Assembly (NCBI RefSeq): GCF_014055025.1
Contig: NZ_CP059571.1
Location: forward strand, 1,798,001-1,862,000
Direction of reading: 5' to 3'
Source: Neisseria bacilliformis
Lineage (GTDB): Bacteria; Pseudomonadota; Gammaproteobacteria; Burkholderiales; Neisseriaceae
Length of the DNA: 64,000 nt
The notes below the pieces were generated by a model. The model did not search any database, was not told the DNA's origin, and saw only the letters and a list, made by a program, of their open reading frames with translations. Below are positions 1 through 64,000 of this stretch, one piece after another (the stretch's first letter is position 1; each line of letters opens with the position of its first letter). Position numbers and translations under genes: made by a program.

Positions 1-3000
1 ATTGCCGCGCGTTACGGTGGGGGCGGCGGCTTGGGCGACGTTGACGGTGTAGGTGGTCGCGCCCGCGCTGTCGGTGGCGGAGCTGACGCTGGCCAGTCCG
101 CTGCCGGCCACTTTGCTGCGCGCGTCGGCGAGGGCTTTGAGTTGGCTGACGTTGACGGCGTCGGTGTCGGCCGAACCGGCGGCAAGGTTGGTGATGCGGC
201 GGTAGAGGATTTCGCCCTGGCCTGCGCGGTTGTCGCCGCCGACGGACACTTCGCCCAGCGTTACGCCGGATTCGGCGATGCCTTTGACGCTGGCGTTGGC
301 CGAGGGTTTGTAAGGATCGGTGCCCAAATCGGACACGCCCGCAATCGACATCGAACCGAGCGCGACGCGGAAGTTGGTGTCGTTTTTGACGGTGGCGCTG
401 TCGCCCAGAGCCACGTTGTTGTTCAGGCGCACGGGCAGGCCGGGGATCAGTGCCGTGCCGTTGCCCGAATCCGCGCCGCTGCCCAGCGACAAGCCGCCGT
501 TTTGCGAGCTGGCGGCCGCGCCGATGGCGATACCGCCGAGACTGTCGCTGCCGGAAGTGGACGCGCCCGGGCCGATGGCCAGCGACGCGTTGCCGGAGGC
601 TTTCGCGGCTGTGCCGATGGCGACGGAGTCGGACTGGCTGTTGTCGCCGTCCGCAACGGCGTTTTTGCCGATGGCGACGGAACTCATTTGTTTGGCCGAC
701 GCGCCCGCGCCCGCCGCCAGCGCGTCCGTGCCGGTTGCGCCGTCGTTGTTGTAGTTGCTGCCCGCGCCCGTGGCGGTAGAATTGACGCTGTAATAGTGGG
801 TGAGCTTGCCGCCCAGCGTGTCGGCCACGGCGTAGAGCTGGCTGCCGTTGACGGCGTCGGTGCTGGTGGTGGAGATGCGGCCTGCGGCAAGGTTGGTGAG
901 GGTGCGGGTGAAGCCGCTTTTGCCGATGCTGACGTTGGCATTGGCCGCACCGGCAAAGCCCGAATAGGCGATGCCGTTTACTGTGGCCTGGGTGGTGGTA
1001 ACGTTGGTGTCGGTTTCCGATTCGTAGCCGAGGGCGACGCCTTTTTGATGAGCGGCCTGCGCGTTCACGCCCAAGGCGGCCGCGCCGGTGTTCGACGCGC
1101 TGCTCAACTGGCCGATGGCGACCGACTGCGAGCCCTTGGCGGCCGCGCCTTTGCCGTCGTTGGCCGAGCCGCCGACGGCCACCGAACCCGCGCCTGCGGC
1201 TTGGGTGTTGCGGCCGACGGCCACGGCCTGCGCACCGGTGGCGGCGGCATTGAGGCCGACGGCCACGGCGGAGAGCACGGAAGCCTGCGCCTTGTTGCCG
1301 ACGGCAATCGAGCCGCCGCCGCTGGCCACGCTCCGCTGGCCGATGGCGATGTTGTCGCTGCCGGTTACGCTTGTGCCGGTTATCGTGCTGTTGTTGGCAT
1401 ACGCGCCGAGGGCGATGTTGTGGCTGGTTTCCAAGCCGGCGCCCGCGCCTGTGCCGATGCCGATGATGTTGGTTACCGCAGCGGTTTTGCCCGCGTCTTT
1501 CACCGCGCCTTCGCCGATGCCGATATTGCTGAAATTATTGGCGTTTTCCGTACCCGCGCCCGACTGTTTGCCGATGAACACGTCGGCGCGTCCGGCGGCG
1601 TTCGCGCCCCAGCCCAGTGCGGTGGAATTTTCGCCCGTCGCCGTGGCTTTGTTGCCCAGGGCGGTGGAGGCGTTGGAAGCCTGCGTGTCCGCGCCGACGG
1701 ATACCGCGCCGTCTTTGCCCGCCTGCGCGTTGAAGCCGACGGCGACGGTGTTCAGGGCGGAGGCGGAGGCTTTCACGCCCGCCGCCAGCGCGTTGCTGCC
1801 GGTCGCGCCGTCGTTGTCGTAGTTGCTGCCTGCGCCTGTTTCGGCGGATTTGACGCTGTAATAGTGGGTGAGCTTGCCGCCCAAAGTGTCGGCCACGGCG
1901 TAGAGCTGACTGCCGTTGACGGCGTCGGTGGAGTCGGCAGCGATGCGGCCTGCGGCAAGGTTGGTGAGGGTGCGTTTGACGGTGTCGCTGCCGATGCTGA
2001 CGGTGGCTTCGGGGGCGGTGCCGGCGAAGCCGTTGTAGCTGATGCCGCCGACGGTGGCGGCGGTGGTGGCGACGGCGTCGGCGGTTTCCGAGGCGCGGCC
2101 GAGGGCAACCGAGCTCCACTGTTTGGCTTTGGCGTCGTTGCCGATGGCGGTGGCTGCGATGGCCGAAGCGGCCGAGCCCGCGCCGATGGAAACGGCGTAA
2201 TCGTTTTGGGCTTGCGCGTTGTCGCCGACGGCAACGGACGACACGCCCGCCGCGTTGGCGGAATTGCCGGCGGCGGTGGCGCGGGTGGCGGAAGCGCGGC
2301 TGTGTTTGCCGACGGCGGCCGCGTCTGCGGCAGTAGCCTGCGCGTCGTTACCGACGGCAATTGCACCGGCAGCGGTGGCGCGGGTGGACGAACCGACGGC
2401 AACCGTGTGTTCTTCTGCCGCCTGCGCGTCGCGGCCGAAGGCCGAAGCGTCGGTGCCCAGTGCTTGGGCGTCGTTGCCGACGGCGGTCGCGCTGTTTGCC
2501 CGCGCCGCCGCACCCGAGCCTGCCGCCAGCGCGCTGTTGCCGTCGGCGACGGTGTCGAGGCCGACGGCGGTGGCGTAAACCTGTGAGGCTTTTGCGCCTT
2601 TGCCCAAGGCGGTGGCACTGTCCGCCGTGGCTTTGGCGGTGTTGCCCAGGGCGACGGTGTCTTTTTCGTATGCCGTGCTGTCGGTGCCGATGGCGACGGC
2701 GTCCGAGTCGCTGCTTGCTGTGGCGGCACTCGTGCCCGCTTTGGCGTTTTTGCCGATGGCGATGCCGTTTTGTTTGAGGGCGGCTGCGGTTTCGCCGATG
2801 GCGGTGGACGACAAGCCTGCCGCTTCGGCCGCTTTGCCCACGGCGACGGTGTTGCTGTCGCCCACTTTGGCCGCGTTGCCGACGGCAACCGCGCTGTCGA
2901 TGTTTTTGGTGTTGGTAAACGCGGGTTTGTAGTTGGTGTGTTTGACTTTGCCGTCGGCGGTGTCGATTTCCACTTCCTCACTGGTAACGCTGGCCGCGCT

Positions 3001-4959
3001 CGCGCCCACTTTGATGTCGTTGCCGAACACCGTGTTGTTGTTGGACGTGCTGCCGATCAGGTTGCGGTTGCCGACCGACTGGTTGTTTTTGCCGCCGATG
3101 ATGCTGAACACGGTGTCGTCCATCTTGCCGTTGGCCAGAGCCTGAACCATGCGCGCGGCACTGCCGCCGCCGTTCGCACCAATGGAGGCGGAGTTTTCGC
3201 CGAACACCATCGTGCCCGTGCCGACGGACACTGCGCCTTTGGCGGCGGTGATGCTGCCCGAGCCGATAGCGGCCTGCGAGGAGGCTGTGCTGCTGCCGCT
3301 GCCGCTGACCACTGCCGCGCTCGATCCGGCAGCCATGCTGTCGAAGCCGCCGCTCACCTGCGTGTAAGAGCCGTAGGCCGAAGTGGTGTCGCCGTGCGCC
3401 TTCGCGCCCACGCCGACGGCGGAGGCAATCGTGCCGCTGGAAACGGCCCGCGTGCCGACGGCCAGCTTGTTGTTGCCCGCGCCCACGGCCTGCGCCTGAT
3501 AGCCGACCACTGTCGCATGGCTGCCGACGTTCTGACCCACCAGCGATTCGTTGCCGATGGCCAGATGGTTGCCGAGGGTGGCGGCATTGCCCGCCGGATT
3601 GGCGAGGATTTTCGCCTGCTTGCCGATGGCGGTGGAATCGTTGCGCTCGGTTTTGGCCTGGAAGCCGAACGCGGTGGCAAACGTACCTGAGGCTTCGGAG
3701 GATTCGCCGATGGCCATTGCCCGGCTGGCACTGGTGTAGGACGGTGTGGCCGCGCCGGTGTTGTATTTGAAATTGGTGGTTTTCGCGCCGTTGCCCAGGG
3801 CGATGGAGTTTTCGCCGTAGGTCATCGCGTTTTGGCCGACGGCGATGGTGTGCCGCGCACGGGTGGGCGTGTCGGTTTTGGTGCCGTCGGCCGCGCCGTT
3901 GGCTTTGAAATTGTTGGCGTTGGTGCCGATGCTGATGCTGTCTTCGCCGAAATGCGAAGTACCCGCGCCGCTGCCGATGGCGATGTTGCGGATGCCGCCG
4001 CTGTTCACCGCCGCTTCTTTGCCCAGCGCGATGTTGGTGTGGGTGGCGACGCTGGCAGCGGCAGCGGAAGACAAGAGGCCGTCTGAATAATACAGACCCG
4101 CGCCGCCGTAGTTTGTGCCGAAGTCTTTGCGGTTTTTGCCCGCGTTGTCGCCGATGGAGATGTCGCCCGTGCCCAAAGCCTGCGCCTGACGACCGACGGC
4201 GGCCGCGCCGAAGCCGGCGGCGTTGGCGGCGTAGCCCAAGGCCGCTGTGCCGCCTGCCGTAGCCTGCGCGCTGGTGCCGACTGCTGCGGCCGCGTCATTG
4301 CTGGCCAGCGCGCCGTCGCCGAGGGCGACGCTGGATTTGCCGTAGGCTTTCGCCGCCTGGCCGCCCGCCAGCGAGTTTTGGCCGAGGGCGTTGGACGACT
4401 GGCCGATGGTGGTGGCGTTTGTGCCGTAGGCTTTGGCGTTCGCGCCGACGGCCACCGAGCCTGTGCCCGCCGTTGCGCCGGTTTGCGCGGCGGTGATGCC
4501 CGACGGCAGGTCGGATGCAGTGGCGGCGCGCACGGAGGCTTCTTTGCCGACCACCACTGCGTTCGTTGCGGCGGCGGCGGCTTTGCCGCCCACGGCCACG
4601 GTGTCGTCCGACTGGGCGTTGGCTTCGCGGCCGACGGCGATCGCGCTTTGCCCTTGGGCTTGGGCACTCGATCCGAGCGCAGTGGCGAACACGGTGTTTG
4701 CTTTGGCGGTTTCGCCGTAGGCGGTGGAATAGGTGCCCTTCGCTTCCGAGCCTGTGCCGACGGCGACATCGGTCGAGCTTTGCGCCACTCCTTCGGGGAT
4801 GGCGGCGGCGGCCGTGCCGGCCAGCATGCCGCAGAGGCCGAGGGCGGCGAGGCGTTTGAGGTTTTTCGATTTGCTTTTGCCTTTGGCGTGCGCCAGCTCG
4901 GAGGCGGCCACCCATTGTTCTGTTTCGCTGTTCCAGATGACTTTATAGATGCGGTTCAT
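1..4959 (-). CDS. trimeric autotransporter adhesin (YadA/Hia-like), N-terminal part, cut by window edge
   Basis: The frame read from the ATG at 4959 stays open for exactly 1653 codons to base 1, so the C-terminal stalk and membrane anchor lie outside the window. Residues 1-26 are an extended signal peptide region (MNRIYKVIWNSETEQWVAAS) typical of large type V secreted proteins, followed by a hydrophobic signal core at about 35-53. The body is a long run of YadA-head-like repeats with the pattern AxAxGxxAxA (for example SVAVGANAKA). Near the left edge are neck/stalk motifs of the type NLAAGxxxTDAVNVSQL. Such proteins form trimers on the cell surface and bind host matrix or cells; the ligand cannot be predicted. 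Two near-identical blocks of about 180 bp recur inside it. A DUS is translated in frame at about 4075-4088 (SDGLL). I found no frameshift at the places checked. Confidence 0.93.
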   Translation of the reverse strand, partial: MNRIYKVIWNSETEQWVAASELAHAKGKSKSKNLKRLAALGLCGMLAGTAAAAIPEGVAQSSTDVAVGTGSEAKGTYSTAYGETAKANTVFATALGSSAQAQGQSAIAVGREANAQSDDTVAVGGKAAAAATNAVVVGKEASVRAATASDLPSGITAAQTGATAGTGSVAVGANAKAYGTNATTIGQSSNALGQNSLAGGQAAKAYGKSSVALGDGALASNDAAAAVGTSAQATAGGTAALGYAANAAGFGAAAVGRQAQALGTGDISIGDNAGKNRKDFGTNYGGAGLYYSDGLLSSAAAASVATHTNIALGKEAAVNSGGIRNIAIGSGAGTSHFGEDSISIGTNANNFKANGAADGTKTDTPTRARHTIAVGQNAMTYGENSIALGNGAKTTNFKYNTGAATPSYTSASRAMAIGESSEASGTFATAFGFQAKTERNDSTAIGKQAKILANPAGNAATLGNHLAIGNESLVGQNVGSHATVVGYQAQAVGAGNNKLAVGTRAVSSGTIASAVGVGAKAHGDTTSAYGSYTQVSGGFDSMAAGSSAAVVSGSGSSTASSQAAIGSGSITAAKGAVSVGTGTMVFGENSASIGANGGGSAARMVQALANGKMDDTVFSIIGGKNNQSVGNRNLIGSTSNNNTVFGNDIKVGASAASVTSEEVEIDTADGKVKHTNYKPAFTNTKNIDSAVAVGNAAKVGDSNTVAVGKAAEAAGLSSTAIGETAAALKQNGIAIGKNAKAGTSAATASSDSDAVAIGTDSTAYEKDTVALGNTAKATADSATALGKGAKASQVYATAVGLDTVADGNSALAAGSGAAARANSATAVGNDAQALGTDASAFGRDAQAAEEHTVAVGSSTRATAAGAIAVGNDAQATAADAAAVGKHSRASATRATAAGNSANAAGVSSVAVGDNAQAQNDYAVSIGAGSAASAIAATAIGNDAKAKQWSSVALGRASETADAVATTAATVGGISYNGFAGTAPEATVSIGSDTVKRTLTNLAAGRIAADSTDAVNGSQLYAVADTLGGKLTHYYSVKSAETGAGSNYDNDGATGSNALAAGVKASASALNTVAVGFNAQAGKDGAVSVGADTQASNASTALGNKATATGENSTALGWGANAAGRADVFIGKQSGAGTENANNFSNIGIGEGAVKDAGKTAAVTNIIGIGTGAGAGLETSHNIALGAYANNSTITGTSVTGSDNIAIGQRSVASGGGSIAVGNKAQASVLSAVAVGLNAAATGAQAVAVGRNTQAAGAGSVAVGGSANDGKGAAAKGSQSVAIGQLSSASNTGAAALGVNAQAAHQKGVALGYESETDTNVTTTQATVNGIAYSGFAGAANANVSIGKSGFTRTLTNLAAGRISTTSTDAVNGSQLYAVADTLGGKLTHYYSVNSTATGAGSNYNNDGATGTDALAAGAGASAKQMSSVAIGKNAVADGDNSQSDSVAIGTAAKASGNASLAIGPGASTSGSDSLGGIAIGAAASSQNGGLSLGSGADSGNGTALIPGLPVRLNNNVALGDSATVKNDTNFRVALGSMSIAGVSDLGTDPYKPSANASVKGIAESGVTLGEVSVGGDNRAGQGEILYRRITNLAAGSADTDAVNVSQLKALADARSKVAGSGLASVSSATDSAGATTYTVNVAQAAAPTVTRGN
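718..906 (-). repeat. internal adhesin repeat, copy 2
   Basis: Second copy of the neck block at 1788-1975. It encodes TDAVNGSQLYAVADTLGGKL followed by GSNYNNDGATG. The copies could recombine and change adhesin length by about 1.07 kb. Confidence 0.8.
1788..1975 (-). repeat. internal adhesin repeat, copy 1 (neck plus head restart)
   Basis: This block encodes LAAGRIAADSTDAVNGSQLY and then LGGKLTHYYSV and GSNYDNDGATG. It is nearly identical to 718-906, with the same residue order and very similar codons. It separates successive head regions of the adhesin. Duplication or gene conversion inside the gene is the simple explanation. Confidence 0.8.
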
Positions 4960-5634
4960 GGCGGTTTCCTGAAAATAAAAAATAAAAGGGGTTTTGCGGT
5001 ATGCGGTTGCGGCCGTCTGAAAACGGGCTTCCAGACGGCCTAGGGCGTGTTGACATTCAACTTTTGCAGCGGATTTTGCGTCATAAAACGGCAGATGCAA
5101 GGCGAAAATGCGAGCCCATGCCGCCCATAGGCGAGTATTTTCAACGCGGCAGATGCCGTTTTAGGGCGTAAAAGCCGCCAAAACGTTGAATGTCAACACG
5201 CCCTAGGAATAAAACAGGCGGCGGGAAAAACAGTTTTTCGCGTTTCCCCGCCGAATCATTGGTTTGCCGCAATTATATCCGGTATTGCGCCCGCGCGTCG
5301 GACGATTGGCTTTGGCAACCGGCGGGATTGGCGCGGCGGGCGGTTTTCAGACGGCCTGCTGCTTGATTGAGGCCGTCTGAAAACATATCCATTCCGCTGT
5401 TTACACCGCAGGTAGGGTGTGTGGCGCAAGCCACGCACGCGGTTTCAGAGCTTGGCGGCTAAAAGGTTTCAGACGGCCTGAACGGCAGGGAGCGCGTGCG
5501 TCGCCTCGGGGCGGCACACCCTGCCTGAAAAACCGCTTTGCCTTGTCCGCAAGCGTGTTTTCAGACGGCCTGTTGTTTGATTGAGGCCGTCTGAAAACCA
5601 TGGGACACACGGTTTCAGACGGCCTCTGGGCGTT
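4960..5634. other. gene-free stretch with MITE-like element, DUS pairs and palindromes
   Basis: No credible gene is seen. From left to right it holds the adhesin leader, a 165-bp inverted-repeat element (5041-5205), a DUS inverted pair at about 5343-5385, a TAGGGTGTGTGGCGC palindrome (5412-5442), another GCGTGCGTCGCC palindrome (5492-5524), and a second DUS inverted pair at about 5560-5600 with a single DUS just before 5634. Confidence 0.7.
5041..5205. mobile_element. MITE-like inverted-repeat element, copy A (165 bp)
   Basis: The ends are perfect 21-bp inverted repeats beginning TAGGGCGTGTTGACATTCAA. The complementarity continues imperfectly inward, so the whole element can fold into one long hairpin. 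It has no ORF. It shares its ends with copies at 14605, 16619 and 22073, and its interior (GCGGATTTTGCGTCATAAAA) with the copy at 22073. TA at both outer ends suggests a TA target duplication. The family name and parent transposase are unknown to me. Confidence 0.8.
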
Positions 5635-6648
5635 TTACTGCGCGGGTGAGAAGGCGTCGGCGAAGAAGGCGTCGGTTTTTAGACGGCCTTCTTCGACAAA
5701 CGCCCGTTGCGCGTCGGCGATCATGGCGGGGGAGCCGCAGGCGTAGACCTGGTGGGCGGAGAGGTCGGGACAGTCGCGCAGTGCCTGCTGCCAGACGTAG
5801 CCGCGCGCGCCCCGCCAGTTTTCGGGGGCGCGGGAGAGGACGGGGGTGAAGACGGCGTTTTTCAGACGGCCTGCCAGTTCGGCGGCGCGGTCGTGATAAT
5901 AAAGTTCTTCGAGGGTGCGCCCGCCCCAGTAGAGGCGCACGGGGCGGGTGGCGTCGTGTTCGGCGAGGCGGTGGAGGATGCTTTGCACGGGGGCGAATCC
6001 GGTGCCGGTAGCCAGCAGGATGAGGGGGCTTTGGTCGTCTTCGCGCAATACGAAGGTGCCCATCGGGCCGCGCACGCGCATGACGGTTTTTTCTCTGACG
6101 GCGGGGGCGTCGCCGAACAGCAGGCCGCTGAACAAGCCGCCTTCGCGGCGGCGGATGTGCAGTTCGAGCTGTTCGGTGTGCGCGGGACTGCCGGCCAGCG
6201 AGTAGCTGCGGGTGTGGCCGTCTTTGAGCAGGATGTCGATGTATTGTCCGGCCAGAAAGACGAAGGGGGGCTTTTTGGGCATGTCAAGGCGGACGACGGC
6301 GGTGTCGCCGATGTAGTCCACGGCGGCGACGCGGGCGGGCAGGGTTTTGACGGGGGGCATTCTGCTGCTGTTGTAGCCGGGCACGGAGAGTTCGATGTCG
6401 CTTTGGGCGTAGCAGCAGCACATGAGGATTTTGTTTTGCGCGGCTTCTTCGGCGGGCAGTGCCTGCTCGGCGTGTTCGCCCTGCTCGTAGCGGCCGGAGC
6501 GGACTTCGGCCTTGCACTGGCCGCAGATGCCGGCCTGGCAGGAGTGTGGCAGGTTGAAGCCTTGGCGGCGGGCGGCGGCAAGGATGCTTTCGCCCTCGTC
6601 CGCCTCGAAGGTTTCGTTGTCGGGTGAGAGGGTTATGGTGTGGTTCAT
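5635..6648 (-). CDS. 2Fe-2S / FAD / NAD(P)H oxidoreductase, CDP-6-deoxy-3,4-glucoseen reductase-like
   Basis: 337 aa. Residues 1-90 are a plant-type ferredoxin domain with cluster cysteines C37, C42 and C45 and a fourth in the MCCCYAQ segment (about C77). An FAD-binding ferredoxin-reductase domain follows with the flavin motif RSYSLA at about 147-152. The NAD(P)-binding domain has LLATGTGFAP and the terminal YACGSPAMI motif. It should pass electrons from NAD(P)H through FAD to the iron-sulfur cluster. Neisserial homologues are annotated as CDP-6-deoxy-delta-3,4-glucoseen reductase, but there are no deoxysugar genes nearby, so the true partner is unknown. It is a single gene with no operon partner. 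Confidence 0.85.
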   Translation of the reverse strand: MNHTITLSPDNETFEADEGESILAAARRQGFNLPHSCQAGICGQCKAEVRSGRYEQGEHAEQALPAEEAAQNKILMCCCYAQSDIELSVPGYNSSRMPPVKTLPARVAAVDYIGDTAVVRLDMPKKPPFVFLAGQYIDILLKDGHTRSYSLAGSPAHTEQLELHIRRREGGLFSGLLFGDAPAVREKTVMRVRGPMGTFVLREDDQSPLILLATGTGFAPVQSILHRLAEHDATRPVRLYWGGRTLEELYYHDRAAELAGRLKNAVFTPVLSRAPENWRGARGYVWQQALRDCPDLSAHQVYACGSPAMIADAQRAFVEEGRLKTDAFFADAFSPAQ

Positions 6649-6845
6649 GGTTTTTTATTGTATTGAGGCCGTCTGAAAATGTGGTTTCAGAATAACCTGA
6701 TGTTTTTCCGGTATTTCACCGAAACAGAACCCGGCCTGCGGCGGGCGGCTTTTATTGTGTTTCGCTGTATTGAGGCCGTCTGAAAACGCGGTTTTCAGAC
6801 GGCCTGTGGCTGCAACTTCGTTGAAGTTCGGTTTTCAGACGGCCT

Positions 6846-7679
6846 TTATTTGCCTTCTTCCACCGGCGGCATGCCGACCATCGCGTCTTTAGGCATCTCG
6901 CCTGTGGCCGCCAGTTTCACGTCGAATATCAGCACGGCGTGTTTGGGGATGATGGAGTTGGGCGGGGGCGCGTCGCCGTAGCCCAGCTCGGGCGGGATGT
7001 AGAGGGTGTATTCCGCACCTTCCTTCATCATCGGCAGGGCTTCCTGCCAGCCTTTGATCATCACGGGCAGCGGGAAGGCCATCGGCTCTTTGGCCTCGGC
7101 GTTGCTGTCGAACACTTTGCCGTCGGTGAGTTTGCCGGTGTAAACCACGCTCACCATCGAATCGGGTTTGGGCTGCTTGCCGGTGCCTTCTTTGATCACT
7201 TTGTATTGCAGACCCGAAGCGGTGGTTTTCACGCCTTCTTTTTTGGCGTTTTCGGCCAGCCAGGCTTTGGCGGCATCCAGCGCGGGCTTGGCTTCTTTGT
7301 CGGCGGCGGCCTTGGCTTTTTCCTGTTCTTTCTGGACGAAGGCGGCAAACACTTCCTGCGCCTGCTGGTCGGTCAGGCGCGGGGTTTTGCCTTCGGCCAC
7401 GGCGCGCACGGCTTCGCTGAATTTGTCCAGGTCGATGTTCACGCCCTGGTCTTTCATATTTTTGATGTTGCGGCCGATGTCCATGCCGATGGCGTAGCTG
7501 ACCTGCTGCTCGGGCGTGCCCAGCGCGGACGGGTCTTGCGCGGGAGCAGAAGCGGCGGCGGGCGCGGGGGCACTGCCCTGCGCGCCGGAGGCGGCGGGCG
7601 CGGAAGTTTCCTGTTTGCAGGCGGCCAGCGCGAGGGCGGCGGCCAGCGCGGTGAGCGTCAGTTTGGTTTTGTGTTGCAT
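6846..7679 (-). CDS. fkpA: MIP/FkpA-like FKBP-type peptidyl-prolyl isomerase lipoprotein
   Basis: 277 aa from the ATG at 7679, which has an AGAGAGGA ribosome site; a longer upstream frame is not needed. A lipoprotein signal ends in ALALAAC, so C21 is the lipidated residue. Residues about 55-150 match the helical FKBP N-terminal dimerisation domain (VSYAIGMDIGRN). The C-terminal FKBP domain carries VSVVYTGKL, a WQEALP segment and ELGYGD. It catalyses cis-trans isomerisation of prolyl bonds in the periplasm or at the cell surface. The neisserial orthologue is called macrophage infectivity potentiator (MIP). An Ala/Pro-rich low-complexity linker follows the lipid anchor. A TATAAT -10 element lies upstream. 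Confidence 0.9.
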   Translation of the reverse strand: MQHKTKLTLTALAAALALAACKQETSAPAASGAQGSAPAPAAASAPAQDPSALGTPEQQVSYAIGMDIGRNIKNMKDQGVNIDLDKFSEAVRAVAEGKTPRLTDQQAQEVFAAFVQKEQEKAKAAADKEAKPALDAAKAWLAENAKKEGVKTTASGLQYKVIKEGTGKQPKPDSMVSVVYTGKLTDGKVFDSNAEAKEPMAFPLPVMIKGWQEALPMMKEGAEYTLYIPPELGYGDAPPPNSIIPKHAVLIFDVKLAATGEMPKDAMVGMPPVEEGK

Positions 7680-7713
7680 GGGCAATCCTCTCTGTCGGAA
7701 AAATAAAGCGCGG

Positions 7714-7719
7714 ATTATA
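7714..7719 (-). promoter_or_regulatory. -10 element of the MIP/FkpA gene
   Basis: Reverse-strand TATAAT in the context TTGTATAATCCGCGC, about 35 bp before the start codon. No strong -35 box is obvious. Confidence 0.5.
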
Positions 7720-7906
7720 CAAGTTTTGCCGCCCGCGCGGCAAAGGCGCGCCCCGCCCAAGCCGCCCTGCCCCGCCGCCGGTGCGGAACTTTACACCATC
7801 CGGCCTTTACTATATATTCCGCCGCACCGCGTCCCGCAACACGCGGCCTCATCCCGCGCCTTGTGTCATACAGGGCGGTTTCTTTATCTGTGAAGGAGAA
7901 ATCCCT

Positions 7907-9427
7907 ATGTCCACCGCAGCAGAACGCATCCAACACGCAGGTTTGCGCCAGAAAATCATCTCCGCCGAACAGGCGGCCGCATTCATCGAAAACGGCATGA
8001 CCGTCGGCATCAGCGGCTTTACCGGCGCGGGCTACCCCAAAGCCGTGCCCGCCGCCGTCGCCGCAAAGGCGCAGGCCGCCCACGCCGCCGGAAAACCCTT
8101 CAAAATCCGCATGATTACCGGCGCGTCCACCGCTGACGAATGCGACGGCGTACTCTCCCGCGCCAACGCCATCTCCTTCCGCAGCCCCTTCCAGTCCGAC
8201 CCCACCCTGCGCAACCAGATTAACGCGGGCGAAGCGGCCTATATGGACGTGCACCTGTCGCACATCGAACAGCAGGTGCGCGCCGGCTTTTTCGGCGAAA
8301 TGGACGTGGCCGTGGTCGAAGTGGCCGGCATCGCCGCCGACGGCAAGCTGATTCCCTCGCTGGCGGTGGGCACCAACGTAACCTGGCTGCAACAGGCGAA
8401 AAAAGTCATCCTCGAAGTGAACGCCCAGCAGAACGCCAAACTCGAAGGCATGGCCGACATCTACGACAGCATCGGCCTCGCACCGCACCGCAAACCGATT
8501 CCGCTCACCGAAGCGGGCGAACGCATCGCCACCCCCTATCTGCACTGCGATTTGGACAAAATCGCCGGCATCGTCCTCACCGACGCGTCCGACCGCAACA
8601 GCAAATTCGCCGAGCCGGACGAAATGTCCAAAAGCATCGCCGCGCAAATCATCGACTTCTTCTCGCACGAAGTCAAAGCCGGCCGCCTGCCGAAAAACCT
8701 GCTGCCGCTGCAATCGGGCGTGGGCAACGTGGCCAACGCCGTGCTGGCCGGCTTGCAGGACGGCCCCTTCGACAACCTTACCGGCTACACCGAAGTATTG
8801 CAGGACGGCATGCTCGATTTGATTTTGAGCGGCAAAATGCTCTCCGCTTCGGCTACTGCATTGTCGTTCAGCCCCGACGCGCTGCAACGCTTCAACGACC
8901 ACATCGACGAATTGCGCGGCAAAATCATCCTGCGCCCGCAGGAAGTTACCAACAACCCCGAGCTCATCCGCCGCCTCGGCATCATCGGCATGAACGCCAT
9001 GATCGAGGCCGACATCTACGGCAACGTCAACTCCACCCACATCATGGGCACCAAAATGATGAACGGCATCGGCGGCAGCGGCGACTTCGCCCGCAATTCC
9101 TACCTCTCCTTCTTCGTGTCCCCCTCCGTGGCCAAAGGCGGCTCGATTTCCTGCATCGTGCCCATGGTGTCCCACCACGACCACACCGAACACGACGTTA
9201 TGGTGCTGGTAACCGAACAGGGCTTGGCCGATTTGCGCGGCAAATCCCCGCGCGAGCGCGCCCGCCTCATCATCGAAAACTGCGCCCACCCCGACTACCG
9301 CGACGCGCTGCGCGACTACTTCGACCGCGCCGAAAAAGCCGGCGGCCTGCACACGCCCCACCTTCTGAACGAAGCCCTGTCGTGGCACCAGCGTTTCGTC
9401 GAAACCGGCGACATGCGCGTGAAATAA
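7907..9427 (+). CDS. succinyl-CoA:acetate CoA-transferase / acetyl-CoA hydrolase family
   Basis: 506 aa from the ATG at 7907, preceded by GAAGGAGAAATCCCT; the frame is open further upstream but that part lacks homology features. The family moves CoA between succinate and acetate (or propionate) and lets a modified TCA cycle run or salvages acetate. The likely catalytic glutamate is E296 in YTEVLQDG. The glycine-rich GIGGSGDFARN motif at about 387-397 and the SHHDHTEHDV segment are typical of the AarC/ScpC/Cat1 group. Length fits that group. It is monocistronic and ends at a DUS hairpin shared with the convergent lipoprotein gene. The exact acyl donor cannot be told from sequence. Confidence 0.88.
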   Translation: MSTAAERIQHAGLRQKIISAEQAAAFIENGMTVGISGFTGAGYPKAVPAAVAAKAQAAHAAGKPFKIRMITGASTADECDGVLSRANAISFRSPFQSDPTLRNQINAGEAAYMDVHLSHIEQQVRAGFFGEMDVAVVEVAGIAADGKLIPSLAVGTNVTWLQQAKKVILEVNAQQNAKLEGMADIYDSIGLAPHRKPIPLTEAGERIATPYLHCDLDKIAGIVLTDASDRNSKFAEPDEMSKSIAAQIIDFFSHEVKAGRLPKNLLPLQSGVGNVANAVLAGLQDGPFDNLTGYTEVLQDGMLDLILSGKMLSASATALSFSPDALQRFNDHIDELRGKIILRPQEVTNNPELIRRLGIIGMNAMIEADIYGNVNSTHIMGTKMMNGIGGSGDFARNSYLSFFVSPSVAKGGSISCIVPMVSHHDHTEHDVMVLVTEQGLADLRGKSPRERARLIIENCAHPDYRDALRDYFDRAEKAGGLHTPHLLNEALSWHQRFVETGDMRVK

Positions 9428-9470
9428 GCCGCAGGCATCACAGTCTGCCGGCAATCGGCAGACCATTAAA

Positions 9471-9512
9471 GAGGCCGTCTGAAAACCGTAAAACAGGTTT
9501 TCAGACGGCCTC
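9471..9512. terminator. bidirectional DUS hairpin terminator
   Basis: Inverted DUS pair (GAGGCCGTCTGAAAACC and its complement) between convergent genes ending at 9427 and 9540. Such paired DUS commonly serve as factor-independent terminators in Neisseria. Confidence 0.75.
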
Positions 9513-9539
9513 TTGCCTTATGCGACGGCGCAAACCCCG

Positions 9540-10184
9540 TCAGCGGTTCAAATCGCGCATATCCTTCCAGCCACGGTTGGTCTGCACCAGCGTAACCGTT
9601 TGATTGTGCGGCTCGCGCAGATGTTCCCACTCCTTGCCGCCCGCCTTAATCAGCTTGTCCGCCCATTTTTCCGGATCAAGTTCGGCCTGATAAGACACTT
9701 CCGACACGGTAAAGCCGTTATCCGGCGTGGGCGTGGTGAACCAGTTGATTTTGCCGATTTTCTGTTTGCCCAAACAGAACAGCGGCCCGCGCGGCGTACC
9801 CCGCGCCTGCTCCATGCCTTTTTCGGTAAGGCGGAACGACACCACCTCCACGGCTTTTTTGCCGCCCTCGACGCGCTCGGCCTCGGCTTTGCGGTAGAAA
9901 CCTTCTTTTTCCAGTATTTCCAACTGCTTGGCGGCGGACTTGTTTATCTCTTTGCCCTCGAAATCGCGGTCGGCGTATTGCAGCAGCGGCTCGCCAACCA
10001 GCGTATTGCGGAAGGCCGGCTGCCCGTCGGGCATCACCACATCCAGCGCGACCGGCAGACAGACATCGCGGCCTTCGCCCGACTGCGCCACGGCTTTTTT
10101 GAAATTGCCCTCGCTGGCTTCCTGGCTGCTGCCGCAGGCGGCAAGCACCAGCGCGGCGGCAAGGGTCAATGCGGTTTTTTTCAT
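9540..10184 (-). CDS. predicted lipoprotein of unknown function
   Basis: 214 aa from the ATG at 10184, which follows an AGGAGAAAAAAC ribosome site. The signal peptide ends in ALVLAAC, so C17 should be lipidated. The mature protein has no motif I recognise. It has charged stretches, an SKxFLPQ-less soluble profile and no further membrane segment. It is divergent from the YffB-like gene at 10310 and convergent with the CoA-transferase. Probably exported and anchored to a membrane. Confidence 0.75.
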   Translation of the reverse strand: MKKTALTLAAALVLAACGSSQEASEGNFKKAVAQSGEGRDVCLPVALDVVMPDGQPAFRNTLVGEPLLQYADRDFEGKEINKSAAKQLEILEKEGFYRKAEAERVEGGKKAVEVVSFRLTEKGMEQARGTPRGPLFCLGKQKIGKINWFTTPTPDNGFTVSEVSYQAELDPEKWADKLIKAGGKEWEHLREPHNQTVTLVQTNRGWKDMRDLNR

Positions 10185-10272
10185 GTTTTTTCTCCTGTAT
10201 GGGAAAGGTTGCGGAAAACGCGCCAAGCATATCGGCAAACGCGCACGCAGGCAACCGACAGCCGCGCTTTGC

Positions 10273-10278
10273 TACAAT
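10273..10278 (+). promoter_or_regulatory. -10 element of the YffB-like gene
   Basis: TACAAT in the context GCTACAATCGCGCC, 32 bp before the ATG at 10310. The same GCTATAATCGCGCC-like context recurs before several genes here. Confidence 0.5.
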
Positions 10279-10309
10279 CGCGCCTTTTCCACACCAGCGA
10301 AAGCCCCTC

Positions 10310-10663
10310 ATGACGGTTTTATACGGCATCCCCAACTGCGACAGCGTGAAAAAAGCCCGCGCCTATCTGGCGGCACACGGCGCGGACTACACCTTTTGCG
10401 ACTTCAAAAAAACACCGCCGACCACTGCGCAGCTCGAAGCCTGGCTCGCCGACATCCCCTTGGACACCCTGCTGAACCGGCGCGGCACGACCTGGCGCAA
10501 ACTCACCCCCGAGCAGCAGGCACAAGCGCAGGAACCCGCCGCCCTCGCCCTGATGGCCGCGCAACCGAGCCTGATCAAACGCCCCGTGCTCGAACACGGC
10601 GGCCGCTTCTACTGCGGCTTTCAGACGGCCTTGTACGACCAACTGTTCGGCACGGGCGGATAA
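10310..10663 (+). CDS. yffB: ArsC/Spx family protein, YffB-like
   Basis: 117 aa. A thioredoxin-fold protein of the ArsC-like family. It begins with the family signature YGIPNCDSVKKAR, with a single cysteine (C10) in the CxxxKKA position, and has the central RGTTWRKL and LIKRPVLE segments. Family members include glutathione-dependent arsenate reductases, but YffB-type proteins have no proven arsenate role, so a general thiol-linked function is safer. The tail FQTALYDQLF encodes a DUS in frame (around 10620). The upstream extension of the frame lacks family similarity, so the ATG at 10310 is preferred. Confidence 0.85.
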   Translation: MTVLYGIPNCDSVKKARAYLAAHGADYTFCDFKKTPPTTAQLEAWLADIPLDTLLNRRGTTWRKLTPEQQAQAQEPAALALMAAQPSLIKRPVLEHGGRFYCGFQTALYDQLFGTGG

Positions 10664-10687
10664 ACGCGCAGGCCGCGCCAAACATTG

Positions 10688-10719
10688 AGGCCGTCTGAAA
10701 ACGCAGTTTCAGACGGCCT
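10688..10719. terminator. DUS hairpin terminator
   Basis: Inverted AGGCCGTCTGAAA pair with a 6-base loop between the convergent YffB-like and GNAT genes. Confidence 0.75.
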
Positions 10720-10738
10720 GTTTTGTTTTGCGCGGCGT

Positions 10739-11221
10739 TCACAGCCGTTTGCGCATCAGCTCGCATTCCACTTTCACCGTCGGGTTGAGCGGCAGAACGG
10801 CCTTGCCCAGCGAGTCGTAGCCGTTGAGCAGGTAGAAGCTGACCGAGTTGGTGGAGGCGTAGAGTTTCAAAAAGGCGAAACCGGCGCAGGCGGCGCGTTC
10901 TTCCGCCTTGTGCAGCAGCGCGGTGCCGAGGCCCTGGTTGTGCATGAAGGGGTGGACGTAGAGCGCGTCGAGCTGCGCCTCTTTCAAATCGATCTGCACA
11001 AAACCCTGGATGTGGCCTTTGAACTCGGCCACCCACAGCTCGCGTTTGGGGTCGGCCAGGGTTTCAAGGTAGCTTTCGGGCGCAAGCAGCGCGCTCCATG
11101 CTTCGAGCACGGTTTGGTCGTAGCTTTTGCGGCAGGTGTACTGCACGGCGTATTCGTGGACGTGGTGGATGTCGGCGCAGTCGGCCGGGGCGGCGGGACG
11201 CAATACGGTGAGGATGGGCAT
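10739..11221 (-). CDS. GNAT family N-acetyltransferase
   Basis: 160 aa. The acetyl-CoA-binding motif A is seen as VHPFMHNQGLGTALL at about 107-121, followed by the FLKLYAS strand and the FYLLNGYDS motif B of the GNAT fold. It transfers an acetyl group from acetyl-CoA to an amine; substrate unknown. A TATAAT -10 element (11266-11271, reverse strand) precedes it. It is a single gene. Confidence 0.85.
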   Translation of the reverse strand: MPILTVLRPAAPADCADIHHVHEYAVQYTCRKSYDQTVLEAWSALLAPESYLETLADPKRELWVAEFKGHIQGFVQIDLKEAQLDALYVHPFMHNQGLGTALLHKAEERAACAGFAFLKLYASTNSVSFYLLNGYDSLGKAVLPLNPTVKVECELMRKRL

Positions 11222-11265
11222 GGCGTATCCTGTGGGCGGAACTCGGGAGAAACGGGAAGGCGGCG

Positions 11266-11271
11266 ATTATA
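11266..11271 (-). promoter_or_regulatory. -10 element of the GNAT gene
   Basis: Reverse-strand TATAAT in the context CCGCTATAATCGCC, about 45 bp upstream of the start codon. Confidence 0.45.
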
Positions 11272-11555
11272 GCGGATAAAGGCGTGCCACCGCCCTGCCC
11301 TGCGGCGAGAGGCCGTCTGAAAAATGCGGAACGCACGCAGTTTGCGGGATTGGCGGTAAACGCACGGATTTGTTGCGGGGCATGGAACGCGTGCGTCGCC
11401 GGGGCAACACACCCTACCTTAGAGGCCGTCTGAAAAATGTGAAATGCACGCCCTGCATCACAGCGAATCCGTGTGTTTGCCGAAAACGGCGGCCGCGTGT
11501 TTTATCATGCGGGCATCCGAGACCGCGTGCGTGGCTGCGCCACACACCCTGCGAA

Positions 11556-11609
11556 AGGCCGTCTGAAATCGGTTTTGGCTGCGCCGAAACTGCGTTTTCA
11601 GACGGCCTC
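11556..11609. terminator. DUS hairpin, probable purK terminator
   Basis: AGGCCGTCTGAAA and its complement about 28 bases apart, 21 bp past the purK stop codon on the minus strand. Confidence 0.6.
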
Positions 11610-11630
11610 TATGATTGTGCAAACAGCCGC

Positions 11631-12770
11631 TTACAGCAGGCCGTGCAGCTTTTGCGCTTTATCCAGCGCGGTGGCGGCATCGTCGGCCAGCACGGTGAAA
11701 TGCCCCATTTTGCGGCCTTTGCGCGCGGCTTTTTTGCCGTACAGGTGCAGATGGACGCGGGGCTCGCTTTGCAGCGGCTGCCAGTTCGGTTCGCTGCCGT
11801 CTGCGCCCCACACGTCGCCCAAAATATTCGCCATGCAGCAGGGAGAAAACAGTTTGGTGTCGGCGGGCGGCAGGCCGCACATCAGGCGCACTTGTTGCTG
11901 GAACTGGCTGGCGGCGCAGGCGTCGATGGTGTGGTGGCCGGAATTGTGCGGGCGCGGCGCGATTTCGTTGACGACCAATTCATGCGCGTCGCCGACGACG
12001 AACATTTCCACCGCCAGCACGCCCACATAGTCCAATTCGTGCGCCAGCCGCACCGCCATCTGCCGCGCTTGGGCGCAAATGTCCGCGTTCAAACGGGCGG
12101 GCACGATGGAATAGGCCAGAATGCCGTTTTCGTGGATGTTTTCCGCCGGGTCGTAAGTCTGCACGTTGTCGGCGTTCAGACGACAGACGACCACGGAAAT
12201 TTCGCCGCGCAAATCCACCGTTTTTTCCAGCACGCACGCCACGCCGCCCAGCTCGGCAAACGCGGCTTTGGCCTCATCGACCGTGTTCACGCGGATTTGG
12301 CCTTTGCCGTCGTAGCCCAGCGTGGCGGTTTTCAAGATGCCCGGCAGCAACGCCGCGCTTGCGTCGCCGAGGTCGTCGGCAACACGGACGGCCTGATACG
12401 GCGCGGTCTGCAAACCGGCGGCGCGGATGCGCTCTTTTTCCAAAATGCGGTTTTGCGCCACGGCCACGCAGTCGCCGCTTGGGGAAACAACCGTATGTTG
12501 CGCGAGCAGGCGCATCGCGTCGGCGTTGACGTTTTCAAACTCGGTGGTTACGGCGGCGCACTCGGCCAATTCGGCGAGCGCGGCGGCATCGTCGAACGGC
12601 GCGCACAAATGGCGGTCGGCAAATGCGGCGGCGGGCGCGTCGGGGTCGGGGTCGAGCACGGTTACGCGGTAGCCCATGGTTTTGGCGGCGAGGGCAAACA
12701 TGCGGCCGAGCTGGCCGCCGCCGAGGATGCCGAGCATGGCGGGGGGGAGGATGGGGAGGGTCGGTTTCAT
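11631..12770 (-). CDS. purK: N5-carboxyaminoimidazole ribonucleotide synthase
   Basis: 379 aa, usual length for PurK. It uses ATP and bicarbonate to carboxylate aminoimidazole ribonucleotide in purine synthesis. The N-terminal nucleotide-binding loop ILGGGQLGRM (about 14-23), the ATP-grasp segment LKTATLGYDGKGQ and the metal-binding NEIAPRPHNSGH motif are all present. purE is not adjacent in this window. It is transcribed alone and is separated from trpE by a DUS hairpin. Confidence 0.95.
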   Translation of the reverse strand: MKPTLPILPPAMLGILGGGQLGRMFALAAKTMGYRVTVLDPDPDAPAAAFADRHLCAPFDDAAALAELAECAAVTTEFENVNADAMRLLAQHTVVSPSGDCVAVAQNRILEKERIRAAGLQTAPYQAVRVADDLGDASAALLPGILKTATLGYDGKGQIRVNTVDEAKAAFAELGGVACVLEKTVDLRGEISVVVCRLNADNVQTYDPAENIHENGILAYSIVPARLNADICAQARQMAVRLAHELDYVGVLAVEMFVVGDAHELVVNEIAPRPHNSGHHTIDACAASQFQQQVRLMCGLPPADTKLFSPCCMANILGDVWGADGSEPNWQPLQSEPRVHLHLYGKKAARKGRKMGHFTVLADDAATALDKAQKLHGLL

Positions 12771-12807
12771 GGTTCGGTCTTTATTGCAAAATCAATATGT
12801 TTTCAAA

Positions 12808-12848
12808 TTTCAGACGGCCTCTTGACGGATTGGAGGCCGTCTGAAAAC
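12808..12848. terminator. DUS hairpin between trpE and purK
   Basis: TTTCAGACGGCCT and AGGCCGTCTGAAAA inverted pair upstream of purK and downstream of trpE on the minus strand. It probably ends trpE transcription. Confidence 0.6.
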
Positions 12849-12886
12849 GCGGCTTCGGCGCAGCCGAAACGGGGCAGGCAAGGTGT

Positions 12887-14362
12887 TCAGCTGTCCAACC
12901 CCTCCTGCACCATCTGAGCGGCGCGGATGACGGCGCGGGCTTTGTTTTGGGTTTCCTGCCATTCGGCTTCTTCGTCGGAGTCGGCGACGATGCCGGCGCC
13001 GCTTTGTACGTAGAGGGTGCCGTTTTTGATGACGGCGGTGCGGATGGCGATGGCGAGATCCATGTCGTTGTTGAAGCCCCATACGCCGACGGCGCCGCCG
13101 TAGATGCCGCGTTTTTCGGGTTCGAGTTCTTCGATGATTTCGAGGGCGCGGACTTTGGGTGCGCCGGAGAGGGTGCCGGCGGGGAAGGTGGCGGCGAGGA
13201 TGTCGGTGTTGTTCATGCCGTTTTTCAGGCTGCCTTCGACGTTGGAGACGATGTGCATGACGTGGGAGTATTTTTCGATGGCCATTTTGTCGGTTACGCG
13301 CACGCTGCCGGTTTGGCTGATGCGGCCGACGTCGTTGCGGCCGAGGTCGATGAGCATGACGTGTTCGGCGGTTTCTTTTTCGTCGGCCAGAAGTTCGGCG
13401 GCGTTGGCGGCGTCTTGTTCGGGGGTAGCGCCGCGCACGCGGGTGCCGGCGATGGGGCGGACGATGACGGTGTCGCGCTCGCGCCGCACGAGGATTTCGG
13501 GCGAGGAGCCGACGATGTGGAAGTCGCCGAAGTCGTAGTAAAACAGGTAGGGCGAGGGGTTGAGGGTGCGCAGGGCGCGGTAGAGGTGCAGGGGTTTGTC
13601 GGTGTAGGGCAGGCTTATGCGCTGGCTGGGGACGACCTGCATACAGTCGCCGTCGAGGATGTATTGGCGGATGCGGCGGACGTATTCTTTGTAGCGTGCT
13701 TCGCCGGTGTGGTGTTGCGGCTCGGTTTGGGCGCTGCCCAGCGAGAGGGGGATGGCGACGCTCTGGCGCAGTTGTTCGCGCAGGGTTTCGAGGCGGGCGC
13801 GGGTGCGTTCGTAGGCTTCGGGTTCGGCGGGGTCGGCATAGGCGATGAGGTAGATTTTGCCGGTGAGGTTGTCTACGACGGCCAGCTCTTGGGAGAGCAT
13901 GAGGAAGATGTCGGGGGTGCCCAGGGGGTCGGCTTTTTGGGGGTGTTTGAGGCGGCGGGCGAGGTGTTCGAAGCTGTATATGGTCTCGTGGCCGAAGTAG
14001 CCGGCCAGGCCGCCGGTGAAGCGGGGGAGCTGGGGGATTTCGGGGGTGCGGAAGCTGTCGTGGAAGGCTTGGATGTATTGCAGGGGGTTGCCCTCGACGG
14101 TTTCGACGGGCTGATGGTTGCGGTAGAGGGTGGTGCGGCCGTCGGCAACTTGGATGTAGGTGTGGCAGGGCAGGCCGATGAAGGAGTAGCGGCCGAAGCG
14201 TTCGCCGCCGACGACGGATTCGAGCAGGTAGGTGTAGGGCTGGTTGGCGAGTTTGAGGTAGAGGGAGAGGGGGGTGTCAAGATCGGCCAGCAGTTCCTGC
14301 ACCAGCGGGATGCGGTTGCAGCCTGCGGCGGCGTGGGCGAGAAATTGGGATTTGGTGATCAT
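12887..14362 (-). CDS. trpE: anthranilate synthase component I
   Basis: 491 aa from the ATG at 14362 ([10 protein letters not shown]); the frame stays open further upstream through a repeat but without TrpE similarity. It converts chorismate to anthranilate, the first step of tryptophan synthesis. The N-terminal [18 protein letters not shown] segment carries the feedback (Ser-type) site. The catalytic half has [20 protein letters not shown], RPIAGTRxRG, [26 protein letters not shown] and YGGAVG. No trpG neighbour is visible. No leader peptide or tandem Trp codons are evident upstream. Confidence 0.95.
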
Positions 14363-14419
14363 GGCGGGTCTTTTCTTTCGGTGGTTGGACGGGGTTTCAG
14401 GCTGCTTTGAGGCCGTCTG

Positions 14420-14575
14420 AAATCCGCCCCCTCTCCCGCTTGCGGGGGAGGGCTGGGGTGGGGGCGGTTGCGGCTTGGGCGGCGTTTTCGGCGCGGCGGC
14501 CAAGCGGTTCGGCGAACCGCTACCTCCTCCCCGACCCTCCCCCGCGCGGGCGCAGGGGAGAGAGATGGGGAATGG
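14420..14575. repeat. inverted CTCTCCCGC...GGGGAGGG repeat pair upstream of trpE
   Basis: Two GC-rich blocks in inverted orientation (CCCTCTCCCGCTTGCGGGGG at about 14431 and CCTCCCCCGCGCGGGCGCAG at about 14535) flank about 70 bp. The pattern resembles common proteobacterial intergenic palindromes with the CTCCCxxGxxxGGGAGAGG theme. No coding role is supported. Confidence 0.55.
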
Positions 14576-14604
14576 CGGGCGTGGTTGTTTTGGCCTCGCA
14601 AGCC

Positions 14605-14769
14605 TAGGGTCTGTTGACATTCAGCTTTGCGGCGGTATTTTTGGTCAAAATCCGCGCCTGCCGCGTCAAAAATGCTCGCAAGATGTCCAATCTTGCTGTG
14701 CTTTTTTCCTTGCAGGCACGAATTTTTTCTCAAAAAACCGTCTCGCAAGCTGATTGTCAACAGACTCTA
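14605..14769. mobile_element. MITE-like inverted-repeat element, copy C (165 bp)
   Basis: Starts TAGGGTCTGTTGACATTCAG and ends with the complement TTGTCAACAGACTCTA. Its interior (GGTCAAAATCCGCGCCTGCC) matches copy D at 16619 but not copies A and B, so two subfamilies share the same ends. There is no ORF. Its right end supplies the stop codon of the small gene at 14767-14871. Confidence 0.75.
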
Positions 14770-14871
14770 CTGTATCGCATATAAATACATCAGTGCGATA
14801 AAACAGCACAGGGCAAACGCGAGCAGGCCCCATTTCCAAATCAAGGTATCAATCAGCATCAGCCATTTCAT
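14767..14871 (-). CDS. small single-span membrane protein, 34 aa
   Basis: The start at 14871 is supported by a strong AAGGAGATAAGCAA ribosome site. The product (MKWLMLIDTLIWKWG then a hydrophobic run to LMYLYAIQ) has one membrane span at about 15-32. The TAG stop lies inside the terminal bases of MITE-like copy C, so the original gene may have been longer and been cut by that insertion. No family recognised. Confidence 0.45.
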   Translation of the reverse strand: MKWLMLIDTLIWKWGLLAFALCCFIALMYLYAIQ

Positions 14872-14919
14872 TTGCTTATCTCCTTGTACCGGTTTTCCTT
14901 TTAACGCAAGGCGGCGGTT

Positions 14920-14931
14920 TTCAGGCTGCCT
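14920..14931 (-). repeat. Kingella-type DUS (AGGCAGCCTGAA)
   Basis: Exact reverse-strand AGGCAGCCTGAA, the AG-kingDUS dialect, not the host AG-DUS. It lies just before a near-match of the host DUS. Confidence 0.6.
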
Positions 14932-15036
14932 TTTAGGCCGTCTGGAAGGTGTGTAGAGCGGGTCTTGACCCACCGTTTTCATCTGTATCGGCATGGTGGG
15001 TCAAGACCCACCATGCGAGGCCGTCTGAAAACGGGT

Positions 15037-15477
15037 TCAGAACAGCCGCTGTTTTTCGCGGTTGATTTCAAAGCCGTGGCCGTTTTGGTTGGCGCACCGG
15101 ATGCCGCTTGGGCGGACGCTGCACTGCCAGCCTTTTCCTTTGACAGTTTCGCCTTTGATTTTGCCGAGCAGGCCGAGGCCGTCGGGGTGGTCGGGGATGG
15201 TGCAGAGCACGCGGGCGCGGCCGGTTTCGCGCAGGATGAACATCGCGCCCTGTTCGCAGTATTCGGGGTTGGCGGTGTCGGAAGCGGCGGCATCGTCGGC
15301 ATAGCGGGCGAGGCGGGTGCGGCCGGCAAGGGTGCAGAATACGCCGTATTCGGGATGGACGCCGAGGTCGTTGTCGCCCAGGCAGCTGATGCCGCCGCCG
15401 GGGGCGTCGAAGATTTCTATCGCGCAGGCGGGGGCGGCGGCAAGGGCGGCGGCGAGTATCAGGGCTTGGGGTTTCAT
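15037..15477 (-). CDS. predicted secreted protein of unknown function
   Basis: 146 aa with a clear signal peptide (MKPQALILAAALAAAPACA, cleavage after about residue 19). The mature part has six or more cysteines spaced along it (ISCLGD, FCTLAG, YCEQGA, LCTIPD, WQCSV, IRCANQ), which suggests disulfides in the periplasm. No domain that I can name with confidence. It lies downstream of and in the same direction as the secreted protein at 15540-16508, with about 60 bp between them, so they may be cotranscribed. Confidence 0.7.
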   Translation of the reverse strand: MKPQALILAAALAAAPACAIEIFDAPGGGISCLGDNDLGVHPEYGVFCTLAGRTRLARYADDAAASDTANPEYCEQGAMFILRETGRARVLCTIPDHPDGLGLLGKIKGETVKGKGWQCSVRPSGIRCANQNGHGFEINREKQRLF

Positions 15478-15529
15478 GTCGGCTCTTTCATTGGGCGGGG
15501 TGGGGTTTTCACTTTGGTGAGGCGGGTTT

Positions 15530-15541
15530 TCAGGCTGCCTT
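15530..15541 (-). repeat. Kingella-type DUS (AGGCAGCCTGAA)
   Basis: Exact reverse-strand AG-kingDUS between two minus-strand secreted-protein genes. Confidence 0.6.
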
Positions 15542-16508
15542 ATTTGTAGGCGAACTGGTAACGCTGGGTTTTCGCGTCCCAGCGGAAGGTAACGCGCTCA
15601 CGCCGGTTTTTGCCGCTCTGGCGCAGGATGATGTCGCGGTAGCCTGCGTGCGGCTTTCCCATTACCAGCACGCTTGCGTTTTCGAAGAGGTGGTGTTGGC
15701 GGGTGCCGTCGTTGTTCCATTCGCCTGCGGTGTCGGAAAATGCGTACACGGTGACGGTGAGCACGGGTTGGAGCCGCCCGCCGATGACGGCAAACAGGCT
15801 GACGGCCTGGTTGTATGCGCCGCCGCCGCTGTATGCGACCTGTGCGCCGATGCGCAGGCCGAAGGCGCGGGTGGCGGGGTTGAGTTGGTAGGGGGCGAAG
15901 TCGTAGCGGACGAGTTCGCCGGCAACGGTGCTGCCGTGGTCGTCGGCCAGCGAGAAGCCGGTTGCGCGTCCTTCGCGTTCGGCTTTGCTGCGCAGGCCGG
16001 CGGCGCGGGCGTATTCGCCTTCGGAATAAGCGTCGGCGGTGTTTTCGATATGGGGCGCGGCGGCGGGGACGTAGCGGCCGTTTTCCTGTTTGAGCACGGC
16101 GACGACGGCGGTGTAGGCGGCGCGGTCTTGGTAGAAATCGGCGCAGGTCTGTTTGCCGTCGGGCTGTGCGTCGGCGGGGTCGATGGGGACAAGCGCGGTG
16201 CAGGCGGTGGCAATGTAGTGTCCGGGGTTGCCGCGCCAGGGCTGGATGTCGAGGAAGTTCCAGCGCAGGTTTTGCAGTTCGGCGGGGATGACGGCGTTCA
16301 GGATTTCCCGCGCCTCTGCGCTGTTCAAATCCAGCGGTTTGAAGGCGGGCGGCGGGCTGATGCCGGACATTTGGTCGTCGTAAAAGGTGCGGCCTTCTTG
16401 GCTTTTGATGACGCCGCGCACTTGGTCGAGCGATCGGACGCGGGTGTCTTCGGCGTGGGCGGGCAGGGCGAGGGCGGCGAGGAGGAGGGGGAAGATCGGG
16501 CGGGGCAT
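15540..16508 (-). CDS. predicted periplasmic protein of unknown function
   Basis: 322 aa from the ATG at 16508, chosen because a signal peptide (MPRPIFPLLLAALALPAHA) begins there; the longer frame upstream only reads through MITE-like copy D. The mature protein is soluble, with two cysteines near TACTAL and KQTCADFY and a beta-rich C-terminal half ending in RFRWDAKTQRYQF-like sequence. No known family recognised. It may form a unit with the secreted gene downstream at 15037. Confidence 0.7.
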   Translation of the reverse strand: MPRPIFPLLLAALALPAHAEDTRVRSLDQVRGVIKSQEGRTFYDDQMSGISPPPAFKPLDLNSAEAREILNAVIPAELQNLRWNFLDIQPWRGNPGHYIATACTALVPIDPADAQPDGKQTCADFYQDRAAYTAVVAVLKQENGRYVPAAAPHIENTADAYSEGEYARAAGLRSKAEREGRATGFSLADDHGSTVAGELVRYDFAPYQLNPATRAFGLRIGAQVAYSGGGAYNQAVSLFAVIGGRLQPVLTVTVYAFSDTAGEWNNDGTRQHHLFENASVLVMGKPHAGYRDIILRQSGKNRRERVTFRWDAKTQRYQFAYK

Positions 16509-16954
16509 GGCGGGTTTCCGGTGGGTGAAAGGGCGGGGGGATGGGTAAAACGTATTCTCGGATTCTTTGCCGGACGCATTTCGGCCGCGCGAAGCCGCGC
16601 TTTCAGACGGCCTGTACGCAGGGTCCGTTGACATTCGGCCTGCGACGGTGTTTTTGGTAAAAATCCACGCCTGCCGCGTCAAAAATGCCAGCAGGTGTCC
16701 GACCTTGCTGCGTTTTTTTTTCTTGCATACGCGGATTTTTCCTCAAAAAACCGCTGCGCAAGCTGAGTATCAGCAGACCCTAGTGTTAAGAATCGTGAAA
16801 ATTATAGCAGTTTAATCCGTATCGGATAAAGAGGCCGCCCCGCCGGTACGCCTGCGGAGCATAAACGCGGGTATGGCGTTTCTGAAAAACGGGCATAAGT
16901 AACAAAAAAGGTGCTGTATTTAGAGAAGGTGTGCAGTAAGTAACAAAAAAGGTG
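16509..16954. other. gene-free stretch: MITE-like copy D and left end of the IS
   Basis: Holds a single DUS, MITE-like copy D (16619-16782), about 100 bp of unassigned sequence, the 8-bp target repeat at 16884-16891 and the left end of the IS256-like element. Confidence 0.6.
16619..16782. mobile_element. MITE-like inverted-repeat element, copy D (164 bp)
   Basis: Starts CAGGGTCCGTTGACATTCGG and ends GTATCAGCAGACCCTA. The interior matches copy C (14605-14769). More diverged at its ends than copies A and B, so probably older. It lies about 110 bp upstream of the periplasmic protein gene that starts at 16508. Confidence 0.7.
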
Positions 16955-17955
16955 CTACCCATCATCAGAAATAGAGAAATAATCTTTAATAAACTTTATC
17001 TTGTTGGCTTTACTCATGCCGTGATGACATTCTAAATGTCGCTTTAACCCGGCGAATGCCCTATCAAGCAGGTTGGTGGTGTTTTGGATATTCAAATTGG
17101 GATACTCCTCAAACACAAACAAATTGCCCATGTTCCGTTTCAGGCTGAAATAGGCGCTGCGCAGTCTTGGGTGGGCGTGGTGGGATCTGCCCGTTTCCGG
17201 GTTTCTCGTGCGTTCGTTCAAGAAGTCTTTGTGCCGTTCGAACCAGGCTTTCAGGCTGCTTTCAAAGTCGGCTCTGCGGCTACTTTTCAGGCTTAACGCC
17301 AAATACCACAGCTCTTTGCCCGCTGCCGTTTGCGGGTTGCGCGTCAGGTAGCGGCCGACGGTTTTGACTTGGTGAAAGTGGCAAAGTTGCACGGGAATAT
17401 CGGGAAATAACTGCGGCAAACCTTTACGACCGTCGCAGACGATGCTTTGTATTTCAATGCCTTTGGCTTTCAGGCTGCCTATGGCTTGGGCATAAAGGGC
17501 GTTGGTTTCGTTTTTAACTTCGGTAACAGAAAGCGCTTTGCCGCTGATACTGTCGAACAGAACCATGACGCCGAAACGGTGCCCGAAGTAGGTAGTGTCC
17601 ATCACGACGTTAGCGCATTTGAGCGCGGCAAACTGTGCCTTGGGCGCTGCCTTTTTGAGATGGCGCAGGATGGTTTGGCGGCTGCATCCGTAGGCGGCGG
17701 CAAGCTGTACGGCGGTTTGCTTGCCTGCGGTGTAGGCTAGCCATAGTGATTGTGGGTTCATCCGTCTGCCGCCGACAAAACGCCGGCTGCAATCATGACA
17801 TTTGTACTGCTGTTTGCCGTTTTGTCTGCCGTTCTTTTTGACCTGTTTTGAGCCGCAGAAAAAGCATTTTTTGTGTTCAAAACCTTTGACTCCGCTTAAA
17901 GCCTTGCAGCATAAGGCTTGCAGCGGGTTGTAGCACCTTTTTTGTTACTTATGCC
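16892..17955 (-). mobile_element. insertion sequence, IS256-like (variant with zinc-binding N terminus)
   Basis: 1064 bp bounded by 24-bp perfect terminal inverted repeats that start GGCATAAGTAACAAAAAAGG. An 8-bp direct repeat GAAAAACG flanks it (16884-16891 and 17956-17963), the size usual for IS256 and IS1595 elements. The left end carries a second internal copy of the repeat core (AGTAACAAAAAAGGTGCT at 16898 and again at 16938). Confidence 0.85.
16955..17761 (-). CDS. transposase, IS256-like with N-terminal zinc ribbon; start codon unclear
   Basis: The ATG at 17761 gives 268 aa, with a helix-turn-helix (YGCSRQTILRHLKK) and a DDE-type core (MDTTYFGHRF with the first Asp, VCDGRKGLPQLF with the second, and the CHFHQV element typical of IS256/Mutator-like enzymes). 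The frame continues upstream without a stop to about 17937 and encodes a zinc ribbon (KCFFCGSK and YKCHDCSRRF), clearly part of the protein. That extension contains no ATG, GTG or TTG, only CTG, so the true start is missing or non-standard. The stop codon lies within the inner terminal-repeat copy. An exact AG-kingDUS sits inside the gene (17469-17480). It may be inactive. Confidence 0.75.
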   Translation of the reverse strand: MNPQSLWLAYTAGKQTAVQLAAAYGCSRQTILRHLKKAAPKAQFAALKCANVVMDTTYFGHRFGVMVLFDSISGKALSVTEVKNETNALYAQAIGSLKAKGIEIQSIVCDGRKGLPQLFPDIPVQLCHFHQVKTVGRYLTRNPQTAAGKELWYLALSLKSSRRADFESSLKAWFERHKDFLNERTRNPETGRSHHAHPRLRSAYFSLKRNMGNLFVFEEYPNLNIQNTTNLLDRAFAGLKRHLECHHGMSKANKIKFIKDYFSISDDG

Positions 17956-18005
17956 GAAAAACGGATTGCGCGCCTGCGGGGCGGCGGGCGGGGCGGAAAA
18001 AACGG

Positions 18006-18041
18006 AAAGGCCGTCTGAAAAGTGTTTTTCAGACGGCCTTT
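18006..18041. terminator. DUS hairpin, murA terminator
   Basis: AAAGGCCGTCTGAAAA and its complement around a 5-base loop, about 50 bp past the murA stop on the minus strand. Confidence 0.7.
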
Positions 18042-18088
18042 TTGCCGTGTGTTTCAAACGCCGTGCCGTTGCGGCGGCCGCAGAAGAT

Positions 18089-19339
18089 TCAGGAAACCCG
18101 TTCGATTTTCGCGCCGACGCGGCCGAGTTTGCTTTCGATGTGTTCGTAGCCCCGGTCGAGGTGGTAGATGCGCTCGACGACGGTTTCGCCCTGCGCGACG
18201 AGGCCGGCGATGACGAGGCTGGCGGAGGCGCGCAGGTCGGTGGCCATCACGGTTGCGCCGGAGAGCGTTTCTACGCCACTGACGAAGGCGGTGTTGCCTT
18301 CGGTGGAGATGTCCGCGCCCATGCGGTTGAGTTCGGGCACGTGCATGAAGCGGTTTTCAAAGATGGTTTCGATGACTTTGGCCGAGCCTTCGGCCACGGC
18401 GTTCATCGCCATAAACTGCGCCTGCATGTCGGTGGGGAAGCCGGGGTGTTCGCTGGTGCGGATGCTGACGGCTTTGGGGCGGCGGTTCATTTCGATGGCG
18501 ATCCAGTCGCTGCCGGTTTCGATGGTTGCGCCGGCTTCGGCCAGTTTGTCGAGCACGGCTTCCATGGTTTTCGGGGCGGCGTTGCGCAGGATGACTTTGC
18601 CGCCGGTCATGGCCACGGCGCAGAGGAAGGTGCCCGCTTCGATGCGGTCGGGCACGACGCTGTGTTCGCAGCCGTGCAGCTCTTTCACGCCTTCGACGGT
18701 CATGGTGGCCGTGCCGATGCCGCTGATTTTCGCGCCCATTTTGACGAGGCACTCGGCCAGATCGACCACTTCGGGTTCGACGGCGCAGTTTTCCAACACG
18801 GTGGTGCCCTCGGCGAGGGTGGCGGCCATCAGCAGGTTTTCCGTGCCGCCCACGGTTACCACGTCCATCACTACGCGCGCGCCTTTCAGACGGCCTGTGG
18901 CTTTGACATAGCCGTGTTCGATGGCGATTTGCGCGCCCATCGCCTCCAAGCCTTTCAGGTGCTGGTCAACCGGGCGCGAGCCGATGGCGCAGCCGCCGGG
19001 CAGGCTGACCTGGGCTTCGCCGAAACGGGCGAGGGTGGGGCCGAGCACGAGGATGGAGGCGCGCATGGTTTTCACCAGCTCATACGGGGCGCAGGTGTTG
19101 TTGACCGCGCCGCCGTTGATTTCAAACTCGGAGATATTGTCGGTGAGCACGCGCGCGCCCATGCCTTGCAGCAGCTTCTGCGTGGTTTTCACATCGCGCA
19201 GCATGGGCACGTTTTTCAGGCGCAGCGTGCCGGAAGTGAGCAGGCCGGCGCACATCAGCGGCAGGGCGGCGTTTTTCGCGCCGGATACGGTGATTTCGCC
19301 GAAGAGCGGGCCGTTGGCGGAGATTTTGAGCTTGTCCAT
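18089..19339 (-). CDS. murA: UDP-N-acetylglucosamine 1-carboxyvinyltransferase
   Basis: 416 aa, normal MurA length. It transfers enolpyruvate from phosphoenolpyruvate to UDP-GlcNAc, the first committed step of peptidoglycan synthesis in the cytoplasm. K22-N23 lie in the SGAKNAALP motif, and the catalytic cysteine is C117 in [13 protein letters not shown], so the enzyme should be fosfomycin-sensitive in principle. It lies 39 bp downstream of ibaG, the usual linkage in proteobacteria, and is probably cotranscribed. Confidence 0.97.
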
Positions 19340-19378
19340 AACAGGCTTTCGTGGGAAACGGGAAAGGGATGCGGCGCG

Positions 19379-19627
19379 TTAGGCGTTTTTCGCCGCCCAT
19401 TCGGCGGGCGTGGCGGCCACGGAAACGGAAAGCGCGTGCAGCTCGTTGGAAGCCAGCTTCTCGGCCAGCCCGTCTTTAATCAGGCGGTGGCGGGCGAGGC
19501 GGGCTTTGCCTTCAAAGGCGGAGGAAACGATGACGGCGAAAAAGTGGTGGCCGTCGCCCTCCACTTCGATGTGTTCGCAGGGAACGACGGCGGCAATCAG
19601 CTCTTTGACCTGTTCGGGTAACAGCAT
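19379..19627 (-). CDS. ibaG: BolA family protein IbaG
   Basis: 82 aa from the ATG at 19627 with an AAAGGACAC ribosome site; the longer frame upstream is not supported. It has the BolA fold signature: HIEVEGDGHHFFAVIVSSAF, then the KARLARHRLIKDGL helix and LHALSVSVAATP. BolA/IbaG proteins work with monothiol glutaredoxins in iron-sulfur or acid-stress homeostasis. The ibaG-murA order is conserved in many proteobacteria. A TATAAT -10 (19672-19677, reverse) lies about 45 bp upstream. Confidence 0.92.
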   Translation of the reverse strand: MLLPEQVKELIAAVVPCEHIEVEGDGHHFFAVIVSSAFEGKARLARHRLIKDGLAEKLASNELHALSVSVAATPAEWAAKNA

Positions 19628-19671
19628 GGGTGTGTCCTTTATCAATAATGTTGTCTTAAAAAAAGGCGCGA

Positions 19672-19677
19672 TTATAC
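19672..19677 (-). promoter_or_regulatory. -10 element of ibaG-murA
   Basis: Reverse-strand TATAAT in the context CGGTATAATCGCGCC, about 45 bp before ibaG. Confidence 0.5.
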
Positions 19678-19883
19678 CGTATCGGCAGGCAGAGGCCGTC
19701 TGAAAACACAGCTTAGGCGCGGCCGAAAACGCCCTGCCCCGCTGGCGGCCGTCTGAGAAACGCGCTTTCAGACGGCCGCTATCAAACAATAGCCGTTCGC
19801 AATATAAATTGCCGCCAAACCGCCGCAGCTATATACTGTCGCCTTTTTGACGCACACCGCCCACAATCAAGGAATACAAACGC

Positions 19884-20657
19884 ATGAGTGCCATTGCCGA
19901 CGTGCAAAGCAGCAAAGACCTGCGCAACCTGCCGATCAACCAGGTCGGCATCAAAGACCTCCGCTTCCCCATACAAACCGCCACCGCCTCCGGCATCCAG
20001 TCCACCGTTGCCCGCCTCACCATGACCGTGCGCCTGCCCGCCGACCAAAAAGGCACGCACATGTCGCGCTTCGTCGCCCTGATGGAAAGCCGCCAACGCC
20101 CGCTGGACTACGGCGAGTTGCAAAACCTCACCCAACAGATGCTCGAACTGCTCGGCGCGGAAGCGGGCAGAATCAGCGTCTCCTTCCCCTTCTTCCGCAG
20201 CAAATCCGCCCCCGTCTCCGGCATCCGCTCCCTGCTCGATTACGACGTAACCATCAGCGGCGAAGTATCCGGCGGCGCATACGCCTACGGCCTCAAAGTG
20301 CTCGTGCCCGTAACCAGCCTCTGCCCCTGCTCCAAGGAAATCTCGCAATACGGCGCGCACAACCAACGCTCGCACGTAACCGTCTCCCTTATCTGCACGG
20401 AAGACGTGCCGCCGGAAGACATCATCGACATTGTCGAAGCACAAGCCTCCTGCCAGCTCTACGGCCTGCTCAAACGCCCCGACGAAAAATACGTTACCGA
20501 ACGCGCCTACGAAAACCCGAAATTCGTCGAAGACATGGTGCGCGACGTCGCCGTCGCCCTGCGCAGCGACAAACGCATCGCTTCGTTCACCGTCGAAAGC
20601 GAAAACTTCGAAAGCATCCACAACCACTCCGCCTACGCCTGCATTTCCTATCCGTAA
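19884..20657 (+). CDS. folE2: GTP cyclohydrolase FolE2 (type IB)
   Basis: 257 aa, the same length as the characterised N. gonorrhoeae enzyme. It opens GTP to 7,8-dihydroneopterin triphosphate for tetrahydrofolate, using Zn or Mn rather than strictly Zn. The catalytic cysteine is C147 in [11 protein letters not shown]. Other signature pieces are the [13 protein letters not shown] segment and SIHNHSAYA near the end. Transcription is divergent from ibaG and ends at a DUS hairpin shared with lolA. Confidence 0.96.
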
Positions 20658-20684
20658 ACGGGACTGAATCTGTTGGCAAACATG

Positions 20685-20723
20685 AAAAGGCCGTCTGAAA
20701 AACTGTTTTTCAGACGGCCTTTT
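20685..20723. terminator. bidirectional DUS hairpin terminator
   Basis: AAAAGGCCGTCTGAAAAA and its complement between convergent folE2 and lolA. A-tract and T-tract flanks fit termination on both strands. Confidence 0.8.
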
Positions 20724-20759
20724 GACCATTGCGGGCGGGCAAACCCAAACGCTGCGGCT

Positions 20760-21365
20760 TTACTGGCTCAATACGTCCGCGCCTTTGGGCGGGGTGAACG
20801 CGAATGCGCTGCGGGGGGGGTTCGGGTGGGTGTCGATGTTGGAAAAGCGGATGGCGGTTTGGTTGCCGAAGCCGTCTTTCAGCTCCATTGCGGCGAGGGT
20901 GTCGCCTTTGAAGCCGATGCGGATGTATTGGTAGCCGCCGTTGTTTTTTTTCGGGCTGGCGAGCACGTAGTCGATGCCGTCGGTTGTGCCGTCTTCTTTC
21001 AGGGTGTAGCTGGTGTCGAGGGCGTTTTTGTCGGAGAGGATGGCGGCGGGGCTGTCGCCGATGGCTTTGGACTGGTCGGATTTGGTTACCTGTTTCAAAT
21101 CAATGTCGTAAAGCCAGATGATTTTGCCGTCGCCGACGATGGTTTGCTTGTAGGGCTTGGTGTATTCCCAGCGGAAGAGGCCGGGGCGCAGGATTTGGAA
21201 GGTGCCGCCGGAGGTTTGCGTTTTCTTTTTGCTTTTGACGGTTTGGCTGAATGTGCCGGCGATGCCGTCGGTGTCGGCGTTGAATTTTTTCAGCGCGTCG
21301 ATGCCGCCGGCGTAGGCGGCGGAGAAGGCGGCGACGAGGGTGAGGATGAGTGCGGTGCGTTTCAT
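20760..21365 (-). CDS. lolA: outer-membrane lipoprotein carrier protein LolA
   Basis: 201 aa from the ATG at 21365 (signal peptide MKRTALILTLVAAFSAAYAG) with a GCAAGGACACTGCC ribosome region. The mature protein has the LolA fold markers: an N-terminal helix with GTFSQTV, FQILRPGLFRWEYTKPYKQ, IVGDGKIIWLYDIDLKQVT and the C-terminal FSNIDTHPNP segment. It carries lipoproteins across the periplasm from LolCDE to LolB. Several lipoproteins in this window depend on this pathway. Confidence 0.93.
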   Translation of the reverse strand: MKRTALILTLVAAFSAAYAGGIDALKKFNADTDGIAGTFSQTVKSKKKTQTSGGTFQILRPGLFRWEYTKPYKQTIVGDGKIIWLYDIDLKQVTKSDQSKAIGDSPAAILSDKNALDTSYTLKEDGTTDGIDYVLASPKKNNGGYQYIRIGFKGDTLAAMELKDGFGNQTAIRFSNIDTHPNPPRSAFAFTPPKGADVLSQ

Positions 21366-21541
21366 GGCAGTGTCCTTGCGGTTATGCTGTAACAAGGGCG
21401 GCAGTATAGCGGCGGAAGGCGCGCTGGCAAGGGGCGCGGCGGGGGTTTAAGTTGTGTAAACGGTGTAGTGCTTTGTATCGCTTCGGGTTTTGTGCGGAAA
21501 CTCGCGGCGGGTTTGACATTTATTTATTGCCGGATAGGGCA

Positions 21542-21600
21542 AGAGGCCGTCTGAAAGCACAGCTTCGGCGTAGCCGAAACGGGATTTCAGACGGCCTCTT
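21542..21600. terminator. DUS hairpin
   Basis: AGAGGCCGTCTGAAA and its complement separated by about 30 bases that contain a smaller palindrome (CTTCGGCGTAGCCGAA). Follows the small membrane protein gene on the minus strand. Confidence 0.6.
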
Positions 21601-21623
21601 GGCGGGAAAACGGCGGCAGGTAA

Positions 21624-21872
21624 TCAGTGGCTGAAATAGCGGCTGCATTTTTGGCCGCAGCGGTCGATCAGGCGGCGGCAGACAGGCAGAAGCGGCGAGG
21701 CGAACAGGAAGGAGGTGGCCAGCGCGACGGTGAGCACCACGGCCAGCGGTTTGGCCAGCATTTTGAAGTGGAACAGATACGTCATGAGGAAATTCACGGC
21801 GCAGGTAAACAGGAAAACATAGCAGATCCCGACGGTACACAGCAAAAGCGGGCAGAAAACCGAGCGTTTCAT
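21624..21872 (-). CDS. small membrane protein, two predicted spans
   Basis: 82 aa from the ATG at 21872 (MKRSVFCPLL). Hydrophobic stretches at about 5-30 and 40-62 predict two membrane helices. The C-terminal tail is basic and Cys-containing (CRRLIDRCGQKCSRY). No family recognised. The ribosome site is weak. A TATAAT -10 (21901-21906, reverse) precedes it, which supports expression. Confidence 0.5.
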   Translation of the reverse strand: MKRSVFCPLLLCTVGICYVFLFTCAVNFLMTYLFHFKMLAKPLAVVLTVALATSFLFASPLLPVCRRLIDRCGQKCSRYFSH

Positions 21873-22025
21873 AAGCAAAACCGAACATGTGGGAGGCGCG
21901 ATTATACCCGCGTGCAAAACAGGGAAAAAGCAAACGGCGGATTAAATCGGGTAAAGACTAACGGCATAACAAGCGGACAAACGGTATCTTTTCCCATCCG
22001 TGCGCGGCGGCGCGGCCAATTCCGC

Positions 22026-22031
22026 TATAAT
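22026..22031 (+). promoter_or_regulatory. -10 element of the probable ubiA promoter
   Basis: TATAAT in the context CCGCTATAATCGCGCC. It is 221 bp before the ubiA start; the 165-bp MITE-like copy B lies between them. Confidence 0.5.
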
Positions 22032-22072
22032 CGCGCCCGCCAACCGCCCAGCAACCCGTTTTCAGACGGCCT

Positions 22073-22237
22073 TAGGGTCTGTTGACAATCAACTTGCGAA
22101 GCGGATTTTGCGCCCTAAAACGGCATCTGCCGCGTTGGAAATACCCGCAATGGACGGCATAGGCTCGCATTCCCGCCTTGCATCTGCCGTTTTATGACGC
22201 AAAATCCGCTTCGCAAGTTGAATGTCAACAGACCCTA
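22073..22237. mobile_element. MITE-like inverted-repeat element, copy B (165 bp)
   Basis: Ends TAGGGTCTGTTGACAATCAA and its complement are almost perfect, and the pairing extends (CGAAGCGGATTTTGCG with CGCAAAATCCGCTTCG), so the element is a long hairpin. The interior matches copy A. It ends 14 bp before the ubiA start codon. Confidence 0.8.
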
Positions 22238-22251
22238 GCCGTACACCCGCG

Positions 22252-23157
22252 ATGAACAAAGAAAAAATCGAAGCAAAACTGCGCATTTACACCCGCCTGA
22301 TGCGTGCCGACAAACCCATAGGCACCATGCTGCTTTTGTGGCCGACGCTGTGGGCCCTGTGGGCGGCGGCCGGCGGCATGCCCGACATCGCCGTCCTTGC
22401 CGCCTTCGTGCTCGGCACCTTCCTGATGCGCAGCGCGGGCTGCGTCGCCAACGACTTTGCCGACCGCGATTTCGACGGCCGCGTCGCACGCACGAAAAAC
22501 CGCCCCTTCGCGCGTGGCGAAGTGTCCGGCAGGGAAGCCCTGCTGCTTATCCTCGTGCTCTGCGCCGCTGCCGCCCTCTGCCTGCTGCCGCTCAACCGCC
22601 TCACCTGGCTGATGAGCCTGCCCGCCCTCTTCCTCGCCTTCACCTACCCGTTTACCAAACGCTTCTTCCCCATCCCGCAGCTCTATCTCGGCCTGGCCTT
22701 CTCCTTCGGCATCCCCATGGCCTTCGCCGCCGTCAGAGGCATCGTTCCGCCGCTGGCGTGGATACTGTTTGCCGCCAACGTGTTTTGGACACTGGCCTAC
22801 GACACCGCCTACGCCATGGCCGACAAGCCCGACGACCTAAAAATCGGCATCAAAACCTCCGCCATCACTTTCGGCCGCCGCGACGCCGAAGCCGTCCTCG
22901 CCTGCCATCTGGCCTCCACCGCCCTTATGGCCTGGGCCGGCTGGGAAATGCGGGCACTCTGGCCGTTTTGGCTTGTTTTCCCGTTTGCCCTGCATTTCCA
23001 ATACAAACAATACCTTGCCGTGCGCACCCGCAACAGGGACACCTGCTTTAAAGCCTTTCTCGACAACAACCGCCTCGGCGCGTACTGGTTTGCCGCCGTC
23101 GCCGCCAACTTCTTCTCCATCCACGCCCGCGAACTGCTCGCCGCCTCGGGCATATAA
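22252..23157 (+). CDS. ubiA: 4-hydroxybenzoate octaprenyltransferase
   Basis: 301 aa from the ATG at 22252 ([13 protein letters not shown]). The frame also includes an ATG at 22222 inside the MITE-like element, which is unlikely to be native. It is a polytopic membrane enzyme that prenylates 4-hydroxybenzoate in ubiquinone synthesis. The two Asp-rich motifs are NDFADRDFD (from N67) and [13 protein letters not shown]. No good ribosome site is visible just before 22252 (only CTAGCCGTACACCCGCG), possibly because the insertion removed it. Confidence 0.93.
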
Positions 23158-23191
23158 ACTTTTCAGACGGCCTCAAACGCCGCAAAACGCC

Positions 23192-23398
23192 ATGAACGAG
23201 ATCACCGACTTTTTCCGCACCGCCGAACCCGCCGAAGCCCGCGAAACCCTCGAATTCATGCTGCACGAATGCAGCCTCGACCAAGCCCCCGACCGCGCCA
23301 CCGTCGCCCTGTGGCAAACCCTGTTGCACGAACGCGGCGGACGCTTCGCCGCCCTCGCCGCCCTGTGCCGCGACTGGCTGGAAACGGAGCAGCCGTGA
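23192..23398 (+). CDS. small soluble protein of unknown function
   Basis: 68 aa (MNEITDFFRTAEPAEARETL), acidic and helical, with an LDQAPDRATVALWQTLLHERGG segment. It starts 34 bp after ubiA and its stop overlaps the GTG start of the VanZ-like gene by four bases (GTGA), which supports translation coupling and a ubiA-orf68-vanZ operon. No family recognised. Confidence 0.65.
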   Translation: MNEITDFFRTAEPAEARETLEFMLHECSLDQAPDRATVALWQTLLHERGGRFAALAALCRDWLETEQP

Positions 23399-23763
23399 GC
23401 CTGCCGCGCAACAAATACACCGCCCTCGCCGCCGCCTGGTTTGCCCTGCTGTGGTATTTCCTGCTGCGCGAAAGCGGCACACACGCCGCCCCGCCCTTCC
23501 CCCACTTCGACAAAGCCGCCCACTGCGCCGCCTTCTTCGCCCAATTCTGGCTCGCCGCCCGCGCATGGTTGCAAGAAAACCGCCGCCCGCCCCTGCTGCC
23601 GCTGTCCGCCGCCGCCATCGCCCTTGCCGCCGCCAGCGAAACCGCCCAGGCCCTGTTCACCCGCAGCCGCAGCGGCGACCTGCTCGACGCCCTTGCCGAC
23701 CTTGTCGGCGCAGCCGCCGCCCTGCTGCTGGCCGGCAAAGTTTTCCGCAGCCGCAACGGTTGA
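23395..23763 (+). CDS. VanZ-like membrane protein
   Basis: 122 aa beginning with GTG at 23395 and overlapping the previous stop by four bases. It has membrane segments at about 8-24, 38-55, 68-84 and 99-115, and the VanZ-like features FPHFDKAAHCAAFF (DKxxH) and the distal S/ETAQALFTRSRSGDLLDALADLVG (where other members have Q...R..d..D...N..G). VanZ itself gives low teicoplanin resistance, but most chromosomal relatives have unknown roles. Confidence 0.75.
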   Translation: MSLPRNKYTALAAAWFALLWYFLLRESGTHAAPPFPHFDKAAHCAAFFAQFWLAARAWLQENRRPPLLPLSAAAIALAAASETAQALFTRSRSGDLLDALADLVGAAAALLLAGKVFRSRNG

Positions 23764-23855
23764 GGCCGTCTGAAACAGGCAGGTCGGGCATTCATGCCCG
23801 ACGTGCAGACACCGGCAACGGAAAATGTCGGGCATCAATGCCCGACCTACACAAA

Positions 23856-23885
23856 AGGCCGTCTGAAAACTTTTTCAGACGGCCT
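23856..23885. terminator. DUS hairpin upstream of priA
   Basis: AGGCCGTCTGAAAA and TTTTTCAGACGGCCT almost abutting. Ends the ubiA-vanZ unit. Two TCGGGCAT palindromes precede it (23781-23802, 23826-23849). Confidence 0.7.
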
Positions 23886-23909
23886 CCACCCCCAAACCAG
23901 CACCCCGCC

Positions 23910-26078
23910 ATGATTTACCACCGCATCGCCCTCAACACGCCGCTTTCAGACGGCCTGCTCACTTATGCCCACCCTGCCCCGCTGCCTTTGGGCACGCGCG
24001 TGGCCGTGCCGTTTCGCAACCGCACGGTGGCGGGCATTGTGTGGGAAACCGACATCGCGCCCGACATCGCGCCCGCGAAAATTCTACCCGTTCAGACGGC
24101 CTTTGCCGACGAAATGCCGCTGCCGGAACACTGGCGCGGCCTGATTGCTTTTGCCTCGCGCTATTACCACTATCCGCTCGGGCAGGCGGTGTCGATCGCG
24201 CTGCCACAGGGTTTGAAAGAGGCCGAAGCGGTGGCCATGCCGCAGCCGCCGTTGTTTTACCGTTTGAACGAAGCGGGCAGACTGCAAGAGCCGCCCCCTG
24301 CGCGTTTTCACAAAAAAGCTGCCTTGTGGCAGGCTCTGCTTTCAGACGGCCTTTCAATGGCGGAACTCAAAAAAACCAACGCGCAGGCGGCCAAGTTGAT
24401 TGAGGAATGGGCGCAACACGGCTGGATAGACAGCCATACGGCGGGCAAACCGGTGTTGAGGTCGTCTGAACACGTGTTAAACGCCGCGCAACAAGCCGCC
24501 TCGCAAAGCATTCAGACGGCCTTCGGGCGTTTCCAGCCCTTTTTGCTTTACGGCATCACGGGCAGCGGCAAAACCGAAGTGTATTTCGATGTGATGGAAA
24601 AAGTGCTGGCGGCGGGGCGGCAGGTGTTGTTTTTACTGCCAGAAATCAACCTCACGCCGCAGCTTTTGGCGCGGGTGTCGGCGCGTTTCGGCGATGTGCC
24701 GGCGGCGGTTTTGCACAGCCAGACCGCAGCGGGGCGGCGCACGCAGGACTATCTTCGCGCCATGACGGGTCAGGCGAAACTCGTAATCGGCACGCGGCTG
24801 GCGGTGTTTGCGCCGCTGCCCGATTTGGGCTTGATTGTGGTCGATGAAGAACACGACGGCTCGTTCAAACAGGACAACGAGTTGCGCTACCACGCCCGCG
24901 ATCTGGCGGTGTGGCGGGCGCAGCAGAGCGGCTGCCCCGTGGTGCTGGGCAGTGCCACGCCGAGTTTGGAGAGCTGGCACAAAGCGCAAAGCGGCGCGTA
25001 CCGCCTGCTCGAATTGGCCGAACGCGCCAACCCTGCCGCCAAGCCGCCGCAGGTGGAAATCTTAAACGTAGGCCGTCTGAAACTCGACAACGGCTTTTCG
25101 CCGCAGGCTTTGAAGCTGTTGAAAGACAATTTCGAGGCGGGCGGCATGTCGCTGGTTTACCTCAACCGGCGCGGTTTCGCCCCCGTGCTGTTTTGCGGCG
25201 ACTGCGGCCACACTTTCGGCTGCCCCAACTGCTCGGCCAAAATGGTGCTGCACCAGCGCGCCCGCCAGATGCGCTGCCACCACTGCGACCACCGCGCCGC
25301 CATTCCGTTCAAATGCCCCGAATGCGGCAATCAGGACTTGACCGCCGTCGGCCACGGCACACAGCGCGTGGAAGAAACCCTGCGCGCCTTTCTGCCGCAG
25401 GCTTCCGTGGTGCGCGTCGATAGGGACAGCACTTCGCACAAAAACGACTGGGCGGAACTCTACCGCCGTATCGGCGAGGGCGGCATCGATATTCTGGTGG
25501 GCACGCAAATGCTCGCCAAAGGCCACGATTTCGCGCGGCTCAACCTTGTGATTGTGCTCAACGCCGACGGCAGCCTGTACAGCGCGGATTTCCGCGCCCC
25601 CGAGCGGCTGTTTGCCGAACTCATGCAGGTGTCGGGGCGGGCGGGACGCGCCGACACCCCCGGCCGCGTGCTGATTCAAACCCAAATCCCCGAACACGCC
25701 GTGTTTGCCGCCGTCAAAGCGCAGGATTACCGCCTGTTTGCCGACACCGAACTGGCCGAGCGCAAACTGTTTGCCATGCCGCCTTTCGGTTTTCAGACGG
25801 CCATACGCGCCGACGCGCCCGCCGTGGCCGAAGCGATGGCGTTTCTCAACGAAATCCGCGACAGCCTCGCCCCGCACCTGCCCGAGGGCGTAACCCAGTT
25901 CGGCGCAGCCCCCATGCTGATGGTGCGGCTGGCCGAACGCGAACGCGCCCAGATTTTCCTCGAATCGCCCTCGCGCAAGGCCTTGCACCAAGCGGTATCG
26001 ATGTGGACAGACGCACTCAAAGCCAAGCGCGACGGCAAAATCAGATGGTCGGTTGATGTTGATCCGCAGGAGATGTGA
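23910..26078 (+). CDS. priA: primosomal replication restart helicase PriA
   Basis: 722 aa. PriA reloads the replisome at stalled forks. The N-terminal DNA-binding domain is followed by a superfamily 2 helicase core with Walker A GITGSGKTEV (about 214-223) and Walker B VVDEEHD (about 310-316), GSATPSLES, and the zinc-binding insert with CGDCGHTFGCPNC, CHHC and CPEC (about 430-478). Motifs VGTQMLAKGHDF and QVSGRAGRA follow. The gene is unusual in carrying seven uptake sequences translated in frame, as SDGL, VQTA/IQTA/FQTA or GRLK, plus one AG-mucDUS (AGGTCGTCTGAA at about 24463). Confidence 0.96.
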   Translation: MIYHRIALNTPLSDGLLTYAHPAPLPLGTRVAVPFRNRTVAGIVWETDIAPDIAPAKILPVQTAFADEMPLPEHWRGLIAFASRYYHYPLGQAVSIALPQGLKEAEAVAMPQPPLFYRLNEAGRLQEPPPARFHKKAALWQALLSDGLSMAELKKTNAQAAKLIEEWAQHGWIDSHTAGKPVLRSSEHVLNAAQQAASQSIQTAFGRFQPFLLYGITGSGKTEVYFDVMEKVLAAGRQVLFLLPEINLTPQLLARVSARFGDVPAAVLHSQTAAGRRTQDYLRAMTGQAKLVIGTRLAVFAPLPDLGLIVVDEEHDGSFKQDNELRYHARDLAVWRAQQSGCPVVLGSATPSLESWHKAQSGAYRLLELAERANPAAKPPQVEILNVGRLKLDNGFSPQALKLLKDNFEAGGMSLVYLNRRGFAPVLFCGDCGHTFGCPNCSAKMVLHQRARQMRCHHCDHRAAIPFKCPECGNQDLTAVGHGTQRVEETLRAFLPQASVVRVDRDSTSHKNDWAELYRRIGEGGIDILVGTQMLAKGHDFARLNLVIVLNADGSLYSADFRAPERLFAELMQVSGRAGRADTPGRVLIQTQIPEHAVFAAVKAQDYRLFADTELAERKLFAMPPFGFQTAIRADAPAVAEAMAFLNEIRDSLAPHLPEGVTQFGAAPMLMVRLAERERAQIFLESPSRKALHQAVSMWTDALKAKRDGKIRWSVDVDPQEM

Positions 26079-26417
26079 GGCCGTCTGAAAAACGCTTCGG
26101 CGCGGCCAACACCCCAAACCGCGTGCGTGGCTGCGCCACACACCCTACTTTCGCGGCAGAGATTTTACCCGCCCCGCCATGCCGAACCCGTTGTAGGGTG
26201 TGTCGCCCCAAGGCGACGCACGCGTTCTTGGCTGCACAACAGAGGCCGTCTGAAAACACAGTTTCGGTACAGCCAAAACAGGCAGGTCGGGCATTTATGC
26301 CCGACGCGCAGACAGCGGAAACGGAAAATGTCGGGCATAAATGCCCGACCTACGCATAAGAGGCCGTCTGAAAACCGTAAAACGGGTTTTCAGACGGCCT
26401 CTATTGTGTTTTGCCGC
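26079..26417. repeat. gene-free stretch of dispersed palindromes
   Basis: No gene seen. Contains a DUS after priA, a GCGTGGCTGCGCCACACACC palindrome (about 26119-26150), a TAGGGTGTGTCGCCCCAAGG palindrome (about 26193-26224), two GTCGGGCATTTATGCCCGAC palindromes (about 26286-26305 and 26331-26350), and the DUS hairpin at 26360-26401. Confidence 0.65.
26360..26401. terminator. DUS hairpin, orn terminator
   Basis: AGAGGCCGTCTGAAAACC and its complement 16 bp past the orn stop codon on the minus strand. Confidence 0.7.
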
Positions 26418-26972
26418 CTATTGCGGCAGTTTCAGGAAATGGTCGCGGTAGTAGCGCATTTCTTCGATGCTTTCGAGGATGTCGTCCAGGGCTTTGTGCG
26501 AGCCGCGTTTGACCACGCCTTTGGCCACGGCGGGATTCCAGCGTTTGGCCAGCTCTTTGAGGGTGGACACGTCGAGGTTGCGGTAGTGGAAGTACGCTTC
26601 GAGGCGGGGCATGTATTTCTGCATGAAGCGGCGGTCCTGGTGGACGGAGTTGCCGCACATCGGCGAGGCTTGGGCCGGTATCCACGCGGCGATGAAATCG
26701 AGCAGGTTTTGTTCCACTTCGGCTTCGGTGTATTGCGATTCGCGCACGCGCTGCGTCAGGCCGGTACGGCCGTGGGTGGCGGTGCACCATTCGTCCATCG
26801 CGTCCAAAACCTCGTCGCTCTGGTGGACGGCGTACACCGGCGACTGCGCCAATACGTTCAAATCGGAATCGGTGATGATGACGGCCACTTCGATGATGCG
26901 GTCGGTTTCGGGGGAGAGGCCGGTCATTTCCATGTCGAGCCAGCAGAGATTGTTTGCGTTTTGTTGCGCCAT
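26418..26972 (-). CDS. orn: oligoribonuclease
   Basis: 184 aa, normal for Orn. It degrades di- and short oligoribonucleotides, including pGpG from c-di-GMP turnover. DEDDh exonuclease motifs are visible: [10 protein letters not shown] (Exo I, first Asp-Glu), [12 protein letters not shown] (Exo II) and [11 protein letters not shown] (Exo III with the His). It is a single gene with a TATAAT -10 at 27012-27017 on the reverse strand. Confidence 0.96.
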
Positions 26973-27011
26973 GGCGGGCAGCCTTTCGCGGGTTGGAAAA
27001 AAACGGGCGCG

Positions 27012-27017
27012 ATTATA
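27012..27017 (-). promoter_or_regulatory. -10 element of orn
   Basis: Reverse-strand TATAAT in the context CGGCTATAATCGCGCCC, about 40 bp upstream of orn. Confidence 0.5.
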
Positions 27018-27039
27018 GCCGAGGGCGCGGTGGGAAGGG

Positions 27040-27075
27040 AAAGGCCGTCTGAAAGTGCGGTTTCAGACGGCCTTT
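27040..27075. terminator. DUS hairpin downstream of hisB
   Basis: AAAGGCCGTCTGAAA and its complement. Followed by a GTCGGGCATTCATGCCCGAC palindrome at about 27084-27103 and a single DUS adjoining hisB. Confidence 0.6.
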
Positions 27076-27151
27076 CATGCGTAGGTCGGGCATTCATGCC
27101 CGACCTGCCGGATTGCTTTTGGCTGCGCCGAAGCCGTGCTTTCAGACGGCC

Positions 27152-28072
27152 TCAGTCGGTAAGCGTGCCTTTGGTGGAGGGCATCCTGCCGCTCATGCGC
27201 GGGTCGGATTCCACGGCCATGCGCAGGGCGCGGCCGAAGGCTTTGAACACGGTTTCGGCCTGGTGGTGGGCGTTGTCGCCGCTGAGGTTGTCGATGTGCA
27301 GGGTCATCATGCTGTGGTTGACGATGCCGTGGAAGAATTCGCCGAACAGATCCACGTCGAATCTGCCGATCCAGGCGCGGACGAAGTTGACGTTGTACAC
27401 GAGGCCGGGGCGGCCGGAGAGGTCGAGGACGACGCGGCTGAGGGCTTCGTCGAGCGGGACGTAGGCGTGGCCGTAGCGGCGGATGCCGGTTTTGTCGCCC
27501 AGTGCCTGTTTCAGTGCCTGGCCGAGGGTGATGCCGATGTCTTCTACGGTGTGGTGGTCGTCGATGTGGATGTCGCCTTTGCAGGTGATGTCCAAATCGA
27601 TGAGGCCGTGGCGGGCGATTTGGTCGAGCATGTGTTCGAGGAAGGGCACGCCGGTGTCGAAGCGGCCTTGGCCGGTGCCGTCGAGGTTCAGGGTGATGGT
27701 GATCTGGGTTTCGCTGGTGTTGCGGGTAACGGTTACGCAGCGGCCGCCCTGCTGCGGCACGAAGGGGACGGGCAGGGGCGCGGCGGTGTGCTGCGCGGCT
27801 TCGGGCGCGGGGGTTTCGGCTTTCGGGGCGCGTTCGGTGTGTTTCCTGTCCATCCAGCCTTTGGGTTTGCCCATGCCTTCTTCGAGTTTGGCAGCCAGCA
27901 CGTTGGAGATGCCGCGCCCGTTTTCGGGGTTTTTGTCGAGACGGTTTTTGAGCTGGTGCAGCGAGGCAGGGTTTTTGTAGCCGCAGGCGCGGGAGAGTTT
28001 GGACACGTTGCCGGCCTCTTTGACCAGGCGCAGGAAGTTTTCGGTGCGGACGGCTTTTTTGTCTGTGGCCAT
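27152..28072 (-). CDS. hisB: imidazoleglycerol-phosphate dehydratase with neisserial N-terminal extension
   Basis: 306 aa, about 100 residues longer than a stand-alone HisB. Residues about 110-306 are the dehydratase, which makes imidazole acetol phosphate in histidine synthesis; Mn-binding motifs include [45 protein letters not shown] and NAHHQAET. Residues 1-75 form an extra helical domain ([20 protein letters not shown]) that looks like a helix-turn-helix, and then an Ala/Pro-rich linker. Neisserial HisB proteins share this extension, so it is not an assembly error. It lies 37 bp downstream of hisC. Confidence 0.93.
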
Positions 28073-28109
28073 GATGGTTGATTCCTTTCGGGAAGCGTTT
28101 GAAAAAGTT

Positions 28110-29177
28110 TTAAAAAACGGTTTTTAACACGGCAAGCACCTGCCGGTTTTGCTCGGGCGTGCCGACGGTGAAGCGCAGGCAGCCTTCCAAAAGCGGATGT
28201 GCGCCGTGCAGTTTTTTGATCAGGATGCCGTTTGCTTTGAGTGTGTCGAACACCGAAGCGGCATCGGGCACGCGCGCGGTGAGGAAATTGGCCTCGCTGG
28301 GGAAGACGCGCACGCCGGGCAGCGCGGCCAGCTCTTGCGCCAGCCGGGCGCGTTCGTGTTTCAAAATGTCGATTTTTTCCGCCACCCAGCCGTAATGGCG
28401 CAGGGCGAATTTGGCGGCGGCAAGGCTGAGCTGGTTCATATTGTAGGGCGGCACGATTTTCGCCAGCTCGGCCGCCAGCGCGGAATGGCAGCAGGCGTAG
28501 CCCAGCCGCAGGCCGGCGAAGCCGATTTTGCTCAATGTGCGCAGCACCACCAGTTTTTCCGCGCCGCCCGCCTGCGGCAGGAAGCTGCCGCCGCTGAACG
28601 CGCCGTAGGCTTCGTCGACCACCACCACGCCCGGCGCGGCGTCGATCACCGCCTGCACGTCTTCGCGGGAAAACGGCACGCCGGTGGGGTTGTTCGGGCA
28701 GGCGAGAAACACCAGCGCGGGGCGGTGGGTTTCGATGGCGGCCAGCATGGCATCCAAATTCAGCGTGAAATCGGGGTTCAGCGGCACGCCGACATATTCC
28801 ATGCCGAACAGCGCGGCGTTGTGGCGGTACATCACAAAGCCGGGCTCGGGGGCGAGCATCTTCGCGCCGGGCTTGGCCAGCAGCATGGTCAGAAGCTGGA
28901 TCAGTTCGTCCGAGCCGTTGCCCAGCACAATCCGCGCCGCTTCGGGGATATCGAAGGTGGCGCGCAGCAACGGCTGCAAACCGCAGGCGGCGGGGTTGGG
29001 ATAGCGGTTGATTTGCGCCTCCGCCAGCTCGGCTGCCAGCTCGCGGCGCAGGTCTTCGGGAAAGCGGTAGGGCAGCTCCATGGCGTCGAGTTTGACGAAG
29101 GAAGCGGGCACGTCGGCCACGGCATAGGCCGCCATGTTTCTGATATTTTCTCGGACAAGATTTTGTATTGCGTCCAT
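28110..29177 (-). CDS. hisC: histidinol-phosphate aminotransferase
   Basis: 355 aa. A PLP fold-type I aminotransferase that converts imidazole acetol phosphate and glutamate to histidinol phosphate. Motifs: [11 protein letters not shown] (about 86-97), PNNPTG (161-166), DEAY (188-191) and the PLP lysine K217 in [15 protein letters not shown]. It is the first gene of a hisC-hisB pair. Confidence 0.94.
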
Positions 29178-29487
29178 GCTTGGCTGTTTCCTTTATCGGA
29201 CATGCCGTTTTTGTTTTGGCAAAGCGGCATGCTTTATATAAATACATTGGGGAAATTCATAAAACCATCTGCCGTATTATACATAAACACAGGGAATATA
29301 CTGCAATATTTACCTGTTTTCCCATTACTCATGCCGGCATACGGTATCAAATCGTGGTTTTTATATATAGGAACAACACGAAAATACCCGTTTTACCGTC
29401 TACACCCTACCTCATAAACGGCTTTATTGTTGTCGGCACGAGCATTTGTTTTATTTGTCTCACAGCCAAACATCAGAAAATGCCGTC

Positions 29488-29584
29488 ATTCCCGCGCAAG
29501 CGGGAATCTTGGCTGAGTTTGAATAAATTTTGAAGAAACAAACCCTTGCTAAAATTCCGACAAGATTCCCGCCTGCGCGGGAAT
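29488..29584. repeat. neisserial intergenic mosaic element: RS unit flanked by two dRS3
   Basis: Two 20-bp dRS3 repeats of the form ATTCCC-N8-GGGAAT lie at 29488-29507 and 29565-29584, with about 57 bp between them. This matches the dRS3-RS-dRS3 organisation known from pathogenic Neisseria, where dRS3 also serves as a filamentous-prophage target. Confidence 0.8.
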
Positions 29585-29622
29585 GACGCTGTTGAGAGGC
29601 ATCCAAGCTGGCGCAGAGGTTT

Positions 29623-29665
29623 AAGGCCGTCTGAAAACCCGTTTTGCAGGTTTTCAGACGGCCTT
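29623..29665. terminator. DUS hairpin, receptor gene terminator
   Basis: AAGGCCGTCTGAAAACC and its complement, 26 bp beyond the stop of the minus-strand receptor gene. Confidence 0.7.
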
Positions 29666-29691
29666 TTTGTCGCGCATCGTTCACGAGCGCG

Positions 29692-32600
29692 TTAGAATTT
29701 CCCAGTAAATCCGAATGTTACCGCCCGTCCCGGCGCGGGGATGGGGACGTTGGACATCGGGTCGAGGTAGTAGCGGTTGGTGAGGTTGGTGATGCCGAAG
29801 TTCAGGCCGAAGCGTTTGCCGACTTGGTATTTGGCGTACATGTCGAATACCAGCGCGGCGCGCCAGTGGTAGGGGCGGCCGCTGGCTTCGAGGATGCGCG
29901 CCAGACCCTGCGCGGCCAGCTCGTCCTGCTGTTTGGTGCTAACGGTGCTGTGGTAGGTGCCGCGCATGCCCATTTCCAGGCGGTTGTTGAAGCGGCGAGT
30001 GCCGACATCGAGATTGAGCGAGTATTTCGGCTGCATGCTCTGGTAAAAGCGGGTTGCGCCGAAGCCGCCGTCGATGCATTCGGGGATGCGGTTGTTGTAG
30101 ATGTCGTAGTTCCACGCCGTTGTTTTGTCGCAGGTGCGCTGTTTGAGGCGGTAATTCGCGCCGAAGGAGGCAAACCATCTGCCGCTGTCGATGCGGCTTT
30201 GCAGCTCGATGCCGGCGGTTTGTTTTTTGTCGTATTGGACAAGGTTTTTGTTTTCGCTGATGTCGATGGCGTTTTTGATGGTGTTGTTGTAGTAGGTCAG
30301 CCGCACATCGCCTGCTTTGAGCCGTTTGCTGTACGGAGCGAAGTTAAAGGCATAGCCGATTTCCCAGTTGGTGCTGCGCTCGGGTTTGAGGTGGAATTCG
30401 GTGTTGTAGGGATCAAATAGGTTGACGTTGGTGGTGGTGGCCTCGTAGATGCTGGGGAAGCGGGTGGCTTGGGCAAAGCGCAGGAACAGGCGGCCGTTGT
30501 CGGTCAAATCGTAGCTGACGGCCAGCATCGGCGACCAGGCGTGCGCTTTGAGGTGTTTGGGCGTCGGCCAGATTTCTTCTTCGGTTTCGGGTTTCTTTCT
30601 GACCGGAGAAGCATTGCGCGCCTGATAAGGCAAATTTTTTGTTTCCAAGTAATTCGCATCTCTTCCGTGATAATGCTCGGCCATACCGTTCAGATATTTG
30701 AAATAGCTCTCTTTTAACCCCTGAGGATTATCGATTCTTTCGTCAAATTGTTCCTTGCGAAATATTGGGCCTTGATACTGGCCGTTGACATAGGGTGCGT
30801 AGGCAAATTTCAGGCGGTAAACGGCACCATCCAACTTATCATACGGTGATCGGTTTCCGTTGGGATCAGTAATTAAAATATCATCGTAGTTTGTGAAGTT
30901 GGTTACGCCGTCTACCGAGTTGTATTCGTAACCGTATTTATTCCTAAACTGATCGATCAGTCTGTTCAATTCATCGATATCCGAACCATTGTGTGCACCC
31001 TGGATTCGGCGTACATCGTCGGCTTCTTCCCTGTTGGCAATAAGTTCGTAGTAGGGAAGTTTCGTACCAATGATATAGCCCTCACCCTGTCCGCCCTGCA
31101 TATCGGAAGAATAAAACGGGTTTTTCTTTTCCCGCCGCGCCTTAGCCAGCGCGTCGTCGTATGCCCAGAATTTGTCGTAGCGCACGCCTGCCTGAATGTT
31201 CAGACGGCCGGTCGGCTGCCAGTCGAACACCACGCCGCCGCCCCATTCGTGGCGGCGGCCGGCACGCGGGCCGGCAATGGCAGTGGCGGTGCTGACTGCG
31301 CCGATGATGTTGTAGAAGTCGTTGTCGTTATTGGAAATCTGCGTGCTTTCGTCCAGTTTTTCATGCTGGATATTGGCCGATACGGTCATGCTCAGATTGT
31401 CGGTGAGACGGAAGCGGTTGCTGATGTCCGCGCCAAGACGGGTAGCGCGGGTGTATTGTTCCGAACCCGATCGGACACGGTATGCGCCGGGAATCGGCGG
31501 GTCTTCCTTTTTCGGCTCTTCTTTGGGCACATCCGCGCAAGTCATGCCGAAGCGGCGCAGCTCTTCCGGCGTTTCGTGGCGGATATGGCAGGCAACCCAG
31601 TTGTCGTAGTTGTTGTCGGCAAGACCGACATTCAATTCGGGGCCGCCGCTCTGATGGCGGCTGCTGTCGGTGCGGGTGCGCCAGATATTGGCCTGCAAAT
31701 CTATCCAGCGGCTGTTTTCCGGCTTCCATTCATAGCCGATTTTGTGGCTTTTGCTTTGGATGCGAGAATCCAGCCCCTGAATCGGATAATAGCTTGGCTG
31801 CTGGCCGACAAAATTGTATGCGTTGCTGAAACCGAGCACCAGCGCATTGTAAAACGGGTTGTTTTCGCCGAAACGCACGCGGGTGCGCAGGTAGCTGAGG
31901 CTGACTTTCTGATTGTCGGGCAGATGCCAGTTGTTTTTCAGCAGCAGGCTTTTGCTTTCGACATTGGTGTTGAACACCTCTTCGCCCGGCCGGTAGAGCT
32001 TGGCCATATTGGGAATCATCGTGCCCGATGTATTGCCGAAATCGGCATAGTCGGAATCGTAAACGGGGTTGTAGAGATAGCCGCCCGCACCACGCTTGCC
32101 GGAGAAATAATTGCCCTTTTTACGATCGCTGTATGCAATCAGGCCGTCTGCAAGACTGGTTTTAAAGGCTGTGGCTATCATCCCCGATCGGTCGCCCTTG
32201 AAATCGGATAATTTATGGGTGCGGCTGCTCGGAGTTACATAATTGGTAAAGGTCAACGCCCGATAACGTTCACCCGTGCTTTCCACTCCGCCCGCAGGAC
32301 CGTCTGCAATCGGATGGCCGGGAATGGTTCGGTAATCTTCCCAACCCAAATATTTCAAATTATCCACGCGCGGCTTGGCGGTATTGTCGGAAAAGCTGCC
32401 CTTGATTTGCACGCCCCATTTGTCGCCTTCGGGCACAATATCGTCGGCCTCAATGGTGGAAATCGCCACCGAGCCGCCCACGCCCGATTTCACGCCCCGC
32501 GTCATGGCGGGGCTTTTTTCCACGGCAATGCTGCGGAACAGGGCGGGATCGACATAATTTCTATCGGCCGTGCCGTAGTTGTTCATCCACACATCCACGG

Positions 32601-32982
32601 TTTGTTCCGTGCCGTCGATGGTAACGGGGATGCGGCCTTTGCCGGAAATGCCGCGTATGCTGGGTGTGATCGCGCTGCCCGCGTTGCGGGTATTCATGTT
32701 GTACACGCCGTTCAAGCCTTTGAGGATGTCGCCCGCCGCATCGGTTTGGTAGCGTTCGAGATACTCCTTGCCCAGATAGGCGTTGGACACGTTTTTGCGG
32801 AACTGCTGCGCCTCGCCTTTTTCATCGGTTTTCAGCCGCCTGCCGCGCACGGTGATGGCATCGAGCGCGTTGCTTTCGGACGGTTTTTGCGGGGGGGAGG
32901 CTTCATCCGCCGCCCACAATTCGGGTGCGCAGAAAAGCAGGCCGAGACAGGCGGCCAGGATTTTGGGTTTGCTGTTGTTCAT
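29692..32982 (-). CDS. TonB-dependent receptor, hemophilin-receptor (HphR)-like by context
   Basis: 1096 aa, large for the family. Signal peptide 1-24 (LGLLFCAPELWAA), a TonB-box-like segment (DAITVRGRR), a plug domain (ILKGLNGVYNMNTRNAGSAI, then SIRGISGKGRIPVTIDGTEQ) and a long 22-strand barrel ending in GRAVTFGFTGKF with a terminal Phe. The barrel has long loops with paired cysteines (CHIRHE...CADVP and CDKTTAW...CIDGG). It would import heme or iron across the outer membrane with TonB energy. It is divergent from the secreted hemophilin-like gene at 33537, with Slam next, the arrangement of hemophilin (type XI secretion) loci. The ligand is inferred from that context. Confidence 0.85.
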   Translation of the reverse strand: MNNSKPKILAACLGLLFCAPELWAADEASPPQKPSESNALDAITVRGRRLKTDEKGEAQQFRKNVSNAYLGKEYLERYQTDAAGDILKGLNGVYNMNTRNAGSAITPSIRGISGKGRIPVTIDGTEQTVDVWMNNYGTADRNYVDPALFRSIAVEKSPAMTRGVKSGVGGSVAISTIEADDIVPEGDKWGVQIKGSFSDNTAKPRVDNLKYLGWEDYRTIPGHPIADGPAGGVESTGERYRALTFTNYVTPSSRTHKLSDFKGDRSGMIATAFKTSLADGLIAYSDRKKGNYFSGKRGAGGYLYNPVYDSDYADFGNTSGTMIPNMAKLYRPGEEVFNTNVESKSLLLKNNWHLPDNQKVSLSYLRTRVRFGENNPFYNALVLGFSNAYNFVGQQPSYYPIQGLDSRIQSKSHKIGYEWKPENSRWIDLQANIWRTRTDSSRHQSGGPELNVGLADNNYDNWVACHIRHETPEELRRFGMTCADVPKEEPKKEDPPIPGAYRVRSGSEQYTRATRLGADISNRFRLTDNLSMTVSANIQHEKLDESTQISNNDNDFYNIIGAVSTATAIAGPRAGRRHEWGGGVVFDWQPTGRLNIQAGVRYDKFWAYDDALAKARREKKNPFYSSDMQGGQGEGYIIGTKLPYYELIANREEADDVRRIQGAHNGSDIDELNRLIDQFRNKYGYEYNSVDGVTNFTNYDDILITDPNGNRSPYDKLDGAVYRLKFAYAPYVNGQYQGPIFRKEQFDERIDNPQGLKESYFKYLNGMAEHYHGRDANYLETKNLPYQARNASPVRKKPETEEEIWPTPKHLKAHAWSPMLAVSYDLTDNGRLFLRFAQATRFPSIYEATTTNVNLFDPYNTEFHLKPERSTNWEIGYAFNFAPYSKRLKAGDVRLTYYNNTIKNAIDISENKNLVQYDKKQTAGIELQSRIDSGRWFASFGANYRLKQRTCDKTTAWNYDIYNNRIPECIDGGFGATRFYQSMQPKYSLNLDVGTRRFNNRLEMGMRGTYHSTVSTKQQDELAAQGLARILEASGRPYHWRAALVFDMYAKYQVGKRFGLNFGITNLTNRYYLDPMSNVPIPAPGRAVTFGFTGKF

Positions 32983-33536
32983 TTTTGCTCCTTGGTTTTA
33001 TTGGGGTTTGGCCTTTGCGGCCGGATTTCGGAGCGGTTTGTGTTTTGGGATTCGTAGAAAATAAAACCGTTCTGCGACGGCTGGGGCAGATAGTACGGTA
33101 TTTGCAAAGATTTGATAAGGGCAAGTGGCTTTCTTTACATTTGGGTCGTCTGAAAACGGTTTTCCCCGATTGGAATACACAGACTTTCTTACCTGCGCTC
33201 ATATATATCGTAAATCATAATTTTCACTTTCATATTATTTTTCAATGACAAACCTTCACATAAAATTTTTTTGAAAAAATGCTTGCAAATCCGAAAAAGC
33301 GGGATTATTATCCGCATCCATAAATCCGACAGCAGCGGCGGCTTATCGCAACACTGCCGGAAACACCGTCGGAATTCACAAATTTTACCCCGCCAAAACA
33401 AAATAAGGCCGTCTGAAAAAAGCGGCCAATCTTCGGAAACACAAATCTGCCGCAAGTTTTGCGCCCCGCGCAAAAAACGCAGGCTGGTTTTGACAACAGC
33501 CTTTTTCTGTATTTTTTACGTAAAAGGAAATCTACT
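32983..33536. promoter_or_regulatory. divergent control region of the hemophilin locus
   Basis: 554 bp without a credible gene between the divergent receptor and hemophilin-like genes. It is AT-rich around 33200-33310. A promoter-like pair for the plus strand sits at 33283-33311. Single DUS occur at about 33147 (AT-rich, GGGTCGTCTGAAAACGG variant) and 33405. I looked for a 19-bp Fur box and found no convincing match. Confidence 0.5.
33283..33311 (+). promoter_or_regulatory. candidate sigma70 promoter of the hemophilin-slam genes
   Basis: TTGCAA (33283-33288), a 17-bp spacer, then TATTAT (33306-33311). This leaves a leader of more than 200 bases before the ATG at 33537. Confidence 0.45.
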
Positions 33537-34463
33537 ATGAATCCCCAAATCAAATTATTGGCCGCAACCCTGGCTCTGACTTCATCCGCTTTTGCAATGG
33601 CAGTGGGCGGCGAATCGTCAAATCCGAACTTGGTAAATACCAGCAAGGAATCAACTGCCATCCCGTTTGGCGCAGGAAAAGCCGCTTTGCAGATTAACAA
33701 CAGTTCTATCCGTATCAATATCGGTGATGGTCCGGTCAAACACATCAACAAAAAATACGGCGGTAAAGCCATTAACGGCAATAACTTTACCGCCAATGTG
33801 CAAGGTGCAAACTTCAAGAATTATCTGACTGTTAAAGATGTCAATCCCGTAGCCGGATTCTTTAAAAACGACACCTTGGGTCAGATTTGGTATGAAAAAC
33901 GGGCGCAAAATATTGATGTCTATTCCGTACGCCAGCTTGGTGATCCGTTCCTGCCCATTGCTCCGAAATTCGGCGGCTTGGTGATCGGCCAAGTAAAAAA
34001 CCTCTCTGACGGCAGCGGCGTATATTTCGGCGAATGGGCGCCGCGTAAATCTGGGGCAGTCGTCAAAGAAAGCACTGACCTGAATCTGAAAGACAATAAC
34101 CATACCGTTTGGTACGCAGGCGACAATCCGACCGGCAGCACCAAAGGTTTGGCCAATGTTACCTATGATGTGGTCGGTATCAACCAGCATGTTCCGGGTC
34201 AGAACGACTTCTATCGCGGCAAAGTAACCGCTAAGTTCGGCACAGCAAAAGAAGGCAGTATGAGCGGCGCAATTACCCGTGGCAGCGACAGTTTGAGCTT
34301 TAACAAAGCTGTGATTACCAACAACGACGGCAAATTCGCCGATGCTTCGCAAGGCATGAGCGGCCAGTTCTTCGGCAAAGGCGCGGAAGCGATGGCCGGT
34401 ATCGCCACACGCGGCACAAACGACCGCAAAGACGATGTGGCCTTCGGCGGCCGCAAGCAGTAA
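33537..34463 (+). CDS. secreted hemophilin-like heme-binding protein (T11SS cargo)
   Basis: 308 aa from the ATG at 33537 with an AAAAGGAAA ribosome site. Signal peptide 1-20 (LALTSSAFA) is cut by signal peptidase I, not II: there is no lipobox and no cysteine anywhere in the protein. The N-terminal half would be the ligand-binding handle, with histidines H69, H189 and H218 as the only candidates for heme ligands. The C-terminal third has the TbpB-like small-barrel theme, with repeated Gly-rich strands and GQFFGKGAEAMAGIA at 277-291, which resembles the GxFxGxxAxExxG signature of Slam substrates. The slam gene follows and a TonB receptor diverges upstream. I infer a soluble hemophore like HphA or hemophilin; heme itself is not proven. 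Confidence 0.75.
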   Translation: MNPQIKLLAATLALTSSAFAMAVGGESSNPNLVNTSKESTAIPFGAGKAALQINNSSIRINIGDGPVKHINKKYGGKAINGNNFTANVQGANFKNYLTVKDVNPVAGFFKNDTLGQIWYEKRAQNIDVYSVRQLGDPFLPIAPKFGGLVIGQVKNLSDGSGVYFGEWAPRKSGAVVKESTDLNLKDNNHTVWYAGDNPTGSTKGLANVTYDVVGINQHVPGQNDFYRGKVTAKFGTAKEGSMSGAITRGSDSLSFNKAVITNNDGKFADASQGMSGQFFGKGAEAMAGIATRGTNDRKDDVAFGGRKQ

Positions 34464-34534
34464 GGCCGTCTGAAAACGGTTAGATGTTTCAAGAACTCCT
34501 TTTAAAGTTAAAGATTGAAAAATGCCAAAGCCAA

Positions 34535-34561
34535 GGGGAAACCGGATAATCCGGTTTCCCC
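34535..34561 (+). promoter_or_regulatory. perfect hairpin just upstream of slam
   Basis: GGGGAAACCGGAT, one base, then the exact complement ATCCGGTTTCCCC. It ends 18 bp before the slam ATG and lacks a T-run, so it may act as an RNA processing or attenuation element that lowers slam relative to its cargo, rather than as a full terminator. Confidence 0.6.
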
Positions 34562-34579
34562 CGCTTATTTGGAGCGACG

Positions 34580-36061
34580 ATGAAAAAATATGCCCTGCTG
34601 CCCGCCCTGCTCTTGTCTGCCGCCGCCTTTGCCGACGACGACGACACCCGCCTGCTGCTCGACAACGCGCGTTTCCAAATGCGCCAGCAGCAGGCCGAAG
34701 CCTTTTCAGAGTGCGAAGCCTCCCGCCCTCGGGACTGCCTCTCCGACAGCGGCAGCATCGAAATCGACGGCGAAACCTATCTCGTGCCGAACACCGCCAA
34801 CGATTTGAAACTGGGCATTTACTACGCAATCGACGGCAGGCAGTGGGGCAAAGTGCGCGAATTCCTCCAACGCTACCGCAACTTGTCCGACCACAAGCCG
34901 CAACTGGTCTTGATGGCCGAAGGCTTGCTGGCGCGCTCGGAGGGCAAAACCGCCGCCGCGCTGGAAAAAATGCAGGCCGCACATGAAACCGCACCCGAGG
35001 ATGTGCGGATCAACTTGGAACTGGCGCGGCTCTACGGCGAGGACAACCAAACCCGCGAATCGCAGGCGCAGTTTGAACAAGTCGTAAAAACAGACATCCC
35101 GCCCGAAACCCGCGAAATGGTGCAGGGCTATCTTGCCGCGCTCGACCGCCGCCGCCGCTGGCACGGCAGCCTCAGCATCGGCGGCGGCTACAACGACAAC
35201 ATCAACCAGGGCAATGGCAAGCGCGAATGCGTCGGCATGTTTATGGGGCAGTGTTTCAGCTACCGCAGCCTGCCCGAGCCGGTCGGCTCGGCGTTTTGGC
35301 AGTACAGCGCGGTTGCCGCCAAAAAAATCCCCCTGCGCGGCCACCACAACCTGCTGCTGCGCGGCCTCTCCTACGGCACCAAATACCGCCGCGACGACAC
35401 CCAGTCCGAACCGCCCGAGCCGTACAGCGAAAACACCGCCGCGCTGTATGCGGGCTACGAATACACCGATGCCCGCAACGATTTCACCCTTACCCCCTAT
35501 TTCGAGCACTACTATCGCGGCAGCCGCAGCCGTTACCGCGCATGGGGCGCGGAAGCGGGCTGGGAGCGCAATCTCAACGCCAAATGGTCGCTCAACGCCC
35601 GCGCCGAAGGCCGCCGCGTCAAATACCTCGAACAGGAGCGGCAGTATTACAGCGACTACACGCTTTACACCGGCGGCGTGGGGCTGGGCTACACCTTTTC
35701 AGACGGCCTCGGCCTTTACGGCGGCATCGACCTCACCCGCCGCAAATATCCCTACGCCGCGTCCAGCAGCAAGGAATACACCGCCCGAATCGGCGGCTAC
35801 AAAATGTTCCAAAACGGCATCTATTTCAACGCCGCCGCCCTCTACCGCAAAAGCCGCTACGACGCGGGCAGTTACCTCACCGCAGGCGAGCCGCGCCGCG
35901 ACCGCCAAACCATCTTCACCGCCGCCCTCGGCGCATCGAAACTCTCGTTTAAAAACATCTACCCCGAGCTGCGCTTCAAACGCACCCTTGCCCGCAGCAA
36001 TTCCGATTTCTACGCCTACCGCCAAAACGAATACGCCCTGGCTTTGAAATACCGTTTTTAA
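34580..36061 (+). CDS. slam: surface lipoprotein assembly modulator (Slam)-type outer-membrane translocator
   Basis: 493 aa, typical Slam length. Signal peptide 1-18 (LPALLLSAAAFADD), a helical TPR-like periplasmic domain at about 60-190 (LGIYYAIDGRQWGKVREFL, then VRINLELARLYGEDNQ), and a C-terminal beta barrel from about 195 (WHGSLSIGGGYNDNINQG) to the terminal YALALKYRF. The barrel start motif GGGYNDNIN is characteristic of DUF560/Slam proteins. Slams move TbpB-like lipoproteins or hemophilins across the outer membrane. It is preceded by a hemophilin-like gene and probably cotranscribed with it. The AGCC/SDGL segment near 35700 encodes a DUS in frame. Confidence 0.88.
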   Translation: MKKYALLPALLLSAAAFADDDDTRLLLDNARFQMRQQQAEAFSECEASRPRDCLSDSGSIEIDGETYLVPNTANDLKLGIYYAIDGRQWGKVREFLQRYRNLSDHKPQLVLMAEGLLARSEGKTAAALEKMQAAHETAPEDVRINLELARLYGEDNQTRESQAQFEQVVKTDIPPETREMVQGYLAALDRRRRWHGSLSIGGGYNDNINQGNGKRECVGMFMGQCFSYRSLPEPVGSAFWQYSAVAAKKIPLRGHHNLLLRGLSYGTKYRRDDTQSEPPEPYSENTAALYAGYEYTDARNDFTLTPYFEHYYRGSRSRYRAWGAEAGWERNLNAKWSLNARAEGRRVKYLEQERQYYSDYTLYTGGVGLGYTFSDGLGLYGGIDLTRRKYPYAASSSKEYTARIGGYKMFQNGIYFNAAALYRKSRYDAGSYLTAGEPRRDRQTIFTAALGASKLSFKNIYPELRFKRTLARSNSDFYAYRQNEYALALKYRF

Positions 36062-36448
36062 ACACGGCAGACATGCAGGAGGCCGTCTGAAAACGCAGTT
36101 TCGGCGCAGCCAAAAACAGTTTTCAGACGGCCTCTGTTGTTTAACCGCAGGCCGGATTCCCGAATCCGACGTTTTCCCGCAAGGGGAAAATCCCGCCGCA
36201 ACGGCAATGTCGGATACAAGTATCCGACCTACGACTGTCGTGTAGGCAGGGTGTGTTGCCCCAAGGCGGCGCACGTGTTCTCTGCCGCATCACCAATCCC
36301 GCTGCCCGCGTCCCGAAAAACCGCGTGCGTGGCTGCGCCACACACCCTACGGAAGATTCGGCTGCCCCCGCCGCACCATAGAAACAGGCCGTCTGAAAAC
36401 CCGTTTTACGGATTTTCAGACGGCCTGTTTGTGCCCGAACGGGCGGGT
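36062..36448. repeat. gene-free stretch of palindromes and DUS hairpins between convergent slam and fetA
   Basis: Contains DUS hairpins at 36080-36133 and 36386-36426 (terminators of slam and fetA), a TCGGATACAAGTATCCGA palindrome at about 36210-36229, and two GTGTGTxGC-type palindromes at about 36241-36272 and 36321-36352. No gene seen. Confidence 0.7.
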
Positions 36449-38449
36449 TTAGAACTTGTAGTTCACAGCGAAGCGGACGTCGCGGCCGACTTCGGGCAGG
36501 GAGTTGCCGGAAGAGGAGGAGCTGCGCTGGCTGTGGGAGTAGTAGTACTTGTTGGCCACGTTGTTGATGGCGAAGTTGATTTTGAGGTTGTCTTTGCCGG
36601 TGGGTTTCCAGTTGGCGTAGATGTCGTTCACGCCGTAGCCTGCGCGGCGTTCGGTGGTGTTGGACGACGCGCCGCGGTCGGGGGTGCCGGTGCGGGCTTG
36701 GACGAAGCGGCCGCGCCAGCCGATTTCGAGGTTGGGTTTGTCGAAGCGGTAGGCGAGGCCGGCCGTCCAGGTGCGGCCGACGGCGTGGGCTTTGGTGTTG
36801 AGGTCGTAAGACTCTTTTTCGGCGTGGTGTTTGGGGTCGCTGTATGCGACGCCCATGCGGGCGGTGAGGCCGCGCCAGCGGTAGTTCGCGCCGAGTTCGT
36901 AGCCTTTGTTTTTGATGTAGCCGTTGTTGGTGGACTGGGTGATGCCGCTGCGGTAGGTGGCGCGGCCGCCGCCGCAGCTGCCGCTCAGGCAGACGAAGTC
37001 GTGCACGTTGCTGATGTGCTGCCAGAAGTAGCTGCCGGTGAGGGAAAGGTCACGGATGGGGCGGTAGTTGAAGCCGATTTCGGTGGTGCGCGAGCGTTCG
37101 GCTTTCAGGTCGGGATCGACGACGATGTTGCGGCTGCCGGCGAGCATGGCTTCGTACAGGCGCGGGCTGCGGGTGGCGTAGTTGAGGCTGGCGCGCAGGG
37201 AGAGGTTGTCCAGCGGGTCGTAGATGATGCCGAGGCTGGGGTTGACGTTGCCTTTGGAGGCGGAGGTGTGGCCGGTGGTGTTGACTTTGAAGTGGTCGTA
37301 GCGCAGGCCGGTGGTGAGGGTTACAGGGTGGAAGTCCCAGATGCCTTCGAGGTAGACGCCGTAGTCGGTTTTGTTTTCGTTGGCCGCCGCGCTGCCGGTG
37401 AGGTCGGGGTGGTTTTTCTCTTTGCGCCAGTTCACGCCGTATTTGAGGGTGTGTTTGTCGAAGATGCGGCTGTCGAGGTTGAGGTTCGCGCCGGTGGCTT
37501 TGCTTTTGACTGCGCCGTCATCGCCGTCTTCGCGCTTGGTCTGCATTTGGTAGACGTTGGTTTTGATTTTGCTGACGAAGCCCAAGTCCGCGCCCTGGTA
37601 TTCGAGGTTGGTGGTGTCTTGGGTGTAGCGGCGGTAGGAGGCGGGGTTGCGGCCGAAGTCGACGAATTCTTCGCGCATGGTGCGCTGGCCGTAGGTTCTT
37701 TCTTGGCGGCGGCTCAGTTCGACGCGGTTGTCGGGGTTGAAGCTGTAACCGATTTTCGCCAAGAGGCCGCGTTCGCCCAAGGCGGAGAAGGGGACGCGTT
37801 CGCCGCCGGTTACGCCGGGGTTGGTGTAGCCTTTGCCGGCTTTGTAGTCTTTTTCGGTGTTCCAGCTGCCGACGACAAGTCCGTCGAAGCCGCCGGCGCG
37901 GCCGTAGGCGGAGATGCCTCTGTTCCAGCCTTTGTTGCTGGATACGCCGGCGTTCACTTTGAAGCCGAAGTTTTGGTCGGGGCGCAAGAGGTCGGAAGGA
38001 TCGACGGTTTCGGCCACAATCGCGCCGGAGCTGGCGCCGATGCCGGCGGAGGCCGAGCCGGAGCCTTTTTGCACGGCGACGACTTTCACCAGCGAGGGGT
38101 CGAGCAGGAAGCGGCTTTGGTGGTGGAAGGTGGAGGTGTCCATGTAGGCGTCGTCCACTTTGAAGTCGATTTGGTCTTGGCCGAGGCCGCGGATGTTGAC
38201 CCATTGGGAGGTGCCGTTGCCGCCGCCGAAGCCGATGGAGGGCTCGCTGAACAGCAGTTCTTTGAGGTCGGTGTCGGTGGATTCGTCGATTTTCTGGGTG
38301 GTGATGCGGTGGGTGGAGAGGTTCGCGCCTTTGACGGTAACAGTTTCGAGGCTGCCTTCGGCGGCGGCGGGGTCTTCGGCATGGGCGAAGCCTGCGGCGA
38401 GGGCGAGGGTGAGCAGGCTGAGTCTGACAGGTAAGGACGATGCGGACAT
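36449..38449 (-). CDS. fetA: FetA/FrpB-like TonB-dependent iron-siderophore receptor
   Basis: 666 aa. It aligns by eye along its length with meningococcal FetA (FrpB): signal LSLLTLALAAGFAHA, TonB box LETVTVKG, plug motifs EPSIGFGGGNGTSQ and KVVAVQKGSGSASAGIGA, barrel pieces NYATRSPRLYEAML, TEIGFNYRPI, GYIKNKGYELGA and LEIGWRGRFVQA, and the C-terminal LPEVGRDVRFAVNYKF. FetA imports ferric enterobactin-type siderophores across the outer membrane. It is monocistronic here; no fetB periplasmic gene is adjacent. No poly-C phase-variation tract is visible in the promoter, unlike in meningococci. Confidence 0.93.
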   Translation of the reverse strand: MSASSLPVRLSLLTLALAAGFAHAEDPAAAEGSLETVTVKGANLSTHRITTQKIDESTDTDLKELLFSEPSIGFGGGNGTSQWVNIRGLGQDQIDFKVDDAYMDTSTFHHQSRFLLDPSLVKVVAVQKGSGSASAGIGASSGAIVAETVDPSDLLRPDQNFGFKVNAGVSSNKGWNRGISAYGRAGGFDGLVVGSWNTEKDYKAGKGYTNPGVTGGERVPFSALGERGLLAKIGYSFNPDNRVELSRRQERTYGQRTMREEFVDFGRNPASYRRYTQDTTNLEYQGADLGFVSKIKTNVYQMQTKREDGDDGAVKSKATGANLNLDSRIFDKHTLKYGVNWRKEKNHPDLTGSAAANENKTDYGVYLEGIWDFHPVTLTTGLRYDHFKVNTTGHTSASKGNVNPSLGIIYDPLDNLSLRASLNYATRSPRLYEAMLAGSRNIVVDPDLKAERSRTTEIGFNYRPIRDLSLTGSYFWQHISNVHDFVCLSGSCGGGRATYRSGITQSTNNGYIKNKGYELGANYRWRGLTARMGVAYSDPKHHAEKESYDLNTKAHAVGRTWTAGLAYRFDKPNLEIGWRGRFVQARTGTPDRGASSNTTERRAGYGVNDIYANWKPTGKDNLKINFAINNVANKYYYSHSQRSSSSSGNSLPEVGRDVRFAVNYKF

Positions 38450-39085
38450 AAAAATACCTTTTTTGTGGTTTTGCTTGAAAACGGTTAAACAAATCGGATG
38501 AAACGAAGCGTAGTGTAAACGAGTTTGATTGTTCCGTATAGCTGATTATGACTTGTTTACATTTGTATTTTATAACACCAGCACGAAAGAAGAGGCCGTC
38601 TGAAAACACATTTTCAGACGGCCTGTTGCCGTTCGGGTAGGGTGTGTGGCGCAGCTACGCACGCATTGGGGGAGGCGAACATAGTTAAAAGAGGCCGTCT
38701 GAAAAACATTATTCAGACGGCCTGCCGTTAAGCGGCAGAAAACGCGTGCGTCGCCTCGGGGCGACACACCCTACGGCAGGTTCGGTATTGGTTGAGATGT
38801 AGGGTGGGTCTTGACCCACCGCAATCACCGCAACCGTGCCGCTTCCTGCGAATGGCGGGTCGAGACCCACCCTGCCGAATCGCGCAAAACGCAGAGGCCG
38901 TCTGAAAAAACGTTGTTCAGACGGCCTGACGCGAAAGCGGCATAAACCGCGTGCGCCGCCTTGGGCGACACACTCTGCAACGGGTTCGGCATGGGCAAAC
39001 AAAGCAGAGGCCGTCTGAAAACCTTGAAAACAGGTTTTTCAGACGGCCTCTTGTTTCAGACTTACGGCGCACGACAGTGTTTGTT
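38450..39085. repeat. gene-free stretch rich in DUS hairpins and palindromes
   Basis: After the AT-rich fetA promoter region come DUS hairpins at 38593-38624, 38692-38723, 38893-38928 and 39008-39049, TAGGGTGTGTGGCGC-type palindromes at about 38637-38667, 38739-38774 and 38947-38980, and two GTGGGTC-type palindromes at about 38801-38818 and 38857-38874. Only shadow frames are open. Confidence 0.7.
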
Positions 39086-40384
39086 TCAAACGATGGGCGC
39101 GGGGTAGCCGTTGAGGGAGACGCCGCTGCCGGCGCGGTGGGGGGCGTGGATGATGTTGTCGGGCAGGTGGGCGATTTCGGGCAGGTGGCTGCGGATGAAG
39201 CGGCCACCGGGGTCGAGGTTTTGCGATTCGGCGAACGGGTTTTTCATGCGGGCGGCGGCGGCAGTCTGCCAGCCGACGCGGTTGGCGGAATAGTCGTAGT
39301 CGGTGAGCGCGGCGGCGAAACAGGCTTCGCCGGCGGCCTGGGGGATGCCGAGGGCGGAGACGGCGAAGGCGGCGCACAGGGAGCGCAGGCGGGGGTGCAT
39401 CCAGCCGCCGCCGTCGAGCAGGCGCATGGCCGCGTCGATGAGGGGCACGCCGGTTCGGCCGCGCCGCCACAGGTCGAAGGCGGCGGCCTGTTCTTCGCTC
39501 AAAGCGGGCATGGCGGGCGCGGCGGCGGGCGGGCGGATTTCGACCAGTGCGCCGTCTTCCCATGCCCACAGGCCGGCGGCAAACGGCATGCGGCGGCGGC
39601 AGTAGTCGCCGTAGAACACGCTGTGCAGCCATTTTTCGGCCGATTCGCCGCCCATCACCTGCACCGTGCGCGCCAGCCGCCGCACGGGCAGCAGGCCGAA
39701 GCGCAGGGCGGCGGAGAGCTGGGAGGTGCCTTTTTGCGCGGGGAAGTCGCGCATCAGGCCGTAATACGGCAGCTTGGGGGTGAAGGCGCGCCACGCCGTC
39801 CAGGCCGCCGTTTCGCCGCCGGTTTGCGGCAGGGTTTGCGCGGACACGGAGGGCGGCGGCGGGGCGTCGCGCAACTCGGGCGGCAGGTGCTGCTGCACGC
39901 GGCGCACCGCCGCTTTGTCGGGCGTGCTGTCGGTTTCCTCCGCGCTTTTGGCCGCTTTGCGCAGCCATGCGTCGCGGTAGACGACAAGGTCGGGCGGCAG
40001 GGAGGTGTCGAGGGTGGTGCGCCGCACGGGCAGGGGGAGGATTTCTTCCTGCACATACTGCACGCGGCAGGACGGGTCGTCGGGCAGGCGGATGTGTTGC
40101 GCGGTAATCAGGCGGGCGGTGGGGTAACGCGCCATCAGGGCGTTGAGGTGTTCGGTCGGGCTGCCCTCGAAAACGTGCAGGGGGATGCCGTATTCGGCGA
40201 GGCCGTCTGAAAGCTCGGCGAGCGTCTGGCTCAGGAAATACATTTGGCGGGGGTTGCTGTGGGCGGGCAGGAAGTAGACGGCGGCGGCGGGGATGCCGTA
40301 TTGCACGGCGTGCAGCAGCGGGTTGGCGGCCAGGCGCAGGTTGCGGGTGAAGTGGAGCAGGAGCAGTTTCGGTTGTTCGGGCAT
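39086..40384 (-). CDS. phrB: deoxyribodipyrimidine photolyase-like protein, divergent
   Basis: 432 aa from the ATG at 40384 (MPEQPKLLLLHFTRNLRL); an upstream in-frame ATG only adds low-complexity sequence. The N-terminal alpha/beta photolyase domain begins with FTRNLRLAANP. The FAD-binding domain has WRRGRTGVPLIDAAMRLLDG and GWMHPRLRSLCAAF, both well conserved. The normally strong DxDxAxNxGGWQW motif is replaced by DYDYSANRVGWQ, and the usual aromatic-rich WRE segment reads WLHSVFYGDYCRR. It likely binds FAD and may repair pyrimidine dimers using light, but the divergence leaves the activity uncertain. It ends at a DUS hairpin. Confidence 0.8.
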   Translation of the reverse strand: MPEQPKLLLLHFTRNLRLAANPLLHAVQYGIPAAAVYFLPAHSNPRQMYFLSQTLAELSDGLAEYGIPLHVFEGSPTEHLNALMARYPTARLITAQHIRLPDDPSCRVQYVQEEILPLPVRRTTLDTSLPPDLVVYRDAWLRKAAKSAEETDSTPDKAAVRRVQQHLPPELRDAPPPPSVSAQTLPQTGGETAAWTAWRAFTPKLPYYGLMRDFPAQKGTSQLSAALRFGLLPVRRLARTVQVMGGESAEKWLHSVFYGDYCRRRMPFAAGLWAWEDGALVEIRPPAAAPAMPALSEEQAAAFDLWRRGRTGVPLIDAAMRLLDGGGWMHPRLRSLCAAFAVSALGIPQAAGEACFAAALTDYDYSANRVGWQTAAAARMKNPFAESQNLDPGGRFIRSHLPEIAHLPDNIIHAPHRAGSGVSLNGYPAPIV

Positions 40385-40440
40385 ATCGGCGGACGGGTTG
40401 GGGGCGGGGTTGGCTTTTCCGGCTTTTTCAGACGGCCTCT

Positions 40441-40480
40441 CAGGGCCTGTTGACAATCAACGGTTGCGGCGGATTATACG
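40441..40480. mobile_element. one-ended remnant of the MITE-like family
   Basis: CAGGGCCTGTTGACAATCAA followed by CGGTTGCGGCGGATT matches the terminal 35-40 bp of copies A and B. The other end is absent. It overlaps the upstream region of phrB. Confidence 0.65.
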
Positions 40481-40547
40481 TTATCGCGCGGCGGGTTGGC
40501 GGGCGGGAAGGCTGAGGCCGTCTGAAAACATGTGTTCCGCCTTTTTC

Positions 40548-40582
40548 AGAAACGTCATCCCCGTGCAGGCGGGGACGGCCTT
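40548..40582. repeat. dRS3-like repeat, GTCATCCCCGTGCAGGCGGG type
   Basis: TTCAGAAACGTCATCCCCGT is followed by GCAGGCGGGGACGGCC. The same unit recurs at about 60497-60530 and, less exactly, at about 45773-45806. Confidence 0.6.
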
Positions 40583-40589
40583 TACAGCC

Positions 40590-41108
40590 TCAGGCCGTCT
40601 GAAAAACGGGCGGGCGCGGCGGTTTGCCGTCGTCGCGTGCCAGCAGGATGACGGCTTGGGCTTCGATGGCTTCGCAGCGGCCGAGGTAGCCGAGTTTTTC
40701 GTTGGTTTTGCCTTTGATGCTGACGCAGCTTTCGGCAAGGCCGAGGTCGGCGGCGATGTTGGCGCGCATGGCGGGTATGTGGGGGGCGAGTTTGGGCTGT
40801 TGGGCGATGAGGGTGGTGTCGGCGTTGACGACGCGCCAGCCCGCATCGCGCACGCTTTGGCAGGCGGCGCGCAGGAGGGCGCGGCTGTCGGCGTCTTTGA
40901 ATTCGGCGGCGGTGTCGGGGAAGTGGCTGCCGATGTCGCCGAGGCCGGCCGCGCCCAAGAGGGCGTCGGTGAGGGCGTGCAGCAGCGCGTCGGCGTCGGA
41001 GTGGCCGAGCAGCCCTTTTTCGTGCGGGATGTGCACGCCGCCGAGGATGAGGGGGCGGCCGGCGGTGAGTTGGTGTACGTCGTAGCCTTGGCCGATGCGC
41101 AGGGTCAT
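40590..41108 (-). CDS. ispF: 2-C-methyl-D-erythritol 2,4-cyclodiphosphate synthase
   Basis: 172 aa. It cyclises the diphosphate intermediate of the MEP isoprenoid pathway with release of CMP. Zinc ligands D10 and H12 (GYDVHQL) and H44 region ([13 protein letters not shown]) are present, with DIGSHFPDT and the [13 protein letters not shown] motif. The last residues (PPVFQTA) are encoded by a DUS at the stop codon, so the gene ends in an uptake sequence. ispD, its usual neighbour, is not present here. Confidence 0.95.
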
Positions 41109-41233
41109 GGGGTTTCCTTTTGTGGTTTGGCTTGGGATTGGAGGCCGTCTGAAAATCTGTTTTTTAAAAACTTCAAACGGTTTTTTTATGGTAGAGCCGC
41201 GCTCTCAGACGGCCTATTTGCTTGGCGGATATA

Positions 41234-41266
41234 AGGCCGTCTGAAAATCCGTTTTTCAGACGGCCT
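41234..41266. terminator. DUS hairpin, tenA terminator
   Basis: AGGCCGTCTGAAAA and its complement 11 bp past the tenA stop on the minus strand. Confidence 0.7.
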
Positions 41267-41276
41267 CAAATGCCGT

Positions 41277-41930
41277 TCACAGGCTGCAATCGAGCCCCAT
41301 CTGCCAGAAGGCGGCTTCCATGCGGGTGGCGGTGCGGAACTCGGCGGACAGCTCGGCGAGGCGGTTTGCGCTTTGGTCTGCACACAGCGCGTCGAGGGCG
41401 GCGGCAAAGTCTTGCGCGGCGGACTGGAAGGCGGGGTCGGCGTAGGTGTCGATCCACGCCTGATAGGGGTTGTCGGCCACGGGGCCGCGCGCGGCGAGGT
41501 TGCGGCCGATTTCGGCATAGCCGATGACGCAGGGGGCGAGTGCGGCGTAGAGGTCGGCCAGCGTGCCCTGCATGCCGCAGTCGAGCACGTAGCGGGTGTA
41601 GGCGACGCAGGCGGCGGATTCGGGTTCGCGCAGCAGGTCGGCCTCGGCCAGACCCCATTGGGCGCAGAAGCCGACGTGCAGCAGGGTTTCGTCAAGAATG
41701 GCGTTCAGGCTCTGCTGCAAGGCGCGGATTTCGTTGAAGCTGCCGCTTTTGTACATGCCCAGCGCGAGGGCGCGGGCGTAGTGGTGCAAAAAGAGGTAGT
41801 CCTGTTTCAGATAGTGGCGGAAGCACTCGGGCGGCAGGCTGCCGTCGGCGAGGCGGCAGACGAATTCGTGTTCGGTATAGGCCTGCCATTGGGCGGCGGA
41901 TTCTTCGATAAAGCGTCGGGTGGCGGACAT
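41277..41930 (-). CDS. tenA: TenA family thiaminase II / aminopyrimidine aminohydrolase
   Basis: 217 aa from the ATG at 41930 (MSATRRFIEES). TenA hydrolyses aminopyrimidines in thiamine salvage in the cytoplasm. The fold markers are LPPECFRHYLKQDYLFLHHYARALALG and the catalytic cysteine in LAPCVIGYAEIG. C-terminal FWQMGL matches the conserved end. There is no thi gene beside it and no TPP riboswitch is visible upstream. A TATAAT -10 (41980-41985, reverse) precedes it. Confidence 0.9.
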   Translation of the reverse strand: MSATRRFIEESAAQWQAYTEHEFVCRLADGSLPPECFRHYLKQDYLFLHHYARALALGMYKSGSFNEIRALQQSLNAILDETLLHVGFCAQWGLAEADLLREPESAACVAYTRYVLDCGMQGTLADLYAALAPCVIGYAEIGRNLAARGPVADNPYQAWIDTYADPAFQSAAQDFAAALDALCADQSANRLAELSAEFRTATRMEAAFWQMGLDCSL

Positions 41931-41979
41931 CGTTTGCTCCTGTTTGCATGACATAAGGCCGTCTGAAAACGGCGCGGCG

Positions 41980-41985
41980 ATTATA
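41980..41985 (-). promoter_or_regulatory. -10 element of tenA
   Basis: Reverse-strand TATAAT in the context GCCGCTATAATCGCCGCGCC, about 50 bp before the tenA start. Confidence 0.45.
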
Positions 41986-42159
41986 GCGGCGGCGGCATCG
42001 GGCGGGCAAACGGGTGAGTGTTGCGGCCAAACGTCCGCAAAGGCAAACATATCTTGCCGTTTGGCAACGTTTTCCCGACATAACACGTGATTCTGTAATA
42101 AAATCCCGACACATTGATTTTCTGTTATCTGTTAACCGCCAATTTTCAAAGGACAAACC

Positions 42160-44319
42160 GTGCAAACTCCCTTCCGCCTCTCCCTGCTCGCCCTCGCCCT
42201 GCTGCCGCTCTGCGCCCAAGCCGACGGCGACGCGCAAACTTCCGCCGGCCTCGACACCGTAACCGTAACCGGCAGCAAACCCGCCAGCCTCAACCAAGGC
42301 TACTCCACCGACGGCACCTACGCCCCGCTGGGCATCGCCATGACCCTGCGCGAAACGCCGCAGAGCGTGAGCGTAACCACCTCCAAACAGATGGAAGACT
42401 GGAAGCTCGACAGCCTGCGCAAAGTGATGGAGCAGACCAACGGCGTAACCGTCAAAAGCGGCAGCGGCGGCAGCGACCGCTATGTCGGGCTGCACTCGCG
42501 CGGCATGGAAGTGAAAAACTTCCAGATGGACGGCGTACCCTACCGCAGCTCCGGTTTCAGCAAAGACTCGTGGACAGGCTGGGGCGGCGTGGATACCCGC
42601 GCGCTCGACCGCGTGGAAGTGCTGCGCGGCGCGTCCGCCCTCTTGGGCGGCACGGGCGATCCCTCCGCACAAGTGAGCCTCGTGCGCAAACGTCCCACCA
42701 AAGACTTCAAAGCCGAAATCGGCACCGAAATCGGCAACCACAGCCGTTGGGGCGTAAACGGCGACGTTTCAGGCAGCCTGAACGCCGAGGGCAGCCTGCG
42801 CGCTCGCATCGTGGCGGGGCATGACCGCAGCGGCTACCAAACCGAAGACGCGAAAATGCGCAACAGCAGCCTCTATGCCGTGGCCGAATGGGATGCCGCC
42901 CCCGCCACCACCCTCTCCGTCGGCACCCAGCTGCAAAACCGCCGCGAAACCGACACCCCCATCTTCCTGCCCACCGCCTACGACAGCGAAGGCTACCCGC
43001 TGAAAAACGAAATCAGCCGCCACGCCAACAATTCGCCCAAAGGCACATCCTACAAATACAGCAGCCGCAACGTGTTCGCCGAAGTACGCCACCGCTTTTC
43101 GCCCGACTGGAAAACCAAGCTCGAATACAACTGGACGCGCAACACCATACACGACCGCCAAGGCTACGCGGCGATGAAAACCGACCACGACACCCGCCAA
43201 ATCGACCTGCTCGAAACCGATTCGAGCGAAAAAAGCACCACCCACAGCTTCGCCGCCTCGGTGGACGGCAAATACAACCTTCTCGGCCGCAAACACGACA
43301 TCCTGTTCGGCATCAGCGGCTTCAACACCAAAAACCGCGCCCCCAGCCGCTTTGCCCGTTACGACAACGCCTTCGGCCTGCATGACTTCCTGAACGACCG
43401 CAGCCTGCGCCCCGCCAACCCCGCCGACTACGAATACACCGCCGACGACGACATCCGCGCCCGCCAGTTCGGCGGCTACTTCGCCACCCGCTTCCGCCCC
43501 ACCGAGCGCCTCGCCCTGATCGGCGGCGCACGGTACAGCCGCATCACCATGCAGAAAGCCGAACACGTTGAAGGCACAAACGAAAAAGTAAGCCGCAGCA
43601 AAGCCACCCCCTACATCGGCGCCGTGTACGACCTCACCGACCAACTCTCCGCCTACACCAGCTACGGCACCTCCTTCGAGCCCGTGTTCGACAAAGGCCA
43701 AGACGGACGATTCCTCAAGCCCACCACCGGCCGCAACATCGAAGTCGGCCTCAAAGGCGAATTTTTCGACCAACGCCTCAACGTCTCCGCCGCCCTCTTT
43801 GACACCCGTAAAAACGGCATGCCCAAATACGTGGAAAGCGGCGACTACTACGTCTCCGAAGACAACATCCGCACACGCGGCTTTGAAACCGAAGCCGCCG
43901 GCCGCATTAACGACAACTGGTTCGTCAGCGCAGGCTACACCGTGCAAAACCGCAGAGGCGGCGAAGACTCCTACGAAGCCGATTTGCCCAAACACCAAAT
44001 CAAACTCGCCACCACCTACGACTTGAACGAGAAATTCACCCTCGGCGGCAGCCTGCGCTGGCAGAGCAAAACGTCCAACATCAACAAAAGCGCGCTCACC
44101 GACGAAACCGACTCCGCCGCCCTCGCGCGCGCCAGAGCATCGGCCACGCAGAAATCCTACGCCCTGCTCGACGTGATGGCCGCATGGCGCATCAGCAAAA
44201 ACGCCGAAGCCACGCTGAACGTGAACAACGTGTTCAACACCCGCTACCGCACCCTCTCCACCTTCCTCGCCTACGGCGAAGGGCGCAACGCGGTGCTGGG
44301 GTTCAAATACCGGTTCTAA
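42160..44319 (+). CDS. TonB-dependent siderophore receptor
   Basis: 719 aa with a GTG start at 42160 after an AAAGGACAAACC ribosome site. Signal peptide MQTPFRLSLLALALLPLCAQA, TonB-box-like LDTVTVTGSK, plug domain with IAMTLRETPQSVSVTT, RGMEVKNFQMDGVPY and VEVLRGASALLGGTGDPSA, which is the TonB-siderophore subgroup (FpvA, FhuE, FoxA-like). The barrel ends VLGFKYRF. It probably imports a hydroxamate or mixed ferric siderophore made by other microbes; there are no siderophore synthesis genes here. A Kingella-type DUS is encoded in frame at 42771-42782 (SGSLNA). Confidence 0.92.
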   Translation: MQTPFRLSLLALALLPLCAQADGDAQTSAGLDTVTVTGSKPASLNQGYSTDGTYAPLGIAMTLRETPQSVSVTTSKQMEDWKLDSLRKVMEQTNGVTVKSGSGGSDRYVGLHSRGMEVKNFQMDGVPYRSSGFSKDSWTGWGGVDTRALDRVEVLRGASALLGGTGDPSAQVSLVRKRPTKDFKAEIGTEIGNHSRWGVNGDVSGSLNAEGSLRARIVAGHDRSGYQTEDAKMRNSSLYAVAEWDAAPATTLSVGTQLQNRRETDTPIFLPTAYDSEGYPLKNEISRHANNSPKGTSYKYSSRNVFAEVRHRFSPDWKTKLEYNWTRNTIHDRQGYAAMKTDHDTRQIDLLETDSSEKSTTHSFAASVDGKYNLLGRKHDILFGISGFNTKNRAPSRFARYDNAFGLHDFLNDRSLRPANPADYEYTADDDIRARQFGGYFATRFRPTERLALIGGARYSRITMQKAEHVEGTNEKVSRSKATPYIGAVYDLTDQLSAYTSYGTSFEPVFDKGQDGRFLKPTTGRNIEVGLKGEFFDQRLNVSAALFDTRKNGMPKYVESGDYYVSEDNIRTRGFETEAAGRINDNWFVSAGYTVQNRRGGEDSYEADLPKHQIKLATTYDLNEKFTLGGSLRWQSKTSNINKSALTDETDSAALARARASATQKSYALLDVMAAWRISKNAEATLNVNNVFNTRYRTLSTFLAYGEGRNAVLGFKYRF

Positions 44320-44364
44320 AACAACGCCGCACCTGCAAAAAGGCCGTCTGAAAACCGTTTTACC

Positions 44365-45583
44365 GAGACCTTTGCAAAATTCCTTTTTCCCCGACAGCCG
44401 AAACCTAAATAAAGATTTTTGGCTGTTTTTGTTTCAAATATCCACTGATTCTACCCCAATACCCCCTTAATCCTCCCCGGATACCTGATAATCAGGCATC
44501 CGAGCCGCCTTTTAGGCAGCAACAGGCACACTTAGCCTATTAGCCGCTTTCAACAGGTTTAAACACATCGCCTTCAGATGGCTTTGCGCACTCACTTTAA
44601 TCAGCCCAAAATAGGCTGCCCGGGCGTAGCGGAATTTACGGTGCAGCGTACCAAAGCTTTGTTCGACCACATAACGGGTCTTCGACAAATATCGGTTACG
44701 TTTGGTTTGCGCTTCCGTCAGCGGACGGTTGCGGTGGGCTTTGCGCATAATGCCGTCCAGCAACCGATGCTCTTCCAGATGTTGCCGGTTTTCCGCACTG
44801 TCGTAGCCTTTATCGGCATAGACGGTCGTGCCTTCGGCTATCCCTTCCAGCAAAGGCGACAGATGGTTGCACTCATGGGTATTGGCGGGGGTAATGTGCA
44901 GTTTCTCGATATAGCCTTCCTCATCGGTGCGGGTATGTTGTTTGTAACCGAGTTTGTAGAGGCCGTTTTTCTTTGTCCAACGGGCATCTTTATCTTTACT
45001 CGGTGTGGTTTGGCCGCTGACTTGTCCTTCTTCATCGACTTCTATGGCCTGACGCTGTTTGCTGCCGGCGGTCTGAATAATGGTGGCGTCAATGACGGCG
45101 GCGGATGCCTTCTCTACTTTTAGGTTTTTCTCGGCCAGTTGGCGGTTGATCAGTTCCAGCAGTTCGGACAGGGTGTCGTCTTGCGCCAGCCAGTTGCGGT
45201 AGCGGCATAAGGTGCTGTAATCGGGGATGCTCAGTTCGTCAAAACGGCAAAACAGGTTGAAGTCGATGCGGGTGATGAGGCTGTGTTCGAGTTCGGGATC
45301 GGAGAGGCTGTGCCATTGTCCGAGCAGGACGGCTTTGAACATGGACAGCAGGGGATAGGCGGGACGGCCGCGGTGGTCTCGGAGGTAACGGGTTCTTTGA
45401 CGATTCAGGTACTGTTCGATCGGTTGCCAATCAATCACTTGATCCAGCTTTAATAGTGGGAAGCGATCGATGTGTTTGGCAATCATGGCTTGTGCGGTTT
45501 GCTGAAAGAAGGTGCCCATGAGAAATCCCCTAAATGTCTTGGTGGGAATTTAGGGGATTTGGGGGGGATTTTGCAAAGGTCTC
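44365..45583 (-). mobile_element. insertion sequence of the IS5 family (IS1106-like)
   Basis: 1219 bp with terminal inverted repeats starting GAGACCTTTGCAAAAT. A 5-bp direct repeat TTACC flanks it (44360-44364, 45584-45588). It splits a DUS hairpin: AGGCCGTCTGAAAACCGTTT lies at the left (44341) and GTTTTTCAGACGGCCTTT at the right (45589). Confidence 0.9.
44512..45519 (-). CDS. IS5 family transposase
   Basis: 335 aa, full length for the IS5 group. It has the N-terminal DUF772 segment (FKAVLLGQWHSLSDPELEHS), the DDE catalytic parts AVIDATIIQT (first Asp), YADKGYDSAENR (second Asp) and the YVVEQSFGTLHRKFRYAR block with the Glu. Intact frame and complete ends suggest a functional or recently active copy. 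Confidence 0.93.
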   Translation of the reverse strand: MGTFFQQTAQAMIAKHIDRFPLLKLDQVIDWQPIEQYLNRQRTRYLRDHRGRPAYPLLSMFKAVLLGQWHSLSDPELEHSLITRIDFNLFCRFDELSIPDYSTLCRYRNWLAQDDTLSELLELINRQLAEKNLKVEKASAAVIDATIIQTAGSKQRQAIEVDEEGQVSGQTTPSKDKDARWTKKNGLYKLGYKQHTRTDEEGYIEKLHITPANTHECNHLSPLLEGIAEGTTVYADKGYDSAENRQHLEEHRLLDGIMRKAHRNRPLTEAQTKRNRYLSKTRYVVEQSFGTLHRKFRYARAAYFGLIKVSAQSHLKAMCLNLLKAANRLSVPVAA

Positions 45584-45902
45584 TTACCGTTTTTCAGACG
45601 GCCTTTCCGACATTCCACCCGTGCCGAACCCTATGTAGGGTGTGTGGCGCAACCACGCACGCGGTTTCTGTTTGGCGGGAAACACGCGGATTCGTGATGC
45701 GGCAGGGAACGCGTGCACCGCTTTGTGGCGAGAACGTGTGCTGTGTTTCAACTTCGTTGAAGTGTGTTTTCAGAAATGTCATCCTCGTGTAGGCGGGGAC
45801 GGCCTTTTCCGCCCCGAACCCGCCGTGCGCCCGTGCCGCGCGGGCGGGGGCGGGCTTCGTGCTAGAATACGCGCCTTTTTTTCCGCACGCAGCGACGCCG
45901 CC
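45584..45902. repeat. gene-free stretch between IS and parE
   Basis: Holds the split right half of the DUS hairpin, palindromes TAGGGTGTGTGGCGCAACCA (about 45632-45664) and CGCGTGCACCGCTTTG (about 45707), a GTCATCCTCGTGTAGGCGGG dRS3-like unit (about 45773-45806), and a GCTAGAATACGCGCC -10-like site at about 45861 before parE. Confidence 0.6.
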
Positions 45903-47888
45903 ATGAGCAGAAACAGCCAATATTCCGAATCCAGCATCACCGTGCTCAAAGGCTTGGAGCCGGTGAAAGAACGCCCCGGCATGTACACCCGCACCGACAG
46001 CCCGACGCACATCTGTCAGGAAGTCATCGACAACGCCGCTGACGAAGCCTTGGGCGGTTTTGCCGACCGCATCGAAGTGGAAATCCACGCCGACGGCTCG
46101 CTTTCCGTGCGCGACAACGGGCGCGGCATTCCCGTGGGCATCCACCCCACCGAAGGGCTGCCCGTGATCGAACTCGTGTTCACCCGGCTTCACGCGGGCG
46201 GCAAGTTCAACAAAAAAAGCGGCGAGGGCGCGTATGCCTTCTCCGGCGGCCTGCACGGCGTGGGCGTGTCCGTAACCAACGCGCTCTCCACCCGCTTGGA
46301 AGTAACCGTCAAACGCGAGGGCAAAATCCACCGCATCGCGTTTTCCGGCGGCGATGTCATCGAGCCACTGCACGAAGCCGGCAAATGCGCCGCCAAAGAC
46401 AGCGGCACCGAAGTGCGCGTGTGGCCGGACGGCAAATATTTTGAAAGCCCCAATTACAGCATTGCCGAACTCGAACGCCTGCTGCGCGCCAAAGCCGTGC
46501 TGCTGCCCGGCGTTACCGTGTCGCTCACCCGCCCCGTCAAAGGCGAGGCCCAGCCGCAAACGCAGGTTTGGCATTATCCCGAGGGTTTGAAAGGCTATCT
46601 GAACGACCTCATCAGCGAAGCGCAGGAAGCCGTGCCGCTGTTTGCCTGCGAAAACTATCTTTCAGACGGCCATAACGGCGATTTCAGCGAAGGCGAGGGC
46701 GCAGCCTTCGCGCTCACATGGCTGGAAGAAGGCTCGTGCGCCAACGAAAGCTATGTCAACCTGATTCCCACCCCGCTGGGCGGCACGCACGAAGCCGGCC
46801 TGAAACAGGCCGTGTTCCAAGCCGTGAACAACTTTATCAACCTGCACAACCTGCTGCCGCGCGGCGTGAAAGTGCAGAGCGACGACGTGTTCGGCAAAGT
46901 GGCGTTTGTGTTGTCCGCCCGCGTGCTCGACCCGCAGTTTCAAGGCCAGACCAAAGACAAACTCACCAACCGCGACGCGCTCAAACTCGTCGCCGCCGTC
47001 TCGGGCGACCCGCTCGAATTGTGGCTGAACCAAAACGTCGAATACGGCAAAAAAATCGCCGAACTCGCCATTCGTCAGGCGCAGGCGCGGATGCGTTCCG
47101 TGAAAAAAATCGAAAAGAAAAAAGGCAGCGGCGTGGCCGTACTGCCCGGCAAACTCACCGACTGCGAAAGCGAAGACATCCGCGAAAACGAGCTGTTTTT
47201 GGTGGAAGGCGACTCCGCCGGCGGCTCGGCCAAACTCGCCCGCGACAAGGCGACGCAGGCGATTTTGCCCCTGCGCGGCAAAGTGCTCAACAGCTTCGAA
47301 GTCCATCCCGACCAACTCTTCGGCAACGCCGAAATCCACGACATTTCCGTCGCCATCGGCGTCGATCCGCACAGCGCAAACGACAGCCCTGACCTCTCCG
47401 GCCTGCGCTACGGCAAAATCGCCATTCTCTCCGATGCCGACGTGGACGGCTCGCACATCCAGGTTTTGCTGCTCACCCTGTTTTACCGCCATTTCCCCAA
47501 ACTCATTGCCGACGGCCATATTTACGTTGCCCAGCCGCCGCTGTTCCGCGTGGACGTGAACGCGCAGGGCAAAAGCAAACCCGCGCGCAAATTCTACGCG
47601 CTCGACCAAAACGAGCTCGACGGCATCTTGGAGCGGCTGCAAAAAGAAGGCGTGAAAGAAACCGCCTATTCCATCAGCCGCTTCAAAGGCTTGGGCGAAA
47701 TGAACCCCGACCAGCTCAAAGACACCACCATGCACCCCGACACCCGCCGCCTGCTGCGGGTAGCAATCCCCGAAGGCGCGGGCGAAGAAACCTACGGCAT
47801 CTTCGTCAAACTGATGGGCAAAGGCGAAGCCGCCGCCCGCCGAAGCTGGATGGAACGCGAGGGCGACACCGCCGAAGTGGATGTCTGA
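45903..47888 (+). CDS. parE: DNA topoisomerase IV subunit B
   Basis: 661 aa from the ATG at 45903. ParE is the ATPase subunit of topoisomerase IV, which separates linked daughter chromosomes with ParC. GHKL ATPase motifs: EVIDNAADEALGG, RDNGRGIPVGIHP and SGGLHGVGVSVTNALS. The TOPRIM part has LVEGDSAGGSAKLARD, ILSDADVDGSHIQ and the C-terminal RFKGLGEMNPDQL block. In-frame SDGH and KGxx segments include a DUS near 46660. No strong ribosome site is seen. It is well separated from the preceding IS. Confidence 0.95.
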   Translation: MSRNSQYSESSITVLKGLEPVKERPGMYTRTDSPTHICQEVIDNAADEALGGFADRIEVEIHADGSLSVRDNGRGIPVGIHPTEGLPVIELVFTRLHAGGKFNKKSGEGAYAFSGGLHGVGVSVTNALSTRLEVTVKREGKIHRIAFSGGDVIEPLHEAGKCAAKDSGTEVRVWPDGKYFESPNYSIAELERLLRAKAVLLPGVTVSLTRPVKGEAQPQTQVWHYPEGLKGYLNDLISEAQEAVPLFACENYLSDGHNGDFSEGEGAAFALTWLEEGSCANESYVNLIPTPLGGTHEAGLKQAVFQAVNNFINLHNLLPRGVKVQSDDVFGKVAFVLSARVLDPQFQGQTKDKLTNRDALKLVAAVSGDPLELWLNQNVEYGKKIAELAIRQAQARMRSVKKIEKKKGSGVAVLPGKLTDCESEDIRENELFLVEGDSAGGSAKLARDKATQAILPLRGKVLNSFEVHPDQLFGNAEIHDISVAIGVDPHSANDSPDLSGLRYGKIAILSDADVDGSHIQVLLLTLFYRHFPKLIADGHIYVAQPPLFRVDVNAQGKSKPARKFYALDQNELDGILERLQKEGVKETAYSISRFKGLGEMNPDQLKDTTMHPDTRRLLRVAIPEGAGEETYGIFVKLMGKGEAAARRSWMEREGDTAEVDV

Positions 47889-47908
47889 TGCGGCAGGAGG
47901 CCGTCTGA

Positions 47909-48028
47909 AAACAGCTTCATCATACGTTTTACCTGCACTTGAAAGAAACCGAATTCCGCTTTAATCACAGGCATGATGATTTGTACAAAGTACTGCTGAA
48001 AATGCTGCGAAAAGATCCTTTGAAATGA
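47909..48028 (+). pseudogene. C-terminal remnant of an IS1595-type transposase
   Basis: One frame encodes HHTFYLHLKETEFRFNHRHD and then DLYKVLLKMLRKDPLK and a stop. This matches the conserved end of IS1595/IS1016-like transposases. The rest of the gene and the left end of the IS are missing. A DUS abuts its 5' side. Confidence 0.7.
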
Positions 48029-48145
48029 TTTTTGCTTTCTAAGCCCCTGGATTAATATGACGTTATCAGGTGAGCGCAGCTCGTCTTGCCCACCCCAACA
48101 AAAAGCAGCAAGCGTAGCCTGCATGGGGTAGCGGTCTAGCTTACA
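48029..48145. other. unassigned sequence between IS remnant and toxin fragment
   Basis: About 120 bp with no open frame or repeat family that I recognise. Probably the right end of the IS1595-type element plus joining sequence. Confidence 0.35.
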
Positions 48146-48146
48146 T

Positions 48147-49190
48147 GCCGTAGTATCGGCGAAATCCTTTAACGACTTCAAGGCGGATGCCTTGAAAAAC
48201 AATCTCTCGGGAGATGCAATGCACGAATTTATCTACAAACAGGCCAAAGAAAACGCCCTATCCTCCAGCATGGGCTGCTTTATGAAGGGCACCTTGGTAG
48301 AAACGGAAGAAGGCTGGACGCCGATAGACGAGTTGAAGGTAGGCGACCTTGTCATGTCGCGGCCGGAAAACGGCATCGGCGAGGCCGTGCCCAAGCGGGT
48401 GGTGAACACCTTCCGTTATGAAGACAAGGAAGTGGTAATGTTGAATTTCTCCCAATTCCCCGAAAGGAACGGGGGGGGGGCGGGAATCCTGGCCGTTACT
48501 CCCAACCACCCGTTCTGCGTGTACGGCGTGGTTACCAACCTGATTCTTGAGCATCCCCAATTCGGTAAGCTCGGCGCCTATTGGAAGGGCTGCGATTACG
48601 ACGACGGCGAATACGTGTTTGCCGGAGATGAAGGCAGGGCGAGATACGAAGCCCTGTGGGCATTTAAGCACACCCCCTATGAAATGCGGTTGTACGAACA
48701 GCCGGTGTGGAAGCGCGCCGACCAGCTCGAGCGCGGCGATGTGGTGTTGGGTGTTCGTGATTATTATGTAGTAGAGGATTACCGCCCGCTGTATGCCTAC
48801 CGCGATACCGACCAGGCTTGGATACAGCCGATCAATCTGGCCTACGGCTGGGAGCAGTCGGATCGGGGCAACACCTATGATATGGTGCTGGATGAAGAAT
48901 CGCGGAACCGTCCGACACGGGATTGGCTGGACGTGCCGAACGACGAGAACCTGCTGTATGTGGACGAGGACGGACAACGGCATTACCGCCGCTACCGCAC
49001 CACGGTCTACAATATCGAGGTCGAGGATTACCACACCTATTGTGTCGATTATCCGGGCATCCTGGTGCACAACCAGAATTGCGGCGCAGAGCGGCGCAGC
49101 CGGGTGGACAGCCTGGAAATCCGCGGTAAGAAGGAATTGAGCGACTTTATCGGCCGTAACCCCGAAGCACACAGGGGTAAGCAAGCGTAG
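48147..49190 (+). pseudogene. Hint-domain polymorphic toxin fragment (MafB-like or related), truncated
   Basis: The frame is open from about 48147; a TTG at 48192 or ATG at 48219 could start translation, but the sequence starts within a protein (SAKSFNDFKADALKNNLSGD). The main part is a hedgehog/intein (Hint) domain: it opens with GCFMKGTLVETEEGWTPI and DELKVGDLVMSR, has TPNHPFCVYG in the middle and closes with NIEVEDYHTYCVD and ILVHNQN. Such domains sit between the export region and the toxin in polymorphic toxins, where they release the toxic tip. Only about 36 residues follow, so no complete toxin domain is visible, and the N-terminal secretion part is missing too. A G10 tract at 48471-48480 lies inside the domain. 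No immunity gene is recognised. Confidence 0.7.
48471..48480 (+). repeat. poly-G tract (G10) inside the Hint domain
   Basis: Ten consecutive G between AAAGGAAC and CGGGAATCC. In the present length the frame stays open (NGGGAG). Homopolymer tracts of this length slip during replication in Neisseria and often switch genes on and off. Confidence 0.8.
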
Positions 49191-49210
49191 GTTGGGTTGC
49201 AAAACCCGAC

Positions 49211-49257
49211 AAAATGCAGCCTGAAAACCCTGCCCCACCTTTTTCAGGCTGCATTTT
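49211..49257. terminator. hairpin with Kingella-type DUS arms
   Basis: AAAATGCAGCCTGAAAA and its complement TTTTCAGGCTGCATTTT. The arms carry ATGCAGCCTGAA, which is one base from AG-kingDUS, in place of the host AG-DUS. It follows the toxin fragment. Confidence 0.75.
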
Positions 49258-49296
49258 CAGACGGCATCAAAGCCGCCCCGCCCGAAAGAAAACCCC

Positions 49297-49728
49297 ATGC
49301 GCCCCCTAATCACAGCCCTTATCCTGCTCGCCGCCTGCACCGATTCCAATCTAAACATCCACGAGCCGCCCGCCATGACCGCCAGCCCCAGCCAAGCCCC
49401 CGACCAAACCGAACAGCCCGACGGCAAAACCCTGCTGCGACAGGCTCAACAGCAATACGACGGTTACTACAAATACCAAGCCGCTTATCTTGCCTACCAA
49501 GCCGCGCAGGCGGCCGAAACCCTGCCGCCGCATCTGGCCGAGCTGGTAAAAAACTACCAACCCGACGCCCCCGCCGCCACGCCGCAGTATTTTGACCTTT
49601 CGCTGCAAGACCTTGCCGCCGTAACCGAGCAGGCCGAACAAAGCAGCCGCGCGCCTTGCCGAATATTACCAATAGGCCGTCTGAAAGCGCAGTTTTCAGA
49701 CGGCCTCTTTCGTTTCCCTGCCGTGTAA
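49297..49728 (+). CDS. small lipoprotein of unknown function, possibly frameshifted at its end
   Basis: 143 aa. The signal MRPLITALILLAAC gives a lipidated C14. The mature part is Gln/Ala-rich and helical (YYKYQAAYLAYQAAQAAETL). The last part (RLKAQFSDGLFRFPAV) is only translated DUS hairpin, which is suspicious. In another frame the region reads ARLAEYYQ and stops just before the hairpin (about 49673), so a one-base change near 49640-49660 may have lengthened it. No family recognised. Confidence 0.55.
   Translation: MRPLITALILLAACTDSNLNIHEPPAMTASPSQAPDQTEQPDGKTLLRQAQQQYDGYYKYQAAYLAYQAAQAAETLPPHLAELVKNYQPDAPAATPQYFDLSLQDLAAVTEQAEQSSRAPCRILPIGRLKAQFSDGLFRFPAV
49678..49707. terminator. DUS hairpin
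   Basis: AGGCCGTCTGAAA and its complement with a short loop after the small lipoprotein gene. Two GCGTGCG-type palindromes follow (about 49750-49783 and 49799-49831) and then a single DUS before cysA. Confidence 0.6.
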
Positions 49729-49858
49729 ACATCCGCTGCTGCACAGAAAACGCGTGCGTCGCCTCGGGGCGACACACCCTGCCCGAACGGCCGCAGAAGA
49801 CCGCGTGCGTGGCTTGCGCCACACACCCTACAAAGCGGTAGAGGCCGTCTGAAAGCGG

Positions 49859-50923
49859 TCAGATGGCGAAGTCGATGAGTTCGCTTTGGCCGAAGACGTA
49901 TATCTGGCGGGGGGCGATGGGCAGGGTTTGGCCGGTTTGCAGGTTGAGGCGGGCGGCTTCGGCGGCGGGGAGGTCGGCGCGGATGCGGCGGCCGTCGGCG
50001 GTTTCTATGGTGAGGCGGGCGAGTGCGCCGGCGTGGTGCAGGGCGCGGATGGTGCCGCGCAGCATGGGTTTTTCGCTCTCGATCTGCCATTCGTGCGGGC
50101 GGATGTAGGCGGTGGCGGTCTGTTCCTGCCATTTGCCGTCGAGGGCACGGGTGTAGCCGCCGTAATGCCACGCGCCTTGTCCGATGCGGCCTTCAAAGGC
50201 TTCGGTGTGGCCGAGGAATTCGGTTACGAAGGCGTTTTTTGGGCGCAGGTAGATGTCGTCCGCGCTGCCGGTCTGTTCGATGCGGCCGTGGTTCATGACG
50301 ACGATTTGGTCGGACACTTCGAGGGCTTCTTCTTGGTCGTGGGTTACAAGGATGCTGGTGATGCCGAGCTGGTGGTGGATGTCGCGCAGCCAGGCGCGCA
50401 GCTCTTTGCGCACTTTGGCATCGAGCGCGCCGAAGGGTTCGTCCAGCAGCAGCAGTTTGGGTTCGACGGCAAGGGCGCGGGCGAGGGCGATGCGCTGGCG
50501 TTGGCCACCGGAGAGTTGGTGGGGGTAGGCGTCGGCGAGGCGGGGCAGGCGCACGAGTTGCAGCAGTTCGGCCACTTTGGCGCGGATTTGTTCTTTGGGC
50601 GGGCGTTGGGATTTGGGGCGGACGGTGAGGCCGAAGGCGATGTTGTCGGCCACGGTCATGTGGCGGAACAGGGCGTAGTGCTGGAAGACGAAGCCGACTT
50701 TGCGTTCGCGCACGTGTTTGGCGGTAACGTCTTGGCCGTCGAACAAAATCCGGCCGCTGTCGGCGTTTTCGAGGCCGGCGATGATGCGCAGCAGGGTGGT
50801 TTTGCCACAGCCGGAGGGGCCGAGCAGGGAGGTGAGGTGGCCGGTGGGGGCGGTGAGGGAGATGTTGTTCAGGGCGTGGAACGCGCCGAAGTGTTTGCTG
50901 ATGTGTTCGATGGTGATGCTCAT
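49859..50923 (-). CDS. cysA: sulfate/thiosulfate ABC importer, ATP-binding protein
   Basis: 354 aa. The ATPase of the sulfate importer, inner face of the cytoplasmic membrane. Walker [10 protein letters not shown] (35-43), signature LSGGQRQR (137-144), Walker B LLLLDEP (157-163) and the H-loop THDQEEA are intact. The C-terminal part is the CysA regulatory/OB-like domain ([11 protein letters not shown]). It is third in the cysT-cysW-cysA operon, with a four-base overlap with cysW. No CysB-type site could be identified. Confidence 0.95.
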
Positions 50924-51771
50924 GGTTCGTTCCTTTGCGCGGCGGCGAGTTTGCGCGCCTGGATTTTGGCGATGAGGTGTTGCACGGCGAGGGTGGCGAG
51001 GGCCAGCAGGGCGAGCAGGCCGGAGAGGGCGAAGGCGGCGGTGAAGTTGTATTCGTTATAGAGGATTTCGACCAGGAGCGGAATGGTGTTGGTTTCGCCG
51101 CGTATGTGTCCCGATACCACGCTGACCGCGCCGAATTCGCCCATTGCACGGGCGTTGGTGAGGATGATGCCGTAGAGCAGCGCCCATTTGATGTTGGGCA
51201 GGGTAACGCGCCAAAACATTTGCCAGCCGCTGGCGCCGAGAATCAGCGCGGCTTGTTCTTCGCTGTCGCCCTGCGCCTGCATCAGCGGGATGAGTTCGCG
51301 GGCGACGAAGGGGAAGGTTACGAACAGGGTGGCCAAGATGATGCCGGGGATGGCGAAGATAATCTGTATGCCGTGGGCTTCGAGCCAGCCGCCGAAGGCG
51401 GTGTGCGCGCCGAAAAGCAGCACGAACATCAGGCCGGCGACCACGGGCGACACGGAAAAGGGCAGATCGAGCAGGGTGGTGAGGAGCTGTTTGCCGCGAA
51501 AGTCGAAGCGGGTGAGCAGCCAGGCGGCGGCGATGCCCAATACGGCGTTGACGGGCACGACCACGGCGGCGGTGAGCAGGGTGAGTTTTACCGCGTCGAG
51601 GGCTTCGGGGTCGGCGAGGGCGGCGAAATAGAGCCGCCAGCCGCCTTTGAGGGCTTCGGCGAACACCGCCGCCAGCGGCACGACCAGCATCACGGCCAAA
51701 AACAGCAGCGCGGCGGCGGTGAGCAGCCATTGCAGAAGGCGCGGTTCGGTGATGTTCGGATTGGGCTTCAT
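50920..51771 (-). CDS. cysW: sulfate ABC importer permease CysW
   Basis: 283 aa from the ATG at 51771. A six-span permease with the EAA loop [21 protein letters not shown] that contacts CysA. Stop and start codons overlap by four bases on both sides (with cysA at 50920-50923 and cysT at 51768-51771), so translation is coupled. Confidence 0.94.
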
Positions 51772-52595
51772 GCTTTCGCTCCCGCGCGGCGGCCGAGCGC
51801 CCACTGGCCGATGTTTAAAGCCATCAGGATGGCGAAGGAAATCAGCAGCATAAACAGGGCCACGGCCGACGCGCCCTGCACGTCATACTGTTCGAGCTTG
51901 CCGATGATGATCAGCGGCAGGATTTCCGACACTTTGGGCACGTTGCCCGCGATAAAGATCACCGAGCCGTATTCGCCGGTCGCCCGCGCGAACATCATCC
52001 CCGCCCCCATCAGCAGCGCGGGCAGCATTTCCGGCAGCAGCACGCGGCGGAACACGGTGAAGCGGTTTGCGCCCAGCGTGGCCGCCGCCTCCTCGTATTC
52101 GCCCGACAATTCTTCCAGCACCGGCTGCACTGCGCGCACCACGAACGGCAGGCTGACAAACACCAGCGCAATCCAGATGCCCAAAGGCGTGAAGGCGATT
52201 TTGAAGGGAAACAGCCGCCCCAGCCAGCCGCCCGGCGCGTACACCGTGGCCAACGCGATGCCGGTAACCGCCGTGGGCAGCGCGAAGGGCAGATCCACCA
52301 GCGCGTTGGCCAGCGCGCGGCCGGGAAACTCGTAGCGCACCAGCACCCAGGCCGTGAGCGTGCCGAACACCACATTGGCCAGCGTGGCCAGCAGCGACAT
52401 TTTCAGCGTCAGCCACACCGCCGAGAGCACGCGCGGCTCGGACACCGTGTCCAGCCACGCGGCAAAACCCGCCTGCGCCGCCGACACCGCCATCATGGCA
52501 AAGGGCAGCACCACCAAAAGCGACAGACACAGCACGGTTATCCCCAGGCTGATGTTGAAGCCGGGCAGCACGGTAGGGGTTTTGAGCAGGCGCAT
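51768..52595 (-). CDS. cysT: sulfate ABC importer permease CysT (CysU)
   Basis: 275 aa, polytopic permease, first gene of the operon. EAA loop EEAAATLGANRFTVFRRVLLPEM, with the DLPFALPTAVTGIALAT segment typical of CysT. The periplasmic sulfate-binding protein (Sbp/CysP) is not encoded next to it in this window. A short DUS-bearing intergenic region (52596-52845) separates it from the divergent secreted-protein genes. Confidence 0.94.
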   Translation of the reverse strand: MRLLKTPTVLPGFNISLGITVLCLSLLVVLPFAMMAVSAAQAGFAAWLDTVSEPRVLSAVWLTLKMSLLATLANVVFGTLTAWVLVRYEFPGRALANALVDLPFALPTAVTGIALATVYAPGGWLGRLFPFKIAFTPLGIWIALVFVSLPFVVRAVQPVLEELSGEYEEAAATLGANRFTVFRRVLLPEMLPALLMGAGMMFARATGEYGSVIFIAGNVPKVSEILPLIIIGKLEQYDVQGASAVALFMLLISFAILMALNIGQWALGRRAGAKA

Positions 52596-52845
52596 AAACA
52601 GGTTTCCGCAGGATAAAAACAGGCCGCCACTCTATCGGAGGCCGTCTGAAAAACCAAGGAACGGCTGGTTGTATGTTAAGACGGATTGGTTATATTTGCC
52701 GCCGCCCGTCCGCAGTACAATCCGCCGCCGCCCGCACGGATTCATTCCGAACCGCAAACAGCGTATCATCGCGTTTTTTCAGACGGCCTCTGCGCGGTTT
52801 GCCGTCGAGGCCGTCTGAAAAACCAACCAAACCGAAAGGACAGAC

Positions 52846-53397
52846 ATGAAACGCCTCCTCCCCGCCCTGCTGCTCTCCGCCGCCGCCCATACCTTCGCCG
52901 CCGATACCCTCCGCGCCATCCCCGCCCAAGCCCCCGCCGGTTTCCCCTTCGCCGTCGAAACCCAAATCCTCTCCGAAAACACCTACCAAGTGAAAATCAC
53001 CGACCGCAAAACCGGCAAAGCGCAAATCATCGAAGACATCGTCATCTTCCCCGGCTACATTCAAGGCAACACCGGCAGCCCGGTCGACATCCGCGACTAC
53101 AACGGCGACGGCCATCCCGACATCGCTGTACGCGTAATCGGCGGCTACACCCTGCCCGCCGACGATCTGTACCTCTTCAACCCCGCCACACGGCAGTTCG
53201 AGCCCGTGCCCGAGGGCAAAGACTTTGCCCACACCGGCAGCGTCGAAATCATCCGCAAAGGCTGCGTGCGCATCGATTACAAAAACAGCGCCAGGGATTA
53301 CTCGCAGGACGACTACTGCTGGAAAAACGGCGGCTGGCAATTACAGCGCCCGAACAACGCCAAAGCGCACAAAGCAGCCAAAGCACGCCATAAATAA
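52846..53397 (+). CDS. secreted FG-GAP/XAC2610-like protein, paralogue 1
   Basis: 183 aa with a signal peptide MKRLLPALLLSAAAHTFA and a GAAAGGACAGAC ribosome site. It contains DYNGDGHPDIAV, a calcium-binding-like loop as found in FG-GAP and XAC2610-type proteins, and a pair of cysteines (KGCVRIDY and DDYCWKNGGW) that could form a disulfide. It shares this layout with the next gene, so they arose by tandem duplication. Function unknown; probably periplasmic. A basic tail (KAHKAAKARHK) ends it. Confidence 0.75.
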   Translation: MKRLLPALLLSAAAHTFAADTLRAIPAQAPAGFPFAVETQILSENTYQVKITDRKTGKAQIIEDIVIFPGYIQGNTGSPVDIRDYNGDGHPDIAVRVIGGYTLPADDLYLFNPATRQFEPVPEGKDFAHTGSVEIIRKGCVRIDYKNSARDYSQDDYCWKNGGWQLQRPNNAKAHKAAKARHK

Positions 53398-53406
53398 GCC
53401 AACCGT

Positions 53407-53449
53407 TTTTCAGACGGCCTGTTGCCGGATGGTAAAAGGCCGTCTGAAA
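53407..53449 (+). repeat. DUS inverted pair between the two paralogues
   Basis: TTTTTCAGACGGCCTG and AGGCCGTCTGAAA separate the two paralogous genes. The convergent-arm order could still fold as a hairpin. Confidence 0.55.
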
Positions 53450-53469
53450 GCCCATCGCGAAAGGACACT

Positions 53470-54057
53470 ATGAAACATTTCATCCCCACCCTGCTCTTAG
53501 CCGCCGCCCTTCCGTCTTTCGCCGCCGACGCGCCTACCGACGACACTGTTGTCGAAACCCACGCCGTCGCCACGCCGGACAGCTTTCCCTTTACCGTCGA
53601 AGCGCAAATCCTGCCCGAAAACGGCTACCGGCTGAAAATCACCGACAAACAAACCGGCAAAGTGCAAATCACCTCCGAAAGCGTCGTTCCGTCTTCCGTC
53701 GGCGGTCTCAAACTGGCAGACGTAGCCGGCAGGCTGGCCGATGTCAGCACCGACTACAACGGCGACGGCCATCCCGATATCGCCGTGCCGATCAGCGGCG
53801 CCTACGGCAACACCGCCGACGAGCTGTATCTGTTCGACCCCGCCACGCGGCAGTTTAAACCCGTCCCCGACGGCAAAGGCTTCGCCTACGACGGCGACGT
53901 CAAAGTCATCCGCAAAGGCTGCGTGCGCGTCGAATACAAAAGCAGCATCATGGATTACAGCCACGACGACTACTGCTGGAAAAACGGCGGCTGGGAGATG
54001 CTGCGCCTGAAAAACGCCAAAGCCCGCAAAAGCCACACAGGCGGCAAACACAAATAA
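53470..54057 (+). CDS. secreted FG-GAP/XAC2610-like protein, paralogue 2
   Basis: 195 aa from the ATG at 53470 (MKHFIPTLLLAAALPSFA) after AAAGGACACT. It has the same motif DYNGDGHPDIAV, the same cysteine pair (KGCVRVEY, DDYCWKNGGW), and the same order of strands as paralogue 1, with an extra segment at about 70-85. It ends with a Lys/His-rich tail (KARKSHTGGKHK). Function unknown. Confidence 0.75.
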   Translation: MKHFIPTLLLAAALPSFAADAPTDDTVVETHAVATPDSFPFTVEAQILPENGYRLKITDKQTGKVQITSESVVPSSVGGLKLADVAGRLADVSTDYNGDGHPDIAVPISGAYGNTADELYLFDPATRQFKPVPDGKGFAYDGDVKVIRKGCVRVEYKSSIMDYSHDDYCWKNGGWEMLRLKNAKARKSHTGGKHK

Positions 54058-54131
54058 GGCCGTCTGAAAAACCAAGACCGTCTGAAAGCGCAGCTTCGGC
54101 GAAGCCAAAACCGCAAACGAAAGGACACCCC

Positions 54132-54599
54132 ATGCGCGCCGCCGCCTGCCTGCTGCTGTTGTACACCGCCGCCGCATCCGCCGCCGGAACACAGCCCTGC
54201 CCCGACGGACTGCCCCGCGCCGACGCCGCCCGCTGCGCCAAAGCGCAAATGAGCCGGAGCAAACGCAATCTGCTCGCAGCCGAAAAAGAGCTGGCAGACA
54301 AACTCGCCGCATGGGGCGCGGACGAGCAAAGCGCGCACGCCGCAGGCCAATACATGATTTACGCCCGCCACACCTTCAAACAATACCGCGCCGCCCAATG
54401 CCAGCTCGCCGCCACCCTCTCCGGCGCGCCCGCAGCGGCGCAAAACATCCGCCGCAACACCTGCAAAGCCGAGCTGAACAACCGCCGCGCCGAACAAATC
54501 CGCGCCCTCGCCGACAGCCTGCCGCAGAGGCCGTCTGAAAAACCAAGTGCGGCACAGCCCGACACCGCAGCCGAAGAACCGCCCGCGCGGCAGCCCTGA
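54132..54599 (+). CDS. secreted LprI/DUF1311-like protein
   Basis: 155 aa. Signal peptide MRAAACLLLLYTAAASAAG. The mature protein has four cysteines (QPCPDG, AARCAKAQ, AAQCQLAA, RNTCKAEL) with the helical spacing of LprI N-terminal (DUF1311) domains, some of which inhibit lysozyme. A DUS is translated near the C terminus (RPSEKPS). Assigned by pattern only. It lies between the two-paralogue pair and the aldehyde dehydrogenase. Confidence 0.6.
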   Translation: MRAAACLLLLYTAAASAAGTQPCPDGLPRADAARCAKAQMSRSKRNLLAAEKELADKLAAWGADEQSAHAAGQYMIYARHTFKQYRAAQCQLAATLSGAPAAAQNIRRNTCKAELNNRRAEQIRALADSLPQRPSEKPSAAQPDTAAEEPPARQP

Positions 54600-54670
54600 A
54601 ACCCCAGCAGGCATCCCGCCCGCCCGTTCCGAAAACAACAACACCCGCCAGCAACACGGAGAACCCGCCC

Positions 54671-56020
54671 TTGTTCCGCAGCACCCACATCCTCAGCGGC
54701 GCAACACTTTACGAGAGGCCGCCGCAAACCCCAGCCGATTTTCAAACCGCCCTCGCCGCCCTGCGCGAAAAACAGGCCGCCTTCGCCGCGCTCGAAGCCG
54801 CCGAACGCGCCCGCATGCTTGCAACCTTCGCCGACCGCCTCGAAGCCGCCGCCCCCCGCCTTGCACACATGATCTGCGAAGAAGTCGGCCGCTGCCTGCG
54901 CGAATGCCAAGCCGAGCTGGCCAAATCCGTCGAACTCGTCCGCCACTGCGCCCAAACCGCCCCCGCCCTGCTCGCCCCCCGCCGCGTCTCCACCCCCGCC
55001 GCCCGCAGCGAAATCCGCTTCGAGCCCCTGGGCGTCGTCTTCGCCGTCATGCCGTGGAACTACCCCGTCTGGCAAATCCTGCGCTTCGCCGTCCCCGCCC
55101 TCGCCCTGGGCAACGCCTGCGCCGTCAAACCCGCCCCCAGCGTCCCCCGCATCACCGCCGCCCTGTTCGACACCATAGGCGACGCCCTCCCCCTCATCCC
55201 CGCCTGGCTCGCCCACCAACATGTAGAACACGCCATCGCCGAAGCCGACGCCTTCGCCTTTACCGGCTCCGCCGCCACCGGCCGCCTTCTCGCCGCCGCC
55301 GCCGCAGGCCGTCTGAAAAAAAGCGTTTTGGAGCTGGGCGGCAGCAACCCCTTCATCGTCCTGCCCGATGCCGATTTGGAGCAGGCCGCCCGCGACGCCT
55401 GCCACTCCCGCTTCCGCGACGCCGGCCAATCGTGCAACGCCGCCAAACGCATCATCCTCACCGACCCCATCGCCGAACCCTTCATCCGCCTCTTCCTCGC
55501 CGAATGCGCCAAACTCCGATACGGCGATCCCCTCGACCCCGCCACCACCCTCGCCCCCATGCACCGCGCCGACCTGCGCCAAAAACTCCACACACAAGTG
55601 CAAAACACCCTCGCCTGCGGCGCAACCCTCCTCTGCGGCGGCCAAATCCCCCCCGGGCCAGGCACCTTCTACCCCGCCACCGTCCTCGACCACGTCCCAC
55701 CCGAGAGCCCCGCCGCGCAAGAAGAACTCTTCGGCCCCGCCGCCGCCATCCTTCGCGCCCGCGACGCAGAACACGCCCTCGCCCTCGCCAACGGCAACCC
55801 CTACGGCCTGGGCGCGAGCATCTACACCGCCGACGAAACCGCCGCCCTGCGCCTGGCAGAAAAACTGCACACCGGCGCAGTCTGCATCAACCGCCACACC
55901 AGTAGCGACCTGCGACTGCCCTTCGGCGGCGTCAAACACTCCGGCTACGGCCGCGAACTCTCCGAGTTCGGCCTCTACGAATTCGCCAACATCAAAACCT
56001 ACCGCCAAAACCAAATATGA
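54671..56020 (+). CDS. NAD(P)-dependent succinate-semialdehyde dehydrogenase-like
   Basis: 449 aa with a TTG start at 54671 (MFRSTHILSG). Aldehyde dehydrogenase family: FAVMPWNYPVWQ, AFAFTGSAATGR, the general base in VLELGGSNPFIV and the catalytic nucleophile C255 in DAGQSCNAAKRI. EELFGPAAAI and LPFGGVKHSGYGREL complete the signature. The motif order resembles Sad/GabD-type succinate-semialdehyde dehydrogenases; the real substrate is not certain. It overlaps the next gene by four bases (ATGA), so the two are probably translated together. Confidence 0.85.
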   Translation: MFRSTHILSGATLYERPPQTPADFQTALAALREKQAAFAALEAAERARMLATFADRLEAAAPRLAHMICEEVGRCLRECQAELAKSVELVRHCAQTAPALLAPRRVSTPAARSEIRFEPLGVVFAVMPWNYPVWQILRFAVPALALGNACAVKPAPSVPRITAALFDTIGDALPLIPAWLAHQHVEHAIAEADAFAFTGSAATGRLLAAAAAGRLKKSVLELGGSNPFIVLPDADLEQAARDACHSRFRDAGQSCNAAKRIILTDPIAEPFIRLFLAECAKLRYGDPLDPATTLAPMHRADLRQKLHTQVQNTLACGATLLCGGQIPPGPGTFYPATVLDHVPPESPAAQEELFGPAAAILRARDAEHALALANGNPYGLGASIYTADETAALRLAEKLHTGAVCINRHTSSDLRLPFGGVKHSGYGRELSEFGLYEFANIKTYRQNQI

Positions 56021-56751
56021 AAACAACACACCTCACCCTCGCCGCCCTCGCCCTCTGCACCGCCGCCGCAACCGCCGCCCCGCAGAAAATCTACTTCAAC
56101 CAACAAGGCCGCCCCACCGACCAGCCCGCCGCCTACGCCTACGTGCGCGAATACACCCCCGAAGGCGCGAGTGCCCGCGTGCAGGACTTCTACTACCCCT
56201 CCCGCCGCAAATACTCCGACCCCTACCGCACCGCCCTGACCCAAATCCGCCAGTTCGTCCCCAAACTCGACAATGGCACCCTCACCCTCTGGCACCTCAA
56301 CGGCCGCAAAAAAATGCACGCCCCCTACCGCAATGGCAAACCCGACGGCGAATGGACCAACTGGTACAACAACGGCGGCAAATCCGCCGTCATGCCCTAC
56401 AAAAACGGCAAAACCGAAGGCACCGGCGCGCGCTACTACCCCAACGGCCGCAAAGAAAGCGAAATCGAATTCCACGCCGACAAAGCCAACGGCAAATGGA
56501 AACAATGGTATCCCGACGGCAGCCCCAAAAGCGAAGTCCTCATGAAAAACGACGAACCCGCCGAAATGGTGTCCTGGGACGAAAAAGGCCGCCTCACCGC
56601 CGAACTCACCTTCACCGGCAAAAAACGCAGCGGCATCATGCTCGAATGGCACGACAACGGCGCGAAAAAATCCGAATCCGTCTACCACGACGACGAACTC
56701 GTCAGCCGCACCGTCTGGGACGAAAACGGCCTCATCGCCGACCAATACTGA
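56017..56751 (+). CDS. YwqK/MORN-repeat-like secreted protein
   Basis: 244 aa with a signal peptide (MKTTHLTLAALALCTAAATA). The body is a series of about eight 23-residue units around G/N-G-K-x-x-G-x-W/Y-x-x-W/Y (for example YRNGKPDGEWTNWYNNG and YPNGRKESEIEFH), the pattern of the YwqK family antitoxin/MORN repeat proteins. Some such proteins are immunity partners, but no toxin neighbours it. Overlaps the dehydrogenase stop by four bases and is last in the run. Confidence 0.75.
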   Translation: MKTTHLTLAALALCTAAATAAPQKIYFNQQGRPTDQPAAYAYVREYTPEGASARVQDFYYPSRRKYSDPYRTALTQIRQFVPKLDNGTLTLWHLNGRKKMHAPYRNGKPDGEWTNWYNNGGKSAVMPYKNGKTEGTGARYYPNGRKESEIEFHADKANGKWKQWYPDGSPKSEVLMKNDEPAEMVSWDEKGRLTAELTFTGKKRSGIMLEWHDNGAKKSESVYHDDELVSRTVWDENGLIADQY

Positions 56752-57216
56752 CCCGCGCAAGAGGCCGTCTGAAAAAACGTTTTCAGACGGCCTCTGCCGT
56801 TAGGTAGGGTGTGTGGCGCAGCCACGCACGCGGTTATCGGATAAACGACAGCCGTTTTGCGCAATGCCGTAGGGTGGGTCTCGACCCACCACAATCATGT
56901 TGGCTTTCGCAAATGGCGGGTCAAAACCCACCCACCCCGCCGACGGCACACTCCTCCTATGTTTGAGGCCGTCTGAAAAAGCGTTTTTGCACTTTTCAGA
57001 CGGCCGCTTATGCGTAGGTCGGGCATTCATGCCCGACAGGCAGGCACAGGAAATTGAAACATGTCGGGCATGAATACCCGACCTACCCGCTTTTCAGACG
57101 GCCTCAAAGCCCCCGCCCGCACCGCACAGGCCGTCTGAAAACCTTCCGTCCCGCCCGCCTGCCGCCGCACCGCCCGCCCGATACAGTCCCCCTTTCCCAT
57201 CCCGCACGCCATACCC
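56752..57216. repeat. gene-free stretch of DUS hairpins and palindromes
   Basis: DUS hairpins at 56761-56794 (terminator of the preceding run) and 56966-57005, a TAGGGTGTGTGGCGCAGCCA palindrome at about 56802-56834, GTGGGTCTCGACCCAC-type palindromes at about 56874-56889 and 56923-56940, and GTCGGGCATTCATGCCCGAC palindromes at about 57017-57037 and 57062-57083. No gene seen. Confidence 0.7.
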
Positions 57217-57741
57217 ATGAAACACACCGCCCTCCCCTTCATCGCCGCCGCCCTCCTGCTTGCCGCCTGCGGCACCGCCCCCAAACACCCCAAAACACAT
57301 GCCGCCCGCACCCAAACCGCCCGCACCCCCGCGCCCAAAACCATCCGCATCAGCCACATCGGCCGCACCGTCGGCGGACAGGAACTCATGCTGCACAGCC
57401 TCGACCTCGTCGGCACGCCCTACCGCTGGGGCGGCAGCAGCGACACCGGCTTCGATTGCAGCGGCATGGTGCAATACGTTTACAAAAACGCCATCGGCGT
57501 CAACCTGCCGCGCAGCTCCCGCGATATGGCCGCCGCCAGCCGCACCATCAGCCCCCGCGAACTGCAAAGCGGCGACCTCGTCTTCTTCAACACCTCCGGA
57601 CGCGGCATCTCCCACGTCGGCCTCTACCTCGGCGGCGGCAAATTCCTCCACGCCCCCCGCTCCGGCAGCACCGTCCAAACCGAAAGCCTCAGCACCCCCT
57701 ACTACGCCAAACGCCTGGTCAAAGCAGGAACGTTTTTCTGA
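57217..57741 (+). CDS. NlpC/P60 family lipoprotein (peptidoglycan endopeptidase)
   Basis: 174 aa. Lipobox LLAAC gives lipidated C18. A Thr/Pro/Arg-rich linker runs to about 55. The NlpC/P60 catalytic domain follows, with the nucleophile in DTGFDCSGMVQYV, the His in ISHVGLYLGGG and the third polar residue region in FLHAPRSG. It would cut stem peptides of murein at the outer membrane inner face, like Spr/MepS. It is a single gene. Confidence 0.88.
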   Translation: MKHTALPFIAAALLLAACGTAPKHPKTHAARTQTARTPAPKTIRISHIGRTVGGQELMLHSLDLVGTPYRWGGSSDTGFDCSGMVQYVYKNAIGVNLPRSSRDMAAASRTISPRELQSGDLVFFNTSGRGISHVGLYLGGGKFLHAPRSGSTVQTESLSTPYYAKRLVKAGTFF

Positions 57742-58396
57742 ATCCGCCGCCGGTTTTCCTTATGGTTAAACCAACAACGCAAATGCGACCGATTGAGGTA
57801 GGGCGTGGCGCAAGCCGCGTACGCGTTCTTTGCCGTCCGAGCCGTCTGAAAAGCCGTGGGTCGGATTCTTGAATCCGACGATCCGGCTTGGGCGTGGCTG
57901 TTTTCCCCTGCGGGGAAATGTCGGATACAAGTATCCGACCTACGGCTACTACACCCGCGCAAACGGCAACAGGCCGTCTGAAAAACAAAATCTGTTTTTC
58001 AGACGGCCTGTTGTTTGTCGGACGCAATATCCATGCGCCGCTGCGGCACACTCTGAAGCCCGTGCAATCCCGTATCGTCCAAACAGCGTCATTCCGACGC
58101 AGGCGGAAATCTTGGCGCAGCAAGGCGGGTTGGAGTTTGACCCGACATTTGCGGACATTCGGGCAATGTCGGGTTTGCAACTCAATCTACCGCAAAGGCC
58201 GTCTGAAAACCCATAGGCCGGATGCTTGTATCCGACATTTTCCCGCAAGGGAAAACACTCTCGGCCGAACTGCCGGATTGTCGGATTCAAGCATCCGACC
58301 TACGGCTACCGGATTTGGGGAAATTCAAGAAAGCCTGAATCTGAACAGCAAAAGGCCGTCTGAAAAATAATTTTCAGACGGCCTCAGTCGTTATGC
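57742..58396. repeat. gene-free stretch of dispersed palindromes
   Basis: No gene seen. It contains TCGGATTCTTGAATCCGA (57861-57878), TCGGATACAAGTATCCGA (57921-57938), a DUS hairpin (57971-58009), a degenerate dRS3 (about 58087-58112), GCCGGATGCTTGTATCCGAC (about 58212-58233), TCGGATTCAAGCATCCGA (about 58282-58299) and the der terminator hairpin (58354-58385). Confidence 0.65.
58354..58385. terminator. DUS hairpin, der terminator
   Basis: AGGCCGTCTGAAAA and its complement 11 bp past the der stop on the minus strand. Confidence 0.75.
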
Positions 58397-59869
<1,473 letters not shown>

Positions 59870-59954
59870 GCTTTGCTTTTTATACAGGCCATCTGAAAAA
59901 GTGGGGTTCGGTTTTTGCCGCGCCGAAGCCGCGCTTTTCAGACGGCCTTACGGT

Positions 59955-60380
59955 TTATTTTTTGTTTAACAGTTGGCCGATGATGCGGTCGATTTCCGCC
60001 TGGCGGCCGCGTTTGAAATCGGGATAGGCGCGCAGGCTGGCGACCGAGTGTTCGGGGGTGCGGATGAGCAGGGCAATATAGTTGGTGCCGTTGCCTTTGC
60101 CGCTGGTGTTGTAGCGCAGGTTGTAACGGCAGTCGGGTTCGTACAGCCGCTGCCGTTGGGTATCGACATCGACGGTTTCGCTGCTGATGCCGTATTTGTT
60201 GAGGGCGGCGGCAATCTCTGCCTTTAATTCGGGATTCGGGTCTTTGGCCTGCGGACGGGCAAGGATGCAGACGTGGCGGATGTCTGCCAGCTCCGTACCG
60301 CCGGTACCCAGCGACGGGCCGCTTTGGCAGCCGGCCAGCAGGATGCCGCTGCCGAGCATCAGCATGAGGGGAAGTTTCAT
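59955..60380 (-). CDS. lipoprotein of unknown function
   Basis: 141 aa. The signal ends in SGILLAGC, giving lipidated C18. The mature part has two cysteines (RHVCILAR, EPDCRYNL) and an NYIALLIRTPEHSVASLRAY stretch. No beta-propeller signature, so it is not BamB, although it occupies the place where bamB lies between yfgM and der in many proteobacteria. No family recognised with certainty. Probably outer-membrane or periplasmic. Confidence 0.75.
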   Translation of the reverse strand: MKLPLMLMLGSGILLAGCQSGPSLGTGGTELADIRHVCILARPQAKDPNPELKAEIAAALNKYGISSETVDVDTQRQRLYEPDCRYNLRYNTSGKGNGTNYIALLIRTPEHSVASLRAYPDFKRGRQAEIDRIIGQLLNKK

Positions 60381-60496
60381 CGGTATCTCCTTGTGGTTTG
60401 TTGCGATAAAAAATCACGGTGAGGCCGTCTGAAAAGCCCGCAAAATTTGGCGGACGGAAACGGCGGCGGTTTTGGCTGCGCCGAAACTGTGTTTCA

Positions 60497-60532
60497 GAAA
60501 CGTCATCCCCGTGCAGGCGGGGACGGCCTGTG
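60497..60532. repeat. dRS3-like repeat, GTCATCCCCGTGCAGGCGGG type
   Basis: Same unit as at 40548-40582, with matching flanks TTTCAGAAAC and GACGGCCT. It lies directly downstream of the yfgM stop on the minus strand. Confidence 0.55.
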
Positions 60533-60538
60533 TCTGCT

Positions 60539-61168
60539 TTATTGGGCGGTGTCGGCTTTCAGTTGCAGCAGCGGGCGGCCGGGGGCGTCCTGCGGGGTTT
60601 TGTCCAAAGCCTGCGCGTAGGCGGCGGCTGCTTCTTTGGCTTTGCCCTGCGCGCCGTACACGTCGCCGCGCGTTTCGTCGATGGCGGCGGCAAAGGCGGG
60701 GTCGGTCGGGGTGTTCAGCGTGGCGAGGGCGGCGTCGTATTTTTTCTGCTGCATCTGCACGGTGGCGAGCCGCTGGACGGCGAGGGCTTGGACGAACGGC
60801 TCTTTTTGGTTTTGCAGCACCCATGAAAGCTGTTTTTCGGCTTCGTCGTAGCGGCCTTTGTCGAAGGCGTCGGCGGCCACCATCATGGTGGCTTGGGCGG
60901 CGGCGATGCTGGACGGGTAGTTTTGTTGCAATCCGGAGAGGTCGGCCTGCACGGCTTTGTCGTCTTTGCTGTTTTGCGCTTTGCCGACCAGCGCGGCCAG
61001 GGCGGCGGCGGCTTCGCCGTTTTTGGTTTTTTGGTGCTGCTGGTACATGACCCAGGCGAAGTAGGCCGCCGCGCCGGCAATCAGCAGGGCAAACAGCCAG
61101 CGTCCCCAGTTGCGCCAGAAATATTTGAAGTTTTCAAGTTCCTGTTGTTCGTCGATATGCGCGGCCAT
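60539..61168 (-). CDS. yfgM: YfgM-like ancillary SecYEG protein
   Basis: 209 aa. A cytoplasmic N-terminal tail and one membrane helix (FALLIAGAAAYFAWVMYQ, about 25-43) with a periplasmic helical TPR-like domain after it (FDKGRYDEAEKQLSWVLQ and the like). Matches the YfgM/PF09976 family, an accessory of the SecYEG translocon. It starts one base after the hisS stop codon, so the two genes are cotranscribed. Confidence 0.88.
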   Translation of the reverse strand: MAAHIDEQQELENFKYFWRNWGRWLFALLIAGAAAYFAWVMYQQHQKTKNGEAAAALAALVGKAQNSKDDKAVQADLSGLQQNYPSSIAAAQATMMVAADAFDKGRYDEAEKQLSWVLQNQKEPFVQALAVQRLATVQMQQKKYDAALATLNTPTDPAFAAAIDETRGDVYGAQGKAKEAAAAYAQALDKTPQDAPGRPLLQLKADTAQ

Positions 61169-62461
61169 TTATGCGTTCTTCCATTGGTTGATGAGTTCGG
61201 GGAGCGCGGCGGCGGCAACGGTTTGCTGCCCGTTCCAGCCCTGCATGTCTTTGAGGGTGGCCGCGCCCTGCTCCGCTTCGCTTGCGCCGACAATCACTGC
61301 AAAGCGCGCGCCGCTGGCGTCGGCTTTTTTCATTTGGTTTTTCAGGCTCTGGGCACCGCTGTGCTGCAAGACGTTGAAACCCGCCGCGCGCAGCAGGGTG
61401 GCGCAGCGCATGGCCGCCGCCTGCCCTTCTTCCTGCTGCATGAGGTAGATGTCGGGCGCGGCTTCGGTTTTCAGACGGCCGTATTCGCGCACCAGCAGCA
61501 GCAGGCGTTCGATGCCCATGGCAAATCCGATGGCGGGGGCGTCTTTGCCGCCGAGTTCGCCGATCAGACCGTTGTAGCGGCCGCCGCCGCAGACGGTGGC
61601 CTGCGCGCCGAGTTTGTCGGTCGTCCACTCGAAAACGGTGAGGTTGTAGTAGTCGAGGCCGCGCACGAGGCGGGGGTTTTCGGTGTAGGCAATGCCCTGC
61701 GCGTCCAGCAGGCGTTTGAAGCCGGTGTAGTGCGCCAGCGAGTCTGCGCCGAGGTAGTCGGAGAGGTGCGGGGCGGCGTTGCAGATGTCCTGCAAGGCGG
61801 GGTTTTTGCTGTCGAGCACGCGCAGTGGGTTGGTGTGCATGCGGCGGCGGCTGTCGTCGTCCAGCGTGTTTTCGTGCGTTTGCAGGTAGGCCACCAGCGC
61901 GGCGCGGTGGGCGGCGCGCTCTTCCCGGTTGCCCAGGCTGTTGATTTCCAGCGTCAGCTCGCCGGCTATGCCGAGTTCGCGCCACAGGTCGGCGCACATG
62001 GCGATCATTTCGGCATCGACGTCGGGGCCGTCAAAGCCCAAGGCCTCCACGCCGACTTGGTGGAACTGGCGGTAGCGGCCTTTCTGCGGCCGTTCGCGGC
62101 GGAACATCGGCCCCATGTACCAGAGTTTCTGCGGACTGTTGTACAGCAGGTTGTGTTCGACCACGGCGCGCAGGCAGGAGGCGGTGCCTTCGGGGCGCAG
62201 GCTGAGGCTGAGCGTGTCATTGGAATCGGCGAAGGTGTACATTTCTTTGCCGACCACGTCGGTTTCTTCGCCGATGGAGCGCACGAACAGGCCGGTCTGC
62301 TCGACAATCGGCGTGCGGATCTGGCTGTATCCGAAACGGCGTGTCCAGCGGACGACGGTGTCTTCAAACGCCTGCCAGAAGGCGGAGCTGAGTTTGAAAT
62401 CTTTCTGTTCTGCGGGCAGCAGGTCGTTCATGCCTTTGACGGCTTGGATTTTTTGTCCCAT
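61169..62461 (-). CDS. hisS: histidyl-tRNA synthetase
   Basis: 430 aa. Class II synthetase that charges tRNA-His. Motif 1 region ([19 protein letters not shown]), motif 2 ([20 protein letters not shown]), the histidine-specific loops LVRGLDYYN and GGGRYNGL, and motif 3 ([12 protein letters not shown]). A C-terminal anticodon-binding domain completes it. It abuts yfgM. A DUS hairpin lies upstream at about 62488-62528. Confidence 0.96.
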
Positions 62462-62487
62462 AAATCGTATGGCTTTCTGTTGAAACG

Positions 62488-62528
62488 TTTTTCAGACGGC
62501 CTGATGGTATGCAGAGGCCGTCTGAAAA
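62488..62528. terminator. DUS hairpin between the 126-aa gene and hisS
   Basis: TTTTTCAGACGGCCTG and AGGCCGTCTGAAAA with an 18-base gap, 16 bp past the stop of the hypothetical gene on the minus strand. Confidence 0.6.
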
Positions 62529-62543
62529 GAGGGTGCGGCGGAT

Positions 62544-62924
62544 TCAGAAATCGCGGTACTGGCGCAGCATGCTGTCGGCAAGCTGCTGGAACTGTTTGTA
62601 TTTTCCGGAGCGGTCGATTTTGCTTTTGTCGAGGCCGATTTCGACCAGCACGCCGGCTTTGTTGCCGTAAATCACCGAGTTTTCGATTTCGTATCCGCCG
62701 CCCTCTATCGGCGAGATAAAGGCTTGCAGCATTTCGCCGGCGGGGATGTTTTGCAGGATGACGCTTTTTCTCATGTTTGGCGGCAGATCCGCGCTGACAA
62801 ACTGGAAGGGGTTGTGCACTGCGTCGGTGATGCCGAGGTAGGAGTAAATGTATATCTGGTGCGCCAGCTTGGGGTTGTTTTTCAGATACAGCAGCAAGAG
62901 GAGTTCCCGCAGGTCGTGTTTCAT
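62544..62924 (-). CDS. conserved-looking hypothetical protein
   Basis: 126 aa (MKHDLRELLLLLYLKNNP). Soluble, mixed alpha/beta, with an IPAGEMLQAFISPIEGGGYE segment and a Lys/Asp-rich C-terminal half. No signal peptide and no domain I can name. An AGAACACCAT context with no strong ribosome site. It is between ispG and hisS in the same direction. Confidence 0.6.
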   Translation of the reverse strand: MKHDLRELLLLLYLKNNPKLAHQIYIYSYLGITDAVHNPFQFVSADLPPNMRKSVILQNIPAGEMLQAFISPIEGGGYEIENSVIYGNKAGVLVEIGLDKSKIDRSGKYKQFQQLADSMLRQYRDF

Positions 62925-62981
62925 ATGGTGTTCTCTTGTTTATTGTGCTTTTTCAGACGGCCTTTTTGCTTGTTCGGACGT

Positions 62982-64000
62982 TCAGGCCGTCTGAATCGGG
63001 ATGATGCGGCTGCGGTCGCGCTTTCTGCCGTTTTCGCCGTAGTTGGTTTCGACGTATTCGCACACGATCGCCAAAAATTCCGCTGCCAGATTGTCGCCTT
63101 TGAGGGTAACTTTGCGCTCGCCGTCCACATAAACCGGCGCAATCGGCGTTTCGCCTGTGCCCGGCAGGCTGATGCCGATGTCGGCCAGCTTGCTCTCGCC
63201 CGGGCCGTTCACCACGCAGCCCATCACCGCCACATTCAGGTTTTCCACACCCGGATACTGCAAACGCCAAACGATCATCTGCTCGCGCAGATACCGCTGG
63301 ATGTCCTGCGCCAATTCCTGAAACACGGTGCTGGTGGTGCGGCCGCAGCCGGGGCAGGCGGTAACCATGGGTGTAAACGAGCGCAAGCCCATGGTCTGCA
63401 AGATTTCCTGCGCCACCACCACTTCCTGCGTGCGCGAGGTGCCGGGTTCGGGCGTCAGCGAGATGCGGATGGTGTCGCCGATACCCTCCTGCAACAATAC
63501 GGACAAGGCGGCGGTGGAAGCGACGATGCCTTTGCTGCCCATGCCCGCTTCGGTCAGCCCCAGATGCAGCGGATAGCGGCAGCGGGCGGCAAGTTCGCGG
63601 TAAACCTGTATCAGATCCTGCACCGCGCTGACTTTGCACGACAGGATGATTTTGTCTTCCGGCAAACCCAGCGCGACGGCTTTTTCCGCCGATTCGAGCG
63701 CAGAAACAATCAAAGCTTCCTTCATCACGGCTTCGGGGGGCTGCGGCGCAGGCGATGCCAGATTGGCATCCATCATGCGTTTGGCCAGGCTTTGGTCGAG
63801 CGAACCCCAGTTGACGCCGATGCGTACCGCTTTGCCGTTTTCCGCCGCTGTGCGGATCATAAAGGCGAATTTCTCGTCGCCTTTCGCGCCTTTGCCGACA
63901 TTGCCCGGGTTGATGCGGTATTTGGAAAGTGCCCTGCCGCATTCGGGAAATTCGGCCAGCAGCCGTTCGCCGTTGAAATGGAAATCGCCGACCAGCGGCG
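62982..64000 (-). CDS. ispG: 4-hydroxy-3-methylbut-2-enyl-diphosphate synthase (IspG), C-terminal part, cut by window edge
   Basis: The frame is open to the right edge with a two-base partial codon (reads PLVGDFHFN at the edge), so the N terminus is outside. IspG is a [4Fe-4S] enzyme of the MEP isoprenoid pathway, upstream of IspH. The cluster ligands are in [10 protein letters not shown] (two Cys) and [10 protein letters not shown] (third Cys). [15 protein letters not shown]-like and [11 protein letters not shown] match the TIM-barrel part. The last residues (IPIQTA) are encoded by a DUS that overlaps the stop codon. ispF of the same pathway lies at 40590-41108. Confidence 0.95.

Follow-up and report, generated by a model that had tools for sequence, protein, structure and literature searches.

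Results

Genes at the locus

The window, by which we mean the entire stretch of 64,000 nt of Neisseria bacilliformis DNA analysed here, contains genes for a TonB-dependent receptor, an exported cargo protein and a Slam, with the receptor gene divergent from the other two (Table 1). The sequence and the Pfam and NCBIfam profiles bear out these genes as the initial annotation had described them, namely an exported cargo of 308 aa without cysteine, a Slam of 493 aa and, in divergent orientation, a TonB receptor of 1096 aa. The Slam gene begins 116 bp downstream of the cargo gene, the adjacency expected of a Slam cargo, and the inverted pair of uptake-sequence repeats that follows it is a probable terminator. 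The boundary drawn in the table at cargo residue 157 is set by the start of the NF041636 match.

Table 1. Features of the receptor, cargo and Slam locus, with positions in the window.
Feature	Position	Strand	Remarks
TonB-dependent receptor, 1096 aa, TdfG-type clade	29692..32982	-	Pfam plug and barrel
Divergent receptor/cargo intergenic region, 554 bp	32983..33536	.	marginal Fur-box-like matches only
Cargo	33537-34463	+	308 aa, 0 Cys, His at 69, 189 and 218
Cargo signal peptide, residues 1-22, no lipobox (predicted)	33537..33602	+	from sequence; cleavage site judged by eye
Cargo N-terminal region, residues 23-157 (putative ligand or effector region)	33603..34007	+	unmatched by HphA_N
FGGLV signature, residues 145-149	33969..33983	+	shortly after Ala142, which aligns with HphA H106
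Cargo C-terminal barrel region, residues 158-308	34008..34460	+	NF041636, phmmer, profile search
His218 codon, barrel region	34188..34190	+	sole His invariant among 8 neisserial orthologs
GQFFGKGAEAMAG motif, from cargo residue 276	34362-34400	+	within C-terminal barrel region
Slam (type XI secretion outer-membrane protein), 493 aa	34580..36061	+	Pfam SlipAM, TPR_Slam
Inverted pair of uptake-sequence repeats after Slam (probable terminator)	36082..36131	.	cores at 36082 (+) and 36122 (-)

Receptor and Slam

Both the TonB plug and the barrel of Pfam are found in the receptor. The NCBIfam TonB-hemin model matches it at 2.9e-65, yet this is below the model's own cut-off. Its best PDB match is HasR, over the plug, and all four solved sequences that it hits belong to the heme receptors HasR and PhuR. 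With the A. baumannii receptor encoded beside an HphA gene, which we take as HphR, it aligns from end to end at 28% identity. It is thus a homolog of HphR but stands outside the HphR-type group: in the receptor tree (a short search) it belongs, with SH-aLRT 100, to a distinct clade that takes in 46 of the 62 receptors. Of 64 receptors, L041, which is another copy from gonococcus, and L057, an incomplete frame, were kept out of the tree. Its groups agree with our earlier typing of the receptors from their bit scores against two queries. The Slam is recognized by Pfam SlipAM (6.8e-36) and TPR_Slam (1.2e-14), and its identity is 45% to the gonococcal Slam and 27% to that of A. baumannii.

The cargo and its putative ligand site

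As judged by eye and by pattern, the cargo carries an N-terminal export signal without a lipobox, and the lipobox pattern occurs in 0 of the 45 cargos of its branch. This predicted signal peptide has the feature of a soluble (TXISS-1B type) cargo. The missing lipobox is not decisive alone, since HphA carries a lipobox pattern and yet is released (PMC8560813). Of the genome's four further cargo candidates, two have a lipobox and the remaining two are unreadable.

The C-terminal half of the cargo is homologous to HphA and hemophilin, with E 2.6e-32 in a profile comparison. The NCBIfam model NF041636 (Slam-dependent) matches residues 158-307 at 2.1e-30, above its cut-off, and phmmer matches hemophilin structures over residues 161-307; the Pfam model TbpB_B_D on its own scores below its cut-off against the cargo. 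By sequence, then, the cargo appears to possess the C-terminal TbpB/HphA-type barrel domain of Slam cargos. The profile-profile alignment to HphA and hemophilin spans only query columns 117-297 of 305, and in the profile search similarity to the hemophilin structure 6om5 starts at profile position 116 of 294, a point of difference from hemophilin (Hpl).

Is the cargo then a true hemophilin, that is, a hemophore binding heme through histidine? The homology of the C-terminal half, the end-to-end alignment of the receptor with its A. baumannii relative and the presence of a heme oxygenase gene in the same genome would all fit such a protein. Moreover, five of 41 branch members match the Pfam domain HphA_N with E values of 0.01 or lower, the best being 6.2e-6, and because of them a distant homology of the N-terminal domain is possible. 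Against this, HphA_N gives no match to the window cargo at E up to 1, whereas HphA (4.7e-16) and a neisserial heme-type cargo (5.4e-6) score above cut-off, and in a scan of the genus the places of eight full-length branch cargos include none of the HphA_N matches.

The histidines argue in the same direction. At the column of HphA H106 a joint alignment has histidine in 0 of the 45 branch cargos, the window cargo having Ala142, against 13 of the 23 other cargos; in an alignment of the heme-type cargos alone (A4, which omits seven of the 23, namely L082 and six His-rich short cargos) the column is His in 14 of 16 and Tyr in two. Three of the 45 branch cargos have Tyr there, which could in principle allow heme binding. 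The H43 column is not diagnostic, as its His is kept in only 3/16 of alignment A4. (The HphA copy used, L036, has its ligand histidines at 42 and 105; that they are the published H43 and H106, shifted by one residue, is our own reading.) A signature FGG[LEM][VT] occurs in 45/45 branch cargos versus 0/23 of the others. The initial annotation placed three histidines in the cargo at 69, 189 and 218, which is correct, and expected them to delimit a heme site narrowly. This expectation fails, and a heme site built from the three is rejected, since none is conserved across the family: His69 is His in 7/45, His189 in 4/45 and His218, which lies in the barrel region, in 13/45, the window cargo counted each time. 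We therefore regard a true hemophilin as improbable. The label "hemophilin-type" holds for the C-terminal half; it does not extend to the N-terminal half, where HphA_N goes undetected and the histidine at the H106 position is missing.

Linkage and distribution of the three genes

Receptor, cargo and Slam occur together in 43 of the 49 entries of the cargo class, the window and two gonococcal strains being counted, and for this reason we do not consider their association a matter of chance. The proposal that a Slam cargo without lipidation is accompanied by a dedicated Slam and a dedicated TonB receptor is supported. All 42 other triads have the three genes on a single strand; the window is the exception among the 43, its divergent receptor being real but unusual. 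Contig ends cut three of the six incomplete entries. In the fetched stretch of L100 there is a receptor relative with neither cargo nor Slam, and L055 and L059 have related cargos with a Slam and no receptor.

In our trees the receptor clade and the cargo barrel clade coincide, and both stand apart from HphR and HphA; the cargo barrel tree omits L024 (which has no motif) and two duplicates, and came with a long-branch warning. Members of the branch are found in Neisseria and also in Pseudomonas, Thauera, Comamonas and Marinobacter, and the receptor-cargo pairing spans Neisseriaceae, Alcaligenaceae, Comamonadaceae, Zoogloeaceae, Pseudomonadaceae and Oceanospirillaceae. Several of the genera with the triad are known from sea, soil or sludge. 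A BLAST cluster with an NnrS protein accompanies 12 of 47 loci, a number counted without genomic background. Crp/FNR and SsuA-type ABC genes are often found at the NnrS-containing loci.

The gonococcal counterpart

A dedicated secreted hemophore had been proposed as a commensal speciality, unlike the cargos of pathogens. N. gonorrhoeae, with two strains in our set, carries an intact triad, and so we reject a commensal-only hemophore. The gonococcal triad has the same three genes as the window (cargo 54%, receptor 48% and Slam 45% identical) and a cargo that likewise lacks a Cys-bearing lipobox; it differs in lying on one strand, while in the window the receptor is inverted. The two receptors fall in the same clade of 12, and this, the 48% identity and the same gene set support the view that the window receptor is the ortholog of the gonococcal receptor beside NGO0554.

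We take the gonococcal cargo to be NGO0554 and the tag of the receptor gene to be NGO0553. The names NGO0554, NGO0555 and TdfG are our assignment, guided by papers, and the gonococcal record used (L035) carries no annotation. By size and distribution the receptor is presumably TdfG, since its 128.7 kDa compares with a TdfG size of 136 kDa (PMC9519893) and since presence in N. elongata has been reported. Our literature search found no publication that joins NGO0554 and TdfG. What TdfG binds is named among the unanswered questions of gonococcal nutritional immunity (PMC9894411). NGO0554 was called an hrpC homolog in 2021 (PMC8406197). Reports since at least 2009 describe it as a hypothetical protein that responds to peroxide and to iron (PMC2667262, PMC3032703), and a response to Fur is also in print. 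It is 24.5-fold up in low iron, in the same table as hemO, and 70.6-fold up with hydrogen peroxide (PMC3032703), and is said to protect against hydrogen peroxide (PMC2667262). The peroxide response and the protection would fit a cargo that is a stress or surface protein, serving for example in peroxide protection, with the receptor adjoining for regulatory reasons. We find this very improbable, since the receptor-cargo pairing is kept across six families from Neisseriaceae to Oceanospirillaceae and since gonococcal iron-transport genes are likewise peroxide-responsive (PMC6172773).

Regulation and heme oxygenase

We scanned for Fur boxes with a 19-nt consensus and 300 random sequences as control. 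In the intergenic region between receptor and cargo, where the only promoter-like signals are matches to consensus, the best match towards the receptor is 13/19 (p 0.070, marginal) and towards the cargo 12/19 (p 0.243). Matches are clear upstream of relatives, namely the receptors of L037 (16/19) and L103 (15/19) and the cargo of L097 (14/19), with 0/300 random sequences as good. Upstream of the gonococcal cargo the scan gives 10/19 (p 0.75), nothing beyond chance, and it must be called weak because it misses this cargo even though two Fur boxes are reported for NGO0554 (PMC12918729).

A PF01126 heme oxygenase is present in 37 of the 46 Neisseria genomes, the window's genome included, and in 9 of 20 environmental triad genomes (20 loci chosen), leaving 11 without. 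DUF2470 is found in two of 12 genomes lacking PF01126 (the 11 environmental ones and one of the genus). Two assemblies without PF01126 and DUF2470 also hold His-type cargos, as matched by accession (L039 with L082; L062 with L079 and L080), and so the presence of these heme oxygenases does not discriminate the ligand. With A. baumannii heme oxygenase and TonB as queries, tblastn found nothing in window positions 28001-38600, and with heme oxygenase, TonB and DUF454 it found them in their own locus only; the search is too insensitive for either result to count.

Could the carrier bind something other than heme, for instance an iron chelate or a different metal complex, and do so for free-living bacteria and host-associated Neisseria alike? 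The habitats of the genera with the triad, the NnrS cluster with its frequent Crp/FNR and SsuA-type neighbours (again without background), the missing histidine at the H106 position and the 11 environmental genomes without PF01126 would agree with this. On the other hand, the receptor's matches among solved sequences are heme receptors, and the heme oxygenase comparison loses its force given the His-type cargos in assemblies lacking the enzyme. On balance we consider a non-heme ligand somewhat unlikely.

Discussion

We consider it quite probable that the locus serves type XI (Slam) secretion of a soluble ligand-carrier together with a receptor for its recapture, and that it belongs to a branch that includes NGO0554 and, by inference, TdfG. 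The gene content, the domain homology, the linkage, the matching clades, the missing lipobox and the missing histidine at the H106 position form the observed basis of this carrier reading. For the gonococcal member, the low-iron induction of NGO0554 and the Fur boxes reported for it also speak in its favour. Sec would export the cargo, and the C-terminal barrel would direct it to the adjacent Slam, which would carry it over the outer membrane. Having no lipid anchor, the cargo would be released or only loosely attached, its N-terminal domain would bind a ligand outside the cell, and the HasR/HphR-like receptor would take the ligand from the carrier and import it with TonB energy. Secretion through its own Slam, recapture through its own receptor and the ligand are thus what we infer from sequence. 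A Slam-adjacent cargo could instead remain periplasmic or surface-bound, and the receptor score below the NCBIfam heme-receptor cut-off, the marginal Fur box of the window and the incomplete loci L100, L055 and L059 also speak against the carrier reading.

The HasA-HasR system follows the same logic of a secreted carrier and a receptor, the receptor plug being similar to HasR. HasA differs in having an unrelated fold and export route. With HphA-HsmA-HphR of A. baumannii the window shares the receptor-cargo-Slam gene set and the barrel homology; the Acinetobacter locus additionally holds TonB and heme oxygenase genes. HphA binds heme via H43 and H106 (PMC8560813), whereas in our alignment the window cargo has an equivalent of neither, and it lacks the HphA_N match. 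Hemophilin (Hpl) of Haemophilus haemolyticus and HrpC of Xenorhabdus are soluble Slam/T11SS cargos with a C-terminal barrel, as we predict for the window cargo, and HrpC has been shown to be exported by its Slam in E. coli (PMC8406197).

What would such a carrier hold? If the carrier reading is right, there is about an even chance that the ligand is heme, or a tetrapyrrole related to it, bound in the absence of the hemophilin histidine; another iron or metal chelate is possible but rather unlikely, and a protein partner is distinctly unlikely. The rival readings weighed in the Results (a true hemophilin, a carrier of a non-heme ligand, a stress or surface protein) overlap, and their likelihoods do not sum to one. 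More tentatively, and with some doubt, we propose that among Slam-secreted carriers the NGO0554-type cargos may form a second class, separate from the hemophilins, which would bring a ligand other than His-ligated heme to the TdfG clade. There might also be a connection to nitric oxide or denitrification.

Since this branch lacks the histidine of HphA, not every soluble Slam cargo should be named a hemophore. If NGO0554-type cargos do form a second class, the sought ligand of TdfG would be not a human protein but one that the bacterium itself secretes, together with what it carries, and the same device would serve free-living bacteria. The linkage of receptor and cargo far beyond the gonococcus makes the binding of NGO0554-type cargos to TdfG, and the load that they may carry, directly testable.

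Results

The trio described in the initial annotation, an exported cargo followed by its Slam translocator and a divergent TonB-dependent receptor, is confirmed in its place in the window. The neighbouring FetA/FrpB relative adjoins the locus and is not counted as a member of the system. Uptake sequences over the whole window, both strands summed, number 106 for AGGCCGTCTGAA and 1 for ATGCCGTCTGAA.

Genes of the triad and the adjoining gene (window positions)
Gene	Position	Strand	Remarks
TonB receptor	29692-32982	-	divergent from cargo
Cargo	33537-34463	+	308 aa
Slam	34580-36061	+	SlipAM, 6.8e-36
FetA/FrpB-type ferric enterobactin receptor	36449-38449	-	4aip, 4.6e-172; next gene downstream of triad

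The cargo has histidines at 69, 189 and 218, and GQFFGKGAEAMAG begins at residue 276. Residues 158-307 are covered by NF041636, the NCBI model of Slam-dependent cargos (2.1e-30), and a search of solved structures returned three distinct sequences, two hemophilin and one transferrin-binding-protein-like, aligned from residue 161 or 162 to 307. That this cargo would be soluble, with no lipid anchor, stands as a prediction from sequence because the protein is entirely devoid of cysteine. NF041636 matches at four further places in the same genome, with a lipobox seen in two (L086, L091) and an unreadable start in the others (L087, L092). Against the NCBIfam model for heme receptors, the receptor gives 2.9e-65, which falls short of the model's cut-off, and among solved structures it matches four sequences, three of HasR and one of PhuR, over the plug.

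Cargo matches of some kind occur in 18 of the 46 genomes of the genus. In eight of these 46, the window's own included, the match extends over most of the length with at least 48% identity; N. gonorrhoeae DSM 9188 (L041) and N. elongata (L042) are among them. A scan of named bacterial genomes yielded 47 loci, including Corticimicrobacter, Pseudomonas, Halopseudomonas, Thauera, Comamonas, Achromobacter, Marinobacter and Marinobacterium; since its probes were two short peptide patterns out of the neisserial alignment, the family is sampled unevenly. At five of these loci (L079-L083) the cargo is of the His type and its receptor of the HphR type, HphR being the receptor for the Acinetobacter baumannii hemophore HphA.

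The window's cargo class comprises 49 entries, a count that takes in the window and two gonococcal strains, and tblastn finds receptor, cargo and Slam together in 43 of them; three of the six incomplete entries (L061, L071, L073) run into contig ends. The genes lie on one strand in 42 of the 43 triads, the sole exception being the window. At L055 and L059, proline-rich-repeat cargos stand beside a Slam and tblastn found no receptor in the fetched stretch; L100 (G026:C22:21000-31000) is a lone receptor sharing about 70% identity with that of the window, and neither cargo nor Slam was matched within the fetched stretch. The proposed contrast between this commensal and the pathogens proved wrong, because the gonococcal L035 carries an intact triad: a receptor of 1142 aa, a cargo of 327 aa and a Slam of 496 aa, which share 48%, 54% and 45% identity, respectively, with their window counterparts.

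Several side observations were made on these loci. The L035 record, NZ_CP119142.1, is labelled a gonococcal plasmid of 2.17 Mb and is probably a chromosome under the wrong label. Downstream of the Slam of L095 (genome G018), at 3140-3772, the receptor C-terminus is duplicated with 82% identity. A second receptor, in pieces, adjoins another Slam at G000:C1:1667000-1675500 (L003, L106); by bit score it is closer to HphR than the window receptor is, and no cargo match was found in that stretch. Another Slam at about 1577279 is likewise broken. Five Slam cargos from Neisseria relatives (L016, L017, L026, L055, L059; about 400-460 aa) have proline-rich repeats ahead of the barrel. Five soluble neisserial cargos of about 250 aa (L020, L022, L023, L030, L031) are His-rich, their open frames containing 10 to 16 His each, and are possibly metal binders.

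The assignment to the hemophilin type holds for the C-terminal part of the cargo, which matches hemophilins, but not for the N-terminal domain or the heme ligand. In profile-profile comparison, the cargos grouping with the window's (the branch) and the other cargos align over the later part only (query columns 117-297 of 305; 99.9% probability, E 2.6e-32). HphA_N, the Pfam heme-binding domain, matches HphA at 4.7e-16 and the neisserial heme-type cargo L018 at 5.4e-6; even with E allowed to reach 1, it finds nothing in the window cargo. In the genus scan it was matched in 15 of 46 genomes and not in the window's own, and none of the eight full-length branch cargos is among its listed places. 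At 0.01 or better it is found in 5 of 41 branch members (best 6.2e-6); seven branch members other than the window's, inspected singly, match weakly over a short stretch near the model end. Because some branch members do match, if weakly, the two N-domains may be distant homologs.

HphA grips heme via H43 and H106 (PMC8560813). Our joint alignment of 70 cargos, 68 once two duplicates were removed, holds 45 branch cargos (the window's included) and 23 others. At the position aligned with H106, His occurs in 13 of the 23 others and in none of the 45 branch cargos, where the residue is Ala (26), Trp (6), Phe (5), Met (3), Tyr (3), or Val or Leu (1 each); in a separate alignment restricted to 16 heme-type cargos, 14 have His there and two have Tyr. 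Shortly after it, FGG[LEM][VT] is present in 45/45 branch cargos and 0/23 others, and the retrieval patterns contained neither this motif nor the H106-aligned position. The window's His69, His189 and His218 are His in 7, 4 and 13 of the 45, respectively, position 189 being Arg in the other 41.

The receptor clade and the cargo clade match. A receptor tree of 62 sequences, made by quick search, splits 46 branch receptors from 16 HphR-type ones (SH-aLRT 100), and a barrel-only cargo tree of 67 rows, which carries a long-branch warning, splits the 45 branch cargos from 22 others (support 98). A receptor Cys pair (window C951, C969) is kept in 64/64 across both groups; His1011 is invariant in 48 branch receptors and found in 9 of 16 others. 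Marinobacter oulmenensis (L064, 6600-20900) has both a branch triad and an HphR-type triad with a His-bearing cargo within 15 kb, a natural pair for ligand comparison.

Discussion

Our analysis suggests that the locus encodes a carrier secreted through Slam and a receptor of its own, and that the carrier's branch is, as far as sequence comparison goes, related to hemophilins yet distinct; a hemophore function of the cargo is unproven. The receptor family speaks for heme as ligand, and the absent H106 His speaks against its being held in the hemophilin style. Presence of heme oxygenase does not discriminate on this question.

What might neighbouring genes say of the ligand? Twelve of the 47 loci, between L037 and L070 and in several bacterial families, contain a BLAST cluster centred on an NnrS protein (one member Pfam-confirmed at 9.6e-78, four more inspected by eye). 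Genes for Crp/FNR regulators and SsuA-type ABC proteins frequently lie near the triad, and in two Neisseriaceae loci (L037, L040) it adjoins a sensor and a regulator, NarX/NarL-like by eye in L037. A tie of the branch triad to nitric oxide or denitrification is possible, as a hint only, this being a neighbour-gene linkage taken without genomic background.

The receptor adjoining the gonococcal cargo (1142 aa, 128.7 kDa) is present in the gonococcus and N. elongata, and we infer that it is TdfG, whose locus tag we take to be NGO0553, and that the cargo is NGO0554. One review describes TdfG as the largest gonococcal TonB transporter (136 kDa), present in the gonococcus and N. elongata and with its ligand unknown (PMC9519893), an open question in a second review too (PMC9894411). 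NGO0554 is termed an hrpC homolog and likely hemophore in a 2021 mBio paper (PMC8406197); its expression is 24.5-fold up in low iron, 70.6-fold up with peroxide and 4.8-fold down without oxygen (PMC3032703). Peroxide protection is ascribed to it (PMC2667262), and it is described as Fur-regulated, with NGO0555 named a Slam (PMC12918729). PMC6172773 mentions NGO0554 and TdfG separately. Neither a pairing of the two, which may be in print elsewhere, nor TdfG together with a Slam was found in the literature searched, which took in few subscription papers. The value of the locus is that the ligand of TdfG becomes testable.
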